NCBI GenBank assembly: GCA_028293765.1
Contig: JAQGOG010000056.1
Span: 1-64,000, forward strand
Direction of reading: 5' to 3'
Origin: Gammaproteobacteria bacterium
GTDB lineage: Bacteria > Pseudomonadota > Gammaproteobacteria > Steroidobacterales > Steroidobacteraceae
DNA length: 64,000 nt
The notes beneath the pieces are model-generated. The model saw only the letters and a program-made list of their open reading frames with translations. It did not search any database and was not told the DNA's origin. The first letter of the stretch is position 1. The number at the start of each line of letters is the position of its first letter. Shown one piece after another: positions 1-64,000 of the stretch. Made by a program: the position numbers and the translations under genes.

Positions 1-112
1 CGCCTGCACCAACGTCGCTCCTGCGCGCCGGACTGGAGCAGCGTTTCAGGGCCTTATCTCGCGTTCAGCGCGCTGGCACGCGCGTTGCAAATTACCTCTT
101 ACTGGAGGACCC

Positions 113-1201
113 ATGAGCGCGCGTGAAGAAATTGTACCGGCTTCGAGCGACGGTCCGGAAACGTCTGCTGCGGGCGACGCCGCGAACGCGGGGGCCGCCC
201 TACCGGCGGCAGGCAGCTCGCGCCAGGTCACTCGTACCGCAGTCATCGACGCCGCGGCCAGAGTCGTCGCGCGCCGTGGCGATCATCGTATGCGATGGTC
301 TGCGATCGCTTTCGAGGTGGGCAACGAGCAGGCCGTGCTCGCCGCCAACTGGTTCCAGGATGTACCGGCGCTCATCGATGAGTGTTACGCGCGTACGGCC
401 CAGGCGTTTGCGGAAAGCCTGCTGCGTGCCGAGACCGCACCGGGCAGCGCCCTCGACAAGGTAGCCGCTTTTCTGGTTGCGGCCCTGGAGCTGCGGCGTG
501 AGCGCGGCTCGCTTCTCTCATTCCGACGAGGTCGGGATCTCCCGACGGCGCTTCAGCGGCGCCTTCATGAATGGGACCAGATGGTTCGCACGCGCCTGAA
601 GAGATTGCTCACGCAGGGAAGGCGCGACGGCTCACTGGCCCTGCGCAACCTCGACAGTGCCTGTGAGTTGATTCTGGCGAGCCTCCAGGTTCCGGACGTG
701 GCGGTGGATGGGCCAGAGCAGCGCATGTGGGACAGCGAGCTCGTCGAGCTGCTGCTTGCAGCACTGTCGGAGCCGCATCCGCCCGAGGACGAGCCCCGCA
801 AGAGTGTTGCGGTGGCCCAAGGCACGTGTCTGTGCGGGACCGTGAGGTACGAAATCGATGGGCCGTTCGAAGTCATGTCGCACTGTCATTGCTCCATGTG
901 CCGCAAGCATCACGGCGCGGCGTTCGCGACCTTCGTGACGGTCTCTCTCAGCAGCTTTCGCTGGGTGGCTGGTGAAGACGCGCTCTCCACTTACCAGTCG
1001 TCGGCCTATGGCAAACGCACGTTCTGCAGCAAGTGCGGTTCGGTGATGCCGGTGGTCGAGTCCGATACCGGGATCGCATTCTGCCCGGCGGGAAACCTGG
1101 ACGGCGAGCTGGGTATTCAGCCGCAGAGTCATCGGTTTGTCGGTTCCAAGGCGTCGTGGCACACGATCACCGACGCTCTCCCCCAACATGAGGAAGTCTG
1201 A
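113..1201 (+). CDS. TetR-like regulator fused to a GFA (CENP-V/S-glutathione-type) zinc domain
   Basis: The 362-residue protein has two halves. After an Ala/Gly-rich leader (1-37), residues 38-215 resemble a TetR-family regulator: a short N-terminal helix-turn-helix region (RTAVIDAAARVVARRG, then a recognition-helix-like stretch ending NWF) and a helical ligand-binding part. Residues 236-355 are a GFA domain with the usual zinc cysteines: CLC at 239-241, CHCSMC at 258-263 and CSKC at 305-308. GFA domains are related to glutathione-dependent formaldehyde-activating enzyme, but most members have no proven reaction. GGAGGA sits 4 bases before the ATG. The stop overlaps the start of a second GFA gene, so the two are probably translated together. 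The recognition helix is not a close match to the family, so DNA binding is inferred. Confidence 0.8.
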   Translation: MSAREEIVPASSDGPETSAAGDAANAGAALPAAGSSRQVTRTAVIDAAARVVARRGDHRMRWSAIAFEVGNEQAVLAANWFQDVPALIDECYARTAQAFAESLLRAETAPGSALDKVAAFLVAALELRRERGSLLSFRRGRDLPTALQRRLHEWDQMVRTRLKRLLTQGRRDGSLALRNLDSACELILASLQVPDVAVDGPEQRMWDSELVELLLAALSEPHPPEDEPRKSVAVAQGTCLCGTVRYEIDGPFEVMSHCHCSMCRKHHGAAFATFVTVSLSSFRWVAGEDALSTYQSSAYGKRTFCSKCGSVMPVVESDTGIAFCPAGNLDGELGIQPQSHRFVGSKASWHTITDALPQHEEV

Positions 1202-1664
1202 AGTGACAGCGCACAGGATCTCATCGCGGCAGCGCCCCGCTGCGTCGTCCAGCAAAGTGGCCGGCGGCAGCTGCCTTTGCGGGGAAGTGGCGTTCGAGCT
1301 CGTCAGGTCGGCCGGGCGCATGATGAATTGCCATTGCGCCCGCTGCCGCCGCGCGCATAGTGCGGCGCATGCTTCGAATATCTTCGTCGACTCCACGAAG
1401 TTTCGCTGGCTCCGCGGCGAGACGCAGGTGTCGAACTACGGCCCGCCCAAGGACTGGCACTTCGGGACGGCGTTCTGTCGGCTTTGCGGAAGTACGCTGC
1501 CCCGGGAAGTGCGGTCGGTCGGTATCGTAGTGGTACCCGCTGGTACGCTGGACAGCGATCCGGGAATGCGTCCGGCCGGCCACGGCTTCGCCGGATCCAA
1601 GGCGGACTGGTTTCCCATCACGGACGATCTGCCGCAGTTCGCAGGCATGCCTCCGGTCGGATAG
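1188..1664 (+). CDS. GFA family (CENP-V/GFA domain) protein
   Basis: This is a stand-alone GFA domain of 158 residues. The zinc ligands expected of the family are visible: CLC at about 29-31, CHCARC at about 48-53 and CRLC near 97-100. I chose the ATG at 1188 rather than the upstream start in the ORF track, because it lies 12 bases before the stop of the TetR-GFA gene and removes a stretch that is only the upstream gene in another frame. The protein is a paralogue of the C-terminal half of its neighbour. A formaldehyde/glutathione role is possible from the family name, but nothing in the sequence fixes the substrate. Confidence 0.82.
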   Translation: MRKSEVTAHRISSRQRPAASSSKVAGGSCLCGEVAFELVRSAGRMMNCHCARCRRAHSAAHASNIFVDSTKFRWLRGETQVSNYGPPKDWHFGTAFCRLCGSTLPREVRSVGIVVVPAGTLDSDPGMRPAGHGFAGSKADWFPITDDLPQFAGMPPVG

Positions 1665-1721
1665 TCGACCGGGTAAACTTGGGTCCCCGCGCAGGTCGCG
1701 CGGCGTGTGGAGACCCAAGCG

Positions 1722-2921
1722 ATGTTCGAGCGCCTCGATCGACTTCCCCCCGATCCTATCCTCGGCCTCATGGCCGCGTTCCGTGCTGACGCCGACCCTC
1801 ACAAGGTCGATCTCGGCGTAGGGGTCTACCGTAACGATCAAGGGGAAACGCCCATCCTGCAGGCCGTGAGGCAGGCGGAGCAGGCGATGCTCGGGCGTCA
1901 GACGACGAAGACGTATGTCGCGCCAGCGGGGAATCCGGGCTTCAACCAGGCTCTGGAGCGCTTCGTCCTCGGGGACGAGCATTCCGCGCTCACGGCGGGT
2001 CGTGTGCGCACGGTCCAGGCGCCTGGCGGGTGCGGAGCTCTCCGCCTGGGGGCAGAGCTCATTCGAGCGGCGTCCCCCGAATCCGTCGTTTATGTGAGCA
2101 CGCCTACCTGGGCGAATCATGTCCCACTGCTGTCGGGGTGCGGACTGAAGCTCGAACGCTATCCATATTTCGACCCGGCAACGGGCGGCGTGAAATTCGA
2201 GGCCATGCTCGAGGCGCTCGAGCGCCTTCCGGCGCGCGCGGTCGTGCTGCTACATGCGTCCTGCCACAATCCTACAGGTGCCGATCTGAGCGAGGCGCAA
2301 TGGCGCGAGCTGCTGGGGCTCTTCAAGCGTCGTGGCCTGCTGCCTTTCATCGACATCGCCTACCAGGGGCTCGGTACGGGTGTCGTGGAGGATGCCTTTG
2401 GCATTCGGCTGTTCTGTGCGGAGCTCCCTGAAGTCACCATTGCGGTGTCGTGCTCGAAGAACTTCGGCCTGTACCGGGAGCGTACGGGCGCTTTGCATGT
2501 CATCAACGAGACGTCCGCGACTGCCGATGCGGTTCTGACACAGCTCGTGCGCATCGCACGCAGCATCTACTCGATGCCGCCGGATCATGGCGCGGCCATC
2601 GTGCACGAGATTCTGGCCAGCGAGAATTTGCGCAAGGTGTGGGCGGATGAGGTGGCGGTCATGCGCAAGCGGATACAGGGGCTGCGCCATGAGGCCGTCA
2701 GACATCTGCAGCTGACGTGTCCGCACCGGGATTTCGGCTTCATCGAGCGTCAGCGCGGAATGTTTTCGTACCTCGGCGTCAATGTAGAGCAGGTGCGCGA
2801 GCTGCGCACCCGCCATCATGTCTATATGACGGATGACAGTCGCATCAATATCGCCGGGCTCAGGCGCGAGAACCTCGAATACTTCGCGCAGGCCGTCGCG
2901 CAGGTGCTGACAGCGCGATGA
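1722..2921 (+). CDS. aromatic amino acid / aspartate aminotransferase (class I)
   Basis: This is a fold-type I PLP aminotransferase of 399 residues, the normal length for AspC/TyrB. It begins MFERLDRLPPDPILGLM, the typical start of the family, so I use ATG 1722 and not the GTG at 1707. The cofactor lysine is K246 in SCSKNFGLYRERTG, and HNPTGAD near 182 is the conserved PLP-site loop. It transfers amino groups between 2-oxoglutarate and aspartate, tyrosine or phenylalanine. AspC and TyrB cannot be told apart by eye, so no symbol is given. A TAAACT box at 1674-1679 could be part of its promoter. Its stop overlaps the next start (ATGA). Confidence 0.93.
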   Translation: MFERLDRLPPDPILGLMAAFRADADPHKVDLGVGVYRNDQGETPILQAVRQAEQAMLGRQTTKTYVAPAGNPGFNQALERFVLGDEHSALTAGRVRTVQAPGGCGALRLGAELIRAASPESVVYVSTPTWANHVPLLSGCGLKLERYPYFDPATGGVKFEAMLEALERLPARAVVLLHASCHNPTGADLSEAQWRELLGLFKRRGLLPFIDIAYQGLGTGVVEDAFGIRLFCAELPEVTIAVSCSKNFGLYRERTGALHVINETSATADAVLTQLVRIARSIYSMPPDHGAAIVHEILASENLRKVWADEVAVMRKRIQGLRHEAVRHLQLTCPHRDFGFIERQRGMFSYLGVNVEQVRELRTRHHVYMTDDSRINIAGLRRENLEYFAQAVAQVLTAR

Positions 2922-4996
2922 GTCGAATCTGGGGGGGCGTCGCTATCGCTGTCGCGACGTTTTTGGGAACAGCCATTGTATGGTCCGCCGCTATGCCCGC
3001 CGCCGGGACTCCGGCCGCCGGGCTCCGTGTGGCGGCGGCCGAAATACCAGGTGCGGAGGCTTCCAACGCCGGAGTGAGCGGACCCGTTGTGTCCGCAACG
3101 GATATCCCGCCGGCGCAGGACATAGCGTATCCCGGCACACTCATACTCAAGGTCGATGTCACGGACATCGAACGGCGCCTGTTCAGCGTTCACGAGGTCA
3201 TTCCGGTCAAGCCGGGCCCGTTGATCCTGCTGTATCCGGAGTGGCTGCCCGGCAATCACGCGCCTCGTGGGCCCATCGACGGGCTCGGCGGTCTCCTGAT
3301 CAACGCCAATGGCCGGCGTGTCGAATGGACGCGCGATCCCTTGAACGTTTACGCGTTCCACCTGCAGGTTCCGACCGGGGCCAGCCGGCTCGAGGTGGAG
3401 TTCCAGTTCGCCTCGCCGCTGGTCAGCGGCGAGGGTCGGGCGATGGTCACCCCGGAAATCGTGGGGCTGCAATGGAACACGGTCGTGTTGTATCCGGCGG
3501 GTTACTACGCGAGCCGGATCGTTCTCGCGCCGGAGCTCTCGCTGCCCGAAGGGTGGGACTTCGGTTGCGCCCTGGACGTCGAAGGCCGGCGCGGCAGCAG
3601 AGTGCAGTTCAAGCACTCGACGCTCGAGATGCTCGTGGACTCGCCGTTGTTTGCGGGGCGTTACTTCCGGAGCATCGTCCTCGACCCGGCGCCCGGTGGA
3701 CCAGCGGCTGGCGGGCAGACGGGCGGTATCGCCCTGGGCGGCGCTCCTCAGTCCGGCTCAACGGTGCGGCTCGACATCGTCGCGGATACTCCCGCGAGTT
3801 TCGAGATCAAGCCTGAGCAGATCGCGGCCCACCGTAAGCTCGTGCAGGAGGCCTATGCGCTGTTCGGGGCGCGGCACTTCGGCCATTACGACCTGCTGCT
3901 GGCCCTGAGCGATCACTTCGGCGACATCGGCCTCGAGCACCAGCAGTCGAGCGAGAACCGGCGCCTGCCAGGCTATTTCGTCGATTGGGACAAGGAGGCG
4001 GCGGGCCGCAGCATCCTGCCGCACGAATTCGCGCACTCCTGGAACGGCAAGTTCCGGCGGCCGGCCGGGCTGGCGACGCCCAACTTCAACGTGCCGATGC
4101 AGAACAACCTGCTGTGGGTTTATGAGGGCCTCACCAACTACCTGGAGGGGTTGCTCGCCGCGCGTTCGGGGCTCTGGAGCGCCGATTTCACGCGCCAGGC
4201 ATGGGCATATGTAGCCGCTAACATGGATCGGAATCGTCCGGGCCGGGTCTGGCGCGACATGGAAGATACGACGCACCAGCCCATCGTCACGGCGCGGCGA
4301 CCGCTCTCCTGGGTGTCCTGGCAGCGGACCGAGGACTACTACACGGAAGGAGAGCTCTTGTGGCTCGACGTCGACACGAAGATTCGCGAGCTCAGCGCCG
4401 GCAGGCAGTCCCTTGACGACTTCGCCCGCGGATTTTTCGGCGGCGCCGACGGGAGTCTCGGGCCGGTACCCTATACGTTCGCGGATGTCGTGCATGCGTT
4501 GAACGGCGTTGCTCCCTTCGACTGGGAGAAGTTTCTGACGCAGCGACTGCATTCGCACGGGCCGGGGGCGCCGCTCGATGGCTTGACTCGCGGCGGGTGG
4601 AAGCTCGTCTACACGGACGCGCCTACCGAATACCTGCGCGGCCTCGAGGATCAGCGCAAGGCGGTCGATTTCACGTTCTCACTGGGGTTCAATGTCTCGA
4701 CGCGGGAGTATGGACAGCTCACGGAAGTGCTTTGGGGAGGACCTGGATACGACGCCGGGCTCACGATGGGAACGGCGATCATCGCCGTCAACGGTCATGA
4801 ATACCGCCCCGAGCGCCTGCGCGAAGCGGTCGCGATTGCCAGGAATACGCATAAGCCGATCGAGCTGATCGTGAAGAATCTCGATCGGTATCGCGTGGTG
4901 AGCATCCCTTACTACGAAGGGTTGAAGTACCCGCGACTCGAGAGGGTTGAGAGGAGTGAGGATCGGTTGGCTGCGATCATGAAACCACGGACGTAG
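2918..4996 (+). CDS. exported M61-family metallopeptidase (glycyl aminopeptidase type) with PDZ domain
   Basis: This 692-residue protein starts with a hydrophobic signal-like segment (residues about 6-28), so it should be periplasmic or outer-membrane associated. The zinc motif is HEFAHSW at 369-373, followed by the NGK typical of M61 and by LLWVYEGLTNYLEG, which supplies the third ligand glutamate. The last 130 residues look like a PDZ domain. M61 enzymes release N-terminal glycine, alanine or acidic residues. Two low-complexity stretches stand out: an Ala/Gly/Pro-rich segment after the signal (25-60) and a Gly-rich insertion near 257-282. The ATG overlaps the aminotransferase stop, which suggests co-transcription. 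Confidence 0.9.
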   Translation: MSRIWGGVAIAVATFLGTAIVWSAAMPAAGTPAAGLRVAAAEIPGAEASNAGVSGPVVSATDIPPAQDIAYPGTLILKVDVTDIERRLFSVHEVIPVKPGPLILLYPEWLPGNHAPRGPIDGLGGLLINANGRRVEWTRDPLNVYAFHLQVPTGASRLEVEFQFASPLVSGEGRAMVTPEIVGLQWNTVVLYPAGYYASRIVLAPELSLPEGWDFGCALDVEGRRGSRVQFKHSTLEMLVDSPLFAGRYFRSIVLDPAPGGPAAGGQTGGIALGGAPQSGSTVRLDIVADTPASFEIKPEQIAAHRKLVQEAYALFGARHFGHYDLLLALSDHFGDIGLEHQQSSENRRLPGYFVDWDKEAAGRSILPHEFAHSWNGKFRRPAGLATPNFNVPMQNNLLWVYEGLTNYLEGLLAARSGLWSADFTRQAWAYVAANMDRNRPGRVWRDMEDTTHQPIVTARRPLSWVSWQRTEDYYTEGELLWLDVDTKIRELSAGRQSLDDFARGFFGGADGSLGPVPYTFADVVHALNGVAPFDWEKFLTQRLHSHGPGAPLDGLTRGGWKLVYTDAPTEYLRGLEDQRKAVDFTFSLGFNVSTREYGQLTEVLWGGPGYDAGLTMGTAIIAVNGHEYRPERLREAVAIARNTHKPIELIVKNLDRYRVVSIPYYEGLKYPRLERVERSEDRLAAIMKPRT

Positions 4997-5106
4997 TTTG
5001 CCTGGCGCGGCGGGTTCTCGCGTGGTTGCCGCAGCTTGCGGCCACCGCCTCGAAGAGGACATGCTGTGCGCATCAGAGGCAGCGCAGCCGATACTCGGAG
5101 GACCTC

Positions 5107-6087
5107 ATGATGACCAGCGACTTGTCGCGCCGCAGTTTCCTGACTCGAGGCACGATGGCAGCCACTGGCGCGGCGTTGGCTCCGCTGGCCATCGCAAGTG
5201 CGGATCGAGAGCCCGTGGTGGATCCCAAATCCCCTGCAGCAGCCGCGGGAACGCTGTGGATCGGTGGCGATCTGCAGGTGAGCCGCTTGGGATTCGGCGC
5301 CATGCGCATTACCGGCGAGGGGGTCTGGGGCGAGCCGCGGGATGCGCAGGCCGCCCGGGCCGTGCTGCAGCGTGCCGTTGCGCTCGGTACGAATTTTATC
5401 GATACCGCCGATGCATACGGGCCCAATATCAGTGAGCGTCTGATCAAGGAGGCGCTGTATCCGTATCCGCGCGGGCTGCTGATCGCCACCAAGGGCGGCT
5501 ACGTTCGCCCCAGCCGGGAGAAGTGGGTACCGGACGGCCGACCGGAGCATCTGCGAGCGGCCTGCGAAGCGAGTCTGACGCGCCTCAAGTTAGAGCAGAT
5601 CGAGCTTTACCAGCTGCACCGGCCGGATCCGCAGGTGCCTTATGAGGACTCGATCGGCGAGCTCGCGAAGCTGCAGAAGGCAGGCAAGATCCGGCACATC
5701 GGGGTATCCAATGTCGATCCGCAGCAACTCGCCAAGGCGCGCGCGATCGTCAAAGTGGTCTCGGTGCAGAATCGTTATAACGTCGCCGAGCGAGGGTCGG
5801 ACAATGTGCTTGCGATCTGCGAGCGCGAACACATCGCCTTCCTCCCTTGGGAGCCGCTCGCGCAGAGCGTTCAGAAGAGCTGGAGACCCGACGCCCGCCT
5901 CGCGGCCCTGAAGGCGATTGCCAAGGAGCGCAACATCGACACGTCTCGGGCGATGCTGGCGTGGCTGTTGACGAAGTCACCCGTCATATTGCCGATTCCC
6001 GGTACTTCGCGTGTGGATCACCTGGAAGACAACGTGGCGGCGGCGAAGATCAAGCTCAGTGCGCAGGAGATGGCGCGAGTCGGGTAA
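5107..6087 (+). CDS. aldo/keto reductase with twin-arginine signal
   Basis: This is an aldo/keto reductase of 326 residues. The catalytic residues are visible: Asp and Tyr in FIDTADAYGPN, Lys in IATKGGY and His in YQLHRPDP. The fold end (PIPGTSRVDHLEDN) binds the NADPH phosphate. The N-terminus, MMTSDLSRRSFLTRG followed by a hydrophobic Ala-rich stretch, is a textbook Tat signal, so a folded and perhaps cofactor-loaded enzyme would be exported. I start at 5107, with GGAGGA just upstream; ATG 5110 is equally possible. The ORF-track start at 5026 adds 27 residues with no signal character. The substrate is unknown. Confidence 0.88.
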   Translation: MMTSDLSRRSFLTRGTMAATGAALAPLAIASADREPVVDPKSPAAAAGTLWIGGDLQVSRLGFGAMRITGEGVWGEPRDAQAARAVLQRAVALGTNFIDTADAYGPNISERLIKEALYPYPRGLLIATKGGYVRPSREKWVPDGRPEHLRAACEASLTRLKLEQIELYQLHRPDPQVPYEDSIGELAKLQKAGKIRHIGVSNVDPQQLAKARAIVKVVSVQNRYNVAERGSDNVLAICEREHIAFLPWEPLAQSVQKSWRPDARLAALKAIAKERNIDTSRAMLAWLLTKSPVILPIPGTSRVDHLEDNVAAAKIKLSAQEMARVG

Positions 6088-6117
6088 GCGTCACGGCGGC
6101 GTCGGGCTTCCGTTGGT

Positions 6118-6136
6118 GCGCGCGCCCATCGCGCGC
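6118..6136. terminator. GC-rich hairpin between convergent genes
   Basis: GCGCGCG and CGCGCGC pair perfectly across a five-base loop (CCCAT) in the 91-base gap between the converging aldo/keto reductase and YbhB-like genes. There is no T-run on either side, so intrinsic termination is only a possibility. The rest of the gap shows nothing recognisable. Confidence 0.35.
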
Positions 6137-6178
6137 AACGGGCGGCCGCAATAGGCGAGCCTTGGTCAGAGCCGGTTC

Positions 6179-6814
6179 CTAGGGCTCCAAATCCGCAACA
6201 TTCTCGACGGCGGCTGCTGAATCGGTGGCCTTGACGGTACTGTCGCGTTCATACGTGCCGATCAGGCAGCCGCTGGCTATCGCTCGAGCGCGAAGCGCTT
6301 CGAGCAATTCGTCGCGTCCGGGTCCGTCCGAGAAAGGTGCGCCGTCGGCCAGCGCGAAAAGCTGAAATGCGTAGCGGTGCAGGCCATGTCCCGGTGGGGG
6401 ATCGGGGGGTAGCCACGCGCGCTTCAAGTACGAATTGCGACCGACCTTGAGCCTGCTGCCTTCGTGACCGGGACTCGGGATCGCGCCTTCGGGGAGCGCG
6501 CCGTCGCGCGGAGGCAAATCCACCACGATGGCGTGCACCAGGGGGTGGGGTGTTGGGGAGTCGGCATCCTCGACAATCAGCGACAGCGAAGTCGCGATCG
6601 TTGGCACGCCCGTCCATTGCAACGGTGGCGATAGCGCTTCGCCGTCAGCCGTGTACATCTGCGGGATTGGCGAATGGTCTGCAAACGCCAGGCTACGAAC
6701 GTCCAGCTGTGCAGTCCCATTGCGCAGATCGATCTGGTTGAAGGCAATTTTCTCCAGGCCCGCGCGCTGGTGCCGGAGCGCATGACCGAGCGCGTCGGGA
6801 AGCTTTTCGAACAT
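6179..6814 (-). CDS. YbhB/YbcL family Raf-kinase-inhibitor-like protein (PEBP fold)
   Basis: This is a 211-residue member of the phosphatidylethanolamine-binding-protein fold. Signatures are SPPLQWTGVP, ADSPTPHPLVHAIVVDLP, in which the Asp-x-Asp-Ser-Pro and HPLVH elements line the ligand pocket, and HRYAFQLFAL. The bacterial family (YbhB, YbcL) has no agreed biochemical role. I use the ATG at 6814 because AGGAG lies six bases upstream; the ORF-track start at 6847 adds 11 residues. No signal peptide is seen, so it is probably cytoplasmic. It lies downstream of the lrp-like gene on the same strand, with a 53-base gap, so read-through is possible. Confidence 0.88.
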   Translation of the reverse strand: MFEKLPDALGHALRHQRAGLEKIAFNQIDLRNGTAQLDVRSLAFADHSPIPQMYTADGEALSPPLQWTGVPTIATSLSLIVEDADSPTPHPLVHAIVVDLPPRDGALPEGAIPSPGHEGSRLKVGRNSYLKRAWLPPDPPPGHGLHRYAFQLFALADGAPFSDGPGRDELLEALRARAIASGCLIGTYERDSTVKATDSAAAVENVADLEP

Positions 6815-6867
6815 GGCGTGCTCCTGCATGTGCGGGGCATGCAGCACGCCGCATACCCGTGTTCGGC

Positions 6868-7377
6868 CTATTCCGGCACGACAATCCTCTGTGTCGACTT
6901 CACTTCTTCCATCACGAAGTAGGTGTGAGTTTGCTGCACGCCGCGGACTGAGGCGATGCGGTCGCCGAGGAAGCGGCGGTAACTTTCCATGTCAGTGACG
7001 CGGACTTTCAGCAGGTAGTCGAAGCCACCCGCCACCATGTGACATTCCATGACTTCGTCGTGGGCCAGCATGACCTGCTTGAAGCGCTCGAAGGCATCGG
7101 GGGTGGTGCGGTCGAGGGAGACTTCGACGTACGCCAGGAGACCGAGGCCGAGCTTGCCCGGGTTGAGGCGGGCGAAGTAACCCTCGATGTAGCCGGAGGC
7201 TTCGAGGCGTCGGACGCGCTCTAGCGTCGGGGTGATAGTCAGATTCACTTCCCGGGCGAGCTGCGAGACGGTGGTGCGGCCGTCCTGCTGTAGCTTGGCA
7301 AGCAGGCTGCGATCGATACGGTCGAGGTCCCGCGCCGTGATCGCATCCCCTGCTGCGGCGGTGTTTTTTCGGCTCAT
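6868..7377 (-). CDS. Lrp/AsnC family regulator, probable regulator of putA
   Basis: This 169-residue protein has an AsnC-type helix-turn-helix at about 20-75 (DRIDRSLLAKLQQDGRTT, then QLAREVNL) and an ligand-sensing RAM domain ending in a GVQQTHTYFVMEEVK-type strand. Lrp-family regulators bind amino acids and act as dimers or octamers on DNA. It is divergent from putA with 110 bases between, and the PutA here lacks its own DNA-binding domain, so control of proline degradation by this protein is a strong inference (compare PutR/BkdR-type regulators). Confidence 0.9.
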   Translation of the reverse strand: MSRKNTAAAGDAITARDLDRIDRSLLAKLQQDGRTTVSQLAREVNLTITPTLERVRRLEASGYIEGYFARLNPGKLGLGLLAYVEVSLDRTTPDAFERFKQVMLAHDEVMECHMVAGGFDYLLKVRVTDMESYRRFLGDRIASVRGVQQTHTYFVMEEVKSTQRIVVPE

Positions 7378-7443
7378 GGTAGTGAAATTAACTTTTTAAA
7401 CGCCTAAAACGAGAAACTATTCTCTGCCGTCGGGACTAGCATA

Positions 7444-7461
7444 AGCACAATTTACTGTGCT
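7444..7461. promoter_or_regulatory. inverted repeat in the lrp-putA divergent region (candidate Lrp operator)
   Basis: AGCACA and TGTGCT form a perfect 6-bp inverted repeat across six A/T-rich bases, 27 bases upstream of the putA start. The flanking 50 bases are much richer in A and T than the rest of the window (for example AATTAACTTTTTAAA near 7389). Lrp-family operators are typically short imperfect palindromes with A/T-rich centres, so this is the best operator candidate. Confidence 0.5.
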
Positions 7462-7487
7462 CCTATGCGGGAGCGAAGGCAACCAGA

Positions 7488-10400
7488 ATGGCGGGCACTG
7501 GGGCTGCGCAGCGGATCAATGACCGGCGCGAGGCGGACCGGCTGAGCGTGTTGCGCGACGCGATTCGTGCCGCGACACTGCGTTCCGAGCCGGACGCCAT
7601 CCAGGAGATGCTGAGCTTGCTTGCGCGTGTCGAGCGCAGGCTCGAGGGCGCGAAGAATCGCGCTATTCGCTGGGTCGAGGCTGCGCGGGCGGACGAAAGA
7701 CCGCGCCCGTTCGTCGATTCGATGCTCGAGCAGTTCCCGCTCGATAGCGCGCAAGGCAAGGCGCTCATGAGCCTCGCCGAGGCGCTGCTGCGTACGCCGG
7801 ATCCAAGGCGCGCCGATCAACTCATCGCCGAGCGACTCGCCGCGGTACGGAATGCTGGACGTGCGCGCGTTGGCGGCACACATACCGGAATGGGCAGCGG
7901 CGGCGGTCTCCAAAGTGACGATCTGCTGCTGCGAACCGGGTTCGCGTTGCTGGGGACGGCTAGCCGGTTGTTGCCGGACGTGGCCAACGAGTTGTCCGGG
8001 CGCTTCTCGATCGCGTCGCTTACCAAGCCGCTCGTCGCACCAGTTGTACGCAAGGCATTGCGCGGGTCCATGCAGATGCTAGGACAGGCGTTCATTGTCG
8101 GCGAGACCATCGAGGCCGCGCTGGTACGCGGCGAGTCCCACGTAAATCTGTCCTTATGCTCGTTCGACGTGCTCGGGGAAGGCGCGCGCACGGAGGAGGA
8201 TGCGCAGCGCTACTTCGAATCGTACGCGCGAGCGATTGAGGCTTTACGTGCGCAGCCGGAGGGCTCGGTACATAGTCGCTCGAGCATTTCCGTGAAGCTG
8301 TCTGCGCTCGAGCCGCGCTACACGCTCCTGCAGAGCGCGCGCGTTGCTGAGCGTCTCGTGCCGCAAATGTTGCAGCTCGCCCGCAGCGCCGCTCGTGCGG
8401 GTATCGGGCTCACGATCGACGCGGAAGAAGCGGATCGGCTCGATCTCTCTCTGGATATCGTAGAAGCGCTGGCCCGCGACGAAGAGACTCGCGCCTGGGG
8501 CGGGCTCGGGCTTGCCGTGCAGGCATACGGCCGCCGCGCACCGCTGGTGCTCGACTGGGTTGCTGAGCTGGCGCGCGAGACCGGCCGTCGTATGACCACC
8601 CGCCTCGTAAAAGGGGCGTACTGGGATAGTGAGATCAAGCGAGCGCAGGAGCGCGGGCTTCCGAGCTTCCCGGTCTACACCTCCAAGGCCGCGACGGATG
8701 CGAGTTATCTCGTATGCGCACAGCGGCTCTTCGACGCTCGCGATGTCATCTATCCGCAGTTTGCGACCCATAATGCCTACACGATAGCGGCGGTGCTCGA
8801 GCTCGCTCCGGCCGGCGCGGAGTACGAGTTCCAGCGCCTGCATGGCATGGGTGAGTTGCTGTACGAAGCGGTGCGTGCAGACGCTTCTAACTTGCCTCCG
8901 GTGCGCGTTTACGCTCCCGTGGGGACGCACGAGGACTTGTTGCCCTACCTCGTGCGCCGTCTTCTCGAGAACGGCGCGAATAGCTCGTTCGTTCATCAGT
9001 TCCTCAACCCCCAGGTCCCCGTGGAGCAGGTCGTGCGCGATCCCCTATCTGCCTTGAATGATTCTCCGGAAAATACGCAAGCGCCGACGCCTATCCGAGA
9101 GCCGCGTGCACTCTATGGCGCGGAACGAGCCAACTCCGAGGGGGCCGATTGGGGCAATCCCGCGGAGCTGGCCGCGCTGCAAGCCGAGTTGCGTGGCAGC
9201 GCCGCCGACGTTGCAAGCGGTGGCCCGCTCGTGAACGGCAAGAGAGTGCGGGACGCGGACGCTCCCGTCGTGTCGCCGACGAATCTTCTGGAGACCGTCG
9301 GCATGTCGCGGGATGCGACGGAAGCCGAGATTACGCAGGCAATGGATATTGCCGCACTGGCGCAACCGGGCTGGGATGCGACGCCGGCGGAAACGCGCGC
9401 GGCGTGTTTGGATCGGGCCGCGGAATTGCTTGAAAAACGGCGCGGGCAATTCCTGCGTCTGCTCGTGAAAGAGGCCGGCAAGACATTGCCCGATGCGGTC
9501 GCGGAGTTGCGTGAAGCGGTGGATTTCTGCCGCTACTACGCCGTTCGGGGTCGGGAGCTGTTCGCTCAGCCGCAGGAGCTGCGCGGACCTACCGGTGAGC
9601 GCAATCTGCTTTCGCTGCAAGGGCGGGGCGTGTTTGTTTGCATCAGCCCGTGGAACTTCCCATTGGCGATTTTCACTGGCCAGATTACTGCGGCGCTGAT
9701 GGCAGGTAATGCCGTGGTCGCCAAGCCCGCGCCGGCGACTCCGCTCATCGCTCATGCAATGACTCGTCTTGTGCATGAGGCGGGAGTGCCCTCGGAAATT
9801 CTGCAGCTCACACCGGCCGACGGCCCTGCGTTCGGTCAGGTTGCTCTCAGCCATCCGGCCCTGGCTGGTGTCGCATTCACCGGATCGACGGCGACCGCTG
9901 CCACGATCAATCGCGCGCTCGCGAATCGTGAAGGACCCATCGTTCCGCTCATTGCGGAGACCGGTGGTGTGAACGCGATGATTGTCGATGCGACCGCTCT
10001 ACCGGAACAGGTCGTCGACGATGCAATTACCTCCGCATTCACGAGCGCCGGTCAGCGCTGCTCAGCGCTCCGGGTCATCTTTGTTCAGGAAGAGATCGCG
10101 GACCGCGTCATCGAGATGCTCATCGGCGCGATGAAGTGTCTCGTGATCGGCGATCCGGCGGATCTCGCCACGGACGTAGGTCCCGTCATCTGCGAAGCCG
10201 CGATGCTGCGCCTGCGTAAATACGCTTCCCGCATGCGCGCGGAGGCCGATCTGCTCTATGCGTGCGAGCTCGATCGCAAGCACGAGATGGGTTATTTCGT
10301 CGCCCCGCATCTCTTCCAGCTCCGTGCGCTCGATCAGCTCAAGACGGAAGAGTTTGGTCCGATCCTGCACGTGGCGCGCTATCGTTCGAATCAGTTGCCG

Positions 10401-10688
10401 CAGGTTCTGGATGCAATTCGCCGCACGGGGTTCGGGCTTACGCTCGGCGTGCACAGCCGGCTGGAGAGCGTCGCCGACCACGTCTTCCGCACGGTGCCGG
10501 TGGGTAACACATACGTCAATCGGAACATGATCGGCGCCGTCGTGGGCGTACAGCCGTTCGGCGGCCAAGGACTGTCGGGCACGGGACCAAAGGCTGGCGG
10601 ACCGCACTACCTCCTGCGGTTCGCGACGGAACGGACGCTCACCATCAACACGGTGGCCATCGGCGGCAACGTCGAGCTCCTGTCTTAA
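7488..10688 (+). CDS. putA: bifunctional proline dehydrogenase / L-glutamate gamma-semialdehyde dehydrogenase
   Basis: PutA oxidises proline to glutamate in two steps and passes electrons to the quinone pool through FAD. The 1066-residue protein has an N-terminal helical arm, a proline dehydrogenase barrel (about 190-490, with RLVKGAYWDSEIK near the active site) and an aldehyde dehydrogenase domain (about 560-1045) with the catalytic Cys in GQRCSALRV and Glu in AETGGVN. It lacks the ribbon-helix-helix domain of the E. coli 1320-residue PutA, so regulation must come from outside, most likely from the divergent Lrp-type gene. A Gly-rich insertion (HTGMGSGGG) near residue 131 is unusual. GAAGG lies eight bases before the ATG. 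Confidence 0.97.
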   Translation: MAGTGAAQRINDRREADRLSVLRDAIRAATLRSEPDAIQEMLSLLARVERRLEGAKNRAIRWVEAARADERPRPFVDSMLEQFPLDSAQGKALMSLAEALLRTPDPRRADQLIAERLAAVRNAGRARVGGTHTGMGSGGGLQSDDLLLRTGFALLGTASRLLPDVANELSGRFSIASLTKPLVAPVVRKALRGSMQMLGQAFIVGETIEAALVRGESHVNLSLCSFDVLGEGARTEEDAQRYFESYARAIEALRAQPEGSVHSRSSISVKLSALEPRYTLLQSARVAERLVPQMLQLARSAARAGIGLTIDAEEADRLDLSLDIVEALARDEETRAWGGLGLAVQAYGRRAPLVLDWVAELARETGRRMTTRLVKGAYWDSEIKRAQERGLPSFPVYTSKAATDASYLVCAQRLFDARDVIYPQFATHNAYTIAAVLELAPAGAEYEFQRLHGMGELLYEAVRADASNLPPVRVYAPVGTHEDLLPYLVRRLLENGANSSFVHQFLNPQVPVEQVVRDPLSALNDSPENTQAPTPIREPRALYGAERANSEGADWGNPAELAALQAELRGSAADVASGGPLVNGKRVRDADAPVVSPTNLLETVGMSRDATEAEITQAMDIAALAQPGWDATPAETRAACLDRAAELLEKRRGQFLRLLVKEAGKTLPDAVAELREAVDFCRYYAVRGRELFAQPQELRGPTGERNLLSLQGRGVFVCISPWNFPLAIFTGQITAALMAGNAVVAKPAPATPLIAHAMTRLVHEAGVPSEILQLTPADGPAFGQVALSHPALAGVAFTGSTATAATINRALANREGPIVPLIAETGGVNAMIVDATALPEQVVDDAITSAFTSAGQRCSALRVIFVQEEIADRVIEMLIGAMKCLVIGDPADLATDVGPVICEAAMLRLRKYASRMRAEADLLYACELDRKHEMGYFVAPHLFQLRALDQLKTEEFGPILHVARYRSNQLPQVLDAIRRTGFGLTLGVHSRLESVADHVFRTVPVGNTYVNRNMIGAVVGVQPFGGQGLSGTGPKAGGPHYLLRFATERTLTINTVAIGGNVELLS

Positions 10689-10899
10689 TTCGCACATTTC
10701 GTCGACGCGTCGCCATTTCCTGGCATCCAGCGCAGTGTGGGGCCTCGCCAAGGCGGGAATTGATTCGCTGGCGCGACGGGTGCGGCAGGACGCGCTCGGA
10801 AACCATGCACTCTAGGAGAGCTCGCTCGAGCGTGGCGCGGCCTTCAGGCGCTCGCAGCGCACGTGTGCGTATCGCCCCGGCATCTCATGACGGCCGGCG
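10689..10899. other. intergenic gap between convergent genes, no feature seen
   Basis: The 211 bases between the converging putA and YyaL-like genes show no convincing hairpin with a T-run, no RNA gene and no ORF with protein-like features. Confidence 0.5.
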
Positions 10900-13038
10900 C
10901 TACGTTGCTTGCCGCAAGTGATTTACCAGCGCGCTGAGCGATTCTAAAGGAGCGGAGCACACGCTTCCTCTGCACACATACGCGACCGCTTTACCACGGG
11001 GCGTCTTGTCAGCGAGCGCCGGCGGCAGCCCGGCCGCATCGGCTGCGATGGCAAGCACCAGGCGTCGCGGCGCATAGAGTTTCGACAGTTCGCCGCGCCA
11101 TGCTTCGATTGCCAATGGCTCGCCGCGGAGAATGACCGTCTCTGGCGGGTTCAACAGTTCTTCCAACGCATTGAGCAAGCTCGTATGCGCATGCGGGTAC
11201 TTCTCCATCAGCGGCAACGCCGCCCTCACGGTCTGCTCGGCGGCCGCCAGATATCGCGTTTCCCCGAGTAGCTGTCCCATGCGCTGCAGAACGAATGCAG
11301 CGATTCCGTTGCCGGCGGGAGTGGCATCGTCGCCGAAGGATTTCGAGCGATGAATGAGTGTCTCGTGATCGTCGGATGTGAAGAAGAAGCCGCCCGCGTC
11401 GGCGTCGGTGAAATGTTGGAGCACGACGTCCAGCAGTTCGCGGGCAAAGGCGAGTTCGTCACTTCTGAACCGCATCTGCTGCAGCTCGAGCACAGCGTCC
11501 GCCAGGTAGGCGTAGTCGTCGAGGTAGGCGTTGAGGTGGGCGCGGCCGTCTTTGTAGGTGGCCAACAGGCGGCCGTTTCGCCACAGGGAGGAGCGGATGA
11601 AGTCGAGTGCCTTCGTAGCGGACTCAACCAGAAGCTCGTGCCCGGGTTTGGACGTAGCCGACGCGGCGAGATCGTCTCGCGCCAAGGCCCGTGCGGCGAT
11701 CGCCATTCCGCGGATCATCAGCGCGTTCCATGAGGTGAGGATCTTGTCGTCGCGTCCCGGCCAGATGCGCTTACTGCGGATCGCGAGGAGTTTGCCGCGA
11801 GCGGATTCGAGCTGCGATTGGACTTCGTCGGGCGTGCGGCCGAGGTTCTTCGCTATCTGCTCGACGGGCTGGAACACATGCAGATGCCACCGAGCCTCGA
11901 AGTTGGGTGCGCGATCGAGCCCGAATCGGGGCTCAAATACGCTGTATTCAGCCTCCGTGAGCGCCTGCCGGACTTCGTCGCGGTCCCAGACGTAGAACTT
12001 GCCTTCGTGGCCCTCGGAGTCGGCGTCGAAGCTCGAGTAGTAACCGCCCTCGGGCGAGTGCATCTCGCGAATCGTCCAGGCAGCTGTTTCGGCGGCGACA
12101 CGCGCATAGAACCCGTCGCCGGTCGCGAGGGCGGCATCCGAGTAAACCGCGAGCAAGGCGCCGTTGTCGTACAGCATCTTCTCAAAGTGCGGAATCATCC
12201 AGTGCTCATCGACGGAATAGCGGCAGAAGCCGCCGCCGAGCTGGTCGTTGATGCCCCCTTCGCCCATCCGCCGCAGAGTCAGGGTGGCCATGTACAACGC
12301 ATGCAGGTCAGGCCCGGGCGCGTTCGCGCTGGCGTGCCAGTCACGCAACAGTCTCTCCAGAGTCTTCGCGTGAGGGAATTTCGGAGCACCGCCGAAGCCC
12401 CCGGAGCGGCTGTCGAACGTCTTCGCAAGCAGCGCGCGCGCGGCCTTCAAGGGCGCATCCGTGAGTTGGGAATCGTTTGCGGCCACCGGTGGGTTGAGGT
12501 CGGCAAACGCCGCCAGCAGCGCATCGTTCTGCGCGCGCAGATCCTTTTCATGGTCGCGATAGTATGCGGCTACCCGCAGCAGCAGGTCCTGGAACGCGGG
12601 TAAGCCGCTGCGCGCCTCGTGCGGAAAGTAAGTGCCGCCGAAAAACGGTGCCTGATCGTCGGGTGTCAAAAACATCGTGAGCGGCCAGCCGCCCGAGCGC
12701 TGTGTCAACATCTGCTGCGCTATCTGGTAGATGCGGTCGATGTCAGGTCGCTCTTCCCGGTCAACTTTGATGTTGATGAAATGTTTGTTTAGAATCTGCG
12801 CCGTGCCCTCATCCTCGAAACTCTCTTCACTGAGACGATGGCACCAATGACACGCACTGTAACCAACACTCAAGTGAATCGGCTTGTTTTCCCGATGTGC
12901 TCGCTCGAGCGCGGCGGCGTTCCAGGCATGCCACTCGACAGGATTGTGGGCGTGTTGTTGTAGGTACGGGCTGGTCTCGCAGATGAGCTGGTTAGTATAT
13001 TTTGGCGTGCCGTCGTCATTGATATGCTTGGTTTTCAT
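10900..13038 (-). CDS. thioredoxin domain-containing protein, YyaL/SSP411 (DUF255) family
   Basis: This 712-residue protein has an N-terminal thioredoxin-like domain (about 15-180) with the family hallmark start [22 protein letters not shown] and the [12 protein letters not shown] motif in place of the classic CxxC. It is followed by an alpha/alpha-barrel resembling N-acylglucosamine epimerase-type six-hairpin proteins ([25 protein letters not shown]). The family is widespread (SPATA20/YyaL) but its reaction is not established. I start at 13038, where GGAG lies six bases upstream; the ORF-track start at 13125 adds 29 residues of non-conserved sequence. It is divergent from rlmI across 223 bases that show only a TAGAAT-like box at 13190-13195. 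Confidence 0.92.
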
Positions 13039-13261
13039 CCGGTTCTCCAGGTCCAGCCTTGGTGGCTGGGGCGTAGGCCGCTCTTCACTGCGGTGCATGT
13101 GGACCTGGGACAGTCCGCATTTCATGGTAAGCGCTTGAGCGCTGGCAGGTGAGCACTGCCTGCAGAATACCGCGAGCGCGGGTTTCGAGTAGAATGCGCC
13201 GTCACCACACCCTCATGTTCCGTCTGCCACCCGCGCTGCTGCTGCGCAGGGATCGAGCGCA

Positions 13262-14461
13262 ATGTCATCCGACGTCTCCATTTTGAAGCTCAAGCGCGGC
13301 GAGGATCGCCGCATCCGCTCCGGTCATCTGTGGATTTTCAGCAATGAGATCGACAACGCCGCCACGCCGCTCACCGGCTTCGCGGCCGGCTCCCTGGCGC
13401 GCGTTTTTTCCGACCGAGACCAGTTTCTCGGCCACGCTTATGTCAATCCGCATGCGTTGATTTGCGCGCGGATCATCGGACGTGATGCCGCGCAGCCGCT
13501 GGATCGTGCGCTGATCGAGCAGCGGCTCAAGATGGCGCTCGCATTGCGCGAGCGACTGAACAGCGAGCCGCATTACCGGTTGGTATTCGGCGAGTCGGAT
13601 CAGTTACCCGGACTGGTGCTCGATCGCTACGGCGACGTGGTGGTGGGGCAGATCGCTACCGCGGGTATGGAAGCCCTCAAGGCCGACGTCGAGGCGGCGA
13701 TCCAGAAGGTGTTGAGCCCGGCCGCCCTGTTCTGGAAGAACGACTCCGGGGCGCGCGACCTCGAGCACCTGCCGCAGTCGACTGAAGTTGCCTTCGGAAC
13801 GGTGCCTGAGCAGATCCAGGTGGTGGAGTCGGGATTGCGTTTTACCGCGCCGCTCGCGGAAGGCCAGAAGACGGGTTGGTTCTACGATCAGACGGCTAAC
13901 CGCCAGCGCCTCATCCGTTACCTGTGGCCGGGAGCACGGGTGCTCGACGTATGCAGCTACGTCGGGGCATGGGCGATCACCGCGCTCCGTAATGGGGCGG
14001 CTTCGGCAAGCTGTATCGACTCGTCGGAAATCGCGCTGGGCTTTGCCCGCCGCAACGCGGAGCAGAACGGTGTGGCGCTCGAGATGATACATGACGACGC
14101 GTTCGATGCGTTGAAGGCGTTGCAGGCGCAGGGCGCTCGGTTCGACGTCGTGATTCTCGACCCACCGGCCTTCATCAAGCGCAAAAAGGACATTCCGCAG
14201 GGGCAAGCGGCCTACCGCAAGCTGAACCAGCTCGCCCTGGGTCTCATCGATGGGGACGGCCTTCTGGTGTCCTGCTCATGCTCCTACCACCTCGCCCCGG
14301 ACGACCTGGTGACGGCGATCCAGCTGGCCGGACGGCATTCGGGCCGCTTCATACAGATCCTGGAGTCGGGCGGGCAGTCGCCCGACCATCCCATCCATCC
14401 GGCAATCCCTGAGACGCGCTATTTAAAGGCGTTCTTCTGCCGCGTGACCCGCGAGCTTTAG
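13262..14461 (+). CDS. rlmI: 23S rRNA m5C1962 methyltransferase
   Basis: This is a 399-residue class I SAM-dependent methyltransferase with an N-terminal PUA RNA-binding domain (about 1-85: KLKRGEDRRIRSGHLWIFSNEI). The SAM fold follows, with VLDVCSYVGAWAI, and the catalytic motif IV region is ILDPPAFIKRKKD. The late SCSCSYHL supplies the second cysteine used by m5C methyltransferases. Length and order match E. coli RlmI (396 residues). A TAGAAT at 13190-13195 could be the -10 box. It is followed closely by lgt. Confidence 0.92.
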   Translation: MSSDVSILKLKRGEDRRIRSGHLWIFSNEIDNAATPLTGFAAGSLARVFSDRDQFLGHAYVNPHALICARIIGRDAAQPLDRALIEQRLKMALALRERLNSEPHYRLVFGESDQLPGLVLDRYGDVVVGQIATAGMEALKADVEAAIQKVLSPAALFWKNDSGARDLEHLPQSTEVAFGTVPEQIQVVESGLRFTAPLAEGQKTGWFYDQTANRQRLIRYLWPGARVLDVCSYVGAWAITALRNGAASASCIDSSEIALGFARRNAEQNGVALEMIHDDAFDALKALQAQGARFDVVILDPPAFIKRKKDIPQGQAAYRKLNQLALGLIDGDGLLVSCSCSYHLAPDDLVTAIQLAGRHSGRFIQILESGGQSPDHPIHPAIPETRYLKAFFCRVTREL

Positions 14462-14476
14462 CTAAACTCCTGCCCC

Positions 14477-15277
14477 ATGCTGCAGTACCCCGGTTTCAAC
14501 CCCATAGCCATCGAAATCGGCCCGGTCAAAGTCCACTGGTACGGGATCATGTACCTGATCGGCTTTGCCGCCGCCTGGTGGTTGGCGCGGATGCGCGCTG
14601 CAAAGCCGCGCTCCACGTGGAAGCCGAACGACGTGGATGACCTCATCTTCTACGCCATGCTCGGGGTGATCCTGGGCGGGCGCATCGGGTACGTGCTGTT
14701 CTACGGGATCGGGTTCTGGGCCAAGGACGTGTGGTACCCCTTGAAGATCTGGGAGGGCGGCATGTCCTTCCACGGGGGGCTGCTCGGGGTGATCGTCGCC
14801 ATTACGCTGTATGCGATCCGGCATCACCGTAACGTCGCTGACGTGTACGATTTCACGGTTCCGCTGCCGACGCTGGGGCTCTTCTTCGGGCGGATCGGCA
14901 ACTTCATCAACGGCGAACTCTGGGGCAAGCCGACGACCGTGCCGTGGGGATTCAACGTGAACGGCCAGGTGCGCCATCCGTCGCAGCTCTATGAAGCGCT
15001 GCTGGAGGGCCTCGTGCTGTTCGTCGTCGTATGGTGGTTCTCGTCCCGCCCGCGGCCCCGGCTCGCGACGTCCGGAGTCTTCCTCCTCGGGTACGGCATC
15101 GCGCGCTTTTTTCTCGAATTCGTGCGCCTGCCCGATGAGCACATCGGTTATCTCGCTGGCGGCTGGCTGACCATGGGGCAGGTGCTGTCCCTCCCCATGA
15201 TCATCACCGGTATCGTGTTCCTTCTTTACGCCTACCGGGTACGAACACCCTCCGGCAACGTCGCCATCGCACAATGA
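14477..15277 (+). CDS. lgt: prolipoprotein diacylglyceryl transferase
   Basis: Lgt moves diacylglycerol from phosphatidylglycerol to the lipobox cysteine of prelipoproteins at the inner membrane. The 266-residue protein shows about seven membrane segments, the catalytic HGGLLG with its conserved His, and the Lgt signature [13 protein letters not shown]. It starts 15 bases after rlmI and overlaps thyA by ATGA; lgt-thyA is a classic pair. There is no clear Shine-Dalgarno sequence; a weak TAAACT lies eight bases before the ATG. Confidence 0.97.
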
Positions 15278-16068
15278 AGCCCTATCTGGAGCTCATGCGC
15301 CAGATTCGCGACACCGGCGCGCGTAAGGACGACCGCACCGGAACCGGGACGTTGTCGCTTTTCGCGCAGCAGATGCGCTTCGATCTCAAGCAGGGCTTTC
15401 CGCTCGTCACTACGAAGAAGATTCATGTGCGCTCGGTCGTCTACGAGCTGCTGTGGTTTCTTCGCGGCGATACCAACGTTGCGTGGTTACACGAAAACGG
15501 CGTCAGCATCTGGGACGAGTGGGCGGACGAACGCGGCGAGCTCGGGCCGGTATACGGGAAGCAATGGCGCGCATGGCTCGCTCCCGATGGCCGCACGATC
15601 GACCAGATCTCCCAAGCCATCGAGCAACTGCGGCGTAATCCCGATTCGCGCCGGATCATCGTGAGCGCCTGGAACGTGGGCGAGCTCGAGAAAATGGCGT
15701 TGCTGCCCTGTCACGCGTTCTTTCAGTTTTACGTAGCCGGCGGGTGTCTGTCCTGCCAGCTCTACCAGCGCAGCGCCGACATGTTTCTCGGCGTGCCCTT
15801 CAACATCGCCAGTTACGCTCTGCTCACGCACATGTTCGCGCAGCAATGCGACCTCGAGCCGGGCGAGCTCAGCTGGACCGGCGGCGACTGTCACCTGTAT
15901 CTGAATCATCTGCAGCAGGCTGACCTACAGCTCGCGCGCACGCCGTATCCGCTGCCGCGGCTCGCGATCAAGCGGCGTCCGCGCACTATTTTTGAATATG
16001 ACTACGAGGATTTTGAATTCGTGAATTACCAACATCATGCGGCGATCAAGGCGCCGGTGGCGGTCTAG
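15274..16068 (+). CDS. thyA: thymidylate synthase
   Basis: ThyA methylates dUMP to dTMP using methylenetetrahydrofolate. The protein has 264 residues, exactly the length of E. coli ThyA. The active-site cysteine is in [12 protein letters not shown], and [19 protein letters not shown] and the C-terminal IKAPVAV are diagnostic. The start overlaps the lgt stop. folA, which regenerates the folate product, lies about 5 kb downstream on the same strand. Confidence 0.98.
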
Positions 16069-16071
16069 CAC

Positions 16072-16902
16072 ATGGCAAGCAGCAAGCAGGAACAGCAGTC
16101 GCCCCCGCTCGAGGTGCGCGATTCCGAGGTGCATGGCAAAGGGGTGTTCGCCGCGCGCCAGATCAAGAAGGGCGAACGCATCATCGAGTACATCGGCGAG
16201 CGTGTCTCGCACGATGAGGCCGACCGGCGTTACGAGGCGAAGGACGAGAACGACAGTCACACGTTCCTGTTCATCGTCGACTCGAAGACCGTGATCGATG
16301 CCGGCACCGCCGGCAACGAGGCGCGCTTCTTCAACCACTCCTGCGATCCCAACTGCGAGTCGGTGGTCGAGAGTCGTCGCGTGTTCATCGAGGCGCTGCG
16401 CCCCATCGAGCCCGGCGAGGAGATGACGTACGACTACCAGATCTACCGTGAGGACGGCGATCCGGAGAACATAGACGAGATCTTCGCCTGCCGCTGCGGC
16501 TTCCCGCAGTGTCGCGGCACGATGCTCTGGCCGCCCGAGCCCAAGAAGAAGAGCCGCAAGAAGGCCCGGAAAAACGCTGGCGGGAAAGCCAACGGCAAGT
16601 CCGCAGCCGGCGGCAAGCAGAAAAAGAAGAAGGCTGCGCCGGCAAAACGGTCGGCCGCCAGGAAGCGCCCGGTTGGCGGGAAAACGGCCGCAGCGGCCGC
16701 AAAGACGTCTGCCGCCAGGAAGACCTCCGCGGCCGGAAAGAAGTCTGCGGGCGGGAAATCCGCGGCGGGCACGAACTCCAAGGCAGGCAGTCGGTCCGGA
16801 GCGGGCAGCAGAGCCGCTCCCGGCCGCAAAGCCGTGAAGAAATCCGGGTCGGCGCAGAAGTCCGCGTCCAAAGCGGTAAAGAAGTCGGTGCGGCGCCGCT
16901 AG
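16072..16902 (+). CDS. SET-domain lysine methyltransferase-like protein with histone-H1-like basic tail
   Basis: Residues 12-140 form a SET domain: HGKGVFAARQIKKGERIIEY at the start, the SAM/active-site NHSCDPNC near 96-103 and EMTYDY near 120-125. A post-SET cysteine cluster, CRCGFPQC, follows near 142-149. Residues about 158-276 are almost only Lys, Ala, Gly, Ser and Arg in KKS/AAGKK-type repeats, like bacterial histone-H1-like proteins. SET enzymes methylate lysines, and the tail suggests DNA or nucleoid binding. The start lies three bases after the thyA stop, which suggests co-transcription. The substrate is not evident; the tail itself could be one. Confidence 0.88.
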   Translation: MASSKQEQQSPPLEVRDSEVHGKGVFAARQIKKGERIIEYIGERVSHDEADRRYEAKDENDSHTFLFIVDSKTVIDAGTAGNEARFFNHSCDPNCESVVESRRVFIEALRPIEPGEEMTYDYQIYREDGDPENIDEIFACRCGFPQCRGTMLWPPEPKKKSRKKARKNAGGKANGKSAAGGKQKKKKAAPAKRSAARKRPVGGKTAAAAAKTSAARKTSAAGKKSAGGKSAAGTNSKAGSRSGAGSRAAPGRKAVKKSGSAQKSASKAVKKSVRRR

Positions 16903-16918
16903 GGGCGCGCCGCATGCC

Positions 16919-18775
16919 ATGAGCCACTCACGCTGGACTCTGTCGACGGTCGTCAGCGCTACCGGTATCGTCTACGGCGATATCGGTACGAGTCCGTTGT
17001 ATGCCCTGGAGCAATCCCTGGTTGCGGCGGGATCGTTCGACCGGGAAGCGGTGTTCGGCGTGTTGTCGCTCATCTTCTGGGCCCTGGCGATCTCCATCAC
17101 CCTGAAGTACGTGACGATCATCATGCGGGCGGACAACGAGGGGGAGGGCGGAATTCTCGCCCTCTTCGCTCTCGCGAAGCGGCGACTCATTGCCGGCAGC
17201 CGCTGGGCGCGGGCGGTAGTGGCGCTGGCCCTTGCCGGCACCGCGTTCTTCTTCTGCGACGCCTTGATCACGCCTGCGATCTCGGTGTTGAGTGCGGTCG
17301 AAGGCATGGAGCTGCTCAATCCGGGCTTCACGCAATATGTGATTCCGGTAACGATCGCCGTGCTGTTCGTGTTGTTCGCTTACCAGCGCCGCGGCACCGC
17401 CCGGGTGGCGAGCCTGTTCGGGCCGGTCATGGTGGTGTGGTTCGCAGTGCTCGCGGTCTCGGGTGCACTCGCGATCGGCCGCAATCCGCACGTGTTGGCC
17501 GCGATGAATCCGGTGTACGGCATCACTCTGCTGGCTCATCGGCCGGGTGTCGCGCTGGCGGTCATCGGCGCGGTGTTTCTGTCGGTCACCGGGGGCGAAG
17601 CCCTTTATGCGGACATGGGACATTTCGGCAAGACTCCTGTGCGCATCGCCTGGTTCGCCATGGTATGGCCAGCCCTCATCATCAACTACTTCGGCCAGGG
17701 CGCGCTGTTGCTCGAAGCGGGCCATGCGATCCCTCATCCTCTGTACCTCCTGGTGCCCCCCGCCGCGCTGCCCTGGATGGTGATTCTCGCAACCATGGCG
17801 ACGGTCATTGCTTCACAGGCCACCATTTCAGGCGCGTTCTCCATGGCGCGCCAGGCGGTGCAGCTCGATCTGTTGCCGCGGATCCGGGTGCTGCAAACCT
17901 CTGCGCAGGAACAGGGTCAGATCTACGTTCCGATCGTCAACTGGCTGGTCTTCGGCGCCGTCGTTGCATTCGTCATAGGCTTCGGTTCGTCGGACGCCCT
18001 CTCAGGCGCCTACGGGGCGGCCGTCGTCGGCACCATGCTCATCACGACGATTCTCGGGTCATTCGTCGCGGCCACTCAATGGAACTGGCCGAAGTGGGCG
18101 GTCGCGGTCCCGTTTGGCCTGATGTTTCTGCTGGACTGCGTGTTTGTCGCGGGCAATCTGACGAAAGTGCCGACGGGCGGCTGGATCCCTCTGACACTGA
18201 GCGCCGTGTTGTTCATGGTGTTCCTGACATGGCGCAGCGGACGCCTGGAGCTGCGGGCGGCGCTGGCAAAGATGGCCGTGCCGCGAAGCGAGCTGGCGAA
18301 GATGATCGCCGGTGCGCACCGTGTTCCCGGTACCGGCGTATTTCTCGCGAGCGATCCTGGTCTCGTGCCGTCCGCCCTGATTCGCAACATCGAGCACAAC
18401 GGCGTCGTGCACGAGCGGGTCATCATTCTGCAGATCGAAATCGCGCACACGCCCAGGCTGGATCCGGTGCGGCGTGTGAGCATCGAGGAGATTCTGCCCT
18501 CGGTCTACTCCATCACCGCGCGCTTCGGCTTCATGGAAACGCCGGACGTAGGCGAAGCTCTGAAGTCCTGCCGTACGCGGGGTCTAAAGGTCTTTACGGA
18601 GGACAGCTCGTTCTTCGTCGGCCGGCATGTGGTACGTGCTCGACCCCTCCCCGGTTTCAAGGGGATGCAGCGGCGCTTCTTCGCCCGGATGCAGCAGCAC
18701 AGCACGCAGGCGGCGGAGTTCTTCCGCATGCCGTTCCGCGGAGTGGTGGTGCTCAATACCGCCGTGGAAATCTGA
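16919..18775 (+). CDS. kup: low-affinity potassium uptake transporter Kup
   Basis: This is a 618-residue Kup/HAK/KUP family K+:H+ symporter (E. coli Kup has 622). The N-terminus TGIVYGDIGTSPLYAL is the family signature in transmembrane segment 1. About 12 hydrophobic segments follow to residue 430, then a cytoplasmic C-terminal domain. TPAISVLSAVEGMEL and GGEALYADMGHFG are also diagnostic. The gene is only 16 bases after the SET gene, so both may be on one transcript. Confidence 0.97.
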   Translation: MSHSRWTLSTVVSATGIVYGDIGTSPLYALEQSLVAAGSFDREAVFGVLSLIFWALAISITLKYVTIIMRADNEGEGGILALFALAKRRLIAGSRWARAVVALALAGTAFFFCDALITPAISVLSAVEGMELLNPGFTQYVIPVTIAVLFVLFAYQRRGTARVASLFGPVMVVWFAVLAVSGALAIGRNPHVLAAMNPVYGITLLAHRPGVALAVIGAVFLSVTGGEALYADMGHFGKTPVRIAWFAMVWPALIINYFGQGALLLEAGHAIPHPLYLLVPPAALPWMVILATMATVIASQATISGAFSMARQAVQLDLLPRIRVLQTSAQEQGQIYVPIVNWLVFGAVVAFVIGFGSSDALSGAYGAAVVGTMLITTILGSFVAATQWNWPKWAVAVPFGLMFLLDCVFVAGNLTKVPTGGWIPLTLSAVLFMVFLTWRSGRLELRAALAKMAVPRSELAKMIAGAHRVPGTGVFLASDPGLVPSALIRNIEHNGVVHERVIILQIEIAHTPRLDPVRRVSIEEILPSVYSITARFGFMETPDVGEALKSCRTRGLKVFTEDSSFFVGRHVVRARPLPGFKGMQRRFFARMQQHSTQAAEFFRMPFRGVVVLNTAVEI

Positions 18776-18780
18776 TCAGG

Positions 18781-18802
18781 GCCCAGCGCGCCGGCTTTTT
18801 TT
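18781..18802 (+). terminator. possible kup terminator (T7 run after a weak GC stem)
   Basis: A run of seven T follows the GC-rich GCCCAGCGCGCCGGC six bases after the kup stop. The stem that can form is short and imperfect, so confidence is low. The remaining bases up to 19054 show nothing else clear except the ribosome binding site of the next gene. Confidence 0.35.
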
Positions 18803-19054
18803 GCGACTGCGGTGCCTGCGGGCGTCTAAATTTGCCGACAGTTGCGCGCGGCTTCAATTGGGCATAGACAGGAATCCGGAGCCGGTCCGGCTAATGAGCG
18901 CCGCAGCGGGCGAGCATGGGTCAGACGGGCTCCAGGCAGGCGCAACGCATTGGGCTCCGGGCGTCCGGGAGGGCATCCAGGACCGAGTGAGTCTATATCG
19001 CGTAGCCGGCGGCCGAAGGGTCGTTTTTCGGGTGAAAGGAACGGGGAGGGTTCG

Positions 19055-21106
19055 ATGAGGGCCATGATGGCGGCCGCCGCAGCCACAGCTGTGGCAATGA
19101 TTCTCGCCGCACTTGCCACGCGCGCCGACGCTGCCGGCATCACCACGCTCGTGCTGCCGGCCAATGCGAATGCCGCGGCTGCTGTTGCAGCGGGGGACAA
19201 AGCTACCCAGGCGCTGAAACAGATGCTCCTCGAGACCAAGACCGGCTCGGGAGCCAAGCTGGGGCCTCATTTGTTCAATTTGCAAAAAGCTTACGGCGCC
19301 CAGCCCCTGTGGCACGACGGCGGCTTGCGCGCAAAGCTCCCGCCGCTGCGCGTGCAGGACGGCTATGTGCGAATCAGTGCCTACGGCGATGACGTCAGCT
19401 CGCTTAAAACGCAGCTCGTCGGCAAGGGCATGCTCGACGCAAAGCTCCATGACCACGCGGTGACCGGGCGTGTTCCCATCGCGGCCCTGAACGACGTGGC
19501 CGCTACGGCTGGACTGAAGTTCCTCAAACCGGTGCTTGCGACGACGCGCGCTGGTCTCACGACGAGCCAGGGCGATCATTCCATGCGTAGCGATCTCGGT
19601 CGGGCGCAATTCGGAGTCGACGGCACGGGCGTTCGCGTCGGAGTGCTGTCCGACAGTTTCGATTGCGCGCCCGGTGCGTTCGCGACCGGGCAGAATTTCA
19701 CGCGAGCCGGCCAGGACGCCGTGAACGGCGACTTGCCGTTGGGTGTTCGCGTGCTAGCGGATCTACATTCAGCACCCGACAGTGAGTGCACGGACGAAGG
19801 GCGCGCGATGATGCAAATCGTGCACGACGTCGCACCCGGCGCAACGCTCTCCTTCCACACCGCTTTCGTAAGTGAGGAGGATTTCGCGGACGGCATCCTC
19901 GCGTTGGCGAATGACGGCGCGAAAGTGATCGTCGACGACGTGGGCTATTTCGACGAGCCGATGTTTGAGGACGGCGTGGTCGCCGATGCCGTAGATCAGG
20001 TAGTCGCTCGCGGCGTGGCGTATTTCTCTGCGGCAGGTAACGAGGCGCGCCAGTCCTATCAATCCGCCTTTCGCGCCTCAGGCCGGAAGGGGCTGGCGGG
20101 CATGCGCCACAACTTCGATCCGGGCCCCGGCGTAGTCGACCGACAGCAGATGGTGGCGCCGGCGGGCACGATCTCGCTACTCGCTCTCGCCTGGGACCAA
20201 CCGTCCTTTTCCTCAAATGGTGTGCGTGGGTCGCAGAGCGATGTCGATGCGATCTTCTACAACAGGGACGGCACGCCGGTGGCGCCCTGCACCGACAGCC
20301 CGGCGCAGCTCGTCTGCCAGCAGCCGGGTATCGCGAACAACATCGGCGGCGACGCGGTGGAGCTGCCGGTCATCGTCAATCTTTCCAGTCAGGATCTGCA
20401 GGTGCAGCTCGGTATCGAGCTCGTGTCGGGACCGACTCCGGGCGCGATCAAATATGTCTGGTACGACATGGGCGCCGCGGCCCTCAGCGTCGAAGCATTC
20501 GACACGGCCGGGAGCACCATTGTCGGGCATCCGAACGCGGCGGGCGCCGAGGCGGTCGGAGCGGCGGCCTGGTACCAGACAGAACGCTGGGGCAGTCCGC
20601 TGCGCCCGCAGTGCGTGCCGGCCTGCCTCGATAGCTTTTCTTCGGCTGGCGGCACGCCGATCCTGTTTGATCGCGCCGGTCGCCGGCTGGACGAGGCCGC
20701 GCTCCGGGCCAAGCCCGGGCTCATCGGCCCGGACGGCGGCAACACCAGCTTCTTTTTCTTCAAGCTGGGCTTCAACGTGCCGGGAAGCTCGGAGGATGAT
20801 GCCTTTCCAAACTTTTCGGGCACGTCGGCGGCCGCTCCGCATGTAGCGGCTGTCGCCGCGCTGTTGCTCGACAAACGTGCGCGCGACGTTGCGGCTCACC
20901 GGCGCATTCCCACCCCGCGTAACCTGACGCCCGCCGCGCTCTATGACGTGCTCCGCGAGACGGCCAGCGACATGCGATTGCGGAACGTAGGTGGGAACCT
21001 CGGGCCGCAGCCGGTGAGCGCCGCGGATGGGTTTGATTACGATTACGATACCGGCTTCGGTCTGGTGGATGCCGTGCGAGCGCTGCAAGCGATTTCCGGG
21101 GAATAA
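19055..21106 (+). CDS. exported subtilase-fold (S8/S53-like) serine peptidase
   Basis: I start at ATG 19055 because GGGGAGGG precedes it and it opens directly into a signal peptide (residues 1-27, ending ADAA). The 683-residue protein has a long pro-region. The subtilase core begins with GVRVGVLSDSFD (Asp about 200) and ends with the Ser motif FSGTSAAAPHVAA near 605. Where ordinary subtilases have HGT, this protein has DEGRAMMQIVHDVAPGA, with Glu 248 in the His position. That pattern is known from a subtilase-like branch described as S53-like, and sedolisins use Glu-Asp-Ser. Activity is therefore plausible but by a non-classical triad. It is followed by folA after 94 bases. Confidence 0.85.
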   Translation: MRAMMAAAAATAVAMILAALATRADAAGITTLVLPANANAAAAVAAGDKATQALKQMLLETKTGSGAKLGPHLFNLQKAYGAQPLWHDGGLRAKLPPLRVQDGYVRISAYGDDVSSLKTQLVGKGMLDAKLHDHAVTGRVPIAALNDVAATAGLKFLKPVLATTRAGLTTSQGDHSMRSDLGRAQFGVDGTGVRVGVLSDSFDCAPGAFATGQNFTRAGQDAVNGDLPLGVRVLADLHSAPDSECTDEGRAMMQIVHDVAPGATLSFHTAFVSEEDFADGILALANDGAKVIVDDVGYFDEPMFEDGVVADAVDQVVARGVAYFSAAGNEARQSYQSAFRASGRKGLAGMRHNFDPGPGVVDRQQMVAPAGTISLLALAWDQPSFSSNGVRGSQSDVDAIFYNRDGTPVAPCTDSPAQLVCQQPGIANNIGGDAVELPVIVNLSSQDLQVQLGIELVSGPTPGAIKYVWYDMGAAALSVEAFDTAGSTIVGHPNAAGAEAVGAAAWYQTERWGSPLRPQCVPACLDSFSSAGGTPILFDRAGRRLDEAALRAKPGLIGPDGGNTSFFFFKLGFNVPGSSEDDAFPNFSGTSAAAPHVAAVAALLLDKRARDVAAHRRIPTPRNLTPAALYDVLRETASDMRLRNVGGNLGPQPVSAADGFDYDYDTGFGLVDAVRALQAISGE

Positions 21107-21183
21107 TTTCTCTTTCGGCAGAGTCACTTATTCGCGAAAGGCCTGGCTGCTAAGAATTACTAATGTGCGACGGCTGCCCGGCT

Positions 21184-21192
21184 TGCGATAAT
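21184..21192 (+). promoter_or_regulatory. extended -10 box immediately before folA
   Basis: TGCGATAAT matches an extended -10 element (TGn plus GATAAT, 5 of 6 to consensus). It ends eight bases before the folA ATG, so transcription would start at or within three bases of the start codon. Confidence 0.45.
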
Positions 21193-21200
21193 GCCGAGCT

Positions 21201-21731
21201 ATGACGTCCGCACCCTATCCCCTCGTCTCCATGATCGTCGCGATGGCACAAAACGGTGTCATCGGCCGCGACAACACGCTGCCGTGGCGCCTGCCCGAGG
21301 ATCTGCGGCGCTTCAAAGCCATTACCATGAGCAAGTCCATTCTGATGGGCCGCAAGACGTTCGAATCGATCGGCAAGCCGCTGCCCGGTCGCCTGAATTT
21401 CGTGCTCACACGCAATCGTAACTGGCACGCCGAAGGCGTTGTCGTCGTGGGCTCGGTCGACGAGGCTCTGCAGAAGGTGCGTGAATCGGACGAGCTGATT
21501 GCGATTGGCGGTGCCGAGATCTATCGCCTCTTCATGCCCTTCGCGCGGCGCATCTATCTCACGCAGGTGCATGCCGAGGTACCTGGCGACACGATCTTTC
21601 CCGACTTCGACCCGACGCAATGGGTCGATGCCGAATACAGTGTGCATCCGGCCGATGAGAAGAATGCGTACACCGTGACGTTCGTTACGCTGGAGCGTAA
21701 GAACGCGCCGCTGACGCCGCGCGGGCATTAG
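21201..21731 (+). CDS. folA: dihydrofolate reductase
   Basis: FolA reduces dihydrofolate with NADPH, closing the cycle started by ThyA. The 176-residue protein shows VAMAQNGVIGRDNTLPWRLPEDL (substrate loop with the catalytic Asp equivalent in LPEDLRRFK), the NADPH loop GRKTFESIGKPLPGR and IGGAEIYRLFMPFA. It is slightly longer than the 159-residue E. coli enzyme because of a short C-terminal tail. No Shine-Dalgarno sequence precedes the ATG. Confidence 0.97.
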   Translation: MTSAPYPLVSMIVAMAQNGVIGRDNTLPWRLPEDLRRFKAITMSKSILMGRKTFESIGKPLPGRLNFVLTRNRNWHAEGVVVVGSVDEALQKVRESDELIAIGGAEIYRLFMPFARRIYLTQVHAEVPGDTIFPDFDPTQWVDAEYSVHPADEKNAYTVTFVTLERKNAPLTPRGH

Positions 21732-21827
21732 CACGCGGCTGCGCGCCGGTGCGCTGGAGGATGAGTGCTGGAGCACACGGTGCATGCACGCCTGAGCACA
21801 GAGCGCCGGAGTTGCATGGTCAGCGCG

Positions 21828-23195
21828 TCAGTCGATCGGCTCGAGGCGGTGCCTCACCAGCTTCTCGGCGAGCACGAAGTCCGTCGCGCCGGACGCGTCT
21901 GGCGTTGAATCCAACTCTTGGAGAAGCCGCGCCTGCACGATTCCGCGACGTTGAGCTTCCGCGTAGGGAATCTCGGGGTGGAACATCACCATCGAATAGC
22001 GCGGAATGAAGCGGTCGGGGAAGCGGCGTTCCAGTTCCATCGCGATGGCTTTGCGGCGTACGAATCCTGCCTCGAGTACGGCATCGCGCATTTCGAGATA
22101 GTTCTCCAAAGCCATCTGGGCGATCGCCGCCGCGTTCGGCCGGCGCGACTGCTCTAATTCCGCGAACAGCGGGCCCCATTCGTCATGGCGATCCAACAGG
22201 GTGTCGAGTACGAGGCAGTCCTCGAAGGCGGCGTTCATGCCCTGGCCATGGAAAGGGACAATCGCGTGCGCGGCGTCGCCGAGGAGCAGTACGCGGCCGC
22301 CCACGTGCCACGCAGTGAGGTGGACGGTCCCCAGCTGACCTTGCGGGTGAGCTGCGAATTCCTCCAGCAGATTTGGCATCAGCGGTACGGCATCGGCGAA
22401 TTCGCGCCGGAAAAAGTCATTTACGGCCTGGGGAGTCGCCAGTGAGGAAAACCCGTTGTGGCCCGTGCGAGCGAGGAACAGCGTAGCCGTAAAACTGCCA
22501 TCCGTATTCGGTAAGGCGATGAGCATGAAGCCGCCGCGCGGCCACACGTGCAACGCGTGCGGCTCGAGCACGTGTTTGCCCGCTTCGGTCGCAGGTATCG
22601 TAAGCTCTTTGTAATCGTGATCGAGCCAGTCTTCGCGCACGGTGACATGGCCATCAGCAGCCAGGCTCGTGCGGACCGCGGAGCCGGCACCATCCGTCGC
22701 GATCGTGGTCCCGAGCGCTACCTCATACTCGACACCCGCCGCGCGGTTTCGAAACCGCAGTACGTTCCGTTCCACAACGGCGCCCAGACAGGCTTGATCG
22801 AATCGCGTCGTGACGGTGTCGTAGCGGGCTGCTGCTTCGATCAATACCCGATTGAGCGCCGAGCGTCCGACCGAATAGATGACTTCGTGCTCTCGCTGCC
22901 CATATGGCTGCAGGGTGCTGCTGCTGCTGGACAGGTCGTGCACCATCCGGCCGCGCATGGGGATGAGCAGAGGACGAATTCGGTCCATGACACCCGCTCG
23001 TTCCAGAGCGCGGCTGCCGCGCGCCGCGAGGGCCAAATTGATCGAGCGCCCGCTTTCCGCATCTGAATGCCGCGGATCGGGGCGTCGGTCGTAAAGTACG
23101 ACCTTGAATCCGCGTCGGGCGAGCAGTACGGCGAGCAGTGCGCCCGCGAGGCCGGCGCCGACGATGTTGACAGCTCGGTGAGGATCGGGTTTCAA
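21828..23195 (-). CDS. kmo: kynurenine 3-monooxygenase
   Basis: Kmo hydroxylates kynurenine to 3-hydroxykynurenine with FAD and NADPH. The 455-residue protein opens with the FAD motif NIVGAGLAGALLAVLLARRG. It contains GRSINLALAARG, typical of Kmo, and the second FAD motif LLGDAAHAIVPFHGQGMNAAFEDC. Its ATG overlaps the kynU stop (ATGA). It is last in a four-gene minus-strand operon for tryptophan breakdown toward quinolinate and NAD. Confidence 0.95.
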   Translation of the reverse strand: MKPDPHRAVNIVGAGLAGALLAVLLARRGFKVVLYDRRPDPRHSDAESGRSINLALAARGSRALERAGVMDRIRPLLIPMRGRMVHDLSSSSSTLQPYGQREHEVIYSVGRSALNRVLIEAAARYDTVTTRFDQACLGAVVERNVLRFRNRAAGVEYEVALGTTIATDGAGSAVRTSLAADGHVTVREDWLDHDYKELTIPATEAGKHVLEPHALHVWPRGGFMLIALPNTDGSFTATLFLARTGHNGFSSLATPQAVNDFFRREFADAVPLMPNLLEEFAAHPQGQLGTVHLTAWHVGGRVLLLGDAAHAIVPFHGQGMNAAFEDCLVLDTLLDRHDEWGPLFAELEQSRRPNAAAIAQMALENYLEMRDAVLEAGFVRRKAIAMELERRFPDRFIPRYSMVMFHPEIPYAEAQRRGIVQARLLQELDSTPDASGATDFVLAEKLVRHRLEPID

Positions 23196-24511
23196 ACGAT
23201 TTCTCGCAGCACCTGCGTCAGTTGCTCGCTGAAGCGAAACACATCCTCGAAGGTGTTGTAGAGGGGAACGGGCGCGACGCGGATCACATCCGGATCGCGC
23301 CAGTCGCAGATGACGCCACGCGCGCCGAGTTTATCGAATACACGTCTGCCGCGGCCCGGGGTGCCCGTAATGCGCACGGAGATCTGACAACCGCGAGCGC
23401 TGACTTCGCGCGGAGTGATGAAGCGGGCATCCGGCCCGAGACGTTCGATGAGAACCTCGAGGAAGCCCGTGAGCTCGACCGATTTCGCGCGCAGCCGTTC
23501 GATGCGCGCCTCCTGGAATATCGCGAGCGAGGCGATCAGAGGCGCGGCGGCGAGAATCGGCGGGTTGCTGATCTGCCAACCGGCGATGCCGGGCGCTGAC
23601 CGGAACTGCGACTCCATGCGAAAGCGAGTCGTCTCTTCGTGGCCCCACCAGCCCATGAGGTGCGGAAGTTGCGTTGCACCCGCTGCCGCGACCGCTTGGT
23701 TCGCGGGACTTTCCCCGAGCAGGTGCCGCTCGTGAACGAAGCATCCGCCGATGGCGCCAGGACCGGCGTTCAGATATTTGTAGCTGCACCAGACGGCGAA
23801 GTCGGCGTCATACTCGTGTAGGGCGAGCGGCATGTTGCCGATCGAGTGGGCCAGGTCGAAGCCCACGACACACCCGGCCCGGCGTGCCGCTCGCGCGATG
23901 CGCTCGAGATCGAATGCCTGTCCCGTACGAAACTGCACACCCGGCCATAACACTAGTGCAATTTCCGCGCCGTACTGCTCGAGGCAGGCTTCGATGGCTT
24001 CTTCCGGGATCGTATCGGTGCCCGCGGGCGGCGTGAGCTCGATCAGATGGCGCGCCGTGTCGAGGCCGTGCCAGGCGAGCTGTGAGGTTACTGCATGGCG
24101 ATCTGAGGAAAATGCGCCGGTTTCGATGAGGATCCTGGTGCGCTTACCGGAGGGCCGGTAAAAACTCGCCAGCATCAAGTGTAGGTTCACCGTCAGCGAA
24201 TTCATGGCGATGACTTCGCTGGTCTTCGCGCCCGTCAGATGCGTAAGCCCCGCTGTCAGATTCTCATGGTACGGAATCCACGGCCGTCGGGCATGCTCAT
24301 GTCCGAGGACGGCGAGTCGGGCCCAGTCATCGAGCTCCTCCATGACCAGTTGGCGGGCCGCGAGCGGCATCAGGCCAAGCGAGTGTCCACAGAGGAAGAG
24401 TGTTGGTTTACCGCTCTCGTCCCGAGGTAGTGCAAAGCGCTCGCGATAGGCACGCAAGGGGTCGGCTTCATCCCGACGGCGCGCGTGTTCAAGAGTGGGT
24501 TCGTAAGTCAT
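23192..24511 (-). CDS. kynU: kynureninase
   Basis: KynU is a PLP enzyme that cleaves 3-hydroxykynurenine to 3-hydroxyanthranilate and alanine. The 439-residue protein begins with the family order PTLFLCGHSLGLMP. It shows DLAHSIGNMPLALHEYDADF and the cofactor lysine in WCSYKYLNAGPG. It is a little longer than the Pseudomonas enzyme (416). It sits 60 bases after the formamidase-like gene and overlaps kmo. Confidence 0.95.
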   Translation of the reverse strand: MTYEPTLEHARRRDEADPLRAYRERFALPRDESGKPTLFLCGHSLGLMPLAARQLVMEELDDWARLAVLGHEHARRPWIPYHENLTAGLTHLTGAKTSEVIAMNSLTVNLHLMLASFYRPSGKRTRILIETGAFSSDRHAVTSQLAWHGLDTARHLIELTPPAGTDTIPEEAIEACLEQYGAEIALVLWPGVQFRTGQAFDLERIARAARRAGCVVGFDLAHSIGNMPLALHEYDADFAVWCSYKYLNAGPGAIGGCFVHERHLLGESPANQAVAAAGATQLPHLMGWWGHEETTRFRMESQFRSAPGIAGWQISNPPILAAAPLIASLAIFQEARIERLRAKSVELTGFLEVLIERLGPDARFITPREVSARGCQISVRITGTPGRGRRVFDKLGARGVICDWRDPDVIRVAPVPLYNTFEDVFRFSEQLTQVLREIV

Positions 24512-24571
24512 GGCGATAAGATGGTTAAAACGGAAAGCGGGGAGCCCGTGTTGCCAGTGGGCGCCGGCGCC

Positions 24572-25390
24572 TCAGGCCGGCAACAATTGATAGAGCAGCG
24601 GCCGGCACGGCACGGCATCGCCGCCGATCGCCGGCACCTGCAGCGCGAGCAGATACGGGCCGTCGGGGGCGATGTCGGGAATGTACGCAAGCTCGGTGAT
24701 TGTCGCGCTAGCCCTGGTTGCCTGGGCTAGCGCGACCGCCCCGCGCGGCAGGCCGAAAAAAATGCGGTGTGCGGTGAGGCGGCCCTCATCATGCGAGCGA
24801 TCGATCGAAGGCAGGTCAACGATGAGATGCTCGATGCCTCGTTCTATGAGCGTCACCGCGGCTTCACGCGAGAGATAGGGCGGCGTCGCGTCGGTGTAGT
24901 CCTGATGGCGCTCGTCCGGTGGATTCGGCAGTGTTCGAATCACCAATGCGAGCGGCTCGAATGGCGCGGATATCGGCCAGCTTTTCTCGATCGCGCGTCC
25001 GGTAATGAGCCGATCCCCCGCTTGCGGAGCTGGCTCGGTGCTCTCACCCGCTAGCTCTGCGGCGACCGCCTCGACGGATACGAGCAACGCCGGAAGAAAC
25101 CCTGTGGGAGTCACACGATGCGCGTCGAGAGGCTCGCGCGTCAGGTGCCCGACACACTCGGTGTGCGTGCCGTTGCAGTGTGGGATGAGGGTGATCGTGT
25201 TGCAATTGCAGCTGGCACCGTGTTCCACGGAGCCGGAGAAGCCCGGCACCGCAAAAGGCTGTGAGCTCGCCAGCGGAGCACCGAAATGGCGCGGTTGCCG
25301 TGCCGAGAAATCGAGCTCGATAGCGAGGCTGATCGGTCGTTCGAGGTCAACAGTCACCTCGCGCCCTCCCACACTGATCCGCGCGTTCAA
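24572..25390 (-). CDS. cyclase-family protein, probable kynurenine formamidase
   Basis: This metal-dependent cyclase/formamidase-type protein has the family motif [12 protein letters not shown] (HxGTHxD-like), and the surrounding operon lacks any other N-formylkynurenine formamidase. I start at TTG 25390, which overlaps the dioxygenase stop as TTGA and begins NARISVGGR. The ORF-track start at 25543 lies deep in the upstream gene. The resulting 272 residues are longer than the roughly 210 of KynB, so it may be a distinct cyclase subgroup; I withhold the kynB symbol. The role in hydrolysing formylkynurenine is inferred from context. Confidence 0.8.
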
Positions 25391-25902
25391 CCGGCGCGCT
25401 CCATGACGGTGCCACACCGTGAGCAGGTGCGCCGTTCGACGCTCGAGTAGAAGCGCTCGAACAGTGCCGGGAACTGGGTTTCGATATCCGTGAGCTCGAA
25501 GTACTCCTCGTAGAGGAGGTTTCCGCACTTCTCGCAGTACCACTGGAAGCCGTCGCGCTCGCCGGGGCGACGCTGGCGCTCCACGACGAGGCCGACGGTA
25601 TTGGCGAATCGTTGCGGCGAGTGCGGGACGTTCGAGGGCAGTAGCAGCAGTTCGCCCTCACGGATCGGAACGTCGACCGCGCGGCCGTCCTGCATCGTCT
25701 TGAGCACCATGTCGCCTTCGAGCTGGTAGAAAAACTCCTGGCCCGGGTCGACGTGGTAGTCCTTGCGTGCGTTCGGACCGCCTACGACCATGATGACGAA
25801 GTCGCCATCGCGAAAAACCCGCTTGTTGCCCACCGGGGGCTGCAGAAGGTGCCGGTTCTCGTCGATCCAGCGCTTGAAATTGAGAGATTGCAAGGGTTCC
25901 AT
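25387..25902 (-). CDS. nbaC: 3-hydroxyanthranilate 3,4-dioxygenase
   Basis: This cupin dioxygenase opens the ring of 3-hydroxyanthranilate to the precursor of quinolinate. The 171-residue protein has the cupin iron ligands in [18 protein letters not shown] and [12 protein letters not shown]. Its C-terminus carries the rubredoxin-like CEKC and CSRC pairs seen in the bacterial/fungal enzyme. I start at M8 of the ORF (25902), which gives [20 protein letters not shown] lies nine bases upstream. It is the first gene of the kynurenine operon here. Tryptophan 2,3-dioxygenase (kynA) is not in the window. Confidence 0.94.
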
Positions 25903-26029
25903 ACAGTGTGTCCTGGACGCCATTCGCGTATGTTACGCGCTGCCAAGGGGCTCGCGGGAGTAGAGGCTAATGCTCGAGTGGAGTACGCGCAGCGGCAAGC
26001 GCAGCAGTCTGCGCGGCGTCGGTTCTAAG

Positions 26030-26476
26030 ATGGTGCACAGTGGCACCCTCGTGCTGGTGATTCTGCTCGCCGGCTGCAGTCATCTGTCCGGCGCTCATTG
26101 GCCCTGGCGCCATAAACCGACACCCCCGCCACCGGAGGTCCACGAGGTCGTCGTGACGACTGAAGGCGGCACTTCCGCCTCTTTCCCGCAGTATTGGCTG
26201 CGGAATACGCTGCTGGTGGATCTGCAGGGCGCGAGCGGCTCAGGGAGCATCGTTCTGAAGCCACGTGAGGGTAACCCCTGGCCTGTACGGCTCGCCTTCA
26301 GGGTCACGCCCCGTGGAATCGGTGAGCTGGAGGTTCGGGCAGAACAACGCACAGTGTTGCCTGTCACGACCGACGGTTCGAAGCCGATCGTCATCGAGCT
26401 TGCGCCCGGAATTTACACTCCGAAGACAGCGCAGATCACAGTGTCGTGGGGACCGATCCGGACACCGGCGCCTTAG
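26030..26476 (+). CDS. small secreted lipoprotein of unknown function
   Basis: The ORF from ATG 26030 encodes 148 residues with a signal and lipobox (VLVILLAGCS), so it should be lipid-anchored through Cys near residue 15. After a Pro-rich linker the mature part is predicted to be beta-rich with short alternating strands (EVHEVVVTTEGG, RLAFRVTPRGIGELEVRAE). I do not recognise the family. It is divergent from the dioxygenase gene and convergent with apaH. The ORF-track start at 25970 would bury the signal peptide. Confidence 0.7.
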   Translation: MVHSGTLVLVILLAGCSHLSGAHWPWRHKPTPPPPEVHEVVVTTEGGTSASFPQYWLRNTLLVDLQGASGSGSIVLKPREGNPWPVRLAFRVTPRGIGELEVRAEQRTVLPVTTDGSKPIVIELAPGIYTPKTAQITVSWGPIRTPAP

Positions 26477-26530
26477 GAGCGGTCTGCCGGTGCGCCCGAC
26501 GCACGAGTCGCAGCGGGCAGGCGCACATTC

Positions 26531-26550
26531 CTTGGACAATCTTGGACAAG
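26531..26550. repeat. 10-bp tandem duplication downstream of the lipoprotein gene
   Basis: CTTGGACAAT is followed directly by CTTGGACAAG, two copies of a 10-bp unit differing in the last base, in the gap between the convergent lipoprotein and apaH genes. Confidence 0.6.
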
Positions 26551-26558
26551 CTCCTGGG

Positions 26559-27386
26559 TTAGTCCGAGCCGGGCGACTGGTAGCCGGTGCACGAGACGGC
26601 TACCGGCGGGCGATCCGTGTCGAGGTCGAACGCGGTAAGCGCTCCGCCCCAAACGCAGCCCGAGTCGAGGCCCACTAAATCCCTGCGCACTACGAGGCCG
26701 AGAGCCGACCAGTGCCCGAAGATGATGCGGGTGTCCGCGCTCCGGCGGTCTTCGACTTCGAACCACGGCTGCAACGTTGCATGCCCGTCACGCGGTTTAC
26801 CTTTCATCGTGAGATCGACTTGTCCATCGCTCGTGCACACGCGCAGGCGTGTGAGCACGTTGATGGCGAAACGGAGTCTGTCCATCCCTGACAGCCTGTC
26901 GCTCCAGCGGCTCGGCTCGTCGCCGTACATGTTGTCGAATAGCGCACGCGGATCTGTGCGCAGCGCGGATTCGACTTCGTGCGCGAGCTCGAGTGCCATT
27001 CCAACAGTCCACTGCGGCACGAGTCCAGCGTGCACCATGAAATCGCCGCGCTCATCCAGGTGAGCGAGCGGTCGGGTGATGAGCCACTCGAGCAGGGCAT
27101 CCCTATCGGCGGCCGCGAGGACTTCATCCAGCGTGTCGGATCTGCGTTTACGCCGGCTGCCAAATGCAACGGCGAGGAGATGCAGGTCGTGGTTGCCGAG
27201 CACGGTGATGGCATTGTCGCCCAGGGCGCGCACAAACCTGAGAACTTCCAGGGAACGGGGTCCGCGGTTGACGAGATCGCCGACGAACCAGAGGCGGTCG
27301 CTGTCGGGCGAGAACTTCAGCTGCGCCAGGAGAGCGCACAACTCCTCATAACAACCCTGCACATCGCCGATGGCATAGCGGGTCAC
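26559..27386 (-). CDS. apaH: symmetrical bis(5'-nucleosyl)-tetraphosphatase
   Basis: ApaH splits Ap4A to two ADP and can remove NpnN caps from RNA. The 275-residue protein has the calcineurin-type metallophosphatase motifs [20 protein letters not shown] and GNHDLHLLA, then GLVPQW. The start overlaps the apaG stop (ATGA), the usual apaG-apaH order. Confidence 0.97.
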
Positions 27387-27763
27387 TGCAGGATGCCCGG
27401 CATCGCGAGCCGGAACGGTAGAATGGGGGCATCGAAGCGCTGGCCGTCGTCGCCGATCATCTCGTAGCTGCCCTGCATGGCACCGACCGGAGTTTCGAGC
27501 ACGGCACCGCTCGAGTAGCGGAAGCCCTGGCCCGGCTTCAGATGCGGCTGCTCGCCGACGACACCATCGCCGCGCACCTCCTGCACCTTGCCGTTCGCAT
27601 CAGTGATGATCCAATGCCGGGTCAGCAGCCGCGCGGGGACCGGGCCCTCGTTGCGGATGGTGATGGTGTACGAGAAAACGAACCGGCGTTCGTTCGGTTC
27701 GGATTGCTCGTCGAGATAGCTGGTCTCGACTTCGACGCGGATCTTGTTCAAGAGAGAAGGCAT
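27383..27763 (-). CDS. apaG: ApaG protein
   Basis: This 126-residue protein is a fibronectin-III-like fold of the ApaG (DUF525) family: [55 protein letters not shown] and [17 protein letters not shown] are all diagnostic. ApaG is linked to Co2+ resistance and Mg2+ efflux in enterics, mechanism unclear. I use ATG 27763; the ORF track used the adjacent GTG at 27766. A TAGAAT box ends six bases before the ATG, so the message may be leaderless. Confidence 0.95.
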
Positions 27764-27827
27764 CACCCGATTCTACGGAAACCATCGCACCGCCGCCGCA
27801 AGCCCTGCCGCGACGGCGCATTCACTC

Positions 27828-28265
27828 TCAACCGCGTCCGACACGGACAGCGAGTACGTCGCAGGGCGCGGCGTGCAAAACCGTATCCTCGGTGAAGTTC
27901 ACCAGGATGGAAAGACCGTGGCGCTCGCGGCTGCCGAGCACGATGAGATCGGAATTGCGCTCACGCGCGACGCGTACGATCTCCGACTTTACATTACCTG
28001 CCTCCACGCGCGTGGCGGAGCCCGCCATGCCGAGTTCGCCGGCCAGCGTTGCGAGGCGCTGTCGGGCTCGCTCCAGCAACTCATCCTCTATCTGCACCGA
28101 GGGCATCAGCGTTTCGCCCATTGGCTCTACGGGGACGAACTCCACGACGTGCAGCAGTTCGACCTCGGCGCCAAGGACGCCGGCGAGCGCCTGCGCGCGG
28201 CGCCCAATGATGAGGCTGTCTTCCGTCAGATCGACTACTAGAAGGATGCGACGATAAACCGACAT
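27828..28265 (-). CDS. universal stress protein (UspA family)
   Basis: This is a single 145-residue USP domain: YRRILLVVDLTEDS start, central VELLHVVEF and end SDLIVLGSRERHGLSILVNFTEDTVLHAAPCDVLAVRV. The Gly pattern after the GS differs from the ATP-binding G2xG9xGS signature, so it resembles the non-ATP-binding UspA type. It lies between rsmA and apaG on the minus strand, breaking the usual rsmA-apaG adjacency, with 66- and 64-base gaps. Confidence 0.93.
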   Translation of the reverse strand: MSVYRRILLVVDLTEDSLIIGRRAQALAGVLGAEVELLHVVEFVPVEPMGETLMPSVQIEDELLERARQRLATLAGELGMAGSATRVEAGNVKSEIVRVARERNSDLIVLGSRERHGLSILVNFTEDTVLHAAPCDVLAVRVGRG

Positions 28266-28331
28266 GCTGCAGTCCTCGTATGCCCCACGCTCGTGTGGAA
28301 GCCTAACTCAGGAAGTGGCTCGAACGGCAAT

Positions 28332-29186
28332 TTATCGCTGGGTTTCGTCCGATCCGGTGAATTGCACCGCAGGAGAGCGAGTTTCGCTGTCGAGGGTTTG
28401 CGCGAGCGCGTTGAATGCGTCCGGGGCGAATGTCTCTGGCCGCGCGCCGGGGTCCAGGCCGCAACGTTCAATCTGCTCGAGGCTGACGAGTCCACGGAGC
28501 GAATTGCGTAGCGTTTTGCGGCGGTGGGAGAACGCGGCCGCGACGACGGCTGAGTAGCGGGGACTTACGTCGAATGCCGGTTCGGGTCTCACCGTAAGAC
28601 GAACCACTGCCGACCACACCCGCGGCGGCGGCTTAAAGGCTCCCGGCCCGACGTCGAACAGGTGTTCGACGGTGACCCAGGGCGCCAGCATGATGGTGAG
28701 ACGGCCGTAGTCCTCATCGTTTGGCTGGGCGGCCATGCGTGCCACGACTTCCCGCTGCAGCATGATGTGCAGGTCGTGGATCGCGCCGGTGTTCTTCAAC
28801 AGGTGGAACAGGAGCGGCGTCGAGATGTTGTACGGCAGGTTGCCCAGGATACGCAGTCGGCCGCCGCGCTCACGTGCGAGCCGGGCGAAATCGAATTCGA
28901 GCGCGTCCGCTTCATGCAGCGTGAAGCGCGGGTAGTCGACGATCTGCGTTCGCAGGAGCGCGACGAGATCGCGATCGATCTCGATTGCATCCAGCGCGCC
29001 GTTTCCCGCCGCGAGCAACCGGCGGGTCAGAGCTCCGCGTCCCGGTCCGATTTCCACCAGGCGATCGTCACCTTGCGGGTCGATAGCGCCCACGATGTGC
29101 TCGAGCACGGCTGGATCGTGCAGGAAATGCTGGCCAAACCGCTTACGGCGCGGCGCCCGTCGGGCAGGTGTTGGTTCGTCCATCAA
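28332..29186 (-). CDS. rsmA: 16S rRNA m6,2A1518/A1519 dimethyltransferase
   Basis: RsmA (KsgA) dimethylates two adenines near the 3' end of 16S rRNA during 30S maturation. The 284-residue protein has KRFGQHFL, the SAM motif EIGPGRGALT, the catalytic NLPYNIS and FKPPPRVWSAVV. The ATG overlaps the pdxA stop. The start could be either of two adjacent methionine codons. Confidence 0.97.
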   Translation of the reverse strand: MMDEPTPARRAPRRKRFGQHFLHDPAVLEHIVGAIDPQGDDRLVEIGPGRGALTRRLLAAGNGALDAIEIDRDLVALLRTQIVDYPRFTLHEADALEFDFARLARERGGRLRILGNLPYNISTPLLFHLLKNTGAIHDLHIMLQREVVARMAAQPNDEDYGRLTIMLAPWVTVEHLFDVGPGAFKPPPRVWSAVVRLTVRPEPAFDVSPRYSAVVAAAFSHRRKTLRNSLRGLVSLEQIERCGLDPGARPETFAPDAFNALAQTLDSETRSPAVQFTGSDETQR

Positions 29187-30169
29187 TGACGGCGAGAAAC
29201 AAGCTCGATTGCGAGGGCTATGGCGGAGGCGAGGCTGCTCGCGTCGGCGCGGCCAGTGCCGGCGAGGTCGAGCGCCGTGCCGTGATCCACGGACGTGCGC
29301 AGGATCGGCAGGCCGAGTGTGATGTTGACGGCGCTATCGAAGCCCGCGTGTTTGATGACCGGCAGGCCCTGATCGTGGTACATGGCCAGCACGGCATCGA
29401 AGTCGGCCAGTATGCGAGGGACGAACGCCGTGTCCGCCGGCAAGGGGCCGGATGCCCGGATGCCGAGCGCATTGATGCGAGCGAGCGCTGGTGCGATGAC
29501 GCGGATCTCCTCATCGCCCAGGTGCCCGCCTTCGCCGGCATGTGGGTTGAGTCCGCAGACGGCGATACGCGGTTGCGCGATTCCCCACCATTTCACGAGA
29601 TCGTGGTTGAGGATCGAAACGATCTGGCACAACGATTCGATGGTGATCGCCGCGCTGACATCTTTCAGGGGCAGGTGCGTTGTGGCGAGCGCGACGCGCA
29701 TGGCCCCCGTCGCCAACATCATGACGGGGAGGGGTGCCTGCGTGCGTACCGCCAGATATTCAGTGTGACCGGTGAAGGGAACTCCGGCATCGTTGATCAC
29801 GCCTTTGTGAACGGGCGCCGTGACGAGCGCATCGAATTCTGCGCCCATCGCACCGTCGGTCGCGCGATCGAGAAGGTCGAGCACGTAGCGCGCGTTGGCT
29901 GTTTCCAGCCGGCCGGGGTTGCTCGGGACACCAAGTGGGCGATGGTCGACGGTAAGCGTGCCCGGCGCGTGTATTCGAGCGCTTCCGTCGTAAGCGCGCA
30001 ATTCAATCTTCAAACCGAGGCGGCGTGCACGCTCCGTCAGAAGATCACGGTCCGCGAGACAAACCAGAGCGCACGGCAATTCCCGCTGCGCAATGGCGAG
30101 ACACAGCTCCGGCCCGATACCGGCCGGCTCACCCGACGTCAGCGCAATGCGGGGAAGCTTCGCACTCAG
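29183..30169 (-). CDS. pdxA: 4-hydroxythreonine-4-phosphate dehydrogenase
   Basis: PdxA acts in vitamin B6 synthesis. The ORF-track start at 30079 (a TTG) removes the conserved N-terminus. Reading upstream in frame gives PRIALTSGEPAGIGPELCLA, the family signature, and the frame is closed by a stop at 30191-30193. The only reasonable start between is CTG at 30169, which overlaps the surA stop as CTGA. That gives 328 residues, the family length (329 in E. coli). TGHTEYLA, CGLNPHAGEGGHLG and the metal His residues are present. Order surA-pdxA-rsmA is classic. Confidence 0.93.
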   Translation of the reverse strand: MSAKLPRIALTSGEPAGIGPELCLAIAQRELPCALVCLADRDLLTERARRLGLKIELRAYDGSARIHAPGTLTVDHRPLGVPSNPGRLETANARYVLDLLDRATDGAMGAEFDALVTAPVHKGVINDAGVPFTGHTEYLAVRTQAPLPVMMLATGAMRVALATTHLPLKDVSAAITIESLCQIVSILNHDLVKWWGIAQPRIAVCGLNPHAGEGGHLGDEEIRVIAPALARINALGIRASGPLPADTAFVPRILADFDAVLAMYHDQGLPVIKHAGFDSAVNITLGLPILRTSVDHGTALDLAGTGRADASSLASAIALAIELVSRRH

Positions 30170-31488
30170 AGTTTGTATTCCACGTAGGCTTCATCGCGGA
30201 GGCGGCGCAGCCACAGCTCCGTCTCTTCGTCGGCCTTGCTGGCGCGGATGGCTTCGATAGCCTGTCGCCGCTTGAGCTCGTCGGTGTTGTCGAACTGGCG
30301 GCGGCCGAGGAGCTGCGCGATATGCCAGCCGTACTGGGTGTGGAAGGGCTCGCTGATCTCGTTGTCCTTGAGATTCGCGATCGCTGCCTCGAACTCGGGC
30401 ACGAAGGTGCCGGGGCCTGTCCAGCCGAGGTCGCCCCCCAGGGAACCCGAACCGGGGTCCTCCGAGGTGATCTCCGCGAGACCCGCGAAGGGCTCGCCTT
30501 TGAGAATGCGCTCCCGGATCTGCGTCAACTTCTGGCGCACGGTGGCCTCGTCGGCGAGCTCGGTCGTCTTCATGAGGATGTGCCGGATATGCACCTGGTC
30601 CTCAATGGCCTTGGTATTGCCGCCGCGGATCTCGTTCAGCTTCACGATGTGGTAGCCCGTCGGGGTCCGCAGGGGCGCGCTGACTTCGCCGGCCTTGAGC
30701 TTGGCCACCACGTCGGTGAGGAAGGTGGGCAGCTCACCCCCTTTGCGCCAGCCGAGCGCACCACCCTCGAGGGCAGTCTGGCTCTTGGAGTAGGCGAGCG
30801 CCAGCTTGGCGAAATCCTCGCCTCCTTTGGCTCGCTGGTAGACGTCCGTGGCGCGCTTGGTGGCCTCATCGAGCTGCTCGGGGGTGGCCTCCTGCGGCAC
30901 CGCGATGAGAATGTGCGAGACGTTGTATTCGTTGTTCTCGGACGGCGCCTTCGATTGCTTGTCCATGAACTGGTCGATTTCGCGCGGCGTGATGCTGATG
31001 CGTTGCAGGACGTCGCGCTGGCGGAGGAGGCCCAGGGTGAGCTCTTTGCGCATGTCTTCACGGTATGCGGCGTAGTCCACGCCCTGCTGATGCAGGGCTT
31101 CCGGTAGCTGCGCCAGGGGGATGCCATTGCGCTGGGCGACGTCCTGCAGCGCGCTGTTCAGGGTCTCGTCCGGCACCTTCAGCCCCGCCTTGGTGGCGCG
31201 CTGCGCCTGGATTTCCTGCAGCACCAGCCGCTCAAGGACCTGCTGGCGCAGTACGTTCTGCGGCGGCAGCTCGAGCTTCTGGGTACGTAGCCGCTCGCTG
31301 ATGACCACGATCTGCTCATCGAGCTCGCTGTTCAGCACGACACCGTCGTTGACCACGGCAGCGACCCGGTCCAGGAGCGCGCCCTTGGTGGCCAGCTCGC
31401 GTGTCTGCGCGTCGGCCTGTCCGAGGAGGACGAGCGCACCCGAGGCGAAGGCAATAGCGGCGATGAAAGGGGTCAGAATCCGGCGCAT
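30166..31488 (-). CDS. surA: periplasmic chaperone / peptidyl-prolyl isomerase SurA
   Basis: SurA escorts outer-membrane proteins, including LptD, across the periplasm. The 440-residue protein has a signal peptide (1-27), an N-terminal chaperone region (LDRVAAVVNDGVVLNSELDEQI) and two parvulin domains (about 185-285 and 295-395; VSHILIAVPQEA and VRHILMKTTELA). The C-terminal helix closes the fold. It lies 29 bases after its client gene lptD and overlaps pdxA. Confidence 0.96.
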   Translation of the reverse strand: MRRILTPFIAAIAFASGALVLLGQADAQTRELATKGALLDRVAAVVNDGVVLNSELDEQIVVISERLRTQKLELPPQNVLRQQVLERLVLQEIQAQRATKAGLKVPDETLNSALQDVAQRNGIPLAQLPEALHQQGVDYAAYREDMRKELTLGLLRQRDVLQRISITPREIDQFMDKQSKAPSENNEYNVSHILIAVPQEATPEQLDEATKRATDVYQRAKGGEDFAKLALAYSKSQTALEGGALGWRKGGELPTFLTDVVAKLKAGEVSAPLRTPTGYHIVKLNEIRGGNTKAIEDQVHIRHILMKTTELADEATVRQKLTQIRERILKGEPFAGLAEITSEDPGSGSLGGDLGWTGPGTFVPEFEAAIANLKDNEISEPFHTQYGWHIAQLLGRRQFDNTDELKRRQAIEAIRASKADEETELWLRRLRDEAYVEYKL

Positions 31489-31517
31489 GGGCTTTACTTT
31501 CCTTCGTCAGTCAGGCC

Positions 31518-33914
31518 TCACTGGCCCTTGAATAATTTTTGAGCACTACTGTCCGCGGGCGTGAAGCCGCGGATGGCTTCGGTCAGGAAAGAATCCGACG
31601 CTGATCCGACACTTGCAAGACCCGTGAGTTCCAGTTGCAGCCAGATGCCGGTGTTCTGGGCACCCGTAGTTGCAGGGGGCACAGGATGGTTGCTTACGTA
31701 ACGGCGTGCACCGAATCGCACTCTCCAGCAGCACGCACGGTACTCGAAGCCGGCGAAGCGCTCCAGCGCCGTGTGGTCCTGGAGGGAGTACACCCCCCGC
31801 ACGAAAGTGTTCCAGTGGGCCGCGATCGGCCAGGTTGCGGAGACTTCGACCTGCTCGAACCCGCAGATCGCCGGTCCCTGTGAAGCGGTCGCCGGTCCCG
31901 GCACCAGCAGCAGGAGAGAGCAGCTGCTTATCGGATGAATCTGGCTGCGCTCGTAGCGGTAGGCCACGTTCACGACCTTGTCGGGGGCCGGCTTGTACTG
32001 GACATTCACGTCCGCCCGCTCGGTTCGCGAGGTCACTGGGTCCCATTGCAGCCCGAGGTCGGCGTTCCAGTTCTTGAAAGCGTTGACCGCGAGCTGGGCG
32101 ACGAAGTCGGAGTGGCTGCCGCTCAGTGGGACTTCGTACGGCAGCGTCACACGCGGGGTCTCGAAGTAATAGCTCTGCCCGACGGTGATCGCGAGAAACT
32201 GCCGGCCGTCATGGGAGTCGAGCACGCGGCTCGTCACGCCCAGGCTCACCTGGTCGGCATCGCTCACGCGGTCCGCGCCGACGTATCGATTCGTACGGAA
32301 CAGCTCGACCGGATTGAGGTCCGGCAGCGCCGTGTCGAACACCGGCAGGCTGTTCTGATTCCGATAGGGGACGTAGAGATATAACAGTCGCGGCTCGAGG
32401 GTGAGCCTGCGGACCCCGCCGGAGCCGCTGTCGCGCTCGAACTGCACGCCGGTATCGAAGCTCGCGATCGGCAGCGTTCGCGATGGCGAGCGGTCTTGTC
32501 CAGGCAGCGTGTCGCTCAGCTCATATTGCGTTTCGCGGAAGGCCACAGAAGGCCGCATGAAGTAGCCGGTGCCGCCGAAGTTGAGCGACGCCTGAGGCAT
32601 GAGATCCACGCGCCACCCGTTGGCGCACTGTCCCAGTGGGGCGGCGGCGCGGCAGCTGGTGGCGTCGCGATTGAAATTGACGATCTCCGAATCGAAGCCG
32701 TAGCGCACGAAGTCCTCCGGGCCCCAGCCGAAGTCGGCGCTGGCAGTGAGGCTCGGGATGCGCGCGTAGGGGCGATCTTGGGGCGGCACGCCTGTGATGT
32801 CGATCGTCTGGTACTGCTGCGCCTCGCCGTCCACGCGCCAGTGTGCGTCTCGATAGGAAAGCGTGGCGCGCCGCTCGACGAACGCGGTGCTCGCTCCTTC
32901 CGGGCCCTGCGAGAAATTCTCGAAGTATTGCGGGTCGCTGACGTTTTCCGCATCGATCGCGAAGCGGAAATTGTTACCCAGCTCGGCGACGTTGCGCAGC
33001 CTGACATCGCTGCGGCTGCCATGGAACAGCGGATCGTCGGGCAGGTAGTTCCAGGTGAGCTCACCGCGCTGGGCCGGCGTCAGGAAACGAAAATCGCCGC
33101 CGAGGTCGATGCCGCGCCGGCTGTAGATGACCGGCTGGGCCGTCAGGTCCATGTTCGGCGCGATATTCCAGTAGAACGGCGTCGACACCTCGACTCCGCT
33201 GCTCGACGTGTTGCCGATCATCGGAAAGAGAAAACCGCTCTTGCGCTCATCGCCGAGCGGAAACGATACCCAGGGGAAATAGAGTATCGGCACGCCTTTG
33301 AAGTCGATGCGGGCGTCGTGCGCCTCGCCGATTTTACTGCGCGTGTCGAGGACGATGCTCTTCGCGCTGAGCGACCATGACTGGTCGTTTGCCGGGCAGG
33401 TCGTGAACAGGACATTCTGCAGATCGATTACCCCCTCGGGCGTCAGGCTCATCGAATTGGCGGAACCGCGGGCCGAGCGCTGGCGCAGCTCGAACTGCGC
33501 GGCCTTGAAATCGGCACCGTCGGTGGGCGAGTAATCGCCGCCCTGGCCTGTGACGTGCACGACCGGATCCGTGTAATCGACGCCGCCCTGGCTCTTGATG
33601 CCCTTGGTCTTGCCGTCGTATTCGACCTCGTCGGCCTTGATCTGGCGCTCGCCCTGGCGAACCTCGACGTGCCCCTTGAGGGTTGCATTGCCGTCGACCC
33701 CCAGGACCGCCTCGTCGCTCGTGATGTCGAAGTCGCCGCCGGTAGCGATGCTTTTGCCGCCGGCCGCGCGCGCCGACGCGGTTTTCGGCGGGAGGAGGGG
33801 GGGCGCCACCTGCGAGGGGCAGGCGGCCTCGTCAGCTTGCGCTGCGGACGTGATAGTGCCAAACGACAGGATGGCAATCCAAATGGGGTTCGAACGCAGC
33901 ATGAGGGGCGGCAT
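31518..33914 (-). CDS. lptD: LPS-assembly outer-membrane protein LptD
   Basis: LptD is the beta-barrel that places lipopolysaccharide in the outer leaflet. The 798-residue protein has a signal peptide, a periplasmic LptA-like jellyroll (about 70-200; GNATLKGHVEVRQGERQIKADEVEYD) and a long barrel with alternating strands ending near the C-terminus. The disulfide cysteines typical of LptD appear as TTCPAND and late CC/C residues. I start at ATG 33914; ATG 33902 is nearly as good. The ORF-track start at 34052 runs into amgK and is rejected. Confidence 0.95.
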   Translation of the reverse strand: MPPLMLRSNPIWIAILSFGTITSAAQADEAACPSQVAPPLLPPKTASARAAGGKSIATGGDFDITSDEAVLGVDGNATLKGHVEVRQGERQIKADEVEYDGKTKGIKSQGGVDYTDPVVHVTGQGGDYSPTDGADFKAAQFELRQRSARGSANSMSLTPEGVIDLQNVLFTTCPANDQSWSLSAKSIVLDTRSKIGEAHDARIDFKGVPILYFPWVSFPLGDERKSGFLFPMIGNTSSSGVEVSTPFYWNIAPNMDLTAQPVIYSRRGIDLGGDFRFLTPAQRGELTWNYLPDDPLFHGSRSDVRLRNVAELGNNFRFAIDAENVSDPQYFENFSQGPEGASTAFVERRATLSYRDAHWRVDGEAQQYQTIDITGVPPQDRPYARIPSLTASADFGWGPEDFVRYGFDSEIVNFNRDATSCRAAAPLGQCANGWRVDLMPQASLNFGGTGYFMRPSVAFRETQYELSDTLPGQDRSPSRTLPIASFDTGVQFERDSGSGGVRRLTLEPRLLYLYVPYRNQNSLPVFDTALPDLNPVELFRTNRYVGADRVSDADQVSLGVTSRVLDSHDGRQFLAITVGQSYYFETPRVTLPYEVPLSGSHSDFVAQLAVNAFKNWNADLGLQWDPVTSRTERADVNVQYKPAPDKVVNVAYRYERSQIHPISSCSLLLLVPGPATASQGPAICGFEQVEVSATWPIAAHWNTFVRGVYSLQDHTALERFAGFEYRACCWRVRFGARRYVSNHPVPPATTGAQNTGIWLQLELTGLASVGSASDSFLTEAIRGFTPADSSAQKLFKGQ

Positions 33915-33919
33915 TATAA
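33913..33919. promoter_or_regulatory. TATAAT box shared by divergent lptD and amgK
   Basis: ATTATAAT contains TATAAT on both strands (plus 33914-33919, minus 33918-33913). On the plus strand it would give amgK a leader of roughly 40 bases. On the minus strand it overlaps the first lptD ATG and suits the second one (33902). I see no convincing -35 box on either strand. Confidence 0.4.
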
Positions 33920-33964
33920 TGGCGCGCCCTTGCACCGAGGGTGTGAAAAGCCTCGACGCCTCAC

Positions 33965-35119
33965 ATGCCTGAGACCGACGCGCGACTTGCGCTTTTAAAA
34001 GACTGGTTGTCGCGCGACCTGGGATTGCATCCCGAACGCGTCGAGCCGGCATCCGCCGATGCGAGCTTTCGGCGCTATTTTCGCGCGTTTAGTGACGGAT
34101 CCACTTTCATCGTCATGGACGCGCCTCCGGGTAAGGAGGACGTTCGTCCTTACCTGAAAGTGACGCGGCTGCTGGAGGGGCTCGGGGCGCATGTCCCCCA
34201 CGTGCACGAAGCCGATATCGAACGCGGGCTCCTGCTGCTCGAAGACCTCGGGGGGACGCATTATCTCTCCCGTCTCAACGCGGGGGATGACCCGGAGCGG
34301 CTCTACGGGGACGCATTGCGTGTGCTTGCGGATATCCAGGTGCGCGGGGAGGAAGCGGCGGCGGAGCTCCCTCCTTACGATCGGGAGGTACTGGCTCGCG
34401 AACTCGCGCTCATGCCGGAGTGGTTCCTCGGGAAGCATCTCGCGCTCGAGCTTTCGACTGCCGACTCGCAAATGATAGCCGCGGCGTTTGAGTTTCTGAT
34501 GGTGGAGGCGCTTGCGCAACCGGCGGTGTTTGTTCACCGGGATTATCACTCCCGCAATCTCATGGTTGTTGGCGACCGGGTGTCGGGCGCCGGTAGGTCC
34601 GGTGCTCGTGTGCACGGCGCCGGGATGACCGGTGTCGGTGCGCGTGGGTCCGCCGGTGGCAACGGCAGTGGCAGGAATCCTGGCGTACTGGACTTTCAGG
34701 ATGCTTTGCGGGGGCCGATTGGCTACGACCTCGTGTCCTTGTTGAAGGATTGTTACATCTCGTGGCCGCGCGAGCGAGTCGTGGGCTGGGTAAGTGGTTA
34801 TCGAGGGCTGTTGCGTACGCAAGGCGGTGAGACGGGCGGCCGCCTCGCTGGCAGTGATGAGGCTGAGTTCTTGCGATGGTTTGATCTAATTGGCGTGCAG
34901 CGCCACATCAAGGTGCTCGGGATTTTCGCGCGGTTGTGGTATCGGGATGGGAAAGCTGGGTATTTGAATGATCTTCCGTTGACGCTCGACTATGTGCGTG
35001 ACACTTGCGCTCGGTATGCCGAGTTGAGAGACCTTGCGCGGCTTCTCGAGCAGCGTGTCGTCCCGGAGTTGCCGCTAGCGAATGCGCGTGTTGCGCCGGA
35101 TGCGCGCGCGAAGTCGTGA
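33965..35119 (+). CDS. amgK: N-acetylmuramate/N-acetylglucosamine anomeric kinase
   Basis: AmgK phosphorylates MurNAc or GlcNAc at C1 for cell-wall recycling, feeding MurU. The 384-residue aminoglycoside-phosphotransferase-fold protein has ASFRRYFR, LLLLEDLGG, the catalytic HRDYHSRNLM and the metal-binding LDFQDALRGPIGYDLVS. Between the last two, where relatives have a few residues, there is a Gly/Arg/Ser-rich insertion of about 33 residues (205-237). murU follows 40 bases later. Confidence 0.92.
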   Translation: MPETDARLALLKDWLSRDLGLHPERVEPASADASFRRYFRAFSDGSTFIVMDAPPGKEDVRPYLKVTRLLEGLGAHVPHVHEADIERGLLLLEDLGGTHYLSRLNAGDDPERLYGDALRVLADIQVRGEEAAAELPPYDREVLARELALMPEWFLGKHLALELSTADSQMIAAAFEFLMVEALAQPAVFVHRDYHSRNLMVVGDRVSGAGRSGARVHGAGMTGVGARGSAGGNGSGRNPGVLDFQDALRGPIGYDLVSLLKDCYISWPRERVVGWVSGYRGLLRTQGGETGGRLAGSDEAEFLRWFDLIGVQRHIKVLGIFARLWYRDGKAGYLNDLPLTLDYVRDTCARYAELRDLARLLEQRVVPELPLANARVAPDARAKS

Positions 35120-35159
35120 GGGAAGGCGTGGACGTGAGTACTGCAGTGAGAATGGTGCA

Positions 35160-35867
35160 GTGAGAGCAATGATGTTGGCCGCTGGGCGCGGTGAACGGAT
35201 GCGGCCTATTACGGACACTCTGCCGAAGCCGCTGGTGCCCGTCGCAGGCAAGCCGCTCATTGGTTATCACCTCGACAGGCTCGCCAAGGCTGGAATTCGC
35301 GACGTTGTCATCAATCTCTCGTGGCTCGGCGAGCGCATTCGTGATGCGTTGGGTGACGGACGGGATTACGGCGTATCGATCGCGTACAGCGAAGAGGGGC
35401 CGGTGCCGCTCGAAACGGGCGGGGGCATTTTCAAGGCGCTGCCGCTGTTAGGAGCGGGGCCTTTCCTGGTCGTTAATGGCGATACGTGGACGGATATAGA
35501 TTACGGGCGGCTGACTTCAGGCAACGACGCGAAAGGATCACTGGGGTTAGACGACGGTGCGAACGGGCGCCTGGTGCTCGTGGCGAACCCGACGCATAAC
35601 CCGCGCGGTGACTTTGGCCTCGAGGGTGACCTGGTGGTCGAACGCGAGGTTGATCGGTTCACTTATTCGGGTGTTGGTGTATACCGTCCGGAGTTCTTCG
35701 CCGGATGCACGCCCGGCCGGTTTCCGATGCTGCCGCTTCTGAGGCGCGCTATAGCCGCGCGGTTGCTGCGTGGTGAGTTGCACCGTGGTGAGTGGTGTGA
35801 TGTTGGAACGCCACAGCGCCTGGCGGAGCTGGATGCCAAGATTCGCGCGGAGTTGGCGAAGAAATGA
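35160..35867 (+). CDS. murU: N-acetylmuramate alpha-1-phosphate uridylyltransferase
   Basis: MurU makes UDP-MurNAc from the AmgK product, bypassing de novo synthesis and fosfomycin-sensitive MurA. The 235-residue nucleotidyltransferase begins (GTG 35160) with MLAAGRGERMRPITDTLPKPLVPVAGKPLI, the family signature, then VNGDTWTDIDYGRL. The ORF-track start (35082) adds 26 residues that overlap amgK. A short extra loop (GNDAKGSLGLDDGANG) precedes the core strand. Confidence 0.93.
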   Translation: MRAMMLAAGRGERMRPITDTLPKPLVPVAGKPLIGYHLDRLAKAGIRDVVINLSWLGERIRDALGDGRDYGVSIAYSEEGPVPLETGGGIFKALPLLGAGPFLVVNGDTWTDIDYGRLTSGNDAKGSLGLDDGANGRLVLVANPTHNPRGDFGLEGDLVVEREVDRFTYSGVGVYRPEFFAGCTPGRFPMLPLLRRAIAARLLRGELHRGEWCDVGTPQRLAELDAKIRAELAKK

Positions 35868-35873
35868 TGAGTT

Positions 35874-35960
35874 GCCGTGCTCAGGCTCGACGTCGACTAC
35901 CTCAAGCGGGACGTGGGCGAGATGAAGGCCGACCTGCGTGCGACAGGAGCGCGTGCTGGC
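35874..35960 (+). pseudogene. possible small-protein remnant upstream of lipA
   Basis: Between murU and lipA, reading frame 35877 translates as [20 protein letters not shown], a heptad-like pattern reminiscent of small coiled-coil (XhlA-like) proteins. It lacks its own convincing start and runs into low-complexity sequence. It may be a gene fragment or chance; the lipA start lies beyond it. Confidence 0.25.
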
Positions 35961-36008
35961 TTCTGTCACTCCAGGCCCCCCATATTCGGCTCTTTAGGCG
36001 TTTCGTCT

Positions 36009-36014
36009 TACAAT
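36009..36014 (+). promoter_or_regulatory. -10 box six bases before the lipA ATG
   Basis: TACAAT (5 of 6 to consensus) is followed by AGGCGC and then ATG. Transcription would be expected to begin at the ATG itself. No ribosome binding site lies between. Confidence 0.45.
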
Positions 36015-36020
36015 AGGCGC

Positions 36021-37046
36021 ATGTCGAACCTCAAAGGTATCCCGGTCGTAGAGGAAGGCGCGCGGGCGCGTAGCGGCGAGAAATATGTTACGCCGCAGGG
36101 CTTTACGGCGATCCGCGACGGTATAAAAGGGCATGGGCCGGTAGAAAAGACCGCCCCTTACGGTAAGCCGCCGTGGCTGCGGGCCAGGGCCCCCGCTGGA
36201 GCGGGGTTTCAGGGCGTAAAGGCGATCGTGAAGGAGCACCGGCTCGCCACGGTGTGCGAGGAGGCCAAGTGCCCGAATATCGGGGAGTGCTGGAACGCTG
36301 GCACGGCCACGATCATGCTCATGGGCGCGGTGTGCACGCGTGCGTGCCGTTTCTGCGCGGTCGACACCGGTAACCCTCACGGCTGGCTGGATGCGGACGA
36401 GCCGAAGAATGCCGCGCAGACCGTAGCGCTCATGAAGCTCAAGTATGTCGTCCTCACCTCGGTTAATCGGGATGATCTGGCGGACGGCGGCGCCGCCCAC
36501 TACGCGGCCTGCATCCGCGCCATCAAGGAGCGCAACCCGCAGACGGCCGTCGAAGCGCTGACGCCGGACTTCCAGGGTGTGCTGAAGGACGTGGAGGTCG
36601 TCGTCGACTCGGGCCTCGAGGTTTTTGCGCAGAACATTGAGACCGTGCGCCGGCTTACCCATCCGGTGCGTGACCCGCGCGCCGGTTACGAGCAGACATT
36701 ACGCGTGCTCGAGCACGCCAAGCGTCACAAGCCGAGCGTCCTGACGAAAAGCAGCGTGATGCTCGGTCTCGGTGAAACGGAGCAGGAGGTTGAGGAGACG
36801 CTCGATGATCTGCGAGCGGTCGGTGTCGATATCGTAACCCTCGGACAGTATCTGCGGCCGACGCTCAATCATCTTCCGATCCAACGCTTCGTCACGCCGG
36901 CGGAGTTTGATGGCTTTCGAGAGAGCGCGCTCGCTCGGGGCTTCCTCGAGTGTGTGTCGGGGCCGCTGGTGCGATCGAGCTATCGGGCGGAACAGGCTCT
37001 CAACCGCAATAACGCGGGTCTCGATAATCGCAGCCTCGCAAAGTGA
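36021..37046 (+). CDS. lipA: lipoyl synthase
   Basis: LipA is a radical-SAM enzyme that inserts two sulfurs into octanoyl-protein. The 341-residue protein has the auxiliary cluster motif [12 protein letters not shown] and the radical-SAM motif [10 protein letters not shown]. The C-terminal RSSYRAEQ supplies the serine ligand. I start at ATG 36021 ([13 protein letters not shown]); the ORF-track extension to 35877 is not conserved. lipB overlaps its stop. Confidence 0.97.
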
Positions 37047-37843
37047 ACGGCCCGACCGTCAGCGCCGCCAAATCGGCTGCCAGAACTGAGGACCTCGATG
37101 CAGCATCGACTCTCCAGCAAGCGCCGGAGACTGGGGCGCCGCCTGCGGCGTGCGCCGCTTCAGCGACTGACGTCGCTTGCGCATCGGGCGTGTCTCGTGA
37201 GAGGCGGCTTCGGCACGCAACTCCGGAACCCGTCGTCACGCGCCTTGGGCGCGTCGAATATGAGCCCACGTGGCGGGCCATGCAGCGTTTCACCGACGAA
37301 CGCGATTCGAGCACGCCGGATGAGATTTGGTTTCTAGAGCATCCGCCGGTTTTCACACTTGGCATGAATGCGACCCGCGGCCACGTGTTGGCACCGGGAG
37401 ATATTCCCGTTGTGCAGATCGATCGCGGTGGACAGGTGACCTACCACGGCCCGGGGCAACTCGTGGTGTATCCGCTCATCGACCTTCGACGCTCGGGTCT
37501 GGGAATTCGCGACCTGGTCACAGCGCTCGAGCGGAGCGTGATCACTCTTGCGGCGGACTATGGCATTACGGCCGAGTGTCGCCGGAACGCTCCCGGCGTT
37601 TACGTCGACGGCAAAAAGCTGGCGAGCGTCGGGATTCGCGTGCGCCGGGGCGCCAGTTATCACGGACTCGCACTGAACGTGGATCTGGACCTCGAGCCGT
37701 TCGGCCGGATCAATCCGTGCGGCTATGAAGGCCTCGAAATGACGCGTCTTGCAGATTTAGGTGGGGCCGGCTCGGTGGCTGCGGCTGCCGATGCGCTCGA
37801 GCCGCACTTGCTGCTGGCGCTGGGCTTGGGTGCGACGCGGTGA
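37043..37843 (+). CDS. lipB: octanoyltransferase
   Basis: LipB transfers octanoate from acyl carrier protein to lipoyl domains, making LipA's substrate. The 266-residue form starts at GTG 37043, overlapping the lipA stop as GTGA. The conserved fold begins only at [13 protein letters not shown] (about residue 66), contains [17 protein letters not shown], the catalytic Lys in [10 protein letters not shown] and Cys in [10 protein letters not shown]. The first roughly 60 residues are Ala/Thr-rich and not part of the family. GTG 37190 is an alternative start that leaves only a short leader. Confidence 0.93.
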
Positions 37844-37955
37844 GGTTCGCGGACTGACCCGCTTTGCGATGCCCCGGCACTCGCAGCGACGGGGCTGGAG
37901 CGCTCGGGCAGCCCGCTGGCGCGGGGATTCGAGCCGTCGAATCCCTACCGTGTCT

Positions 37956-37976
37956 CTTATAACCAATCTGTCACCG
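37956..37976 (+). promoter_or_regulatory. sulfate-regulon operator copy 1 (upstream of sulfate-binding protein gene)
   Basis: A 21-bp element, TTATAAC-CAAT-CTGTCAC with flanking bases, is 17 of 21 identical to one upstream of cysA. The two 7-bp half-sites are 11 bp apart, as in PhoB-type boxes. Its right half could act as a -35 box (CTGTCA) 18 bases before CATAAC (37992-37997). It lies 138 bases before the ATG. Confidence 0.55.
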
Positions 37977-38058
37977 TCTCCCGACTGACTTCATAACTCG
38001 AGTGGGTTTAACCTCTCAGGGCGCACCAAGCCGACCCGCCTGGCTTTGCCGGACGCGC

Positions 38059-38087
38059 TTACGAGGCTGCGGGTCCTCAACTACAAT
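38059..38087 (+). promoter_or_regulatory. candidate promoter for the sulfate-binding protein gene
   Basis: TTACGA (38059-38064), a 17-bp spacer and TACAAT (38082-38087) form a plausible sigma-70 promoter, ending 26 bases before the ATG at 38114, which has GGAGA upstream. The -35 box is weak. Confidence 0.4.
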
Positions 38088-38113
38088 CGCGCAGGTTCCA
38101 CCGGAGAATTTTG

Positions 38114-39139
38114 ATGAAATCGAAACACTCGCTGCCGCGTATGGCGGCGTTCGTGGCGACGGGTATCGCCATGGCCTCGCTGTTCGGCTCGACGCTTGCC
38201 ACGGCGGCCCAGGTCACGCTGCTCAATGTGTCTTACGACCCGACACGCGAGCTCTATGTAGATTACAACGCAGCGTTTGCGAAGTACTGGAAGGCAAAGA
38301 CAGGCACGGACGTTAAGGTCAACCAGTCACACGGTGGCTCGGGCAAGCAGGCCCGCTCGGTGATCGACGGTCTTGGTGCGGACGTCGTGACGCTAGCGCT
38401 CGCTGCCGATATCGATGCTGTGGCGACGCAGGGTAAGTTGCTGCCGATCAACTGGCAGAGCCGCTATCCGGACAACAGCTCGCCGTATACCTCCACCATC
38501 GTATTCCTCGTGCGTAAGGGAAACCCAAAGGGTATCCGTGATTGGAGCGACCTCGTTAAGCCGGGCGTCGCTGTCATCACGCCAAACCCGAAGACTTCGG
38601 GCGGCGCGCGCTGGAATTATCTTGCCGCGTGGGGTTGGGCACTGAAGCAGCCCGGCGGCAATGCCACTACCGCCAAGGAATTCGTGCGTAAGCTCTATAA
38701 GAACGTGCCCGTGCTGGATACCGGCGCGCGCGGTTCGACGACGACCTTCGTGCAGCGTGAACTGGGTGATGTGTTGATCGCCTGGGAAAACGAGGCGATG
38801 CTCGCGATCAAGGAGTTGGGTGGGGACAAGCTGCAGATCATCGTTCCGACGGTGAGCGTGCTCGCTGAGCCGCCGGTGGCCGTCGTGGACAAGGTTGTCC
38901 TGCGCCGCGGGACCCGGGAGGTTGCGACAGCGTACCTGCAGTACCTCTACAGCAAGGAAGGGCAGGAGATCGTCGCGCGGAACTACTACCGGCCTCGCGA
39001 TCCGGAGATTGCCGCCAAGTACGCTGCGCAGTATCCGAAACTCAACCTCGTCACGATCGCCGACTTCGGTGGCTGGGCGAAGGCACAGCCAGTGCACTTC
39101 GGCGACGGCGGAGTGTTTGACCAAATCTACGCACCCTGA
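38114..39139 (+). CDS. sbp: periplasmic sulfate/thiosulfate-binding protein
   Basis: This 341-residue ABC-transporter binding protein has a signal peptide (1-32, ending ATAAQ) and the sulfate-binding family pattern: [56 protein letters not shown], and [19 protein letters not shown]. Sbp and CysP are hard to separate by eye. I start at ATG 38114, not the TTG the track used. The cognate permease and ATPase genes are 4-9 kb away on the other strand, unusual but linked by a shared upstream element. Confidence 0.95.
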
Positions 39140-39145
39140 GACTGA

Positions 39146-39169
39146 CACGCGCACCTGAGGGCGCGCGTG
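39146..39169 (+). repeat. hairpin immediately after the sulfate-binding protein gene
   Basis: CACGCGC pairs with GCGCGTG across a ten-base loop, seven bases after the stop codon. It lies just upstream of a stronger hairpin, and may stabilise the 3' end. Confidence 0.4.
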
Positions 39170-39198
39170 GGCGGCCAACGATCAATTGGTCGATGATT

Positions 39199-39233
39199 AA
39201 CGGGTTCGCTGCTCTGGGCGAACCCGTTCTCGT
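39199..39233. terminator. bidirectional terminator between convergent sbp and FAD-oxidoreductase genes
   Basis: AACGGGTTCGC and GCGAACCCGTT make a perfect 11-bp stem with an eight-base loop in the 100-base gap between two converging genes. A short T-rich stretch follows on the plus strand (CTCGTTT) and the minus strand also shows TTAATC next to the stem. Confidence 0.72.
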
Positions 39234-39239
39234 TTGGGG

Positions 39240-40658
39240 TCAGGCTCTTTGAACGGCGAACATCGGCTTGACGGCGGGAGTCGCGAGGTGATGCGCCAGC
39301 CGTTCGGCGTGACCGCGCAATTCCTGCGCTGCGGTGCACTCCCAATGATCGGCTCGCAGCATGGGGCCGATGTAGTACAGGTTGTTGGCAGCACGGCCGC
39401 GCGAGTCGATGAGTGCCCCATGGGTGCCGGTACGCAGCCCCAGCCCAAGGCCGTCGGGCGCCGCCAGTCCCTGAGTCAGGAGGGAGCGCATGAGCGGATC
39501 GCGCGAACGCGTTGGATTGTAGTCGGCGCCGGTACAGTTGATGACTCGGTTGACGAGGAGCGTCCTGACTTCGTCAGTGCCTCTCGGGCGCCAGCTCACA
39601 CGGACGCCTGCGCCGACGAGCTCGAAACTGACAATGCGGCCGGCGTGGACGTGGAGACTGTCCTGTCGGCGCAATTGCTCGAGCTTCGCGAGCGTCTGCT
39701 GTGGCAGTCGATGGCGATGGATGTCCCAGTAAGGACGCACGTGTCGCAGAAAGCGCCGCCGCTCACGGGTGGGGAGTCGCTGCCAAAGCGCGGGTGCGAG
39801 GTTTCGAACGCATGTAACAGCTTCGCGCCAGTCACCGCCGCGACGCTGTACATCTTCCGTCAGTTCACGGACAGATCGGACCAAGCGTCTTGCCGAGAAA
39901 GAGGCTGCGCGTAAAAGAGCACTGCTGTCGCCTTCGCAACCGGCATGACGGAAAGCAGTTTGTGACGGCGGCACCAGGCCGTGGCGTGAGATCGCGTGAA
40001 AGACGACTTTGTCTTGCGCTGTGTCGGTGCCGGCGATGACGGTGTCCGCCATGGAGAGGCCGGTGCCAATGACGAGCATCGTCTCGCCAGCTTGCAATTG
40101 CGGCGGCGAACTCCACGGGTCTTCCACGTAGCGAGGCGATCCGAGCAGCGCTTCGGTGCCCGGCAGCCGCCCCGGCGGCGGATTGCCAAGCGCCAGGACT
40201 ACGTCGTCGGCGGTGAGCGTGCGCCCGTCATCGAGCTGGAGGCGAAACGGCGAAGTACCCCCAGTGCGTTCGATGGACCTGACATCGCCCTGCATTCTGA
40301 CCAAGCGCACATGAGAGGGGGACGATAGCTCCGCGTCCAGAAGCGAGGACTCCAGGTATTCGCCGTAGAGCGAGCGAGGCAGGAAGTCTTCGGCCGTCGT
40401 GGTCGGCAGCCGCTGCTGCGCGAACTTCAGGAATTCCAGTGGGGCGCGGGAATTGACCGACATGCGCCCGGCGGGGACGTTCAACAGATATGGATGGGGC
40501 GTTTCGGCGTAAGCGGCACCGCGGGCCATACGCCGGGCGCGCTCTACGAGCACGACGTGCACCGGGCGCCAATAAGAGAGGCGCAGGAGGTTCGCGGCAA
40601 CCACCGCGCCGCTGAAGCCTGCGCCGACGATAACGATGGTTCGCGGTAGCTGTGTCAT
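39240..40658 (-). CDS. FAD/NAD(P)-binding oxidoreductase, COG4529/YdhS-like
   Basis: This 472-residue flavoprotein starts (ATG 40658, GGAAG seven bases upstream) with the FAD motif TIVIVGAGFSGAVVAANLLR and ends the FAD part with NCTGADYNPT. A second nucleotide-binding element, MLVIGTGLSMADTVI, fits NADPH. The arrangement (NAD_binding_9-type with HPYLLNVPAGRMSVN) matches a broadly distributed family without assigned reaction. It lies downstream of the sulfate-linked two-component genes with a 183-base gap that contains a structured motif, so it may belong to the same regulon. Confidence 0.8.
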   Translation of the reverse strand: MTQLPRTIVIVGAGFSGAVVAANLLRLSYWRPVHVVLVERARRMARGAAYAETPHPYLLNVPAGRMSVNSRAPLEFLKFAQQRLPTTTAEDFLPRSLYGEYLESSLLDAELSSPSHVRLVRMQGDVRSIERTGGTSPFRLQLDDGRTLTADDVVLALGNPPPGRLPGTEALLGSPRYVEDPWSSPPQLQAGETMLVIGTGLSMADTVIAGTDTAQDKVVFHAISRHGLVPPSQTAFRHAGCEGDSSALLRAASFSARRLVRSVRELTEDVQRRGGDWREAVTCVRNLAPALWQRLPTRERRRFLRHVRPYWDIHRHRLPQQTLAKLEQLRRQDSLHVHAGRIVSFELVGAGVRVSWRPRGTDEVRTLLVNRVINCTGADYNPTRSRDPLMRSLLTQGLAAPDGLGLGLRTGTHGALIDSRGRAANNLYYIGPMLRADHWECTAAQELRGHAERLAHHLATPAVKPMFAVQRA

Positions 40659-40723
40659 TCGAGCTTCCAGTGCGTGGAATGTCGAGTCGCAGCCTAACGA
40701 AAGATCGATATCAAACCAGTAGC

Positions 40724-40750
40724 CCCCCGGTGACAACTGGGGGTTATTTT
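40724..40750 (+). terminator. hairpin with T-run upstream of the FAD-oxidoreductase gene
   Basis: CCCCCGG and CTGGGGG pair around TGACAA, followed by TTATTTT on the plus strand. It has the form of an intrinsic terminator pointing away from the FAD gene, yet no plus-strand gene ends here. On the minus strand the same bases spell TAACC-N6-TGTCACCG, like the sulfate operator with two extra bases, so a regulatory role is as likely. Confidence 0.45.
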
Positions 40751-40841
40751 GTTACTGCCCCGCTTCCGTTGAATCCTACACGGCTCTGTGAGAGGAGCGT
40801 TCGTGCTGGGAGGGGCCTGGGACTTCAGTGCCGCGCAGTGT

Positions 40842-41516
40842 TCAATCGACCACCAGTTTGTAACCCGCTCCGGACGCGGTCTGCAGAAGCTGAGGCGTAG
40901 CCGGGTCGACTTCGATCTTCTGCCGCAGGCGGTGAACGAGCTGTTTCAGCAACTGCCGGTCGCCGGAGTTGCGATGGCCCCAGACCTGGATCAACAGGCG
41001 GTCGGAGCTCACCGTGTGCCCCGCGTTCGCCAGCAGCATCTGCAGCAGGCGCAGCTCGAGTTTCGTGAGGCGTACCGGCTCGGACTGGGCGATCTGGACC
41101 GTGTGCTCTTCGATGTCGAGGGTGATGCGGCCCGCAGCCAGGGGCGCCGCGTTTTCCATGCCGGCGCGCCGCAAAAGCGCCTTGATGCGGGCCAGCAGGG
41201 TACGGGGGCTGAAGGGTTTGGTCAGAAAGTCGTCCGCGCCCAATTCGAGCGCGCGCACGAGATCCTCCTCCTCGCCGCGGACCGTCAGCATGATGACCGG
41301 AACGCGCGAACGCTTGCGGATGGCCTCGCAGACCTGGAAACCGCTGGCTCCGGGCATGTTGATGTCGAGTACCACCAGGTCCGGCGACTCGGCTTCGAAC
41401 GTCTGTAGCGCGCTCGGTCCGTCGCCGGCTTTGAGGACGAGATAACCCGCCTGCGTCAGCGTAAATCCAATGAGCTCGCGCAAATCGCGATCGTCATCCG
41501 CGACCAACATCTTCAT
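40842..41516 (-). CDS. OmpR/PhoB-family response regulator (sulfate-locus two-component system)
   Basis: The true start is ATG 41516, overlapping the kinase stop; the ORF-track start adds 74 shadow residues. The 224-residue protein has a receiver domain with acidic pocket DDD (7-9), phospho-acceptor Asp 51 in VVLDINMPG and the conserved Lys in LTKPFSP. Its C-terminal winged-helix DNA-binding domain is at about 130-220 (LTKLELRLLQMLLANAGH, TASGAGYKLV). It is the last gene of cysA-cysT-cysW-kinase-regulator and should bind direct repeats with about 11-bp spacing. Confidence 0.95.
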   Translation of the reverse strand: MKMLVADDDRDLRELIGFTLTQAGYLVLKAGDGPSALQTFEAESPDLVVLDINMPGASGFQVCEAIRKRSRVPVIMLTVRGEEEDLVRALELGADDFLTKPFSPRTLLARIKALLRRAGMENAAPLAAGRITLDIEEHTVQIAQSEPVRLTKLELRLLQMLLANAGHTVSSDRLLIQVWGHRNSGDRQLLKQLVHRLRQKIEVDPATPQLLQTASGAGYKLVVD

Positions 41517-43618
41517 GCGGAGGCCTCTGTCGGCAATGTAATGGTGAATCTCGTGCGCCCTTGCTCCGTGCGTACCAGGGTGATGCTGCCGGCGTGACGA
41601 TCGACGATCGACTTCACGATCCACAGGCCGAGCCCCAGTCCGCCGGGTTCCGGCTCTTCCCCGGAGCCGCGCTGAAAGCGTGCAAAGATCGCGTCGCTTT
41701 CGGCCGCAGCCGGGCCGGGGCCTTCGTCCTCGACCCACGCTAGCACGTATTCATCCTTGGCTTCGGCACCGATCCTTACGATAGTGCCTTCCGGTGCAAA
41801 TTTGTTGGCGTTTGCAATGAGGTTGACGAACACCTGCGTCAGCCGCGGTTTGTCGCCCTCTATGTACGGTAAGTCTTCAGGCAGTGTCACCTCCAGCGTC
41901 TGCCGCCGCAGCGTGAGCAGCGACCCGATCAACGCCTGGGCATCCTCAACGACCTCGGCGAGCTCGACGCTCTGGTGCCGGATATTGAGCTGTCCCGACT
42001 CGATGCGGACGCTCTCGAGGAGGTTGTCGATCAGCCGCGTGAGGCGCAAGGCTCCCCGTTCCAGCGACATGACCAGCTCTTTCTGCTGTGCCGGCTGCAG
42101 CGTCTCCATTCCCTCCAGCAGCAGCTCGATCGAGGCGAGTTGCGCCGCCAGGGGCGTGCGGAACTCGTGGGAAATGTTGGCGAGCACGGAGTCGCGTGCG
42201 CGGCGCACCGCCTCGAGCTCCGTTTCGTCGCGAATCACTTGCACCTGAAGGCCGTCGACGATTCCGGAGCTCGTGATGACGGTGGTACGGGCATCCGTCG
42301 GCGAGACCTGCAGATGCTCGACGGCCTTGGCGCTGCCGTCAGTGCGGGCCTGCAGTATGGGGCAGCGGTAGTCGCAAGGACGGCGGCCATCCTCATCGCG
42401 CGGCTTGAGCACGTCACCGCAGAAGCGGCCGACAGCCTCCTCCGGAGTCACTCCCAACAGCCGCGCAGCCTGCGGATTGAGATAGCGGATCATCCGGCTT
42501 TTGTCTACTGCATATACGCCCTCGACGATACCAGTGAGAACCGCCTGCGCCTCCGCTTCCCTGCGGCGCAGTGCACCTGTCAGGTCAACGAGATTGCGGC
42601 GCATGTCTTCCATCGTGCGGGCGAGCGCGCCGACCTCGGCGGCCCCTCCGGGCGGGATCGATGCAGAAAAGTCGCCCTGTCCCAGCCGCACCGCCGCTTC
42701 CGTAAGCGCCTTCACGGGTCCCGCGATCAGTTCGCTCAGAATCACGCCGGCAAAAACGGCCAACACCGCCAGGATCACAGCCGTGACCAGCAGCTTGCGA
42801 GTCAGGTGACCCGCTGACGTGTCGATCGCAGTCGTCGGCAGGAGCGCTTCGATGAGAGCGATCGCTTCCCCTGTCGAGGCAAACACCGGAACGCTCGAAG
42901 CGTAGACGCCTTGCGAGGTGATACGCAGAACCGCGGAGCGTCCGTCCGCAAGAGCGGCGGAGTATAACGGCGTGAATGGGTTTACTGGATCGTTCGTGTA
43001 GGAACGGTAGTCGATGAGTTTCACGTCGAGGCCGACGCGCTGGCTAAGCGTCTTTGCGAGCTTTTCATTCAGGAGCCGCACTACGAAGACGCGTGTGCCT
43101 TCGGTATCGCCAAGCGATGCATACGCGCCGAGCACCGGCAGCCGGACGTTCGCGGGCAAGGCCATGAACGTCGGTCCCTGCTCCGCGCTGGCGGTGGCGA
43201 TTCCTTCCCAGTCGAGTGCCGGCCCGCTCTGCGCCGCCAGTTGCGTACCCGAAAAGAGTGCGCAGGCGTCCATTCCGCCCGTCTCGCAGAAGCGCCGCAG
43301 GATCGGCGGAATCGCATCGGTGCGGCCTTGGGTGAGGAGGCGCTGCAGAGTCGGCCGCTCCGTCAACACGCGCGCTGCGGTGAGCGCATCCTCGCCCATG
43401 CGTCGCAAGTCCTCGCGCGCCATGGCTCCCGCCAGCTGCACGCGCGCCTTCCCTTGTTCGTCCGCTAAGTCATGCAGCATCCCGATCGCGGAATAGGAAA
43501 TGCCGCCACCCACGAGGAGCACGATGGCGACATGAATAGCGACGAGCCACCAGCCGAGGCTCGTTTTGCCCGGATCGGGCCATAATGCAGTCCACAGCGT
43601 TTTGACGCGCTCGAGCAT
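41513..43618 (-). CDS. sensor histidine kinase of the sulfate-transport operon
   Basis: This is a 701-residue membrane kinase: transmembrane segment 1 (about 20-46), a periplasmic sensor of about 220 residues with cysteines 111 and 119, transmembrane segment 2 (273-298), HAMP (300-350), PAS (355-460), HisKA with phospho-His 484 in ISHEFRTPL, and HATPase (N-box NLIANANKF, G-boxes EDEGPG and GLGLGLWIV). The PAS domain carries Cys 400, 415 and 419. It begins five bases after the cysW stop. Its place in a sulfate ABC operon suggests it senses sulfate, sulfur status or the transporter; the ligand is unknown. Confidence 0.93.
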   Translation of the reverse strand: MLERVKTLWTALWPDPGKTSLGWWLVAIHVAIVLLVGGGISYSAIGMLHDLADEQGKARVQLAGAMAREDLRRMGEDALTAARVLTERPTLQRLLTQGRTDAIPPILRRFCETGGMDACALFSGTQLAAQSGPALDWEGIATASAEQGPTFMALPANVRLPVLGAYASLGDTEGTRVFVVRLLNEKLAKTLSQRVGLDVKLIDYRSYTNDPVNPFTPLYSAALADGRSAVLRITSQGVYASSVPVFASTGEAIALIEALLPTTAIDTSAGHLTRKLLVTAVILAVLAVFAGVILSELIAGPVKALTEAAVRLGQGDFSASIPPGGAAEVGALARTMEDMRRNLVDLTGALRRREAEAQAVLTGIVEGVYAVDKSRMIRYLNPQAARLLGVTPEEAVGRFCGDVLKPRDEDGRRPCDYRCPILQARTDGSAKAVEHLQVSPTDARTTVITSSGIVDGLQVQVIRDETELEAVRRARDSVLANISHEFRTPLAAQLASIELLLEGMETLQPAQQKELVMSLERGALRLTRLIDNLLESVRIESGQLNIRHQSVELAEVVEDAQALIGSLLTLRRQTLEVTLPEDLPYIEGDKPRLTQVFVNLIANANKFAPEGTIVRIGAEAKDEYVLAWVEDEGPGPAAAESDAIFARFQRGSGEEPEPGGLGLGLWIVKSIVDRHAGSITLVRTEQGRTRFTITLPTEASA

Positions 43619-43623
43619 TTTGA

Positions 43624-44493
43624 TTACCGCCGTCGGTACCCCGTGCGCTCTACCAGGGTCTTGACGACTAGTGTCAGTACGGCGAGCAGCGTAAGGAGCG
43701 AGGCTACGGCGAATGCGCCCACAAAGTTGTATTCGTTGTAGAGGATCTCGATGTGAAGGGGCATCGTATTGGTGAGGCCCCGGATGTGTCCCGACACGAC
43801 CGAGACCGCGCCGAACTCGCCCATCGCGCGGGCGTTACAAAGAATCACACCGTACACGAGTCCCCAGCGGACCTTCGGCAGCGTTACGCGGAAGAAGGTC
43901 ATCCACCCACCCGCACCGAGGGTGATCGCAGCCTCCTCTTCGTCGTTGCCGAGCTGCTGCATGAGGGGTATGAGCTCGCGCGCGACGTACGGGAAGGTCA
44001 CGAACATCGTTGCGAGGATGATTCCCGGCAGCGCGAAGATGACACTGATGTCGTGATCCTGCAGCCACGTGCCGAACCAACCGTGCAGCCCGAACAGCAA
44101 CACGAAGATCAGGCCGGAAATCACGGGCGAGACGGCGAGCGGCAGATCGATGAGCGTGATGAAAAAGCTCTTGCCGTGGAATTCGAACTTCGCGATGGCC
44201 CAGGAGGCGGCCAATCCGAACACCGTGTTCAGCGGCACGACGACGAGCGCCGTGATCAGGGTCAACCGCAGGGCCGCGGCGGTATCCGGGTCGGCGAAGC
44301 TGCGCACATAGGCCCGCACGCCTTTGTCTAACGCCGTCGCGAAGACGGTCGCCAGCGGCGCCAGCAGCAGGGCCGCGAGGAACAGGAGCGATAGCCCGAT
44401 GAAGAACCACCGCGTCAGCGAGCTCCTGATCGACGCGCCGCCCGGTCGCGTGGCGCTGTCCTCGACTGCGGCGGATTGCTGGGTGGCTGCCAT
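43624..44493 (-). CDS. cysW: sulfate ABC transporter permease CysW
   Basis: This inner-membrane permease has 289 residues and six hydrophobic segments. The ABC-permease EAA loop, which docks CysA, is LGNDEEEAAITLGAGGWMTFFRVTLPKV. ARAMGEFGAVSVVSGHIRGLTNTMPLHIEILYNEYN is a CysW hallmark. It starts on the last base of the cysT stop (TGATG). Together with CysT it forms the sulfate channel. Confidence 0.96.
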   Translation of the reverse strand: MAATQQSAAVEDSATRPGGASIRSSLTRWFFIGLSLLFLAALLLAPLATVFATALDKGVRAYVRSFADPDTAAALRLTLITALVVVPLNTVFGLAASWAIAKFEFHGKSFFITLIDLPLAVSPVISGLIFVLLFGLHGWFGTWLQDHDISVIFALPGIILATMFVTFPYVARELIPLMQQLGNDEEEAAITLGAGGWMTFFRVTLPKVRWGLVYGVILCNARAMGEFGAVSVVSGHIRGLTNTMPLHIEILYNEYNFVGAFAVASLLTLLAVLTLVVKTLVERTGYRRR

Positions 44494-45332
44494 CAGCGTG
44501 TCGAATGCACGAGCCGCCGGCGTCCCCAGGCCTGCAGCAGATTGATGGTGAGGAGCATGACGAACGAGATGACGAGCATCACGAAGCCCAGGGCGGCGGC
44601 GCCTTTGTAGTCGAACTCCTCGAGGTGGATCACGATGAGGAGGGGAGTGATCTCGGTTTTCATCGGCAGGTTGCCGGCAATGAAAATCACGGAGCCGTAC
44701 TCGCCCACGGCACGTGCGAAGGCGAGCGTGAAGCCGGTGAGGAGAGCGGGCAGCACGGTCGGCAGGATGATTCTGCGGAAGACGTAGAAGCGGCCCGCGC
44801 CGAGGGTCTCCGCTGCATCTTCGAGATCGCGTTGCACCTCGAGCAGCGCCGGCTGCACCGAGCGCACGACGAACGGCATGCCGATCAACGTCAGAGCGAC
44901 CGTGACGCCAATCCAGGTGTAGGCCACTTTGATGCCCAGTGGCTCCAGGTAACGGCCGATCCAGCCGTTCTGCGCGAATACCGTCGTCAAGGCGATGCCC
45001 GACACTGCCGTTGGGAGTGCGAACGGCATGTCAATGAGCGCATCGATCAGCTTGCGGCCGGGAAACTCATAGCGCACCAGCGTCCAGGCGATGATGAAGC
45101 CGAATACGAGGTTGATGGAGGCGGCGAGAAAGGAGGCACCGAACGACAGGCGGTACGATCCGATGGCCCGCGGACTCAACACGACATGCACGAAGTCGCT
45201 CCAGTGCATGGAGGCAGCCATGAGCACCAGGGCTGCGAGCGGCAACAGTACCAGGGCGCTCAGAAAGAACGTCGTGAAACCGAAGGTGAGACCGAAGCCA
45301 GGTAATACGCTGGGCTGACGGAATTTGCTCAA
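44493..45332 (-). CDS. cysT: sulfate ABC transporter permease CysT (CysU)
   Basis: I start at TTG 45332, which overlaps the cysA stop as TTGA and begins SKFRQPSVLPGFGLTFGFTTF; the ORF-track extension lies inside cysA in another frame. The 279-residue permease has about six transmembrane segments. Its EAA loop is DLEDAAETLGAGRFYVFRRIILPTV, and ARAVGEYGSVIFIAGNLPMKTEI is typical of CysT. TTG starts are weaker than ATG, but translational coupling to cysA explains it. Confidence 0.94.
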   Translation of the reverse strand: MSKFRQPSVLPGFGLTFGFTTFFLSALVLLPLAALVLMAASMHWSDFVHVVLSPRAIGSYRLSFGASFLAASINLVFGFIIAWTLVRYEFPGRKLIDALIDMPFALPTAVSGIALTTVFAQNGWIGRYLEPLGIKVAYTWIGVTVALTLIGMPFVVRSVQPALLEVQRDLEDAAETLGAGRFYVFRRIILPTVLPALLTGFTLAFARAVGEYGSVIFIAGNLPMKTEITPLLIVIHLEEFDYKGAAALGFVMLVISFVMLLTINLLQAWGRRRLVHSTR

Positions 45333-47110
45333 GGGACCGAGTCCTCGTTTTCGCGGTTTTCGCGACGCACGAGCAGCACGGGCCAGCGGGCGGACTCCAA
45401 CAGTGAGCCGAAGGGCTCGGCGAGCCGCGTCACGTCGCACACGCCCAGAATCAACATCTGACCAGGGGATTCCCCGAGTTGGCGCCTGAGCTCCGGGGCG
45501 ACGTCTCCGAACCGCAGCTCGGTCCTCATCTCCAGTCCATGCACCGCCTGCGCTTCCGAGCGCGCATCCAGAAGTGCCCGCATGCCGTGGGGCCGCTGTG
45601 CTGTTGGGGTCAGCTGGGGAAGAATGCCTATATACACGGCTTCAGCCGACACGTGCCGCAACACGCTGGCCGACACGGCAAGCGTTGCGCTGCGTACCGC
45701 TTCGTCGGCCCAATGAATGAGTACGCGTTGCGGGGGCAACGCATTCACGGGAAGCACCAGTACTTCGTCGGCCCCGCGCTGCAGGAGCCACTCCGCCTGG
45801 TGCGCGACGTCGGGTTGCGACGCGATGACGGTAGTGCCCGAAAATGCCGTTGCGTCTCCACACTGCGCTCCCGGGACGCCTAACATCGGCTCCATCCGCG
45901 TGGAGATGCGCGTCTTCATGCGCGAGGCGAGTTCCACGAGCATCGGTTGCTGGGCTAGGGCGATCATCAGCGCTTCATTGGCTGCGCAGACGGTAAAACT
46001 CGACAGTGGCGTCGGCAGGACGTGCACGCGACGTACGCCGATCGCGACGCTCTGGCCTTTCGTGACCTCGAATGCGCGCTGCTCGTGCTGAGTACGCGTG
46101 ACTTCGAGGTATGGATTCCCGTCTCCATTGGAATATGCGAGGGTCAACGCGTCCGCACCACCGTCGAGACGAATTCGCATGCGCTCCAGCGCGCCGGTGA
46201 ACACGATCTCGTCCACTGCTCCGCGGGCGAGATAGCCGGATGCGAGCGCTTCGCGCGTAGGCGCAACTTCGATTTCCTCGGGGCGTACGACGGCGACCAC
46301 TTCGTGTTCGCGTAAACCGTGTGGCGGAACCGCGGAGATCGCACTGACCGGTCGTTCGCCGAAACGAATGCCGTCCTTCGTTTGGCGCCCGAGGATCAGG
46401 TTCGCGGCACCCAGGAACGTCGCCACGAAGCGGGTCGCGGGACGCGTGTAGAGCTCGTTCGGCCCGCCCATTTCGAGGAGTCGCCCGAGGTTCATGACCC
46501 CGATGCGATCGGCCATTGCGAACGCTTCCTCCTGGTCGTGAGTGACGAGCACCGTGGTAATGCCCAGCTCACGTTGCACTTGGCGAATGGTCCGGCGCAG
46601 CTCTTCGCGGATCTTCGCATCGAGCGCGCCGAACGGCTCGTCCAGAAGGAGAACCTCCGGCTTATGGGCCAGGGCACGCGCTACGGCGACCCGCTGCTGC
46701 TGGCCGCCGGACAGTTGGGCGGGCAGGCGCTGATCCATGCCTTCGAGGGCGACCAGGCGCAGCAGCTCCTGGCGCCGCTGGCGGCGGTCGGCCCCCTTCA
46801 TGCGCCGCACTCGTAAGGCGAACTCGATGTTCTCCGCCACGGTCATATGGCGGAACAGCGCGTAGTTCTGAAAGACGAGGCCGACGCCGCGCTCGCGGGC
46901 GGAAACGTGGGTCACATCGCGGCCGTGCAATGCGATTCGTCCATGATCCACGCCCGAGAGGCCCGCGATCGCGCGCAACAGGGTGCTCTTGCCGCTGCCG
47001 CTGGGGCCGAGCAGGACGAAAAATTCGCCATCGCCGATGTCGAGCGACACATCGTTGACGACCGGCACGCCCTGGTAGCGCTTGGTCACCTGATCAAGGG
47101 TAATGGACAT
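45329..47110 (-). CDS. cysA: sulfate ABC transporter ATPase CysA with C-terminal USP-like domain
   Basis: The first 365 residues are a normal CysA: Walker A GPSGSGKS (35-42), signature LSGGQQQR, Walker B VLLLDEPFGALD, the H-loop VTHDQEEAFAMAD and a TOBE-type regulatory domain. A further 220 residues follow. From about 455 they read like a universal stress protein: RVLIHWADEAVRSA at the first strand, then ELRFGDVAPELRRQ, MLILGVCD and a final strand PVLLVRRE. CysA usually ends near 350-365. The whole is 593 residues. The added domain may bind a nucleotide or another signal and tune transport. Confidence 0.93.
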   Translation of the reverse strand: MSITLDQVTKRYQGVPVVNDVSLDIGDGEFFVLLGPSGSGKSTLLRAIAGLSGVDHGRIALHGRDVTHVSARERGVGLVFQNYALFRHMTVAENIEFALRVRRMKGADRRQRRQELLRLVALEGMDQRLPAQLSGGQQQRVAVARALAHKPEVLLLDEPFGALDAKIREELRRTIRQVQRELGITTVLVTHDQEEAFAMADRIGVMNLGRLLEMGGPNELYTRPATRFVATFLGAANLILGRQTKDGIRFGERPVSAISAVPPHGLREHEVVAVVRPEEIEVAPTREALASGYLARGAVDEIVFTGALERMRIRLDGGADALTLAYSNGDGNPYLEVTRTQHEQRAFEVTKGQSVAIGVRRVHVLPTPLSSFTVCAANEALMIALAQQPMLVELASRMKTRISTRMEPMLGVPGAQCGDATAFSGTTVIASQPDVAHQAEWLLQRGADEVLVLPVNALPPQRVLIHWADEAVRSATLAVSASVLRHVSAEAVYIGILPQLTPTAQRPHGMRALLDARSEAQAVHGLEMRTELRFGDVAPELRRQLGESPGQMLILGVCDVTRLAEPFGSLLESARWPVLLVRRENRENEDSVP

Positions 47111-47171
47111 ACTTTCTAGGTTACCGGCGACCGCAAAACGGGCAATGCTACCGGCCCACAGGCCTTAGCGT

Positions 47172-47200
47172 CAGTGACAAAGGGGTTATAAGGTTATAAG
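47172..47200 (-). promoter_or_regulatory. sulfate-regulon operator copy 2 (upstream of cysA)
   Basis: On the minus strand, TTATAAC-CCCT-TTGTCAC (47192-47172 with flanks) matches the element upstream of the sulfate-binding protein gene at 17 of 21 positions. An extra half-site CTTATAACC directly precedes it with an 8-bp period (47200-47192). It lies about 60 bases before the cysA ATG. TAGCAT on the minus strand (47151-47146) is a possible -10 box. Confidence 0.58.
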
Positions 47201-47237
47201 CGGCACGGGCTTGGCCGTCGCCGGGAGGGGGCCACTC

Positions 47238-47255
47238 AGCGGCCGGGAGGCCGCT
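47238..47255 (-). terminator. hairpin at the end of ybeD
   Basis: AGCGGCC and GGCCGCT pair perfectly around GGGA (plus-strand reading) and overlap the last two bases of the ybeD stop. There is no T-run after it on the minus strand, so it may reduce read-through into cysA without being a strong terminator. Confidence 0.4.
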
Positions 47256-47523
47256 AGATGATCATCAGAACGCCGTCGCACGCCTTCAGATCGGTGGCGA
47301 GCGCCACGATCTGCTCGCGGCTTTCGGCGCGGATCATGTAGGAGATCGATAGAAAGTTGGCGTTCTCGCTCAATCGCTCGGACACCTGGTCGGCATCGAG
47401 CGTAGGCACGTGGCGGACCACGATGGCGTGCACGCGAGCCCGGAACTCGTCCGAGGGCCGGCCGACGACCTTAATGGGATAGTCGGTCGGGAACTGCAGC
47501 AGAGACGTGGATTCGTCTACCAC
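47254..47523 (-). CDS. ybeD: YbeD/DUF493 family protein
   Basis: This 89-residue ACT-like alpha/beta protein (LLQFPTDYPIKVVGRPSDEFRARVHAIV, then SKNANFLSISYMIRAESREQI-type strands, ending VLMII) belongs to the YbeD family found between dacA and lipB in E. coli. Function is undefined; a regulatory ACT-like fold is known for E. coli YbeD. It overlaps the preceding aminotransferase gene by seven bases. Confidence 0.92.
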   Translation of the reverse strand: MVDESTSLLQFPTDYPIKVVGRPSDEFRARVHAIVVRHVPTLDADQVSERLSENANFLSISYMIRAESREQIVALATDLKACDGVLMII

Positions 47524-48389
47524 GGTGTACCTGCCAACTCTCGCTTGTAGCTCTGCAGCTCGTCATATACGCGCCGCCACTGTGGCCCAGGTTTACCCGA
47601 GCCCACAGGTCGACCGTCGAGCGTCGTGACCGCCTGCACCTCGCGAGTCGCGGCGGAGAGCCATACCTCGTCCGCGCCACGGAGTTCCGTCTCGCTAATG
47701 GACGCGGCGCGGAAAGGGAGGCCGACGCGGGTCGCCATCTCCTCCATGACGCTACGAGTTGTACCGGCAAGGATTTTGCGTGAGTTCGGCGGTGAGCGGA
47801 CCTCGCCGTTTATGACTACATGGACGGCCGACGCAGAAGCCTCCATGAGATCGCCATCACGCAGGAGAATCGTTTCCACCGCCTTGGCGTCAACCGCGAG
47901 CTGCCGCAACAGCACGTTGGCGAGCAATGACACGGATTTTATGTCGCATCGGGCCCACCGGGTATCGGTTGCAGTCACGCACACGACTCCGTTTTCGAGC
48001 GCTTCGGGTGGCGCGAGCGGCAAGGGGGAGCAGAACGCAAATACCGTGCGGGGAATGTCGGGCAGAGGCGCGTGATTTCTGCCGCGCTCAGCGCCACGAC
48101 TTACCTGCCAATAGACATACTGGTTTCCGCCGCCGTTGTCGGCGATCAGCTTTCCGAAGATCTTGCGCCACTCGTCGCGAGTGTGCGGGTCACGCATACG
48201 GATTTCAGTGAGGCTGCGCGTGAGCCGATCGCAGTGAGCGTCAAAGCGAAAGGGCCGGCCACTGTAAACCGGCATGACCTCGTACGCTCCGTCGGCATAT
48301 AGAAAGCCTCTGTCCATCGGCGATATGCGTGCCTCTTCGAGAGGAAGATGTGCTCCATTCAAATAGCAGATCGGAAACGGGTCGGCCAC
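47517..48389 (-). CDS. D-amino-acid aminotransferase (class IV)
   Basis: This fold-type IV PLP aminotransferase has 290 residues. It shows the typical start ICYLNGAHLPLEEARISPMDRGFLYADGAYEV, where the cofactor site forms later near the IKSVSLLANVLLRQ lysine, followed by EASASAVHVV. It interconverts D-alanine and D-glutamate with 2-oxo acids, supplying peptidoglycan precursors; branched-chain or aminodeoxychorismate relatives are less likely given the dacA-ybeD context. Confidence 0.9.
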   Translation of the reverse strand: MADPFPICYLNGAHLPLEEARISPMDRGFLYADGAYEVMPVYSGRPFRFDAHCDRLTRSLTEIRMRDPHTRDEWRKIFGKLIADNGGGNQYVYWQVSRGAERGRNHAPLPDIPRTVFAFCSPLPLAPPEALENGVVCVTATDTRWARCDIKSVSLLANVLLRQLAVDAKAVETILLRDGDLMEASASAVHVVINGEVRSPPNSRKILAGTTRSVMEEMATRVGLPFRAASISETELRGADEVWLSAATREVQAVTTLDGRPVGSGKPGPQWRRVYDELQSYKRELAGTPW

Positions 48390-48401
48390 ACCCCATCCTC
48401 C

Positions 48402-49562
48402 TCAGTGGAACCAGAGCGAGACGTCGTCGACCATGCGCGTCCACAAGCCCCCTTCCGCGACCGTCGCTAATGGCACAAGAGGTGCGCGTGCGATGACTTC
48501 GCCGGTGCCGTCCGTCACGATGAGCTCACCAACAGGCTTGCCAGCAAGAAGCGGCGCTATCAACGGCTCCTGGGTGAGCTTGGCGGTTGTCGTCAGGCTC
48601 GCGGCCTGGCCGCGACCCACGGTGACGATGATGTCGTTCGGAATTCCCAATGCCGCAAACTCCGTCGCCGACTTGTACACGCGGGGTTTCAACACCGCCT
48701 CGCGGGCCTGCTTCAGCTTGGTGGTCTCGTAGAAGGTGTAACCGTAGTTCAACAGCGCCGAACTTGCGTCTTCACGCGCTTTGACACTCGGTGCGCCCAT
48801 GACGACGGACACCAGCCGCATGTTGTCGCGCTTTGCGGAGGTGACGAGGCAGAAGCCAGCGCTGTCGGTGTGCCCGGTCTTCAGTCCGTCGACGGTCGGG
48901 TCGCGCCCGAGCAATCCGTTGCGGTTCTGCTGCTTGATGTTGTTCCAGAGGAACTCGTGCAGGCTGAACAGCGGGTAGTACTCGGGAAAATCCCGAATGA
49001 GCGCGTTCGCCAGCGTCATCATGTCGCGCGCGGTCGTGTAATGATTCGGCGAGGGCAGGCCGTTGCTGTCCTCGAAGTTGCTGCCCCTCATGCCGAGGCG
49101 CTTGGCGTAGGCGTTCATCATCTGCGCGAACGCCGGCTCGGTACCGCCCACGCGCTCGGCGAGCGCGATCGTCGCATCATTCCCCGATTGAACGATCATG
49201 CCCTTGAGCAGAATGTCGACCGGGATCTGGGTGCCCACCTGCACAAAAGTGCGCGACCCTTCGGCGCGCCACGCATGCTCGCTGATCGTGACCAGATCGG
49301 TGAGCTTCAGACGCCCTTCCTTCAGCGCCGTGAAGATTACGTAGGAGGCCATAAGCTTTGTGAGGCTCGCCGGCTCCATGCGATCGTCGGCATGGTCCTG
49401 CGCAAGAATGCGGCCGCTGAAGTGGTCCGAAAGTATGTACGCGCGTGCGGCGACATCCGGTGGCTTCGGAATGGGCGCTGCCGCGCGAGCCGGGCCAGCG
49501 AGGAGTGTGGATAGTGCGAGCAGGGAAGACAGTGCGAGCAGAGCGGTGGACGAGCGAAACAT
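48402..49562 (-). CDS. dacA: D-alanyl-D-alanine carboxypeptidase (PBP5/6 family)
   Basis: DacA removes the terminal D-alanine of peptidoglycan stem peptides in the periplasm. The 386-residue protein has a signal peptide (1-27), the catalytic SxxK in ASLTKLM, SGN in VQSGNDATIA and KTG in DGLKTGHTDSAG. A C-terminal beta domain ends in an amphipathic anchor (LWTRMVDDVSLWFH). The dacA, DAAT, ybeD order matches other gammaproteobacteria. Confidence 0.95.
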   Translation of the reverse strand: MFRSSTALLALSSLLALSTLLAGPARAAAPIPKPPDVAARAYILSDHFSGRILAQDHADDRMEPASLTKLMASYVIFTALKEGRLKLTDLVTISEHAWRAEGSRTFVQVGTQIPVDILLKGMIVQSGNDATIALAERVGGTEPAFAQMMNAYAKRLGMRGSNFEDSNGLPSPNHYTTARDMMTLANALIRDFPEYYPLFSLHEFLWNNIKQQNRNGLLGRDPTVDGLKTGHTDSAGFCLVTSAKRDNMRLVSVVMGAPSVKAREDASSALLNYGYTFYETTKLKQAREAVLKPRVYKSATEFAALGIPNDIIVTVGRGQAASLTTTAKLTQEPLIAPLLAGKPVGELIVTDGTGEVIARAPLVPLATVAEGGLWTRMVDDVSLWFH

Positions 49563-49676
49563 CCGTAGAAATCCCCCGAATTCGCCGTCAGGCGAGCATG
49601 GTGAGCGTCAGGAAGGCGGCGATTCTATCGAATTCCCCGGCAGCTTGGCCTACTAATGGATCCTGGGTGTGGCGCA

Positions 49677-51590
49677 TCAGAGAGGCCGAGGACCGTCGGG
49701 GCCCGCATGCCCGTCCCTGCCCGCGAGTGTGGCGATCACGGCTACCAACTCCGCCGGATCGACGGGTTTGCTGATGTGGACCTGGTAACCGGACAGGAGG
49801 GCGCGCTTGCGATCCTCATCCCGTGCGAGCGCGGTGAGTGCGATTGCAGGAAGGTGTCCCGCGCTGCCTGGGATGGCTCGCATCTGGGTGATCAAGTCGT
49901 AGCCGTCGTGTTCCGGCATACCGATGTCGCTCACTACCACGCTTACTCCGCTGTCTTCTTTCACTACCGCAAGCGCCTCGGCTGTCGAGCCCACAGTCAC
50001 CACTTCCGCGCCGCACTCCTCGAGCACCCGTCGCGCAAGCGTCCGCGCATCCGCCTCGTCGTCGACCACCAGTATTCGTAAACCGGTCAGCCGTGAGGTT
50101 TCTTCCGCCTCTTGCCGGTTTAAGGGCTCTGCTGGGGCGGCTGCAGCACTGCGGGGTCGACTTAGCGCTAGGGGTAGGCGCACCGTGAACGTCGTACCTT
50201 GACCTTCACCTGAGCTTTTCACATCCACCGTACCACCGTGCATCTCCACCAGGCTCTTGACGATGGAGAGTCCGAGGCCGAGACCGCCGTGGCGGCGCGT
50301 GGTGGACGCATCTGCCTGTCGGAATCGGTCGAAGACGTAAGGCAGGAATTTCGGGTCGATCCCCTGGCCGGTGTCGCTGACATTGATTTCGACGCTGGGC
50401 GTGTCCTCGCTCGGGGACTCGCGCACGAGAACGGTGATCGTCCCTTCACGGGGAGTGAACTTGATCGCGTTGGTCAGCAGGTTCCAGATGACCTGCTGCA
50501 ACCTTCCCGAGTCGCCGTTGACAGGCCGGGTGGGGCTGATAGTAGTTTGCAGCCGCACGCTCTTGGCGTCGGCGGAGGGCCTCACTGCGGCGACCGCCGC
50601 CTCGATCACGAGCGACAGGTCCGTCCTCTGTAGTTCCATCGCCAGCTTGCCCGACAGAATGCGGCTCATGTCGAGCAGATCCTCCACCATGCGGGCCTGC
50701 AGCTTCGCGTTGCGCTCGATGACTTCAACGCCCTGGCCCACGGTTTCAGGGCGACGATCCCTGCGCAGGATACTCGCCCAACCCACGATGGCATTCAGCG
50801 GTGTACGCAGCTCGTGGCTCATGGTTGCAACGAACTCATCCTTGAGTCTCGTAGCGCGCTCCGCTTCGGAGCGCGCCGCCCGCTCACTAGTTAGTAACGC
50901 CTCGCGTAGCTCTTCCGCGCGCTGACGCTCGGCGACTTCCTTTTCGAGCAGCCGGCGGCGCTCGTCGAAGCGGCGGCTGATGATAGCGGCGGCGCCAACG
51001 AACAGCAGGCTCAACAGGATGGTCGCCACGAGCACCGCCTCGCTCGCGAGCCGTGCGTGATATTCCCGACGCTGCTGCAAATCCAGCAGTCTGCGCTGAT
51101 CGGCCTCGAGCTGCTGGGTGTTGCGGCGGAAGTCGTCCATGATCTGCCTGCCTTCACCTCCGGCGAGCTGTGCGAGTGCTCCATGCCGCTGACCCCGTTG
51201 CCAGGAGTGAATGCTCTGTTGCATCTCGTCGAGCTTTGCTCCCGCAAGCTGCGCCAGATGCGTGATGGCGTCTCCGGTCGGACGCTCGTTGGTGCTCAGA
51301 CGGCGCAGCTCGGTGAGAGCCAGCCGGATTTGCGCGATAGCGCCGTCATACTGGTCGAGGTATGACGCGTCCTGGGTGAGGAGGTAGCCGCGCTGGTTGG
51401 TTTCCGTATCGGTGAGCGCGGTGTTGAGGTCATGAAGGGTCTGCAGTACATCGTACGAGCGTTGCACTCGCGCGGTGGAGCTTGCGAGCACACTCGTCTC
51501 CGTGTAGCTCACGAACCCGATGGCCAGAATCGCAACCAGGGCGCAAGTGAAAGCGAATAGCCACAGCAAACGTCGGGGCGGATGCAGCAT
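49677..51590 (-). CDS. CHASE3 hybrid sensor histidine kinase with C-terminal receiver
   Basis: From ATG 51590 the 637-residue protein has transmembrane segment 1 (about 8-28), a periplasmic CHASE3 domain ([18 protein letters not shown]), transmembrane segment 2 (about 185-205), a coiled stretch, HisKA ([16 protein letters not shown]), HATPase ([25 protein letters not shown]) and a receiver with Asp in [12 protein letters not shown]. No output domain or partner is adjacent. The ORF-track start (51644) overlaps rlpA by 29 bases, possible but less likely; the real start is uncertain by up to 18 residues. Confidence 0.9.
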
Positions 51591-51615
51591 GTGGCGCACT
51601 CTGCTGCCCACCTCG

Positions 51616-52440
51616 TCAGTCCATCGCGAGCCGCGCGCCGGCATAACCCAGCGTCGCGAGCCTGGCCGCGAGTCTATCGAAGTCGGCTACGTTGCTGATC
51701 GGTCCGACCCGCACGCGATACAGCGGGGTTTTGTCCTCCGGCGGCGCAGCGATGAAGGCGGCAGTCAGGCCCGCCTTACGCAAGCGGGTGATCATCCGCT
51801 GCGCGTTGGCTTGATCCGCGAACGCTCCGGCCTGTACGTAGAGAGCCGGAGGCGGAGTTTCCGAGATACGGGTGAGGTTATCCGGCTGTCCGGGTACGAG
51901 CGCCCGCACTTCAACCAATGTGGTGCCGTCGCGGAGCATGTCGAGTTTTGCAGCCGCGGTGTACGAGAGGTCGATCAGCCGGTTCGCTACGAATGGGCCC
52001 CGGTCGTTGATCCGCACCGTGATGCTCCGGCCGTTGCGCAGATTCGTGACTCGCGCGTAGGTCGGCAGGGGGAGTGTCTTGTGAGCCGCCGTCATGCCGT
52101 ACATGTCGTAACGCTCGCCGCTAGACGTGCTTACTCCGTGGAATGTCGGACCGTACCAGGATGCAACTCCACGCTCAACGTAACCATCAGCCGCGCCAAG
52201 CACGAAGTAGCGTCTTCCCAACACGTCGTAAAACGGCGGATTGCCATGTGCGCTGCGCGGCTCGGGGCGCGGAACGGCGTCGGGAAGCGCTTCGATGTTG
52301 AGGGGCGGCGGCGGTAATTCAACCGCAGCCGGAACAGGCGAAGTTGGCGAGCGTCCCAACGTGGAACATCCAACCAGCCCGCAGAGAAAGCTCGCAAGGA
52401 GGCTCGCGCGGCAGAGATCGGATACGCGCACAGCCTTCAC
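51616..52440 (-). CDS. rlpA: septal ring lytic transglycosylase RlpA
   Basis: RlpA is an outer-membrane lipoprotein that cuts naked glycan strands at the septum. The 274-residue protein has a lipobox (LCGLVGCS), the double-psi beta-barrel (GVASWYGPTFHGVSTSSGERYDMYG, with catalytic Asp in RINDRGPF) and a C-terminal SPOR domain (YVQAGAFADQANAQRMI) that binds denuded peptidoglycan. Overlaps mltB stop to start by ATGA. Confidence 0.95.
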   Translation of the reverse strand: MKAVRVSDLCRASLLASFLCGLVGCSTLGRSPTSPVPAAVELPPPPLNIEALPDAVPRPEPRSAHGNPPFYDVLGRRYFVLGAADGYVERGVASWYGPTFHGVSTSSGERYDMYGMTAAHKTLPLPTYARVTNLRNGRSITVRINDRGPFVANRLIDLSYTAAAKLDMLRDGTTLVEVRALVPGQPDNLTRISETPPPALYVQAGAFADQANAQRMITRLRKAGLTAAFIAAPPEDKTPLYRVRVGPISNVADFDRLAARLATLGYAGARLAMD

Positions 52441-53447
52441 GGCTGCGCACCGTGGACGCGTTGAGCAATGGCCGTTGCGAGGTCGTGTACCGACATTGCG
52501 TAGCGGGCGCTGCCGTTATAACGGGTGATGACGTAGAAGTTCCTGAAACCCACGCGGTAGGCCGGGCCGTCCTGCTGCTCGGCGTAGATGAGAACGGCCG
52601 GCGTGTCGCCAGGCACGGTCGTATCGATTCTTACGCCATGGGCGTTCAGGCTGTCGACGGTCTCGTTGAGATCGAGTTTGCGCGCCTCGATCTGAAATGT
52701 CGGATCGGGGTCGAGCTGGACTTCGGCGATGACCGGCCCGCCGGCTTCCCAGCCGTGCTCTTGCAGATAGTTTGCGACGCTGGCGATGATGTCGTCCCAA
52801 TCACCCCACAAGTCACGCTTCTTGTCGGTGTTGTCGTCGATCGCATAACGCCGGTACGTGGAAGGCATGAACTGCGGGGCGCCCATCGCGCCCGCGTAGG
52901 AACCGGTGGTGGTGAGCGGATTGAGCTTGTCTTCGTTAGCGAGGAGCATGAATTGCTCCAGTTCGCCGCGGAAGTACTCGCCGCGTGGCGGGTAATCGAA
53001 GGCCAGTGTCGCCAGCGCATCGAGTACCCGGTAACGGCCCGTCATGCGCCCGTACCGTGTTTCAACGCCGATGATCGCGATCAGATATTCAGGTGGGATG
53101 CCACGCGCGGCGGAAATGCGCTCGAGCGACTCGCGGTGCTCGGCCCAGAATTGCGCGCCCTGCGAGATCCGTTCCTCGGTGAGGAAGCGATCGTGGTATT
53201 CCCACCAGGGGGTGACTTTCTCGGCCGGCCGGGTGATGAGCTCGATGATCTTCGGCTGCGGCTGGGCCTTCGCGAGCAGTCGGAGCACGGCTTTGCGCTT
53301 GAGGGGGTCGCGGCCCACCACGTCATTCACGAAGCTCACGATTTCGGGACGCCTGAGGTCGAAGCCGCCGTGGGTCGGCGCGCGCGCCGGTTGCGCCGTG
53401 ACGGGCGCGAGGACGGCGGCGAGAAGGATGGCGGCACGGCGGGTCAA
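52437..53447 (-). CDS. mltB: membrane-bound lytic murein transglycosylase B
   Basis: MltB cleaves peptidoglycan to anhydromuropeptides. The catalytic Glu lies in IIGVETRYGRMTGRYRVLDAL, and GAMGAPQFMPSTYRRYA and NYLQEHGWEAGG are family hallmarks. The frame has no ATG near its start. I prefer TTG 53447 (336 residues), which opens directly into a signal peptide (TRRAAILLAAVLAPVTAQ) with AGAAGG about ten bases upstream; TTG 53513 would add 22 residues. There is no lipobox Cys, unlike E. coli MltB. Confidence 0.9.
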   Translation of the reverse strand: MTRRAAILLAAVLAPVTAQPARAPTHGGFDLRRPEIVSFVNDVVGRDPLKRKAVLRLLAKAQPQPKIIELITRPAEKVTPWWEYHDRFLTEERISQGAQFWAEHRESLERISAARGIPPEYLIAIIGVETRYGRMTGRYRVLDALATLAFDYPPRGEYFRGELEQFMLLANEDKLNPLTTTGSYAGAMGAPQFMPSTYRRYAIDDNTDKKRDLWGDWDDIIASVANYLQEHGWEAGGPVIAEVQLDPDPTFQIEARKLDLNETVDSLNAHGVRIDTTVPGDTPAVLIYAEQQDGPAYRVGFRNFYVITRYNGSARYAMSVHDLATAIAQRVHGAQP

Positions 53448-53465
53448 GTTTTCAAATCGCCTTCT

Positions 53466-53532
53466 CGGCGCGCTACGCGCCGCTAAAATGGACAGGGCCG
53501 CTTCGACCCCCAAGGAAAGTCCGGCGCAGCCG
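53466..53532 (+). repeat. structured dispersed repeat, copy B (mltB-rodA spacer)
   Basis: The element starts with a perfect hairpin, CGGCGCG-CTA-CGCGCCG. A second stem follows (GGGCCG-CTT-CGACCC, one mismatch), then CAAGGAAAGTCCGGCGCAGCC. The same order and much of the sequence recur between gatC and gatA. Here it is on the strand opposite the genes. Confidence 0.6.
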
Positions 53533-53535
53533 CAA

Positions 53536-54675
53536 CTAAGAGCTAACCAGCTTCCGATGGGAATACAGCGCCATCAGGATACCGAAGCCGGCCAGCAGGG
53601 TCACCACCGAGGTTCCGCCGTAGCTGACGAGGGGAAGCGGTACGCCGACGACAGGGAGGAGACCCGTAACCATCCCCGCGTTGATGAATACGTAGACGAA
53701 GAAGGTGAGCGCGAGGCTTCCGGCGAGCAGGCGCGCAAACGTATCCTGCGTCTGCATGGCGAGAAAAATCGAGCGGCCAACGACGAACATATAGAGCAGC
53801 AGCAGGAGCCCCAGCCCGAGCAGGCCGAACTCTTCGCCGATCACGGCGAAGATGAAATCGGTGGAGCGCTCGGGGAGAAACTCGAGTTGCGCCTGGCTGC
53901 CGTTCATCCAGCCTTTGCCGAACACGCCGCCCGAGCCGATCGCGATCTGCGATTGGATGATGTGATAGCCGGCGCCGAGAGGGTCGGTCTGCGGGTCGAG
54001 AAACGTGAGCACCCGCTTGCGCTGGTAGTCGTGCATGAAGCTCCAGCCGAACCAGGCGCCGATCCCGGCAAGCGCTGCGAAGATCGCCATGATGCGCACC
54101 TGCAGGCCGGCCATGACGATGACGAGAGCGCCCGCGATCGCAATCAACGCCGCCGTACCCAGGTCCGGTTGCACCGCTACGAGGCCCACAGGGACGAGAA
54201 TGAGCGCCCCGAGGAGTGTCAGCGAGACGAAACTCGGAGGCAAGGCGCGCTCGTGCAGATACCACGCGCACATCATGGGGACCGCCAGCTTCATGAGCTC
54301 CGATGGTTGGAACCGCACGATCCCGAGATTCAGCCAGCGCTGCGCGCCCATGCCGATGTGGCCAACCGCCGCGACGATGAATAAGAGGATGATGCCGATG
54401 GCGTACAGCCATGGCGTCGTGCGCCGCAGGAAATTAGGGTTCACGCGGGCCAGCACGAGCATCGCGATCGTTCCGAGGCCTAGGCGGACAACGGTACGCA
54501 CAATGGTGTCGACGTTCTGTCCCGAGGCGCTGTACAACACGATGAGGCCGTAGACAGCGATGAGGGCCAGACCGACTACGAGCGGTCCGTCGACGTTGAG
54601 TTCAAACAACACGCGTGCCGCGCCGGTCAGCGTGCGGCGCGTGCGGGAACCTGTGCTGATTTCTTCGTAGATCAT
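53536..54675 (-). CDS. rodA: peptidoglycan glycosyltransferase RodA
   Basis: RodA (MrdB) is the SEDS polymerase of the elongation machine, paired with PBP2. The true start is ATG 54675, overlapping the mrdA stop; the ORF-track start lies far inside mrdA. The 379-residue protein has about ten membrane segments, the active-site loop (PTALLIAIAGALV-type region, Asp in VAVQPDLGTAALI) and the C-terminal SEDS signature VVGVPLPLVSYGGTSVVTLLAGFGILM. Confidence 0.96.
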   Translation of the reverse strand: MIYEEISTGSRTRRTLTGAARVLFELNVDGPLVVGLALIAVYGLIVLYSASGQNVDTIVRTVVRLGLGTIAMLVLARVNPNFLRRTTPWLYAIGIILLFIVAAVGHIGMGAQRWLNLGIVRFQPSELMKLAVPMMCAWYLHERALPPSFVSLTLLGALILVPVGLVAVQPDLGTAALIAIAGALVIVMAGLQVRIMAIFAALAGIGAWFGWSFMHDYQRKRVLTFLDPQTDPLGAGYHIIQSQIAIGSGGVFGKGWMNGSQAQLEFLPERSTDFIFAVIGEEFGLLGLGLLLLLYMFVVGRSIFLAMQTQDTFARLLAGSLALTFFVYVFINAGMVTGLLPVVGVPLPLVSYGGTSVVTLLAGFGILMALYSHRKLVSS

Positions 54676-56801
54676 GCGGCTTGTTTCTGACGCGCGGAGG
54701 TGGAGCGCACCTGCGGGACCGGCGGGACCGCTGTGCTGGCCGGCTTCTCGGCAGGCGGCACTGCCGGGGGTTGGGCCGTCGAGTCTGGCGCTGAAGGTTG
54801 GGTCGTCGTACCTGGCGCCGGAACCTGGGTGGTCGCTTCCGGCGCCAGCGGCTGGGCGATCTTCTCCGGTGCCCTGGGCGCGGGCTGATCGTGGAAAGTC
54901 TGCGTGGCCGCCTCGGCAGGCTTGAGCTTTCCGTCCGGTCCTAACAGGTAGGCATCCAGAACTTTGCGCGCAATGGGCGCGGCCGCGCTCGCACCGGCGC
55001 CGCCATTCTCCTGGATCACCGCGACCGCGATGCGGGGCGCATCGGCCGGAGCAAAGGCAATGAACCACGAATGGTCGCGCAGGCGCTCATCGAGTTTCTT
55101 TGCGTTGTAGCGGTCGTTTTGCGCGACCGTGAAGACCTGCGCGGTTCCGGTCTTGCCGGCAAAGGGATACGGTGCTTTTGCGCCGATCGCAGCCGCGGTG
55201 CCGTGCGTCGTTACACCGATCATTCCGTGGACCACGCGTGCCCAGTCCTCAGGGGTCACACCCGTGACGTCTCCCCCGGACACCGGCGGAAGGCGGTGGA
55301 TTTCCCCCGTCTGCGGGTCGCGGAGCCCTGCAATGAGGCGCGGCTTCCAGACCTTCCCGCGTGTGGCCATGATTCCCGCGTAGTGCGCAAGCTGCAGCGG
55401 CGTGACGTTGAGGTAGCCCTGTCCGATGCCGAAGTTCACTGTCTCGCCGGGGAACCACATCTGGTCCGCCGCGCGCGTGAAGGCTTTCGCTTTCCATGCG
55501 CGCGAGGGGAGCAGGCCGGGCCTCTCGCCGCTGATGTCTATGCCAGTGGGTTTGCCGAAACCGAACGGCGCCATGAACGTTGAGATCCGGTCCACGCCGA
55601 TCGTGTTCGCGAGTCCGTAAAAGTAGACGTCGCATGAGCGCACGATGGCGTCGTCGAGGTCGACGTACCCGTGATGCTCATTATGGTATTCGCGGAACAT
55701 GTGAGCGCTGCCGGGAAGGTGAAACGAGCCTGCACAGTATTTGCGCTGTTCTGGATCCACCATGTGATAGGTGAGCGCTGCAAGCGCGATGACCGGCTTC
55801 ACCGTCGAGCCCGGCGGGTACGTTCCGCGCATGGCACGGTTCAAGAGGGGTTTATCGACATCGTCCCTCAGCACACTGTATTCGGCAGCCGTGATTCCGC
55901 GGCCGAACATGTTCGGATCGAATCCCGGCAGGCTCACGAGTGCAATCACGTCGCCGGTGTTCGGATCGAGTGCGACGACCGCGCCACGATGTCCGGCCAG
56001 CGCTGTTTCGGCTACGCGTTGTACTTTCAGATCGATAGAGAGGAGCACGTCGTCACCGGACGCCGGCGCCTTCGTGCGCAGATTGGGGATAAAGGCGCCC
56101 TGGCGCTCTACTGAACGGCCCTGCGCATTGACGAGGAGTTCTCGAAAGCCGTTCGTACCGTGCAATTGCGGTTCATAGGCACTTTCCACGCCGAGCTTGC
56201 CGATGAGCGTCGTGCCGGCGTACGCCGCGCGATCGATGCGCTCGAGGTCCGTCTCGCTGATCGCGCCGACGTAGCCCAGCGCATGCACGGCTAGCCCCGC
56301 GCTCGGGTAAAAACGTGTCTGCCGCGTCTTGATGTCGAGACCGGGGAACTCGAAGCGCCGGACGGCGAAGCGGGCAACGTCCTCGTCGGACATGCGCAGG
56401 CGTATCGGAACGCTATCGAAAGTTCGCCGCGACTTGATAGTCCGCATCAGCTCATCGACATCCTCCGCTCGAATGAGTTCGAGCGCGACGAGCGCCTTGA
56501 GCGTGCCGCGCAGGTCAGGCACCTCCTCGGGGACGAGTTCGAGCTGGTAGGCGGGCTGATTGCCGGCGATGACTTCGCTGTTGCGATCGAGGATCAGGCC
56601 GCGCGCGGCGGGGATCGGCTCAGTGCGGACGCGGTTTCCCTGCGAAAGGTCCGCGTAGTACTCGTGGTGCACGACCTGCAGAAGGAAGAGACGCCCGAGA
56701 AGCGTGAAGGTGAGCAGCACCATGAGCGTGCCGGCAACCAGTGCGCGCATCTCGAAGAGACGCTGCTCGCCCCAGTGATCCTTGATGCGGCCGGCTGGCA
56801 T
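54672..56801 (-). CDS. mrdA: penicillin-binding protein 2
   Basis: PBP2 cross-links peptidoglycan during elongation. The 709-residue protein has a membrane anchor (about 20-42), a pedestal domain, and a transpeptidase with STVK in PPGSTVKPVIAL, SCD in VRSCDVYFYGL (SxN-like) and KTG in FAGKTGTAQV. After about residue 630 there is an 80-residue tail of Pro, Ala, Thr and Gln, absent in E. coli PBP2 (633 residues). Confidence 0.96.
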   Translation of the reverse strand: MPAGRIKDHWGEQRLFEMRALVAGTLMVLLTFTLLGRLFLLQVVHHEYYADLSQGNRVRTEPIPAARGLILDRNSEVIAGNQPAYQLELVPEEVPDLRGTLKALVALELIRAEDVDELMRTIKSRRTFDSVPIRLRMSDEDVARFAVRRFEFPGLDIKTRQTRFYPSAGLAVHALGYVGAISETDLERIDRAAYAGTTLIGKLGVESAYEPQLHGTNGFRELLVNAQGRSVERQGAFIPNLRTKAPASGDDVLLSIDLKVQRVAETALAGHRGAVVALDPNTGDVIALVSLPGFDPNMFGRGITAAEYSVLRDDVDKPLLNRAMRGTYPPGSTVKPVIALAALTYHMVDPEQRKYCAGSFHLPGSAHMFREYHNEHHGYVDLDDAIVRSCDVYFYGLANTIGVDRISTFMAPFGFGKPTGIDISGERPGLLPSRAWKAKAFTRAADQMWFPGETVNFGIGQGYLNVTPLQLAHYAGIMATRGKVWKPRLIAGLRDPQTGEIHRLPPVSGGDVTGVTPEDWARVVHGMIGVTTHGTAAAIGAKAPYPFAGKTGTAQVFTVAQNDRYNAKKLDERLRDHSWFIAFAPADAPRIAVAVIQENGGAGASAAAPIARKVLDAYLLGPDGKLKPAEAATQTFHDQPAPRAPEKIAQPLAPEATTQVPAPGTTTQPSAPDSTAQPPAVPPAEKPASTAVPPVPQVRSTSARQKQAA

Positions 56802-56835
56802 GCTCAGGTCCCGCGGCCGGAAGCCGTTGCCGCAT

Positions 56836-57312
56836 TCATGAGCGCCGGCCGTTGCGGTGGCCGAGGATCGCCGCCGCGAGCGGCCAGATCAGTGCGCCGG
56901 TGATCGTATGGATCCAGCGAAGCGGACTCGTGAGCGGATGGCCGGTCCAGCCGTCGATCGCAAATACGACGACCTCGTACACGATGAGTACAGCGAAGAC
57001 GATGAGCGCCTGCTGAAACGCGGGCTTCGACCGGATCTTCTGATGTTCGCGGGACGTGACGTACGTGACGAGCGAAAGTGCCATGGCGTGCTGGCCGAGC
57101 ACCGGCCCTTGGAACACATCCAATAGCAGCCCCGAGAACCACCCCAGCCCGATGCCACCGGCCCGCGGCGCGGCGATCGACCAATACAGGACCGTCAGCA
57201 CCAGGAACGCCGGTCGCACCACGTCGAGCCACCGCGGCAGCGGCAGCACCGTCAGGATGAGTGCAATCAAGGCGCTGAAAAGCATTCGGCCGCGCGGCTC
57301 GGACGAACTCAT
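56836..57312 (-). CDS. mreD: rod shape-determining protein MreD
   Basis: This small inner-membrane protein has 158 residues and about five hydrophobic segments (LFSALIALILTVLPL, LGWFSGLLLDVFQGPVLGQHAM). It partners MreC in the elongasome. The ATG overlaps the mreC stop and mrdA follows after 34 bases. Confidence 0.93.
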   Translation of the reverse strand: MSSSEPRGRMLFSALIALILTVLPLPRWLDVVRPAFLVLTVLYWSIAAPRAGGIGLGWFSGLLLDVFQGPVLGQHAMALSLVTYVTSREHQKIRSKPAFQQALIVFAVLIVYEVVVFAIDGWTGHPLTSPLRWIHTITGALIWPLAAAILGHRNGRRS

Positions 57313-58553
57313 GGGTTCCTCGGTGTCGCGTCGGGCGGTGGTGGCGTGGGGCTGGTCGGCCTCTTGGGCGCAGCAGCAGGGGCGGCGTCACCGGCAGCGG
57401 GTTCCTTCGAGTTGGTCGGTGGGGGCGCCGACGACCGTTCCGAGCTCTTGGGGAGCGGAGGCGGGACAGTAGGCGCGGGCGTCCCTTTCTTCGACGGCGC
57501 CGGGGTCGTTGAGTTCGGTGTATCAGGTGATGCCGGCCGGCCGGGGTTCAAAGAGGGTGTCGGCGCGGGCGAGGCAGACGTTGGCGCGGGAGCCGTAGTA
57601 GCTTCCGGGGCGGTGGGTTTCGGCCGCGGGGGTGGCGCCGGTTGTGGCTGCAGGGCCGCATTCCCCGCTTTCAGGTCACCGGTCGTGGCGGAGGCGGGCG
57701 CCGCCGGGTGTTCCGGTCGGAACCAGACGAGTACGACCTCGGTATCAGTATCGATTCTCGCGAAGGGAATCGCGCGCACCTGCGCGAGCGGCTGCACCGC
57801 GTCGCGGTGAACCTCGGTGACACGCGCCACAGGGTAGCCGGCGGGAAATACTCCACCAAGGCCGGAGGTTACGAGCAGGTCACCGGTCTTGATATCGGCG
57901 TTCCCCGGTAGGTATGGAAGCGCTAGGGACGTCGTATCGCCCGCGCCCACCGCAATGGTGCGCAGTCCGGTTCGCTCGATCTCCACGGGGACGGCGTGCT
58001 CGGGGTCGGTGATCAGAATGACCTCGGCACTCCACGGGCCGACGTGCGTCGTCTGGCCTATGAGCCCCTTGTCATCCAGCACGGCCTGCGCCTTGAAGAC
58101 TCCATTGGTCGCCCCGCGATTGATGAGCACCCGTTGGCGCAGGCTGTTGAGCTGGATGTTCACGATTTCCGCAGCCAGGTAGCGCTCCGCGACCGGTGGC
58201 AGGGCGTCGCGTAAGCCGCGCAGCTCGCCGTTTTCGCGGGCGAGTGCCTCGTAGCGCATCGAGCGCAGCTCGAGATCGCGCTGCTGCCCTTGCAGGCGCT
58301 GATTCTCAGCGCGCAGCGCGTCGCGCGTCTCGAAGCTTTCGTGCAGCCAATGCCAGGCGGTCGAGGGGGAGCCCACGGCAAGCTGGATGGGGTAGGCCGC
58401 CGCCTGCAGGACGAAGCGCGCCTGCTCGAGCCAGCCGTGGCGCTGGTCCATGAACATGACCACGATGGAAAGGATCGCGTACAGGGTGAAGCGAAAGCCC
58501 GGTGAGGGTCCCCGGACCTGAGCTCTACTGCCCCCTGTGCCGAAGGCGGCCAT
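57309..58553 (-). CDS. mreC: rod shape-determining protein MreC
   Basis: MreC links the MreB filament to PBP2. The 414-residue protein has a membrane anchor (about 22-45), a coiled coil (ETRDALRAENQRLQGQQRDLELR) and the beta-barrel head (GQTTHVGPWSAEVILITDPEHAVPV, VTSGLGGVFPAGYPVA). From about residue 285 there is a roughly 130-residue tail made mainly of Pro, Ala, Thr and Ser. The N-terminal part is cytoplasmic and the tail periplasmic. AGAGGAAC lies just before the ATG. Confidence 0.94.
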   Translation of the reverse strand: MAAFGTGGSRAQVRGPSPGFRFTLYAILSIVVMFMDQRHGWLEQARFVLQAAAYPIQLAVGSPSTAWHWLHESFETRDALRAENQRLQGQQRDLELRSMRYEALARENGELRGLRDALPPVAERYLAAEIVNIQLNSLRQRVLINRGATNGVFKAQAVLDDKGLIGQTTHVGPWSAEVILITDPEHAVPVEIERTGLRTIAVGAGDTTSLALPYLPGNADIKTGDLLVTSGLGGVFPAGYPVARVTEVHRDAVQPLAQVRAIPFARIDTDTEVVLVWFRPEHPAAPASATTGDLKAGNAALQPQPAPPPRPKPTAPEATTAPAPTSASPAPTPSLNPGRPASPDTPNSTTPAPSKKGTPAPTVPPPLPKSSERSSAPPPTNSKEPAAGDAAPAAAPKRPTSPTPPPPDATPRNP

Positions 58554-58565
58554 GTTCCTCTAGTG

Positions 58566-58592
58566 GCTGAAGCGGCCTGCGGCCGCCTCAGC
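58566..58592 (-). promoter_or_regulatory. near-perfect hairpin just upstream of mreC
   Basis: GCTGA-A-GCGGCC and GGCCGC-C-TCAGC pair around TGC (11 bp with one mismatch). It lies 12 bases before the mreC ATG, next to the AGAGGAAC ribosome binding site, so it could limit translation of mreC relative to mreB. Confidence 0.5.
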
Positions 58593-58633
58593 AGGCCGAC
58601 CGATCAGCGTGTTCAGCCCCGCGGGCTTGGACG

Positions 58634-58658
58634 CGCCCCGCAAAAGGGGCGGCTTTTT
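58634..58658 (+). terminator. intrinsic-terminator-like hairpin in the mreB-mreC spacer
   Basis: CGCCCC-GCAAAA-GGGGCG is followed by GCTTTTT on the plus strand. The genes here run on the minus strand, where the hairpin follows the mreB stop but has its T-run on the wrong side. It may stop antisense transcription or act as an RNA processing/stability element. Confidence 0.5.
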
Positions 58659-58695
58659 CCGGGGACGCCACAGCCCGCAAACAGCGTGCCGGTTC

Positions 58696-60247
<1,552 letters not shown>

Positions 60248-61711
60248 ATGAGTAATGTTCACACGAAGACGCTAGCGCAGCTCGCCGCGGGGCTGCGTGC
60301 GAAGGAATTCTCGAGCGCGGAGCTGACGCGGTTGTTTTTGGATCGCATCGAGGCGAGCCAGCCCGTGCTGAATGCCTTCATCTCGGTCACTCGGGAACAG
60401 GCGCTGGCGGCGGCGGAAGCCGCTGACCGTGAGCTCGCCGCCTCGCGCGGCGGCACACTCACGGGCGTGCCGATCGCGCACAAGGATATTTTTTGCACGG
60501 CCGGTGTGAGGACGACCTGCGGCTCGCGGATGCTCGACAACTTCGTGTCGCCATATGACGCCACTCTGGTCGCAAAGCTCAAGGCTGCCGGCGTGGTGAT
60601 GCTCGGCAAGGCGAACATGGATGAGTTCGCGATGGGCTCGTCGAACGAGACGAGCTACTACGGCCCGGTGCGCAATCCGTGGAATACCGATCTCGTGCCG
60701 GGCGGCTCATCGGGCGGCTCGGCTGCCGCGGTTGCTGCGCGCCTGGCGCCCGCGGCGACCGCGACCGATACAGGCGGCTCCATCCGGCAGCCCGCGGCAC
60801 TGTGCGGAGTCACCGGCCTGAAGCCGACTTACGGACGCGTCTCGCGTTATGGAATGATCGCCTTCGCCTCCAGTCTCGACCAGGGCGGCATCATCACCAC
60901 GACGGCGCAAGACGCGGCCCTGATTCTGCGGGAGATGGCCGGCTTCGATGCCAATGACTCCACCAGTGTCGACACACCGGTCCCCGACTACGCTGCGAGC
61001 CTCAACGCTCCACTCGCCGGTTTGAAGATCGGCTTGCTGAAGGAATTCTTCGACAAGGGTCTCGATCCCGAGAACGAGCGTCGCATCCGTGAGGCGTTGG
61101 CGACTTACGAGAAGCTCGGGGCCACCCTGCGTGAGGTGAGCCTGCCGAACCTGCCGTTGTCGGTGCCGGCGTACTACGTCGTCGCACCGGCCGAATGCTC
61201 ATCCAACCTCGCGCGTTTCGATGGTGTGCGTTTCGGGCACCGCTGCAAGGAACCGCGCGATCTGCTGGATCTCTACAAGCGCTCGCGAGGCGAGGGCTTC
61301 GGCGCCGAAGTGAAGCGCAGAATCATGACCGGAACCTACGTGCTGTCCGCCGGTTATTACGACGCCTACTACCTGAAAGCGCAGAAGGTGCGTCAACTCA
61401 TCACGACGGACTTCACGCGCGCCTTCGGCGAGGTGGACGTGCTGATGGGGCCGACGACACCGACCACGGCATTCGCGATTGGTGCCAAGACGTCCGATCC
61501 GATCACGATGTATCTGAACGATATTTATACGATCGGCGCGAATCTCGCCGGACTGCCGGCCATGTCGATTCCCTGCGGCTTCGTACAGGGCCTGCCGGTC
61601 GGACTGCAGCTCGTCGGTCCGCACTTCAGCGAGGCGAAGCTACTGAATGTGGCTCATCTGTATCAGCGCGAGACGGAGTGGCATACGCGCGTGCCGGAGC
61701 GTTACGCATGA
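60248..61711 (+). CDS. gatA: amidotransferase subunit GatA (glutaminase/amidase)
   Basis: GatA releases ammonia from glutamine for transfer by GatB. The 487-residue amidase-signature enzyme has the Ser-cisSer-Lys triad: Lys in PIAHKDIFC, Ser in [15 protein letters not shown] and the Gly/Ser-rich [12 protein letters not shown]. The C-terminal half carries the GatA substrate loop ([30 protein letters not shown]). It overlaps gatB by ATGA. Confidence 0.97.
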
Positions 61712-63192
61712 GTGAGTCTGAGGCGACCCGCACTGAGGCGTCCCCCTCTGAGGCGACTCCGTGGGAAACCGTGATCGGGCTGGAGATTCACGCCCAGCTG
61801 GCGACGAAATCGAAGATCTTCTCCGGATCGGCGATCGCATACGGCGCGCCCCCCAATGCGCAGGCGAATCTCGTCGATCTCGGCTACCCGGGCGTGCTGC
61901 CGGTGTTGAACGCTGAAGCGGTGCGCATGGCCGTGAAGTTCGGGCTCGCCATCGGTGCGCGGATCGCGCCGCACTCGGTGTTCGCACGTAAAAACTACTT
62001 CTATCCCGACCTTCCGAAGGGCTATCAGATCAGTCAGTACGAGCTGCCGATCGTCGGGCAGGGGTCGATCGACATCGTGCTCGACGACGGCACGAAGAAG
62101 CGGGTCGGCGTGACTCGGGCACATCTCGAGGAGGACGCGGGCAAGTCGCTGCACGAAGGTCTGCCCGGTGTCTCCGGTATCGATCTCAACCGGGCGGGCA
62201 CACCGCTCGTGGAGATCGTCTCGGAGCCGGACATGCGCTCGGCGAAAGAAGCAGTCGCGTACATGAAGAAGGTGCACACGCTCGTGCGCTATCTCGAGAT
62301 CTGCGACGGCAACATGCAGGAGGGCTCGTTCCGCTGCGACGCCAACGTATCGGTGCGCCGCAGGGGCGCCGAGAAGTTCGGTACGCGCGCGGAGATCAAG
62401 AATCTCAATTCCTTCCGATTTGTCGAGAAAGCGATCAACTACGAGGTGGAACGTCAGATCGACCTCATCGAATCCGGCGGCAAGGTGAAGCAGGAGACTC
62501 GTCTGTACGACCCTGACAAGGGCGAGACGCGCTCGATGCGGTCGAAGGAAGAGGCGAACGACTATCGCTACTTCCCGGATCCGGATCTGCTGCCTGTCGT
62601 GGTCAATGAGACGTTCATCGCGGCTGTACGGGCGAGCCTGCCCGAGCTGCCGGATCAGAAAGCGGTCCGCTTTTCGTCGCAGTATGGGCTCTCGGCTTAC
62701 GACGCCGGCGTGCTCACCGCGAGCCGCGAGCTCGCTGCGTATTACGAGGAAGTAGCGAGCGAGGTTCCGGGCGAGCCGAAGCTCGCGGCGAACTGGGTCA
62801 TGGGTGAGCTCGCGGCTGCCTTGAACAGGGAGGGGCTCGAGAGCGACGGCGGCAAGCTGCCAGCCACGCGGCTCGCGGGACTGCTGAAGCGGATCGCGGA
62901 CCAGACGATCTCCGGAAAGATCGCCAAGGAAGTGTTCGAGGCCATGTGGGCGAGCGGCGCGGGCGCGGATGCCATCATCGAGGAGAAGGGGCTCAAGCAG
63001 ATCACGGACAGCTCCGCGATCGAGCGCGCCATCGATGAGGTCATGGCGAAGAATCCGGTGCAGCTGGCGGATTACCGGTCGGGTAAGGACAAGCTGTTCG
63101 GTTTTTTCGTCGGGCAGGTGATGAAGGCGACGCAGGGGAAGGCCAATCCGGCGCAGTTGAACGAGTTGCTGAAGAAGAAGCTGCCGGGCTGA
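61708..63192 (+). CDS. gatB: amidotransferase subunit GatB
   Basis: GatB phosphorylates the misacylated aminoacyl end and transfers ammonia. I start at ATG 61708, overlapping the gatA stop; the ORF-track start lies inside gatA. The 494-residue protein begins with a short Glu/Ala/Thr-rich leader ([16 protein letters not shown]), then [13 protein letters not shown], and has [41 protein letters not shown] and the C-terminal YqeY-like tail that binds tRNA. Confidence 0.97.
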
Positions 63193-63422
63193 GGGCGCGG
63201 CGGGAAAGAAGTGGGCTCGCTCGCATCCGCCGCCTTGCTGTAGCCAGTAGCGCTGGCGCCGAGGTTTGCTTCGGCTGACCAGGCGCACCGCTTGCGCCTG
63301 GCGCGTGCTGGGTGGGCGCCGAGGTGCGCTCAGGCTGAGCCTAGCGATACCGGCTCCCGGCTAGGCGCCCCCGGCTAGGCGCCCCCGTTGAGTTGCGCTG
63401 GCGCGTGCCCCATTGTGTGCCG
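63193..63422. repeat. repeat-rich spacer between gatB and hslO
   Basis: The spacer has two imperfect 26-bp copies beginning GGCGCCGAGGT at 63255 and 63315 (60-bp period). Between them is a perfect 9-bp hairpin CCAGGCGCA-CCGCT-TGCGCCTGG (63279-63301). Near 63353-63386 CGGCTAGGCGCCCCC occurs twice in tandem. No ORF or RNA gene is evident, and there is no T-run. Confidence 0.6.
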
Positions 63423-64000
63423 ATGCAATCCCAAGCACTCCCTGGCGACGAGGTTCGTCGCTTTATCGTCGAGAATCGTCCTGTTCGCGGCCACTGGGTG
63501 CGCCTCGAAGGGGCCTGGCGCGAGCTGCGCGCTCACAAGGATTATCCGGAGCCGGTCAGGGAGCTGCTCGGCCAGGCGGTTGCCGCTTCCGTGCTGCTGG
63601 CCGCGACTCTGAAGTTCAACGGGACGCTGACTTTGCAGCTGCAGGGTAATGGGGCCGTGAGGCTGCTCGTTGCTCAGTGCACGCACGACTTTCGGTTGCG
63701 TGCGGTCGCGCGTTTCGATGACGCTGCCGTGGAGGAGATCTCGTCGGACCCTAAGGGGGGCGCCGTTTTCCGGCGGCTCGTCGGCACTGACGGGCGCTTC
63801 GCCGTGACCATTGAGGCGGATGAGAAAAACACGCGCTACCAGGGAATCGTGCCGCTGACGGGGGCGTCGCTGGCGGACTCGCTCGAGACTTACTTTGCGT
63901 CGTCCGAGCAGCTTCCCACGCGCGTTTTGTTGGCTGCCGACGGTGAGCGGGGAGTGGGGATGCTGGTGCAGAAGCTGCCGGACCCTGCCAATGCCGACGA
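63423..64000 (+). CDS. hslO: redox-regulated chaperone Hsp33, N-terminal part (cut by window end)
   Basis: This open frame is missing from the ORF track because it runs off the window. From ATG 63423 it encodes MQSQALPGDEVRRFIVEN, VRGHWVRLEGAWREL, LLGQAVAASVLLAATLKFNGTLTLQLQGNG, and VPLTGASLADSLETYFASSEQLPTRVLLA, all hallmarks of Hsp33. The first 192 residues are present; the redox zinc-binding C-terminus (CxC...CxxC) would lie beyond 64000. Hsp33 binds unfolding proteins under oxidative stress. Confidence 0.93.
   Translation, partial: MQSQALPGDEVRRFIVENRPVRGHWVRLEGAWRELRAHKDYPEPVRELLGQAVAASVLLAATLKFNGTLTLQLQGNGAVRLLVAQCTHDFRLRAVARFDDAAVEEISSDPKGGAVFRRLVGTDGRFAVTIEADEKNTRYQGIVPLTGASLADSLETYFASSEQLPTRVLLAADGERGVGMLVQKLPDPANAD

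Follow-up and report, generated by a model that had tools for sequence, protein, structure and literature searches.

A TetR-like domain with an eroded helix-turn-helix joined to a GFA domain in Steroidobacteraceae

In the stretch of 64,000 nucleotides analysed here (contig JAQGOG010000056.1 of a Steroidobacteraceae bacterium, hereafter the window), one uninterrupted open reading frame joins a degenerate TetR-like domain to a complete GFA domain (GFA1) and is directly followed by a second GFA gene (GFA2). We favour, with moderate confidence, the reading that a diverged TetR protein is joined here to the front half of a tandem GFA protein and that the product works, without repressor action, as an enzyme or carrier that binds thiols and has an oligomerisation or sensing domain derived from TetR. 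On this view, a TetR-family gene with an aminotransferase gene downstream of it would have fused in frame with the part of a tandem GFA1-GFA2 gene that encodes the first half; in the window, the second half would be made as a separate protein, restarted right after the stop of the fusion.

The fusion gene (113..1201; all features given here lie on the plus strand) encodes 362 amino acids from ATG 113 to the TGA stop at 1199-1201. Direct reading places a ribosome-binding site GGAGG at 104..108, and GGAGG also precedes the start in the fused genes L008 (genome G078) and L009 (genome G005) of the same genus. The product comprises a degenerate TetR helix-turn-helix (HTH; residues 37-85, 221..367), which aligns with canonical TetR paralogues, a TetR_C_24-like C-terminal sensor/dimerisation half (residues 86-222, 368..778), which has counterparts in lone orthologues and in proteins of genus g71, a linker (residues 223-234, 779..814) and the GFA1 domain with seven zinc cysteines (residues 235-362, 815..1198; PF04828, E 1e-22). 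The earlier note had described a degenerate TetR N-terminus joined to a complete GFA domain in one frame, and this is confirmed: the frame is intact, with a TetR-like domain at about residues 37-222 and the GFA domain at 235-362. The window begins at a contig end, as would suit an assembly error or frameshift that joins two genes, but the same fused frame recurs in three further genomes, two from the genus and one from another, and HTH, sensor half, linker and GFA1 all have a dN/dS of 0.00-0.06 between the window and L008. Such an artefact is therefore extremely improbable.

The fusion was found in 3 of the 58 genomes of the window's genus and, in addition, in genome G246 of a second genus of the same family. 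L008 is 91% identical to the window in its best segment, L009 is 79% identical, and the G246 protein shows 62% identity over the TetR part and 58% over GFA1. Against L008, the closest relative, dN/dS was 0.06 in the HTH and 0.02 in both the sensor half and GFA1, while the linker was 100% identical in amino acids at a pS of 0.58; among the fusions of the genus, values of 0.02-0.13 were obtained for the folded parts. By these ratios, mostly between 0.02 and 0.1, the linker and both domains are under purifying selection. In a search with both halves across 369 genomes of the class, joint matches at E 1e-25 came from the window's own genome alone; fusions to an unrelated TetR protein would escape this search. 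The long-frame GFA loci of relatives proved to be inflated frames or to carry a different N-terminal domain, none of them TetR by eye. The literature searched held nothing relevant on TetR-GFA fusions or on TetR proteins without DNA binding, in agreement with the earlier note, which knew of no described TetR-GFA protein. The domain combination is thus genuine and conserved and seems not to have been described before; both kinds of domain in it are known, and here it is restricted to a few genomes of one family.

Profile searches with both halves identified the GFA half readily, but on the window's own sequence the TetR half gave weak matches only. Residues 37-222 alone matched TetR_C_24 with an E-value of 0.024 and BetI with 0.02, all TetR models staying below cut-off, and TetR_N (PF00440; cut-off 24 bits) had no match in the window protein and reached 13.5 bits in one lone orthologue. 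The TetR assignment stands because of other evidence. The orthologue L065 matched TetR_C_24 (PF17932) with E 1.2e-5 and 26.0 bits, 0.4 bit short of the cut-off of 26.4, and a profile of nine orthologue sequences retrieved 25 PDB sequences (top match 3kkd, E 1.8e-5), named transcriptional regulators and many of them of the TetR family. Furthermore, two AlphaFold models, built on shallow alignments and modest in their confidence (mean pLDDT 60 and 65), predicted a TetR-type all-helical fold with an N-terminal three-helix HTH and the helix order of TetR proteins. Foldseek matches of the N-terminal half were almost all TetR structures, with weak E-values, and those of the other half were the GFA structures 3fac, 8ajq and 1x6m. 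The protein resembles the TetR_C_24 group, which includes KstR2 of M. tuberculosis (PDB 4w97, 4w1u), in that its C-terminal half fits PF17932 and KstR2 structures are among the Foldseek matches; it differs in an HTH not recognised by TetR_N, in the lost contact residues, in the attached GFA domain and in having g71 relatives without any HTH.

TetR proteins usually contact DNA and its phosphates through S/T before the recognition helix, a T/S-x-Y motif and K at the start of helix 4. Alignment with canonical TetR paralogues showed that the HTH contact residues of the window protein are replaced and that one residue is inserted before F81. The usual DNA and phosphate contact residues are lost in fused and lone members of the genus alike, whereas Y or H and K are retained in 20 canonical paralogues of the genus, and the lone orthologues carry a glycine and a proline in the recognition-helix region. 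Three genomes of genus g71 (G371-G373; L119, L120, L121) encode the sensor half alone, starting with M[KR]AISPPEL; these proteins are 62-66% identical to the window's sensor half, with a dN/dS of 0.10-0.15, and no HTH was seen upstream of them. An outgroup protein from G217 (45-49% identical) has a borderline HTH (TetR_N 18 bits, cut-off 24). To judge from such comparisons, selection retains the C-terminal bundle and the TetR half has turned from DNA. Fused and lone forms share 84-85% identity in the sensor half but just 45-47% in the HTH, the contact residues are lost, and in another genus the HTH is absent; the protein is therefore most probably not a formaldehyde-responsive repressor but a dimer/ligand scaffold of TetR origin that carries GFA domains.

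Within the fused group, the HTH region is nevertheless under purifying selection (dN/dS 0.06 and 0.10), so an altered DNA-binding role is conceivable: the protein might be a working one-component regulator in which the TetR half binds DNA via a changed recognition helix, GFA1 serves as a zinc/thiol-sensing or ligand-handling part, and the target is its own operon (GFA2 and the aminotransferase). The three helices still predicted for the HTH, and the position of the gene at the head of a possible operon, would fit such a regulator, and with a net charge of -2 the helix 2-3 region does not stand far apart from its counterpart in canonical paralogues. We consider it unlikely, since the typical contact positions are lost in all fused and lone members, glycine and proline stand in the recognition-helix region of the lone orthologues, g71 lacks the HTH entirely though it retains the same neighbour gene, and conservation is distributed in the opposite way to what a repressor would be expected to show. 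The scaffold reading may extend to the whole family, in which a TetR-family protein would have lost DNA binding and its C-terminal bundle would have been reused as a DNA-independent dimer or ligand domain: alone and HTH-less in g71, as a lone form with eroded HTH upstream of the aminotransferase gene, and, in the window, as a scaffold for a thiol-binding enzyme split into GFA1 and GFA2. This wider account is tentative, a serious possibility that we stop a little short of endorsing.

The lone form of the TetR gene occurs in six genomes of the window's genus. In G032, G035 and G036, whose wider neighbourhoods were read, it is flanked by opgGH on one side and the aromatic aminotransferase gene on the other, and in G033 (L060:6649-6843) a decayed remnant, of which just the 3' part is recognisable, occupies that place. 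In the window, the aromatic amino acid aminotransferase gene (1722..2921; PRK09257, E 2e-164) is the conserved downstream neighbour, and a gene for an M61 peptidase with a PDZ domain lies at 2918..4996. In the examined genomes of genera g1 and g71, the aminotransferase gene lies downstream of the TetR gene or of what stands in its place, a C-terminal-only form or a remnant. These genomes include G373, where it follows the HTH-less sensor-half gene, and G374, where the TetR copy is broken. In G010, which lacks a TetR gene, a GFA-GFA protein on one chain is encoded upstream of motBA and the aminotransferase gene. G005 has such a tandem protein as well as the TetR-GFA1 fusion, the two lying about 3 kb apart. 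An M28 peptidase gene lies directly 5' of the tandem GFA gene in G010 (L059:5766-8350), and an M28 peptidase homologue is found about 2 kb upstream of the fusion in G246 (L125:3367-4980).

The pseudogenes in G033 and G374, together with the loss of GFA2 in G005, would suit a chance fusion of adjacent genes, with the GFA activity alone of consequence and the TetR part tolerated as a passenger. We regard this as improbable: the sensor half is 97.8% identical between the window and L008 and, at a dN/dS of 0.02, as constrained as GFA1, the linker is conserved, the fusion is retained in two genera, and g71 keeps the sensor half alone under selection.

Both GFA domains scored far above the PF04828 cut-off of 24.3 bits (GFA1, residues 235-344, 80.7 bits; GFA2, 78.7 bits), and in alignment each has all seven zinc cysteines (CxC, CxCxxC, CxxC). 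They share these features, and sequence or Foldseek matches, with the GFA/CENP-V superfamily (PDB 3fac, 8ajq of PA2722, 1x6m of Gfa), from which GFA1 differs by its junction to a TetR-derived domain and by a score that falls far short of the cut-off for the Gfa equivalog TIGR02820. GFA2 (1203..1664, 153 amino acids; PF04828, E 5e-22; dN/dS 0.13 to L008) is a stand-alone GFA domain, as the earlier note had stated, but the overlap with the fusion gene claimed there probably does not hold. Its start is most likely GTG 1203, one base past the stop, and not ATG 1188, because the GTG and a ribosome-binding site AGGAAG inside the end of the fusion frame (1191..1196) are conserved in L008 and L009 and ATG 1188 is not. 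The two genes therefore abut and are probably translationally coupled. We also considered +1 frameshifting at GTC-TGA, which would give one TetR-GFA1-GFA2 chain; it is not favoured, since the in-gene ribosome site and the GTG restart are conserved in all three genomes.

In a tree of 49 domains, the fused GFA1 domains shared a clade (97/93) with the first domains of the genus's tandem proteins. The GFA1 of G246 and a lone GFA gene from the window's genome also belong to this clade, and the fused domains formed no clade excluding the tandem first domains; the window's GFA2 fell among the second domains (100/99). The best reading of the window locus is thus that of a tandem GFA1-GFA2 module divided between two chains, the first of which bears TetR, and this recasts what the earlier note took for a TetR-GFA protein followed by a second GFA protein. 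Tandem GFA-GFA proteins in single frames were found in G005, G010, alphaproteobacteria, Granulosicoccaceae and deltaproteobacteria. In contrast to such one-chain proteins (e.g. G010 L059:7466-8350, L010-L013), the window's domains are on separate chains, with the stop at 1199-1201 and the restart at 1203, and the first carries TetR. In L009, a 20-codon frame (L009:5983-6045) keeps the conserved start and ends in LPQFAGMPPVA, against LPQFAGMPPVG in the intact gene, and this close-matching end indicates that GFA2 was deleted there. By the sensor-half tree, the four fusions may stem from one event or from several, and fusion, splitting and loss may have followed one another in more than one order.

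In the favoured reading, each chain would bear one zinc-bearing GFA1 domain, and GFA2, made in step by translational coupling, would pair with it, presumably like the halves of a tandem GFA protein or the two subunits of homodimeric Gfa. The pair may bind a low-molecular-weight thiol such as glutathione. Through its C-terminal bundle, the TetR half would serve as a scaffold that forms dimers and possibly binds a ligand, so that dimerisation would bring two GFA1-GFA2 pairs together and a small molecule might influence them. The earlier note had instead proposed a sensor that also modifies or binds its aldehyde or thiol ligand. The name of the GFA domain and its intact zinc cysteines would suit a formaldehyde or aldehyde sensor-detoxifier, but GFA1 reached only 26.3 bits against TIGR02820 (Gfa, S-(hydroxymethyl)glutathione synthase), whose cut-off is 234.55, so a formaldehyde role is unsupported, and no formaldehyde genes were present among the conserved neighbours examined. 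Moreover, catalysis by Gfa itself has been questioned: the Paracoccus protein is a homodimer that was found to bind glutathione but did not speed the formation of S-hydroxymethylglutathione (PMC4682968). Together with the lost HTH contact residues and the related genus that has the C-terminal half only, this makes the proposal very improbable.

The evolutionary rearrangement is unusual but modest, and the greater interest lies in the family-wide drift of a TetR protein from DNA binding. TetR proteins are among the commonest bacterial regulators and are named repressors from sequence. If the wider account is true, a lineage with a conserved sensor half and an eroding, vanishing or re-joined DNA-reading half implies that such names can mislead, and it would offer natural intermediates for a regulator turning into something else. 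The TetR-GFA fusion itself gives a handle on the role of GFA proteins.

Two further GFA loci were observed. The lone divergent GFA gene of the window's genome (G000:C128:45604-45915, L003) sits on a long branch, in one group with the fused GFA1 of G246 (95/82), and no TetR remnant was seen upstream of it. A second GFA fusion family is present in the genus (L061:1759-2919, L093, L094), in which about 260-280 conserved residues without a Pfam match are followed by a GFA domain.
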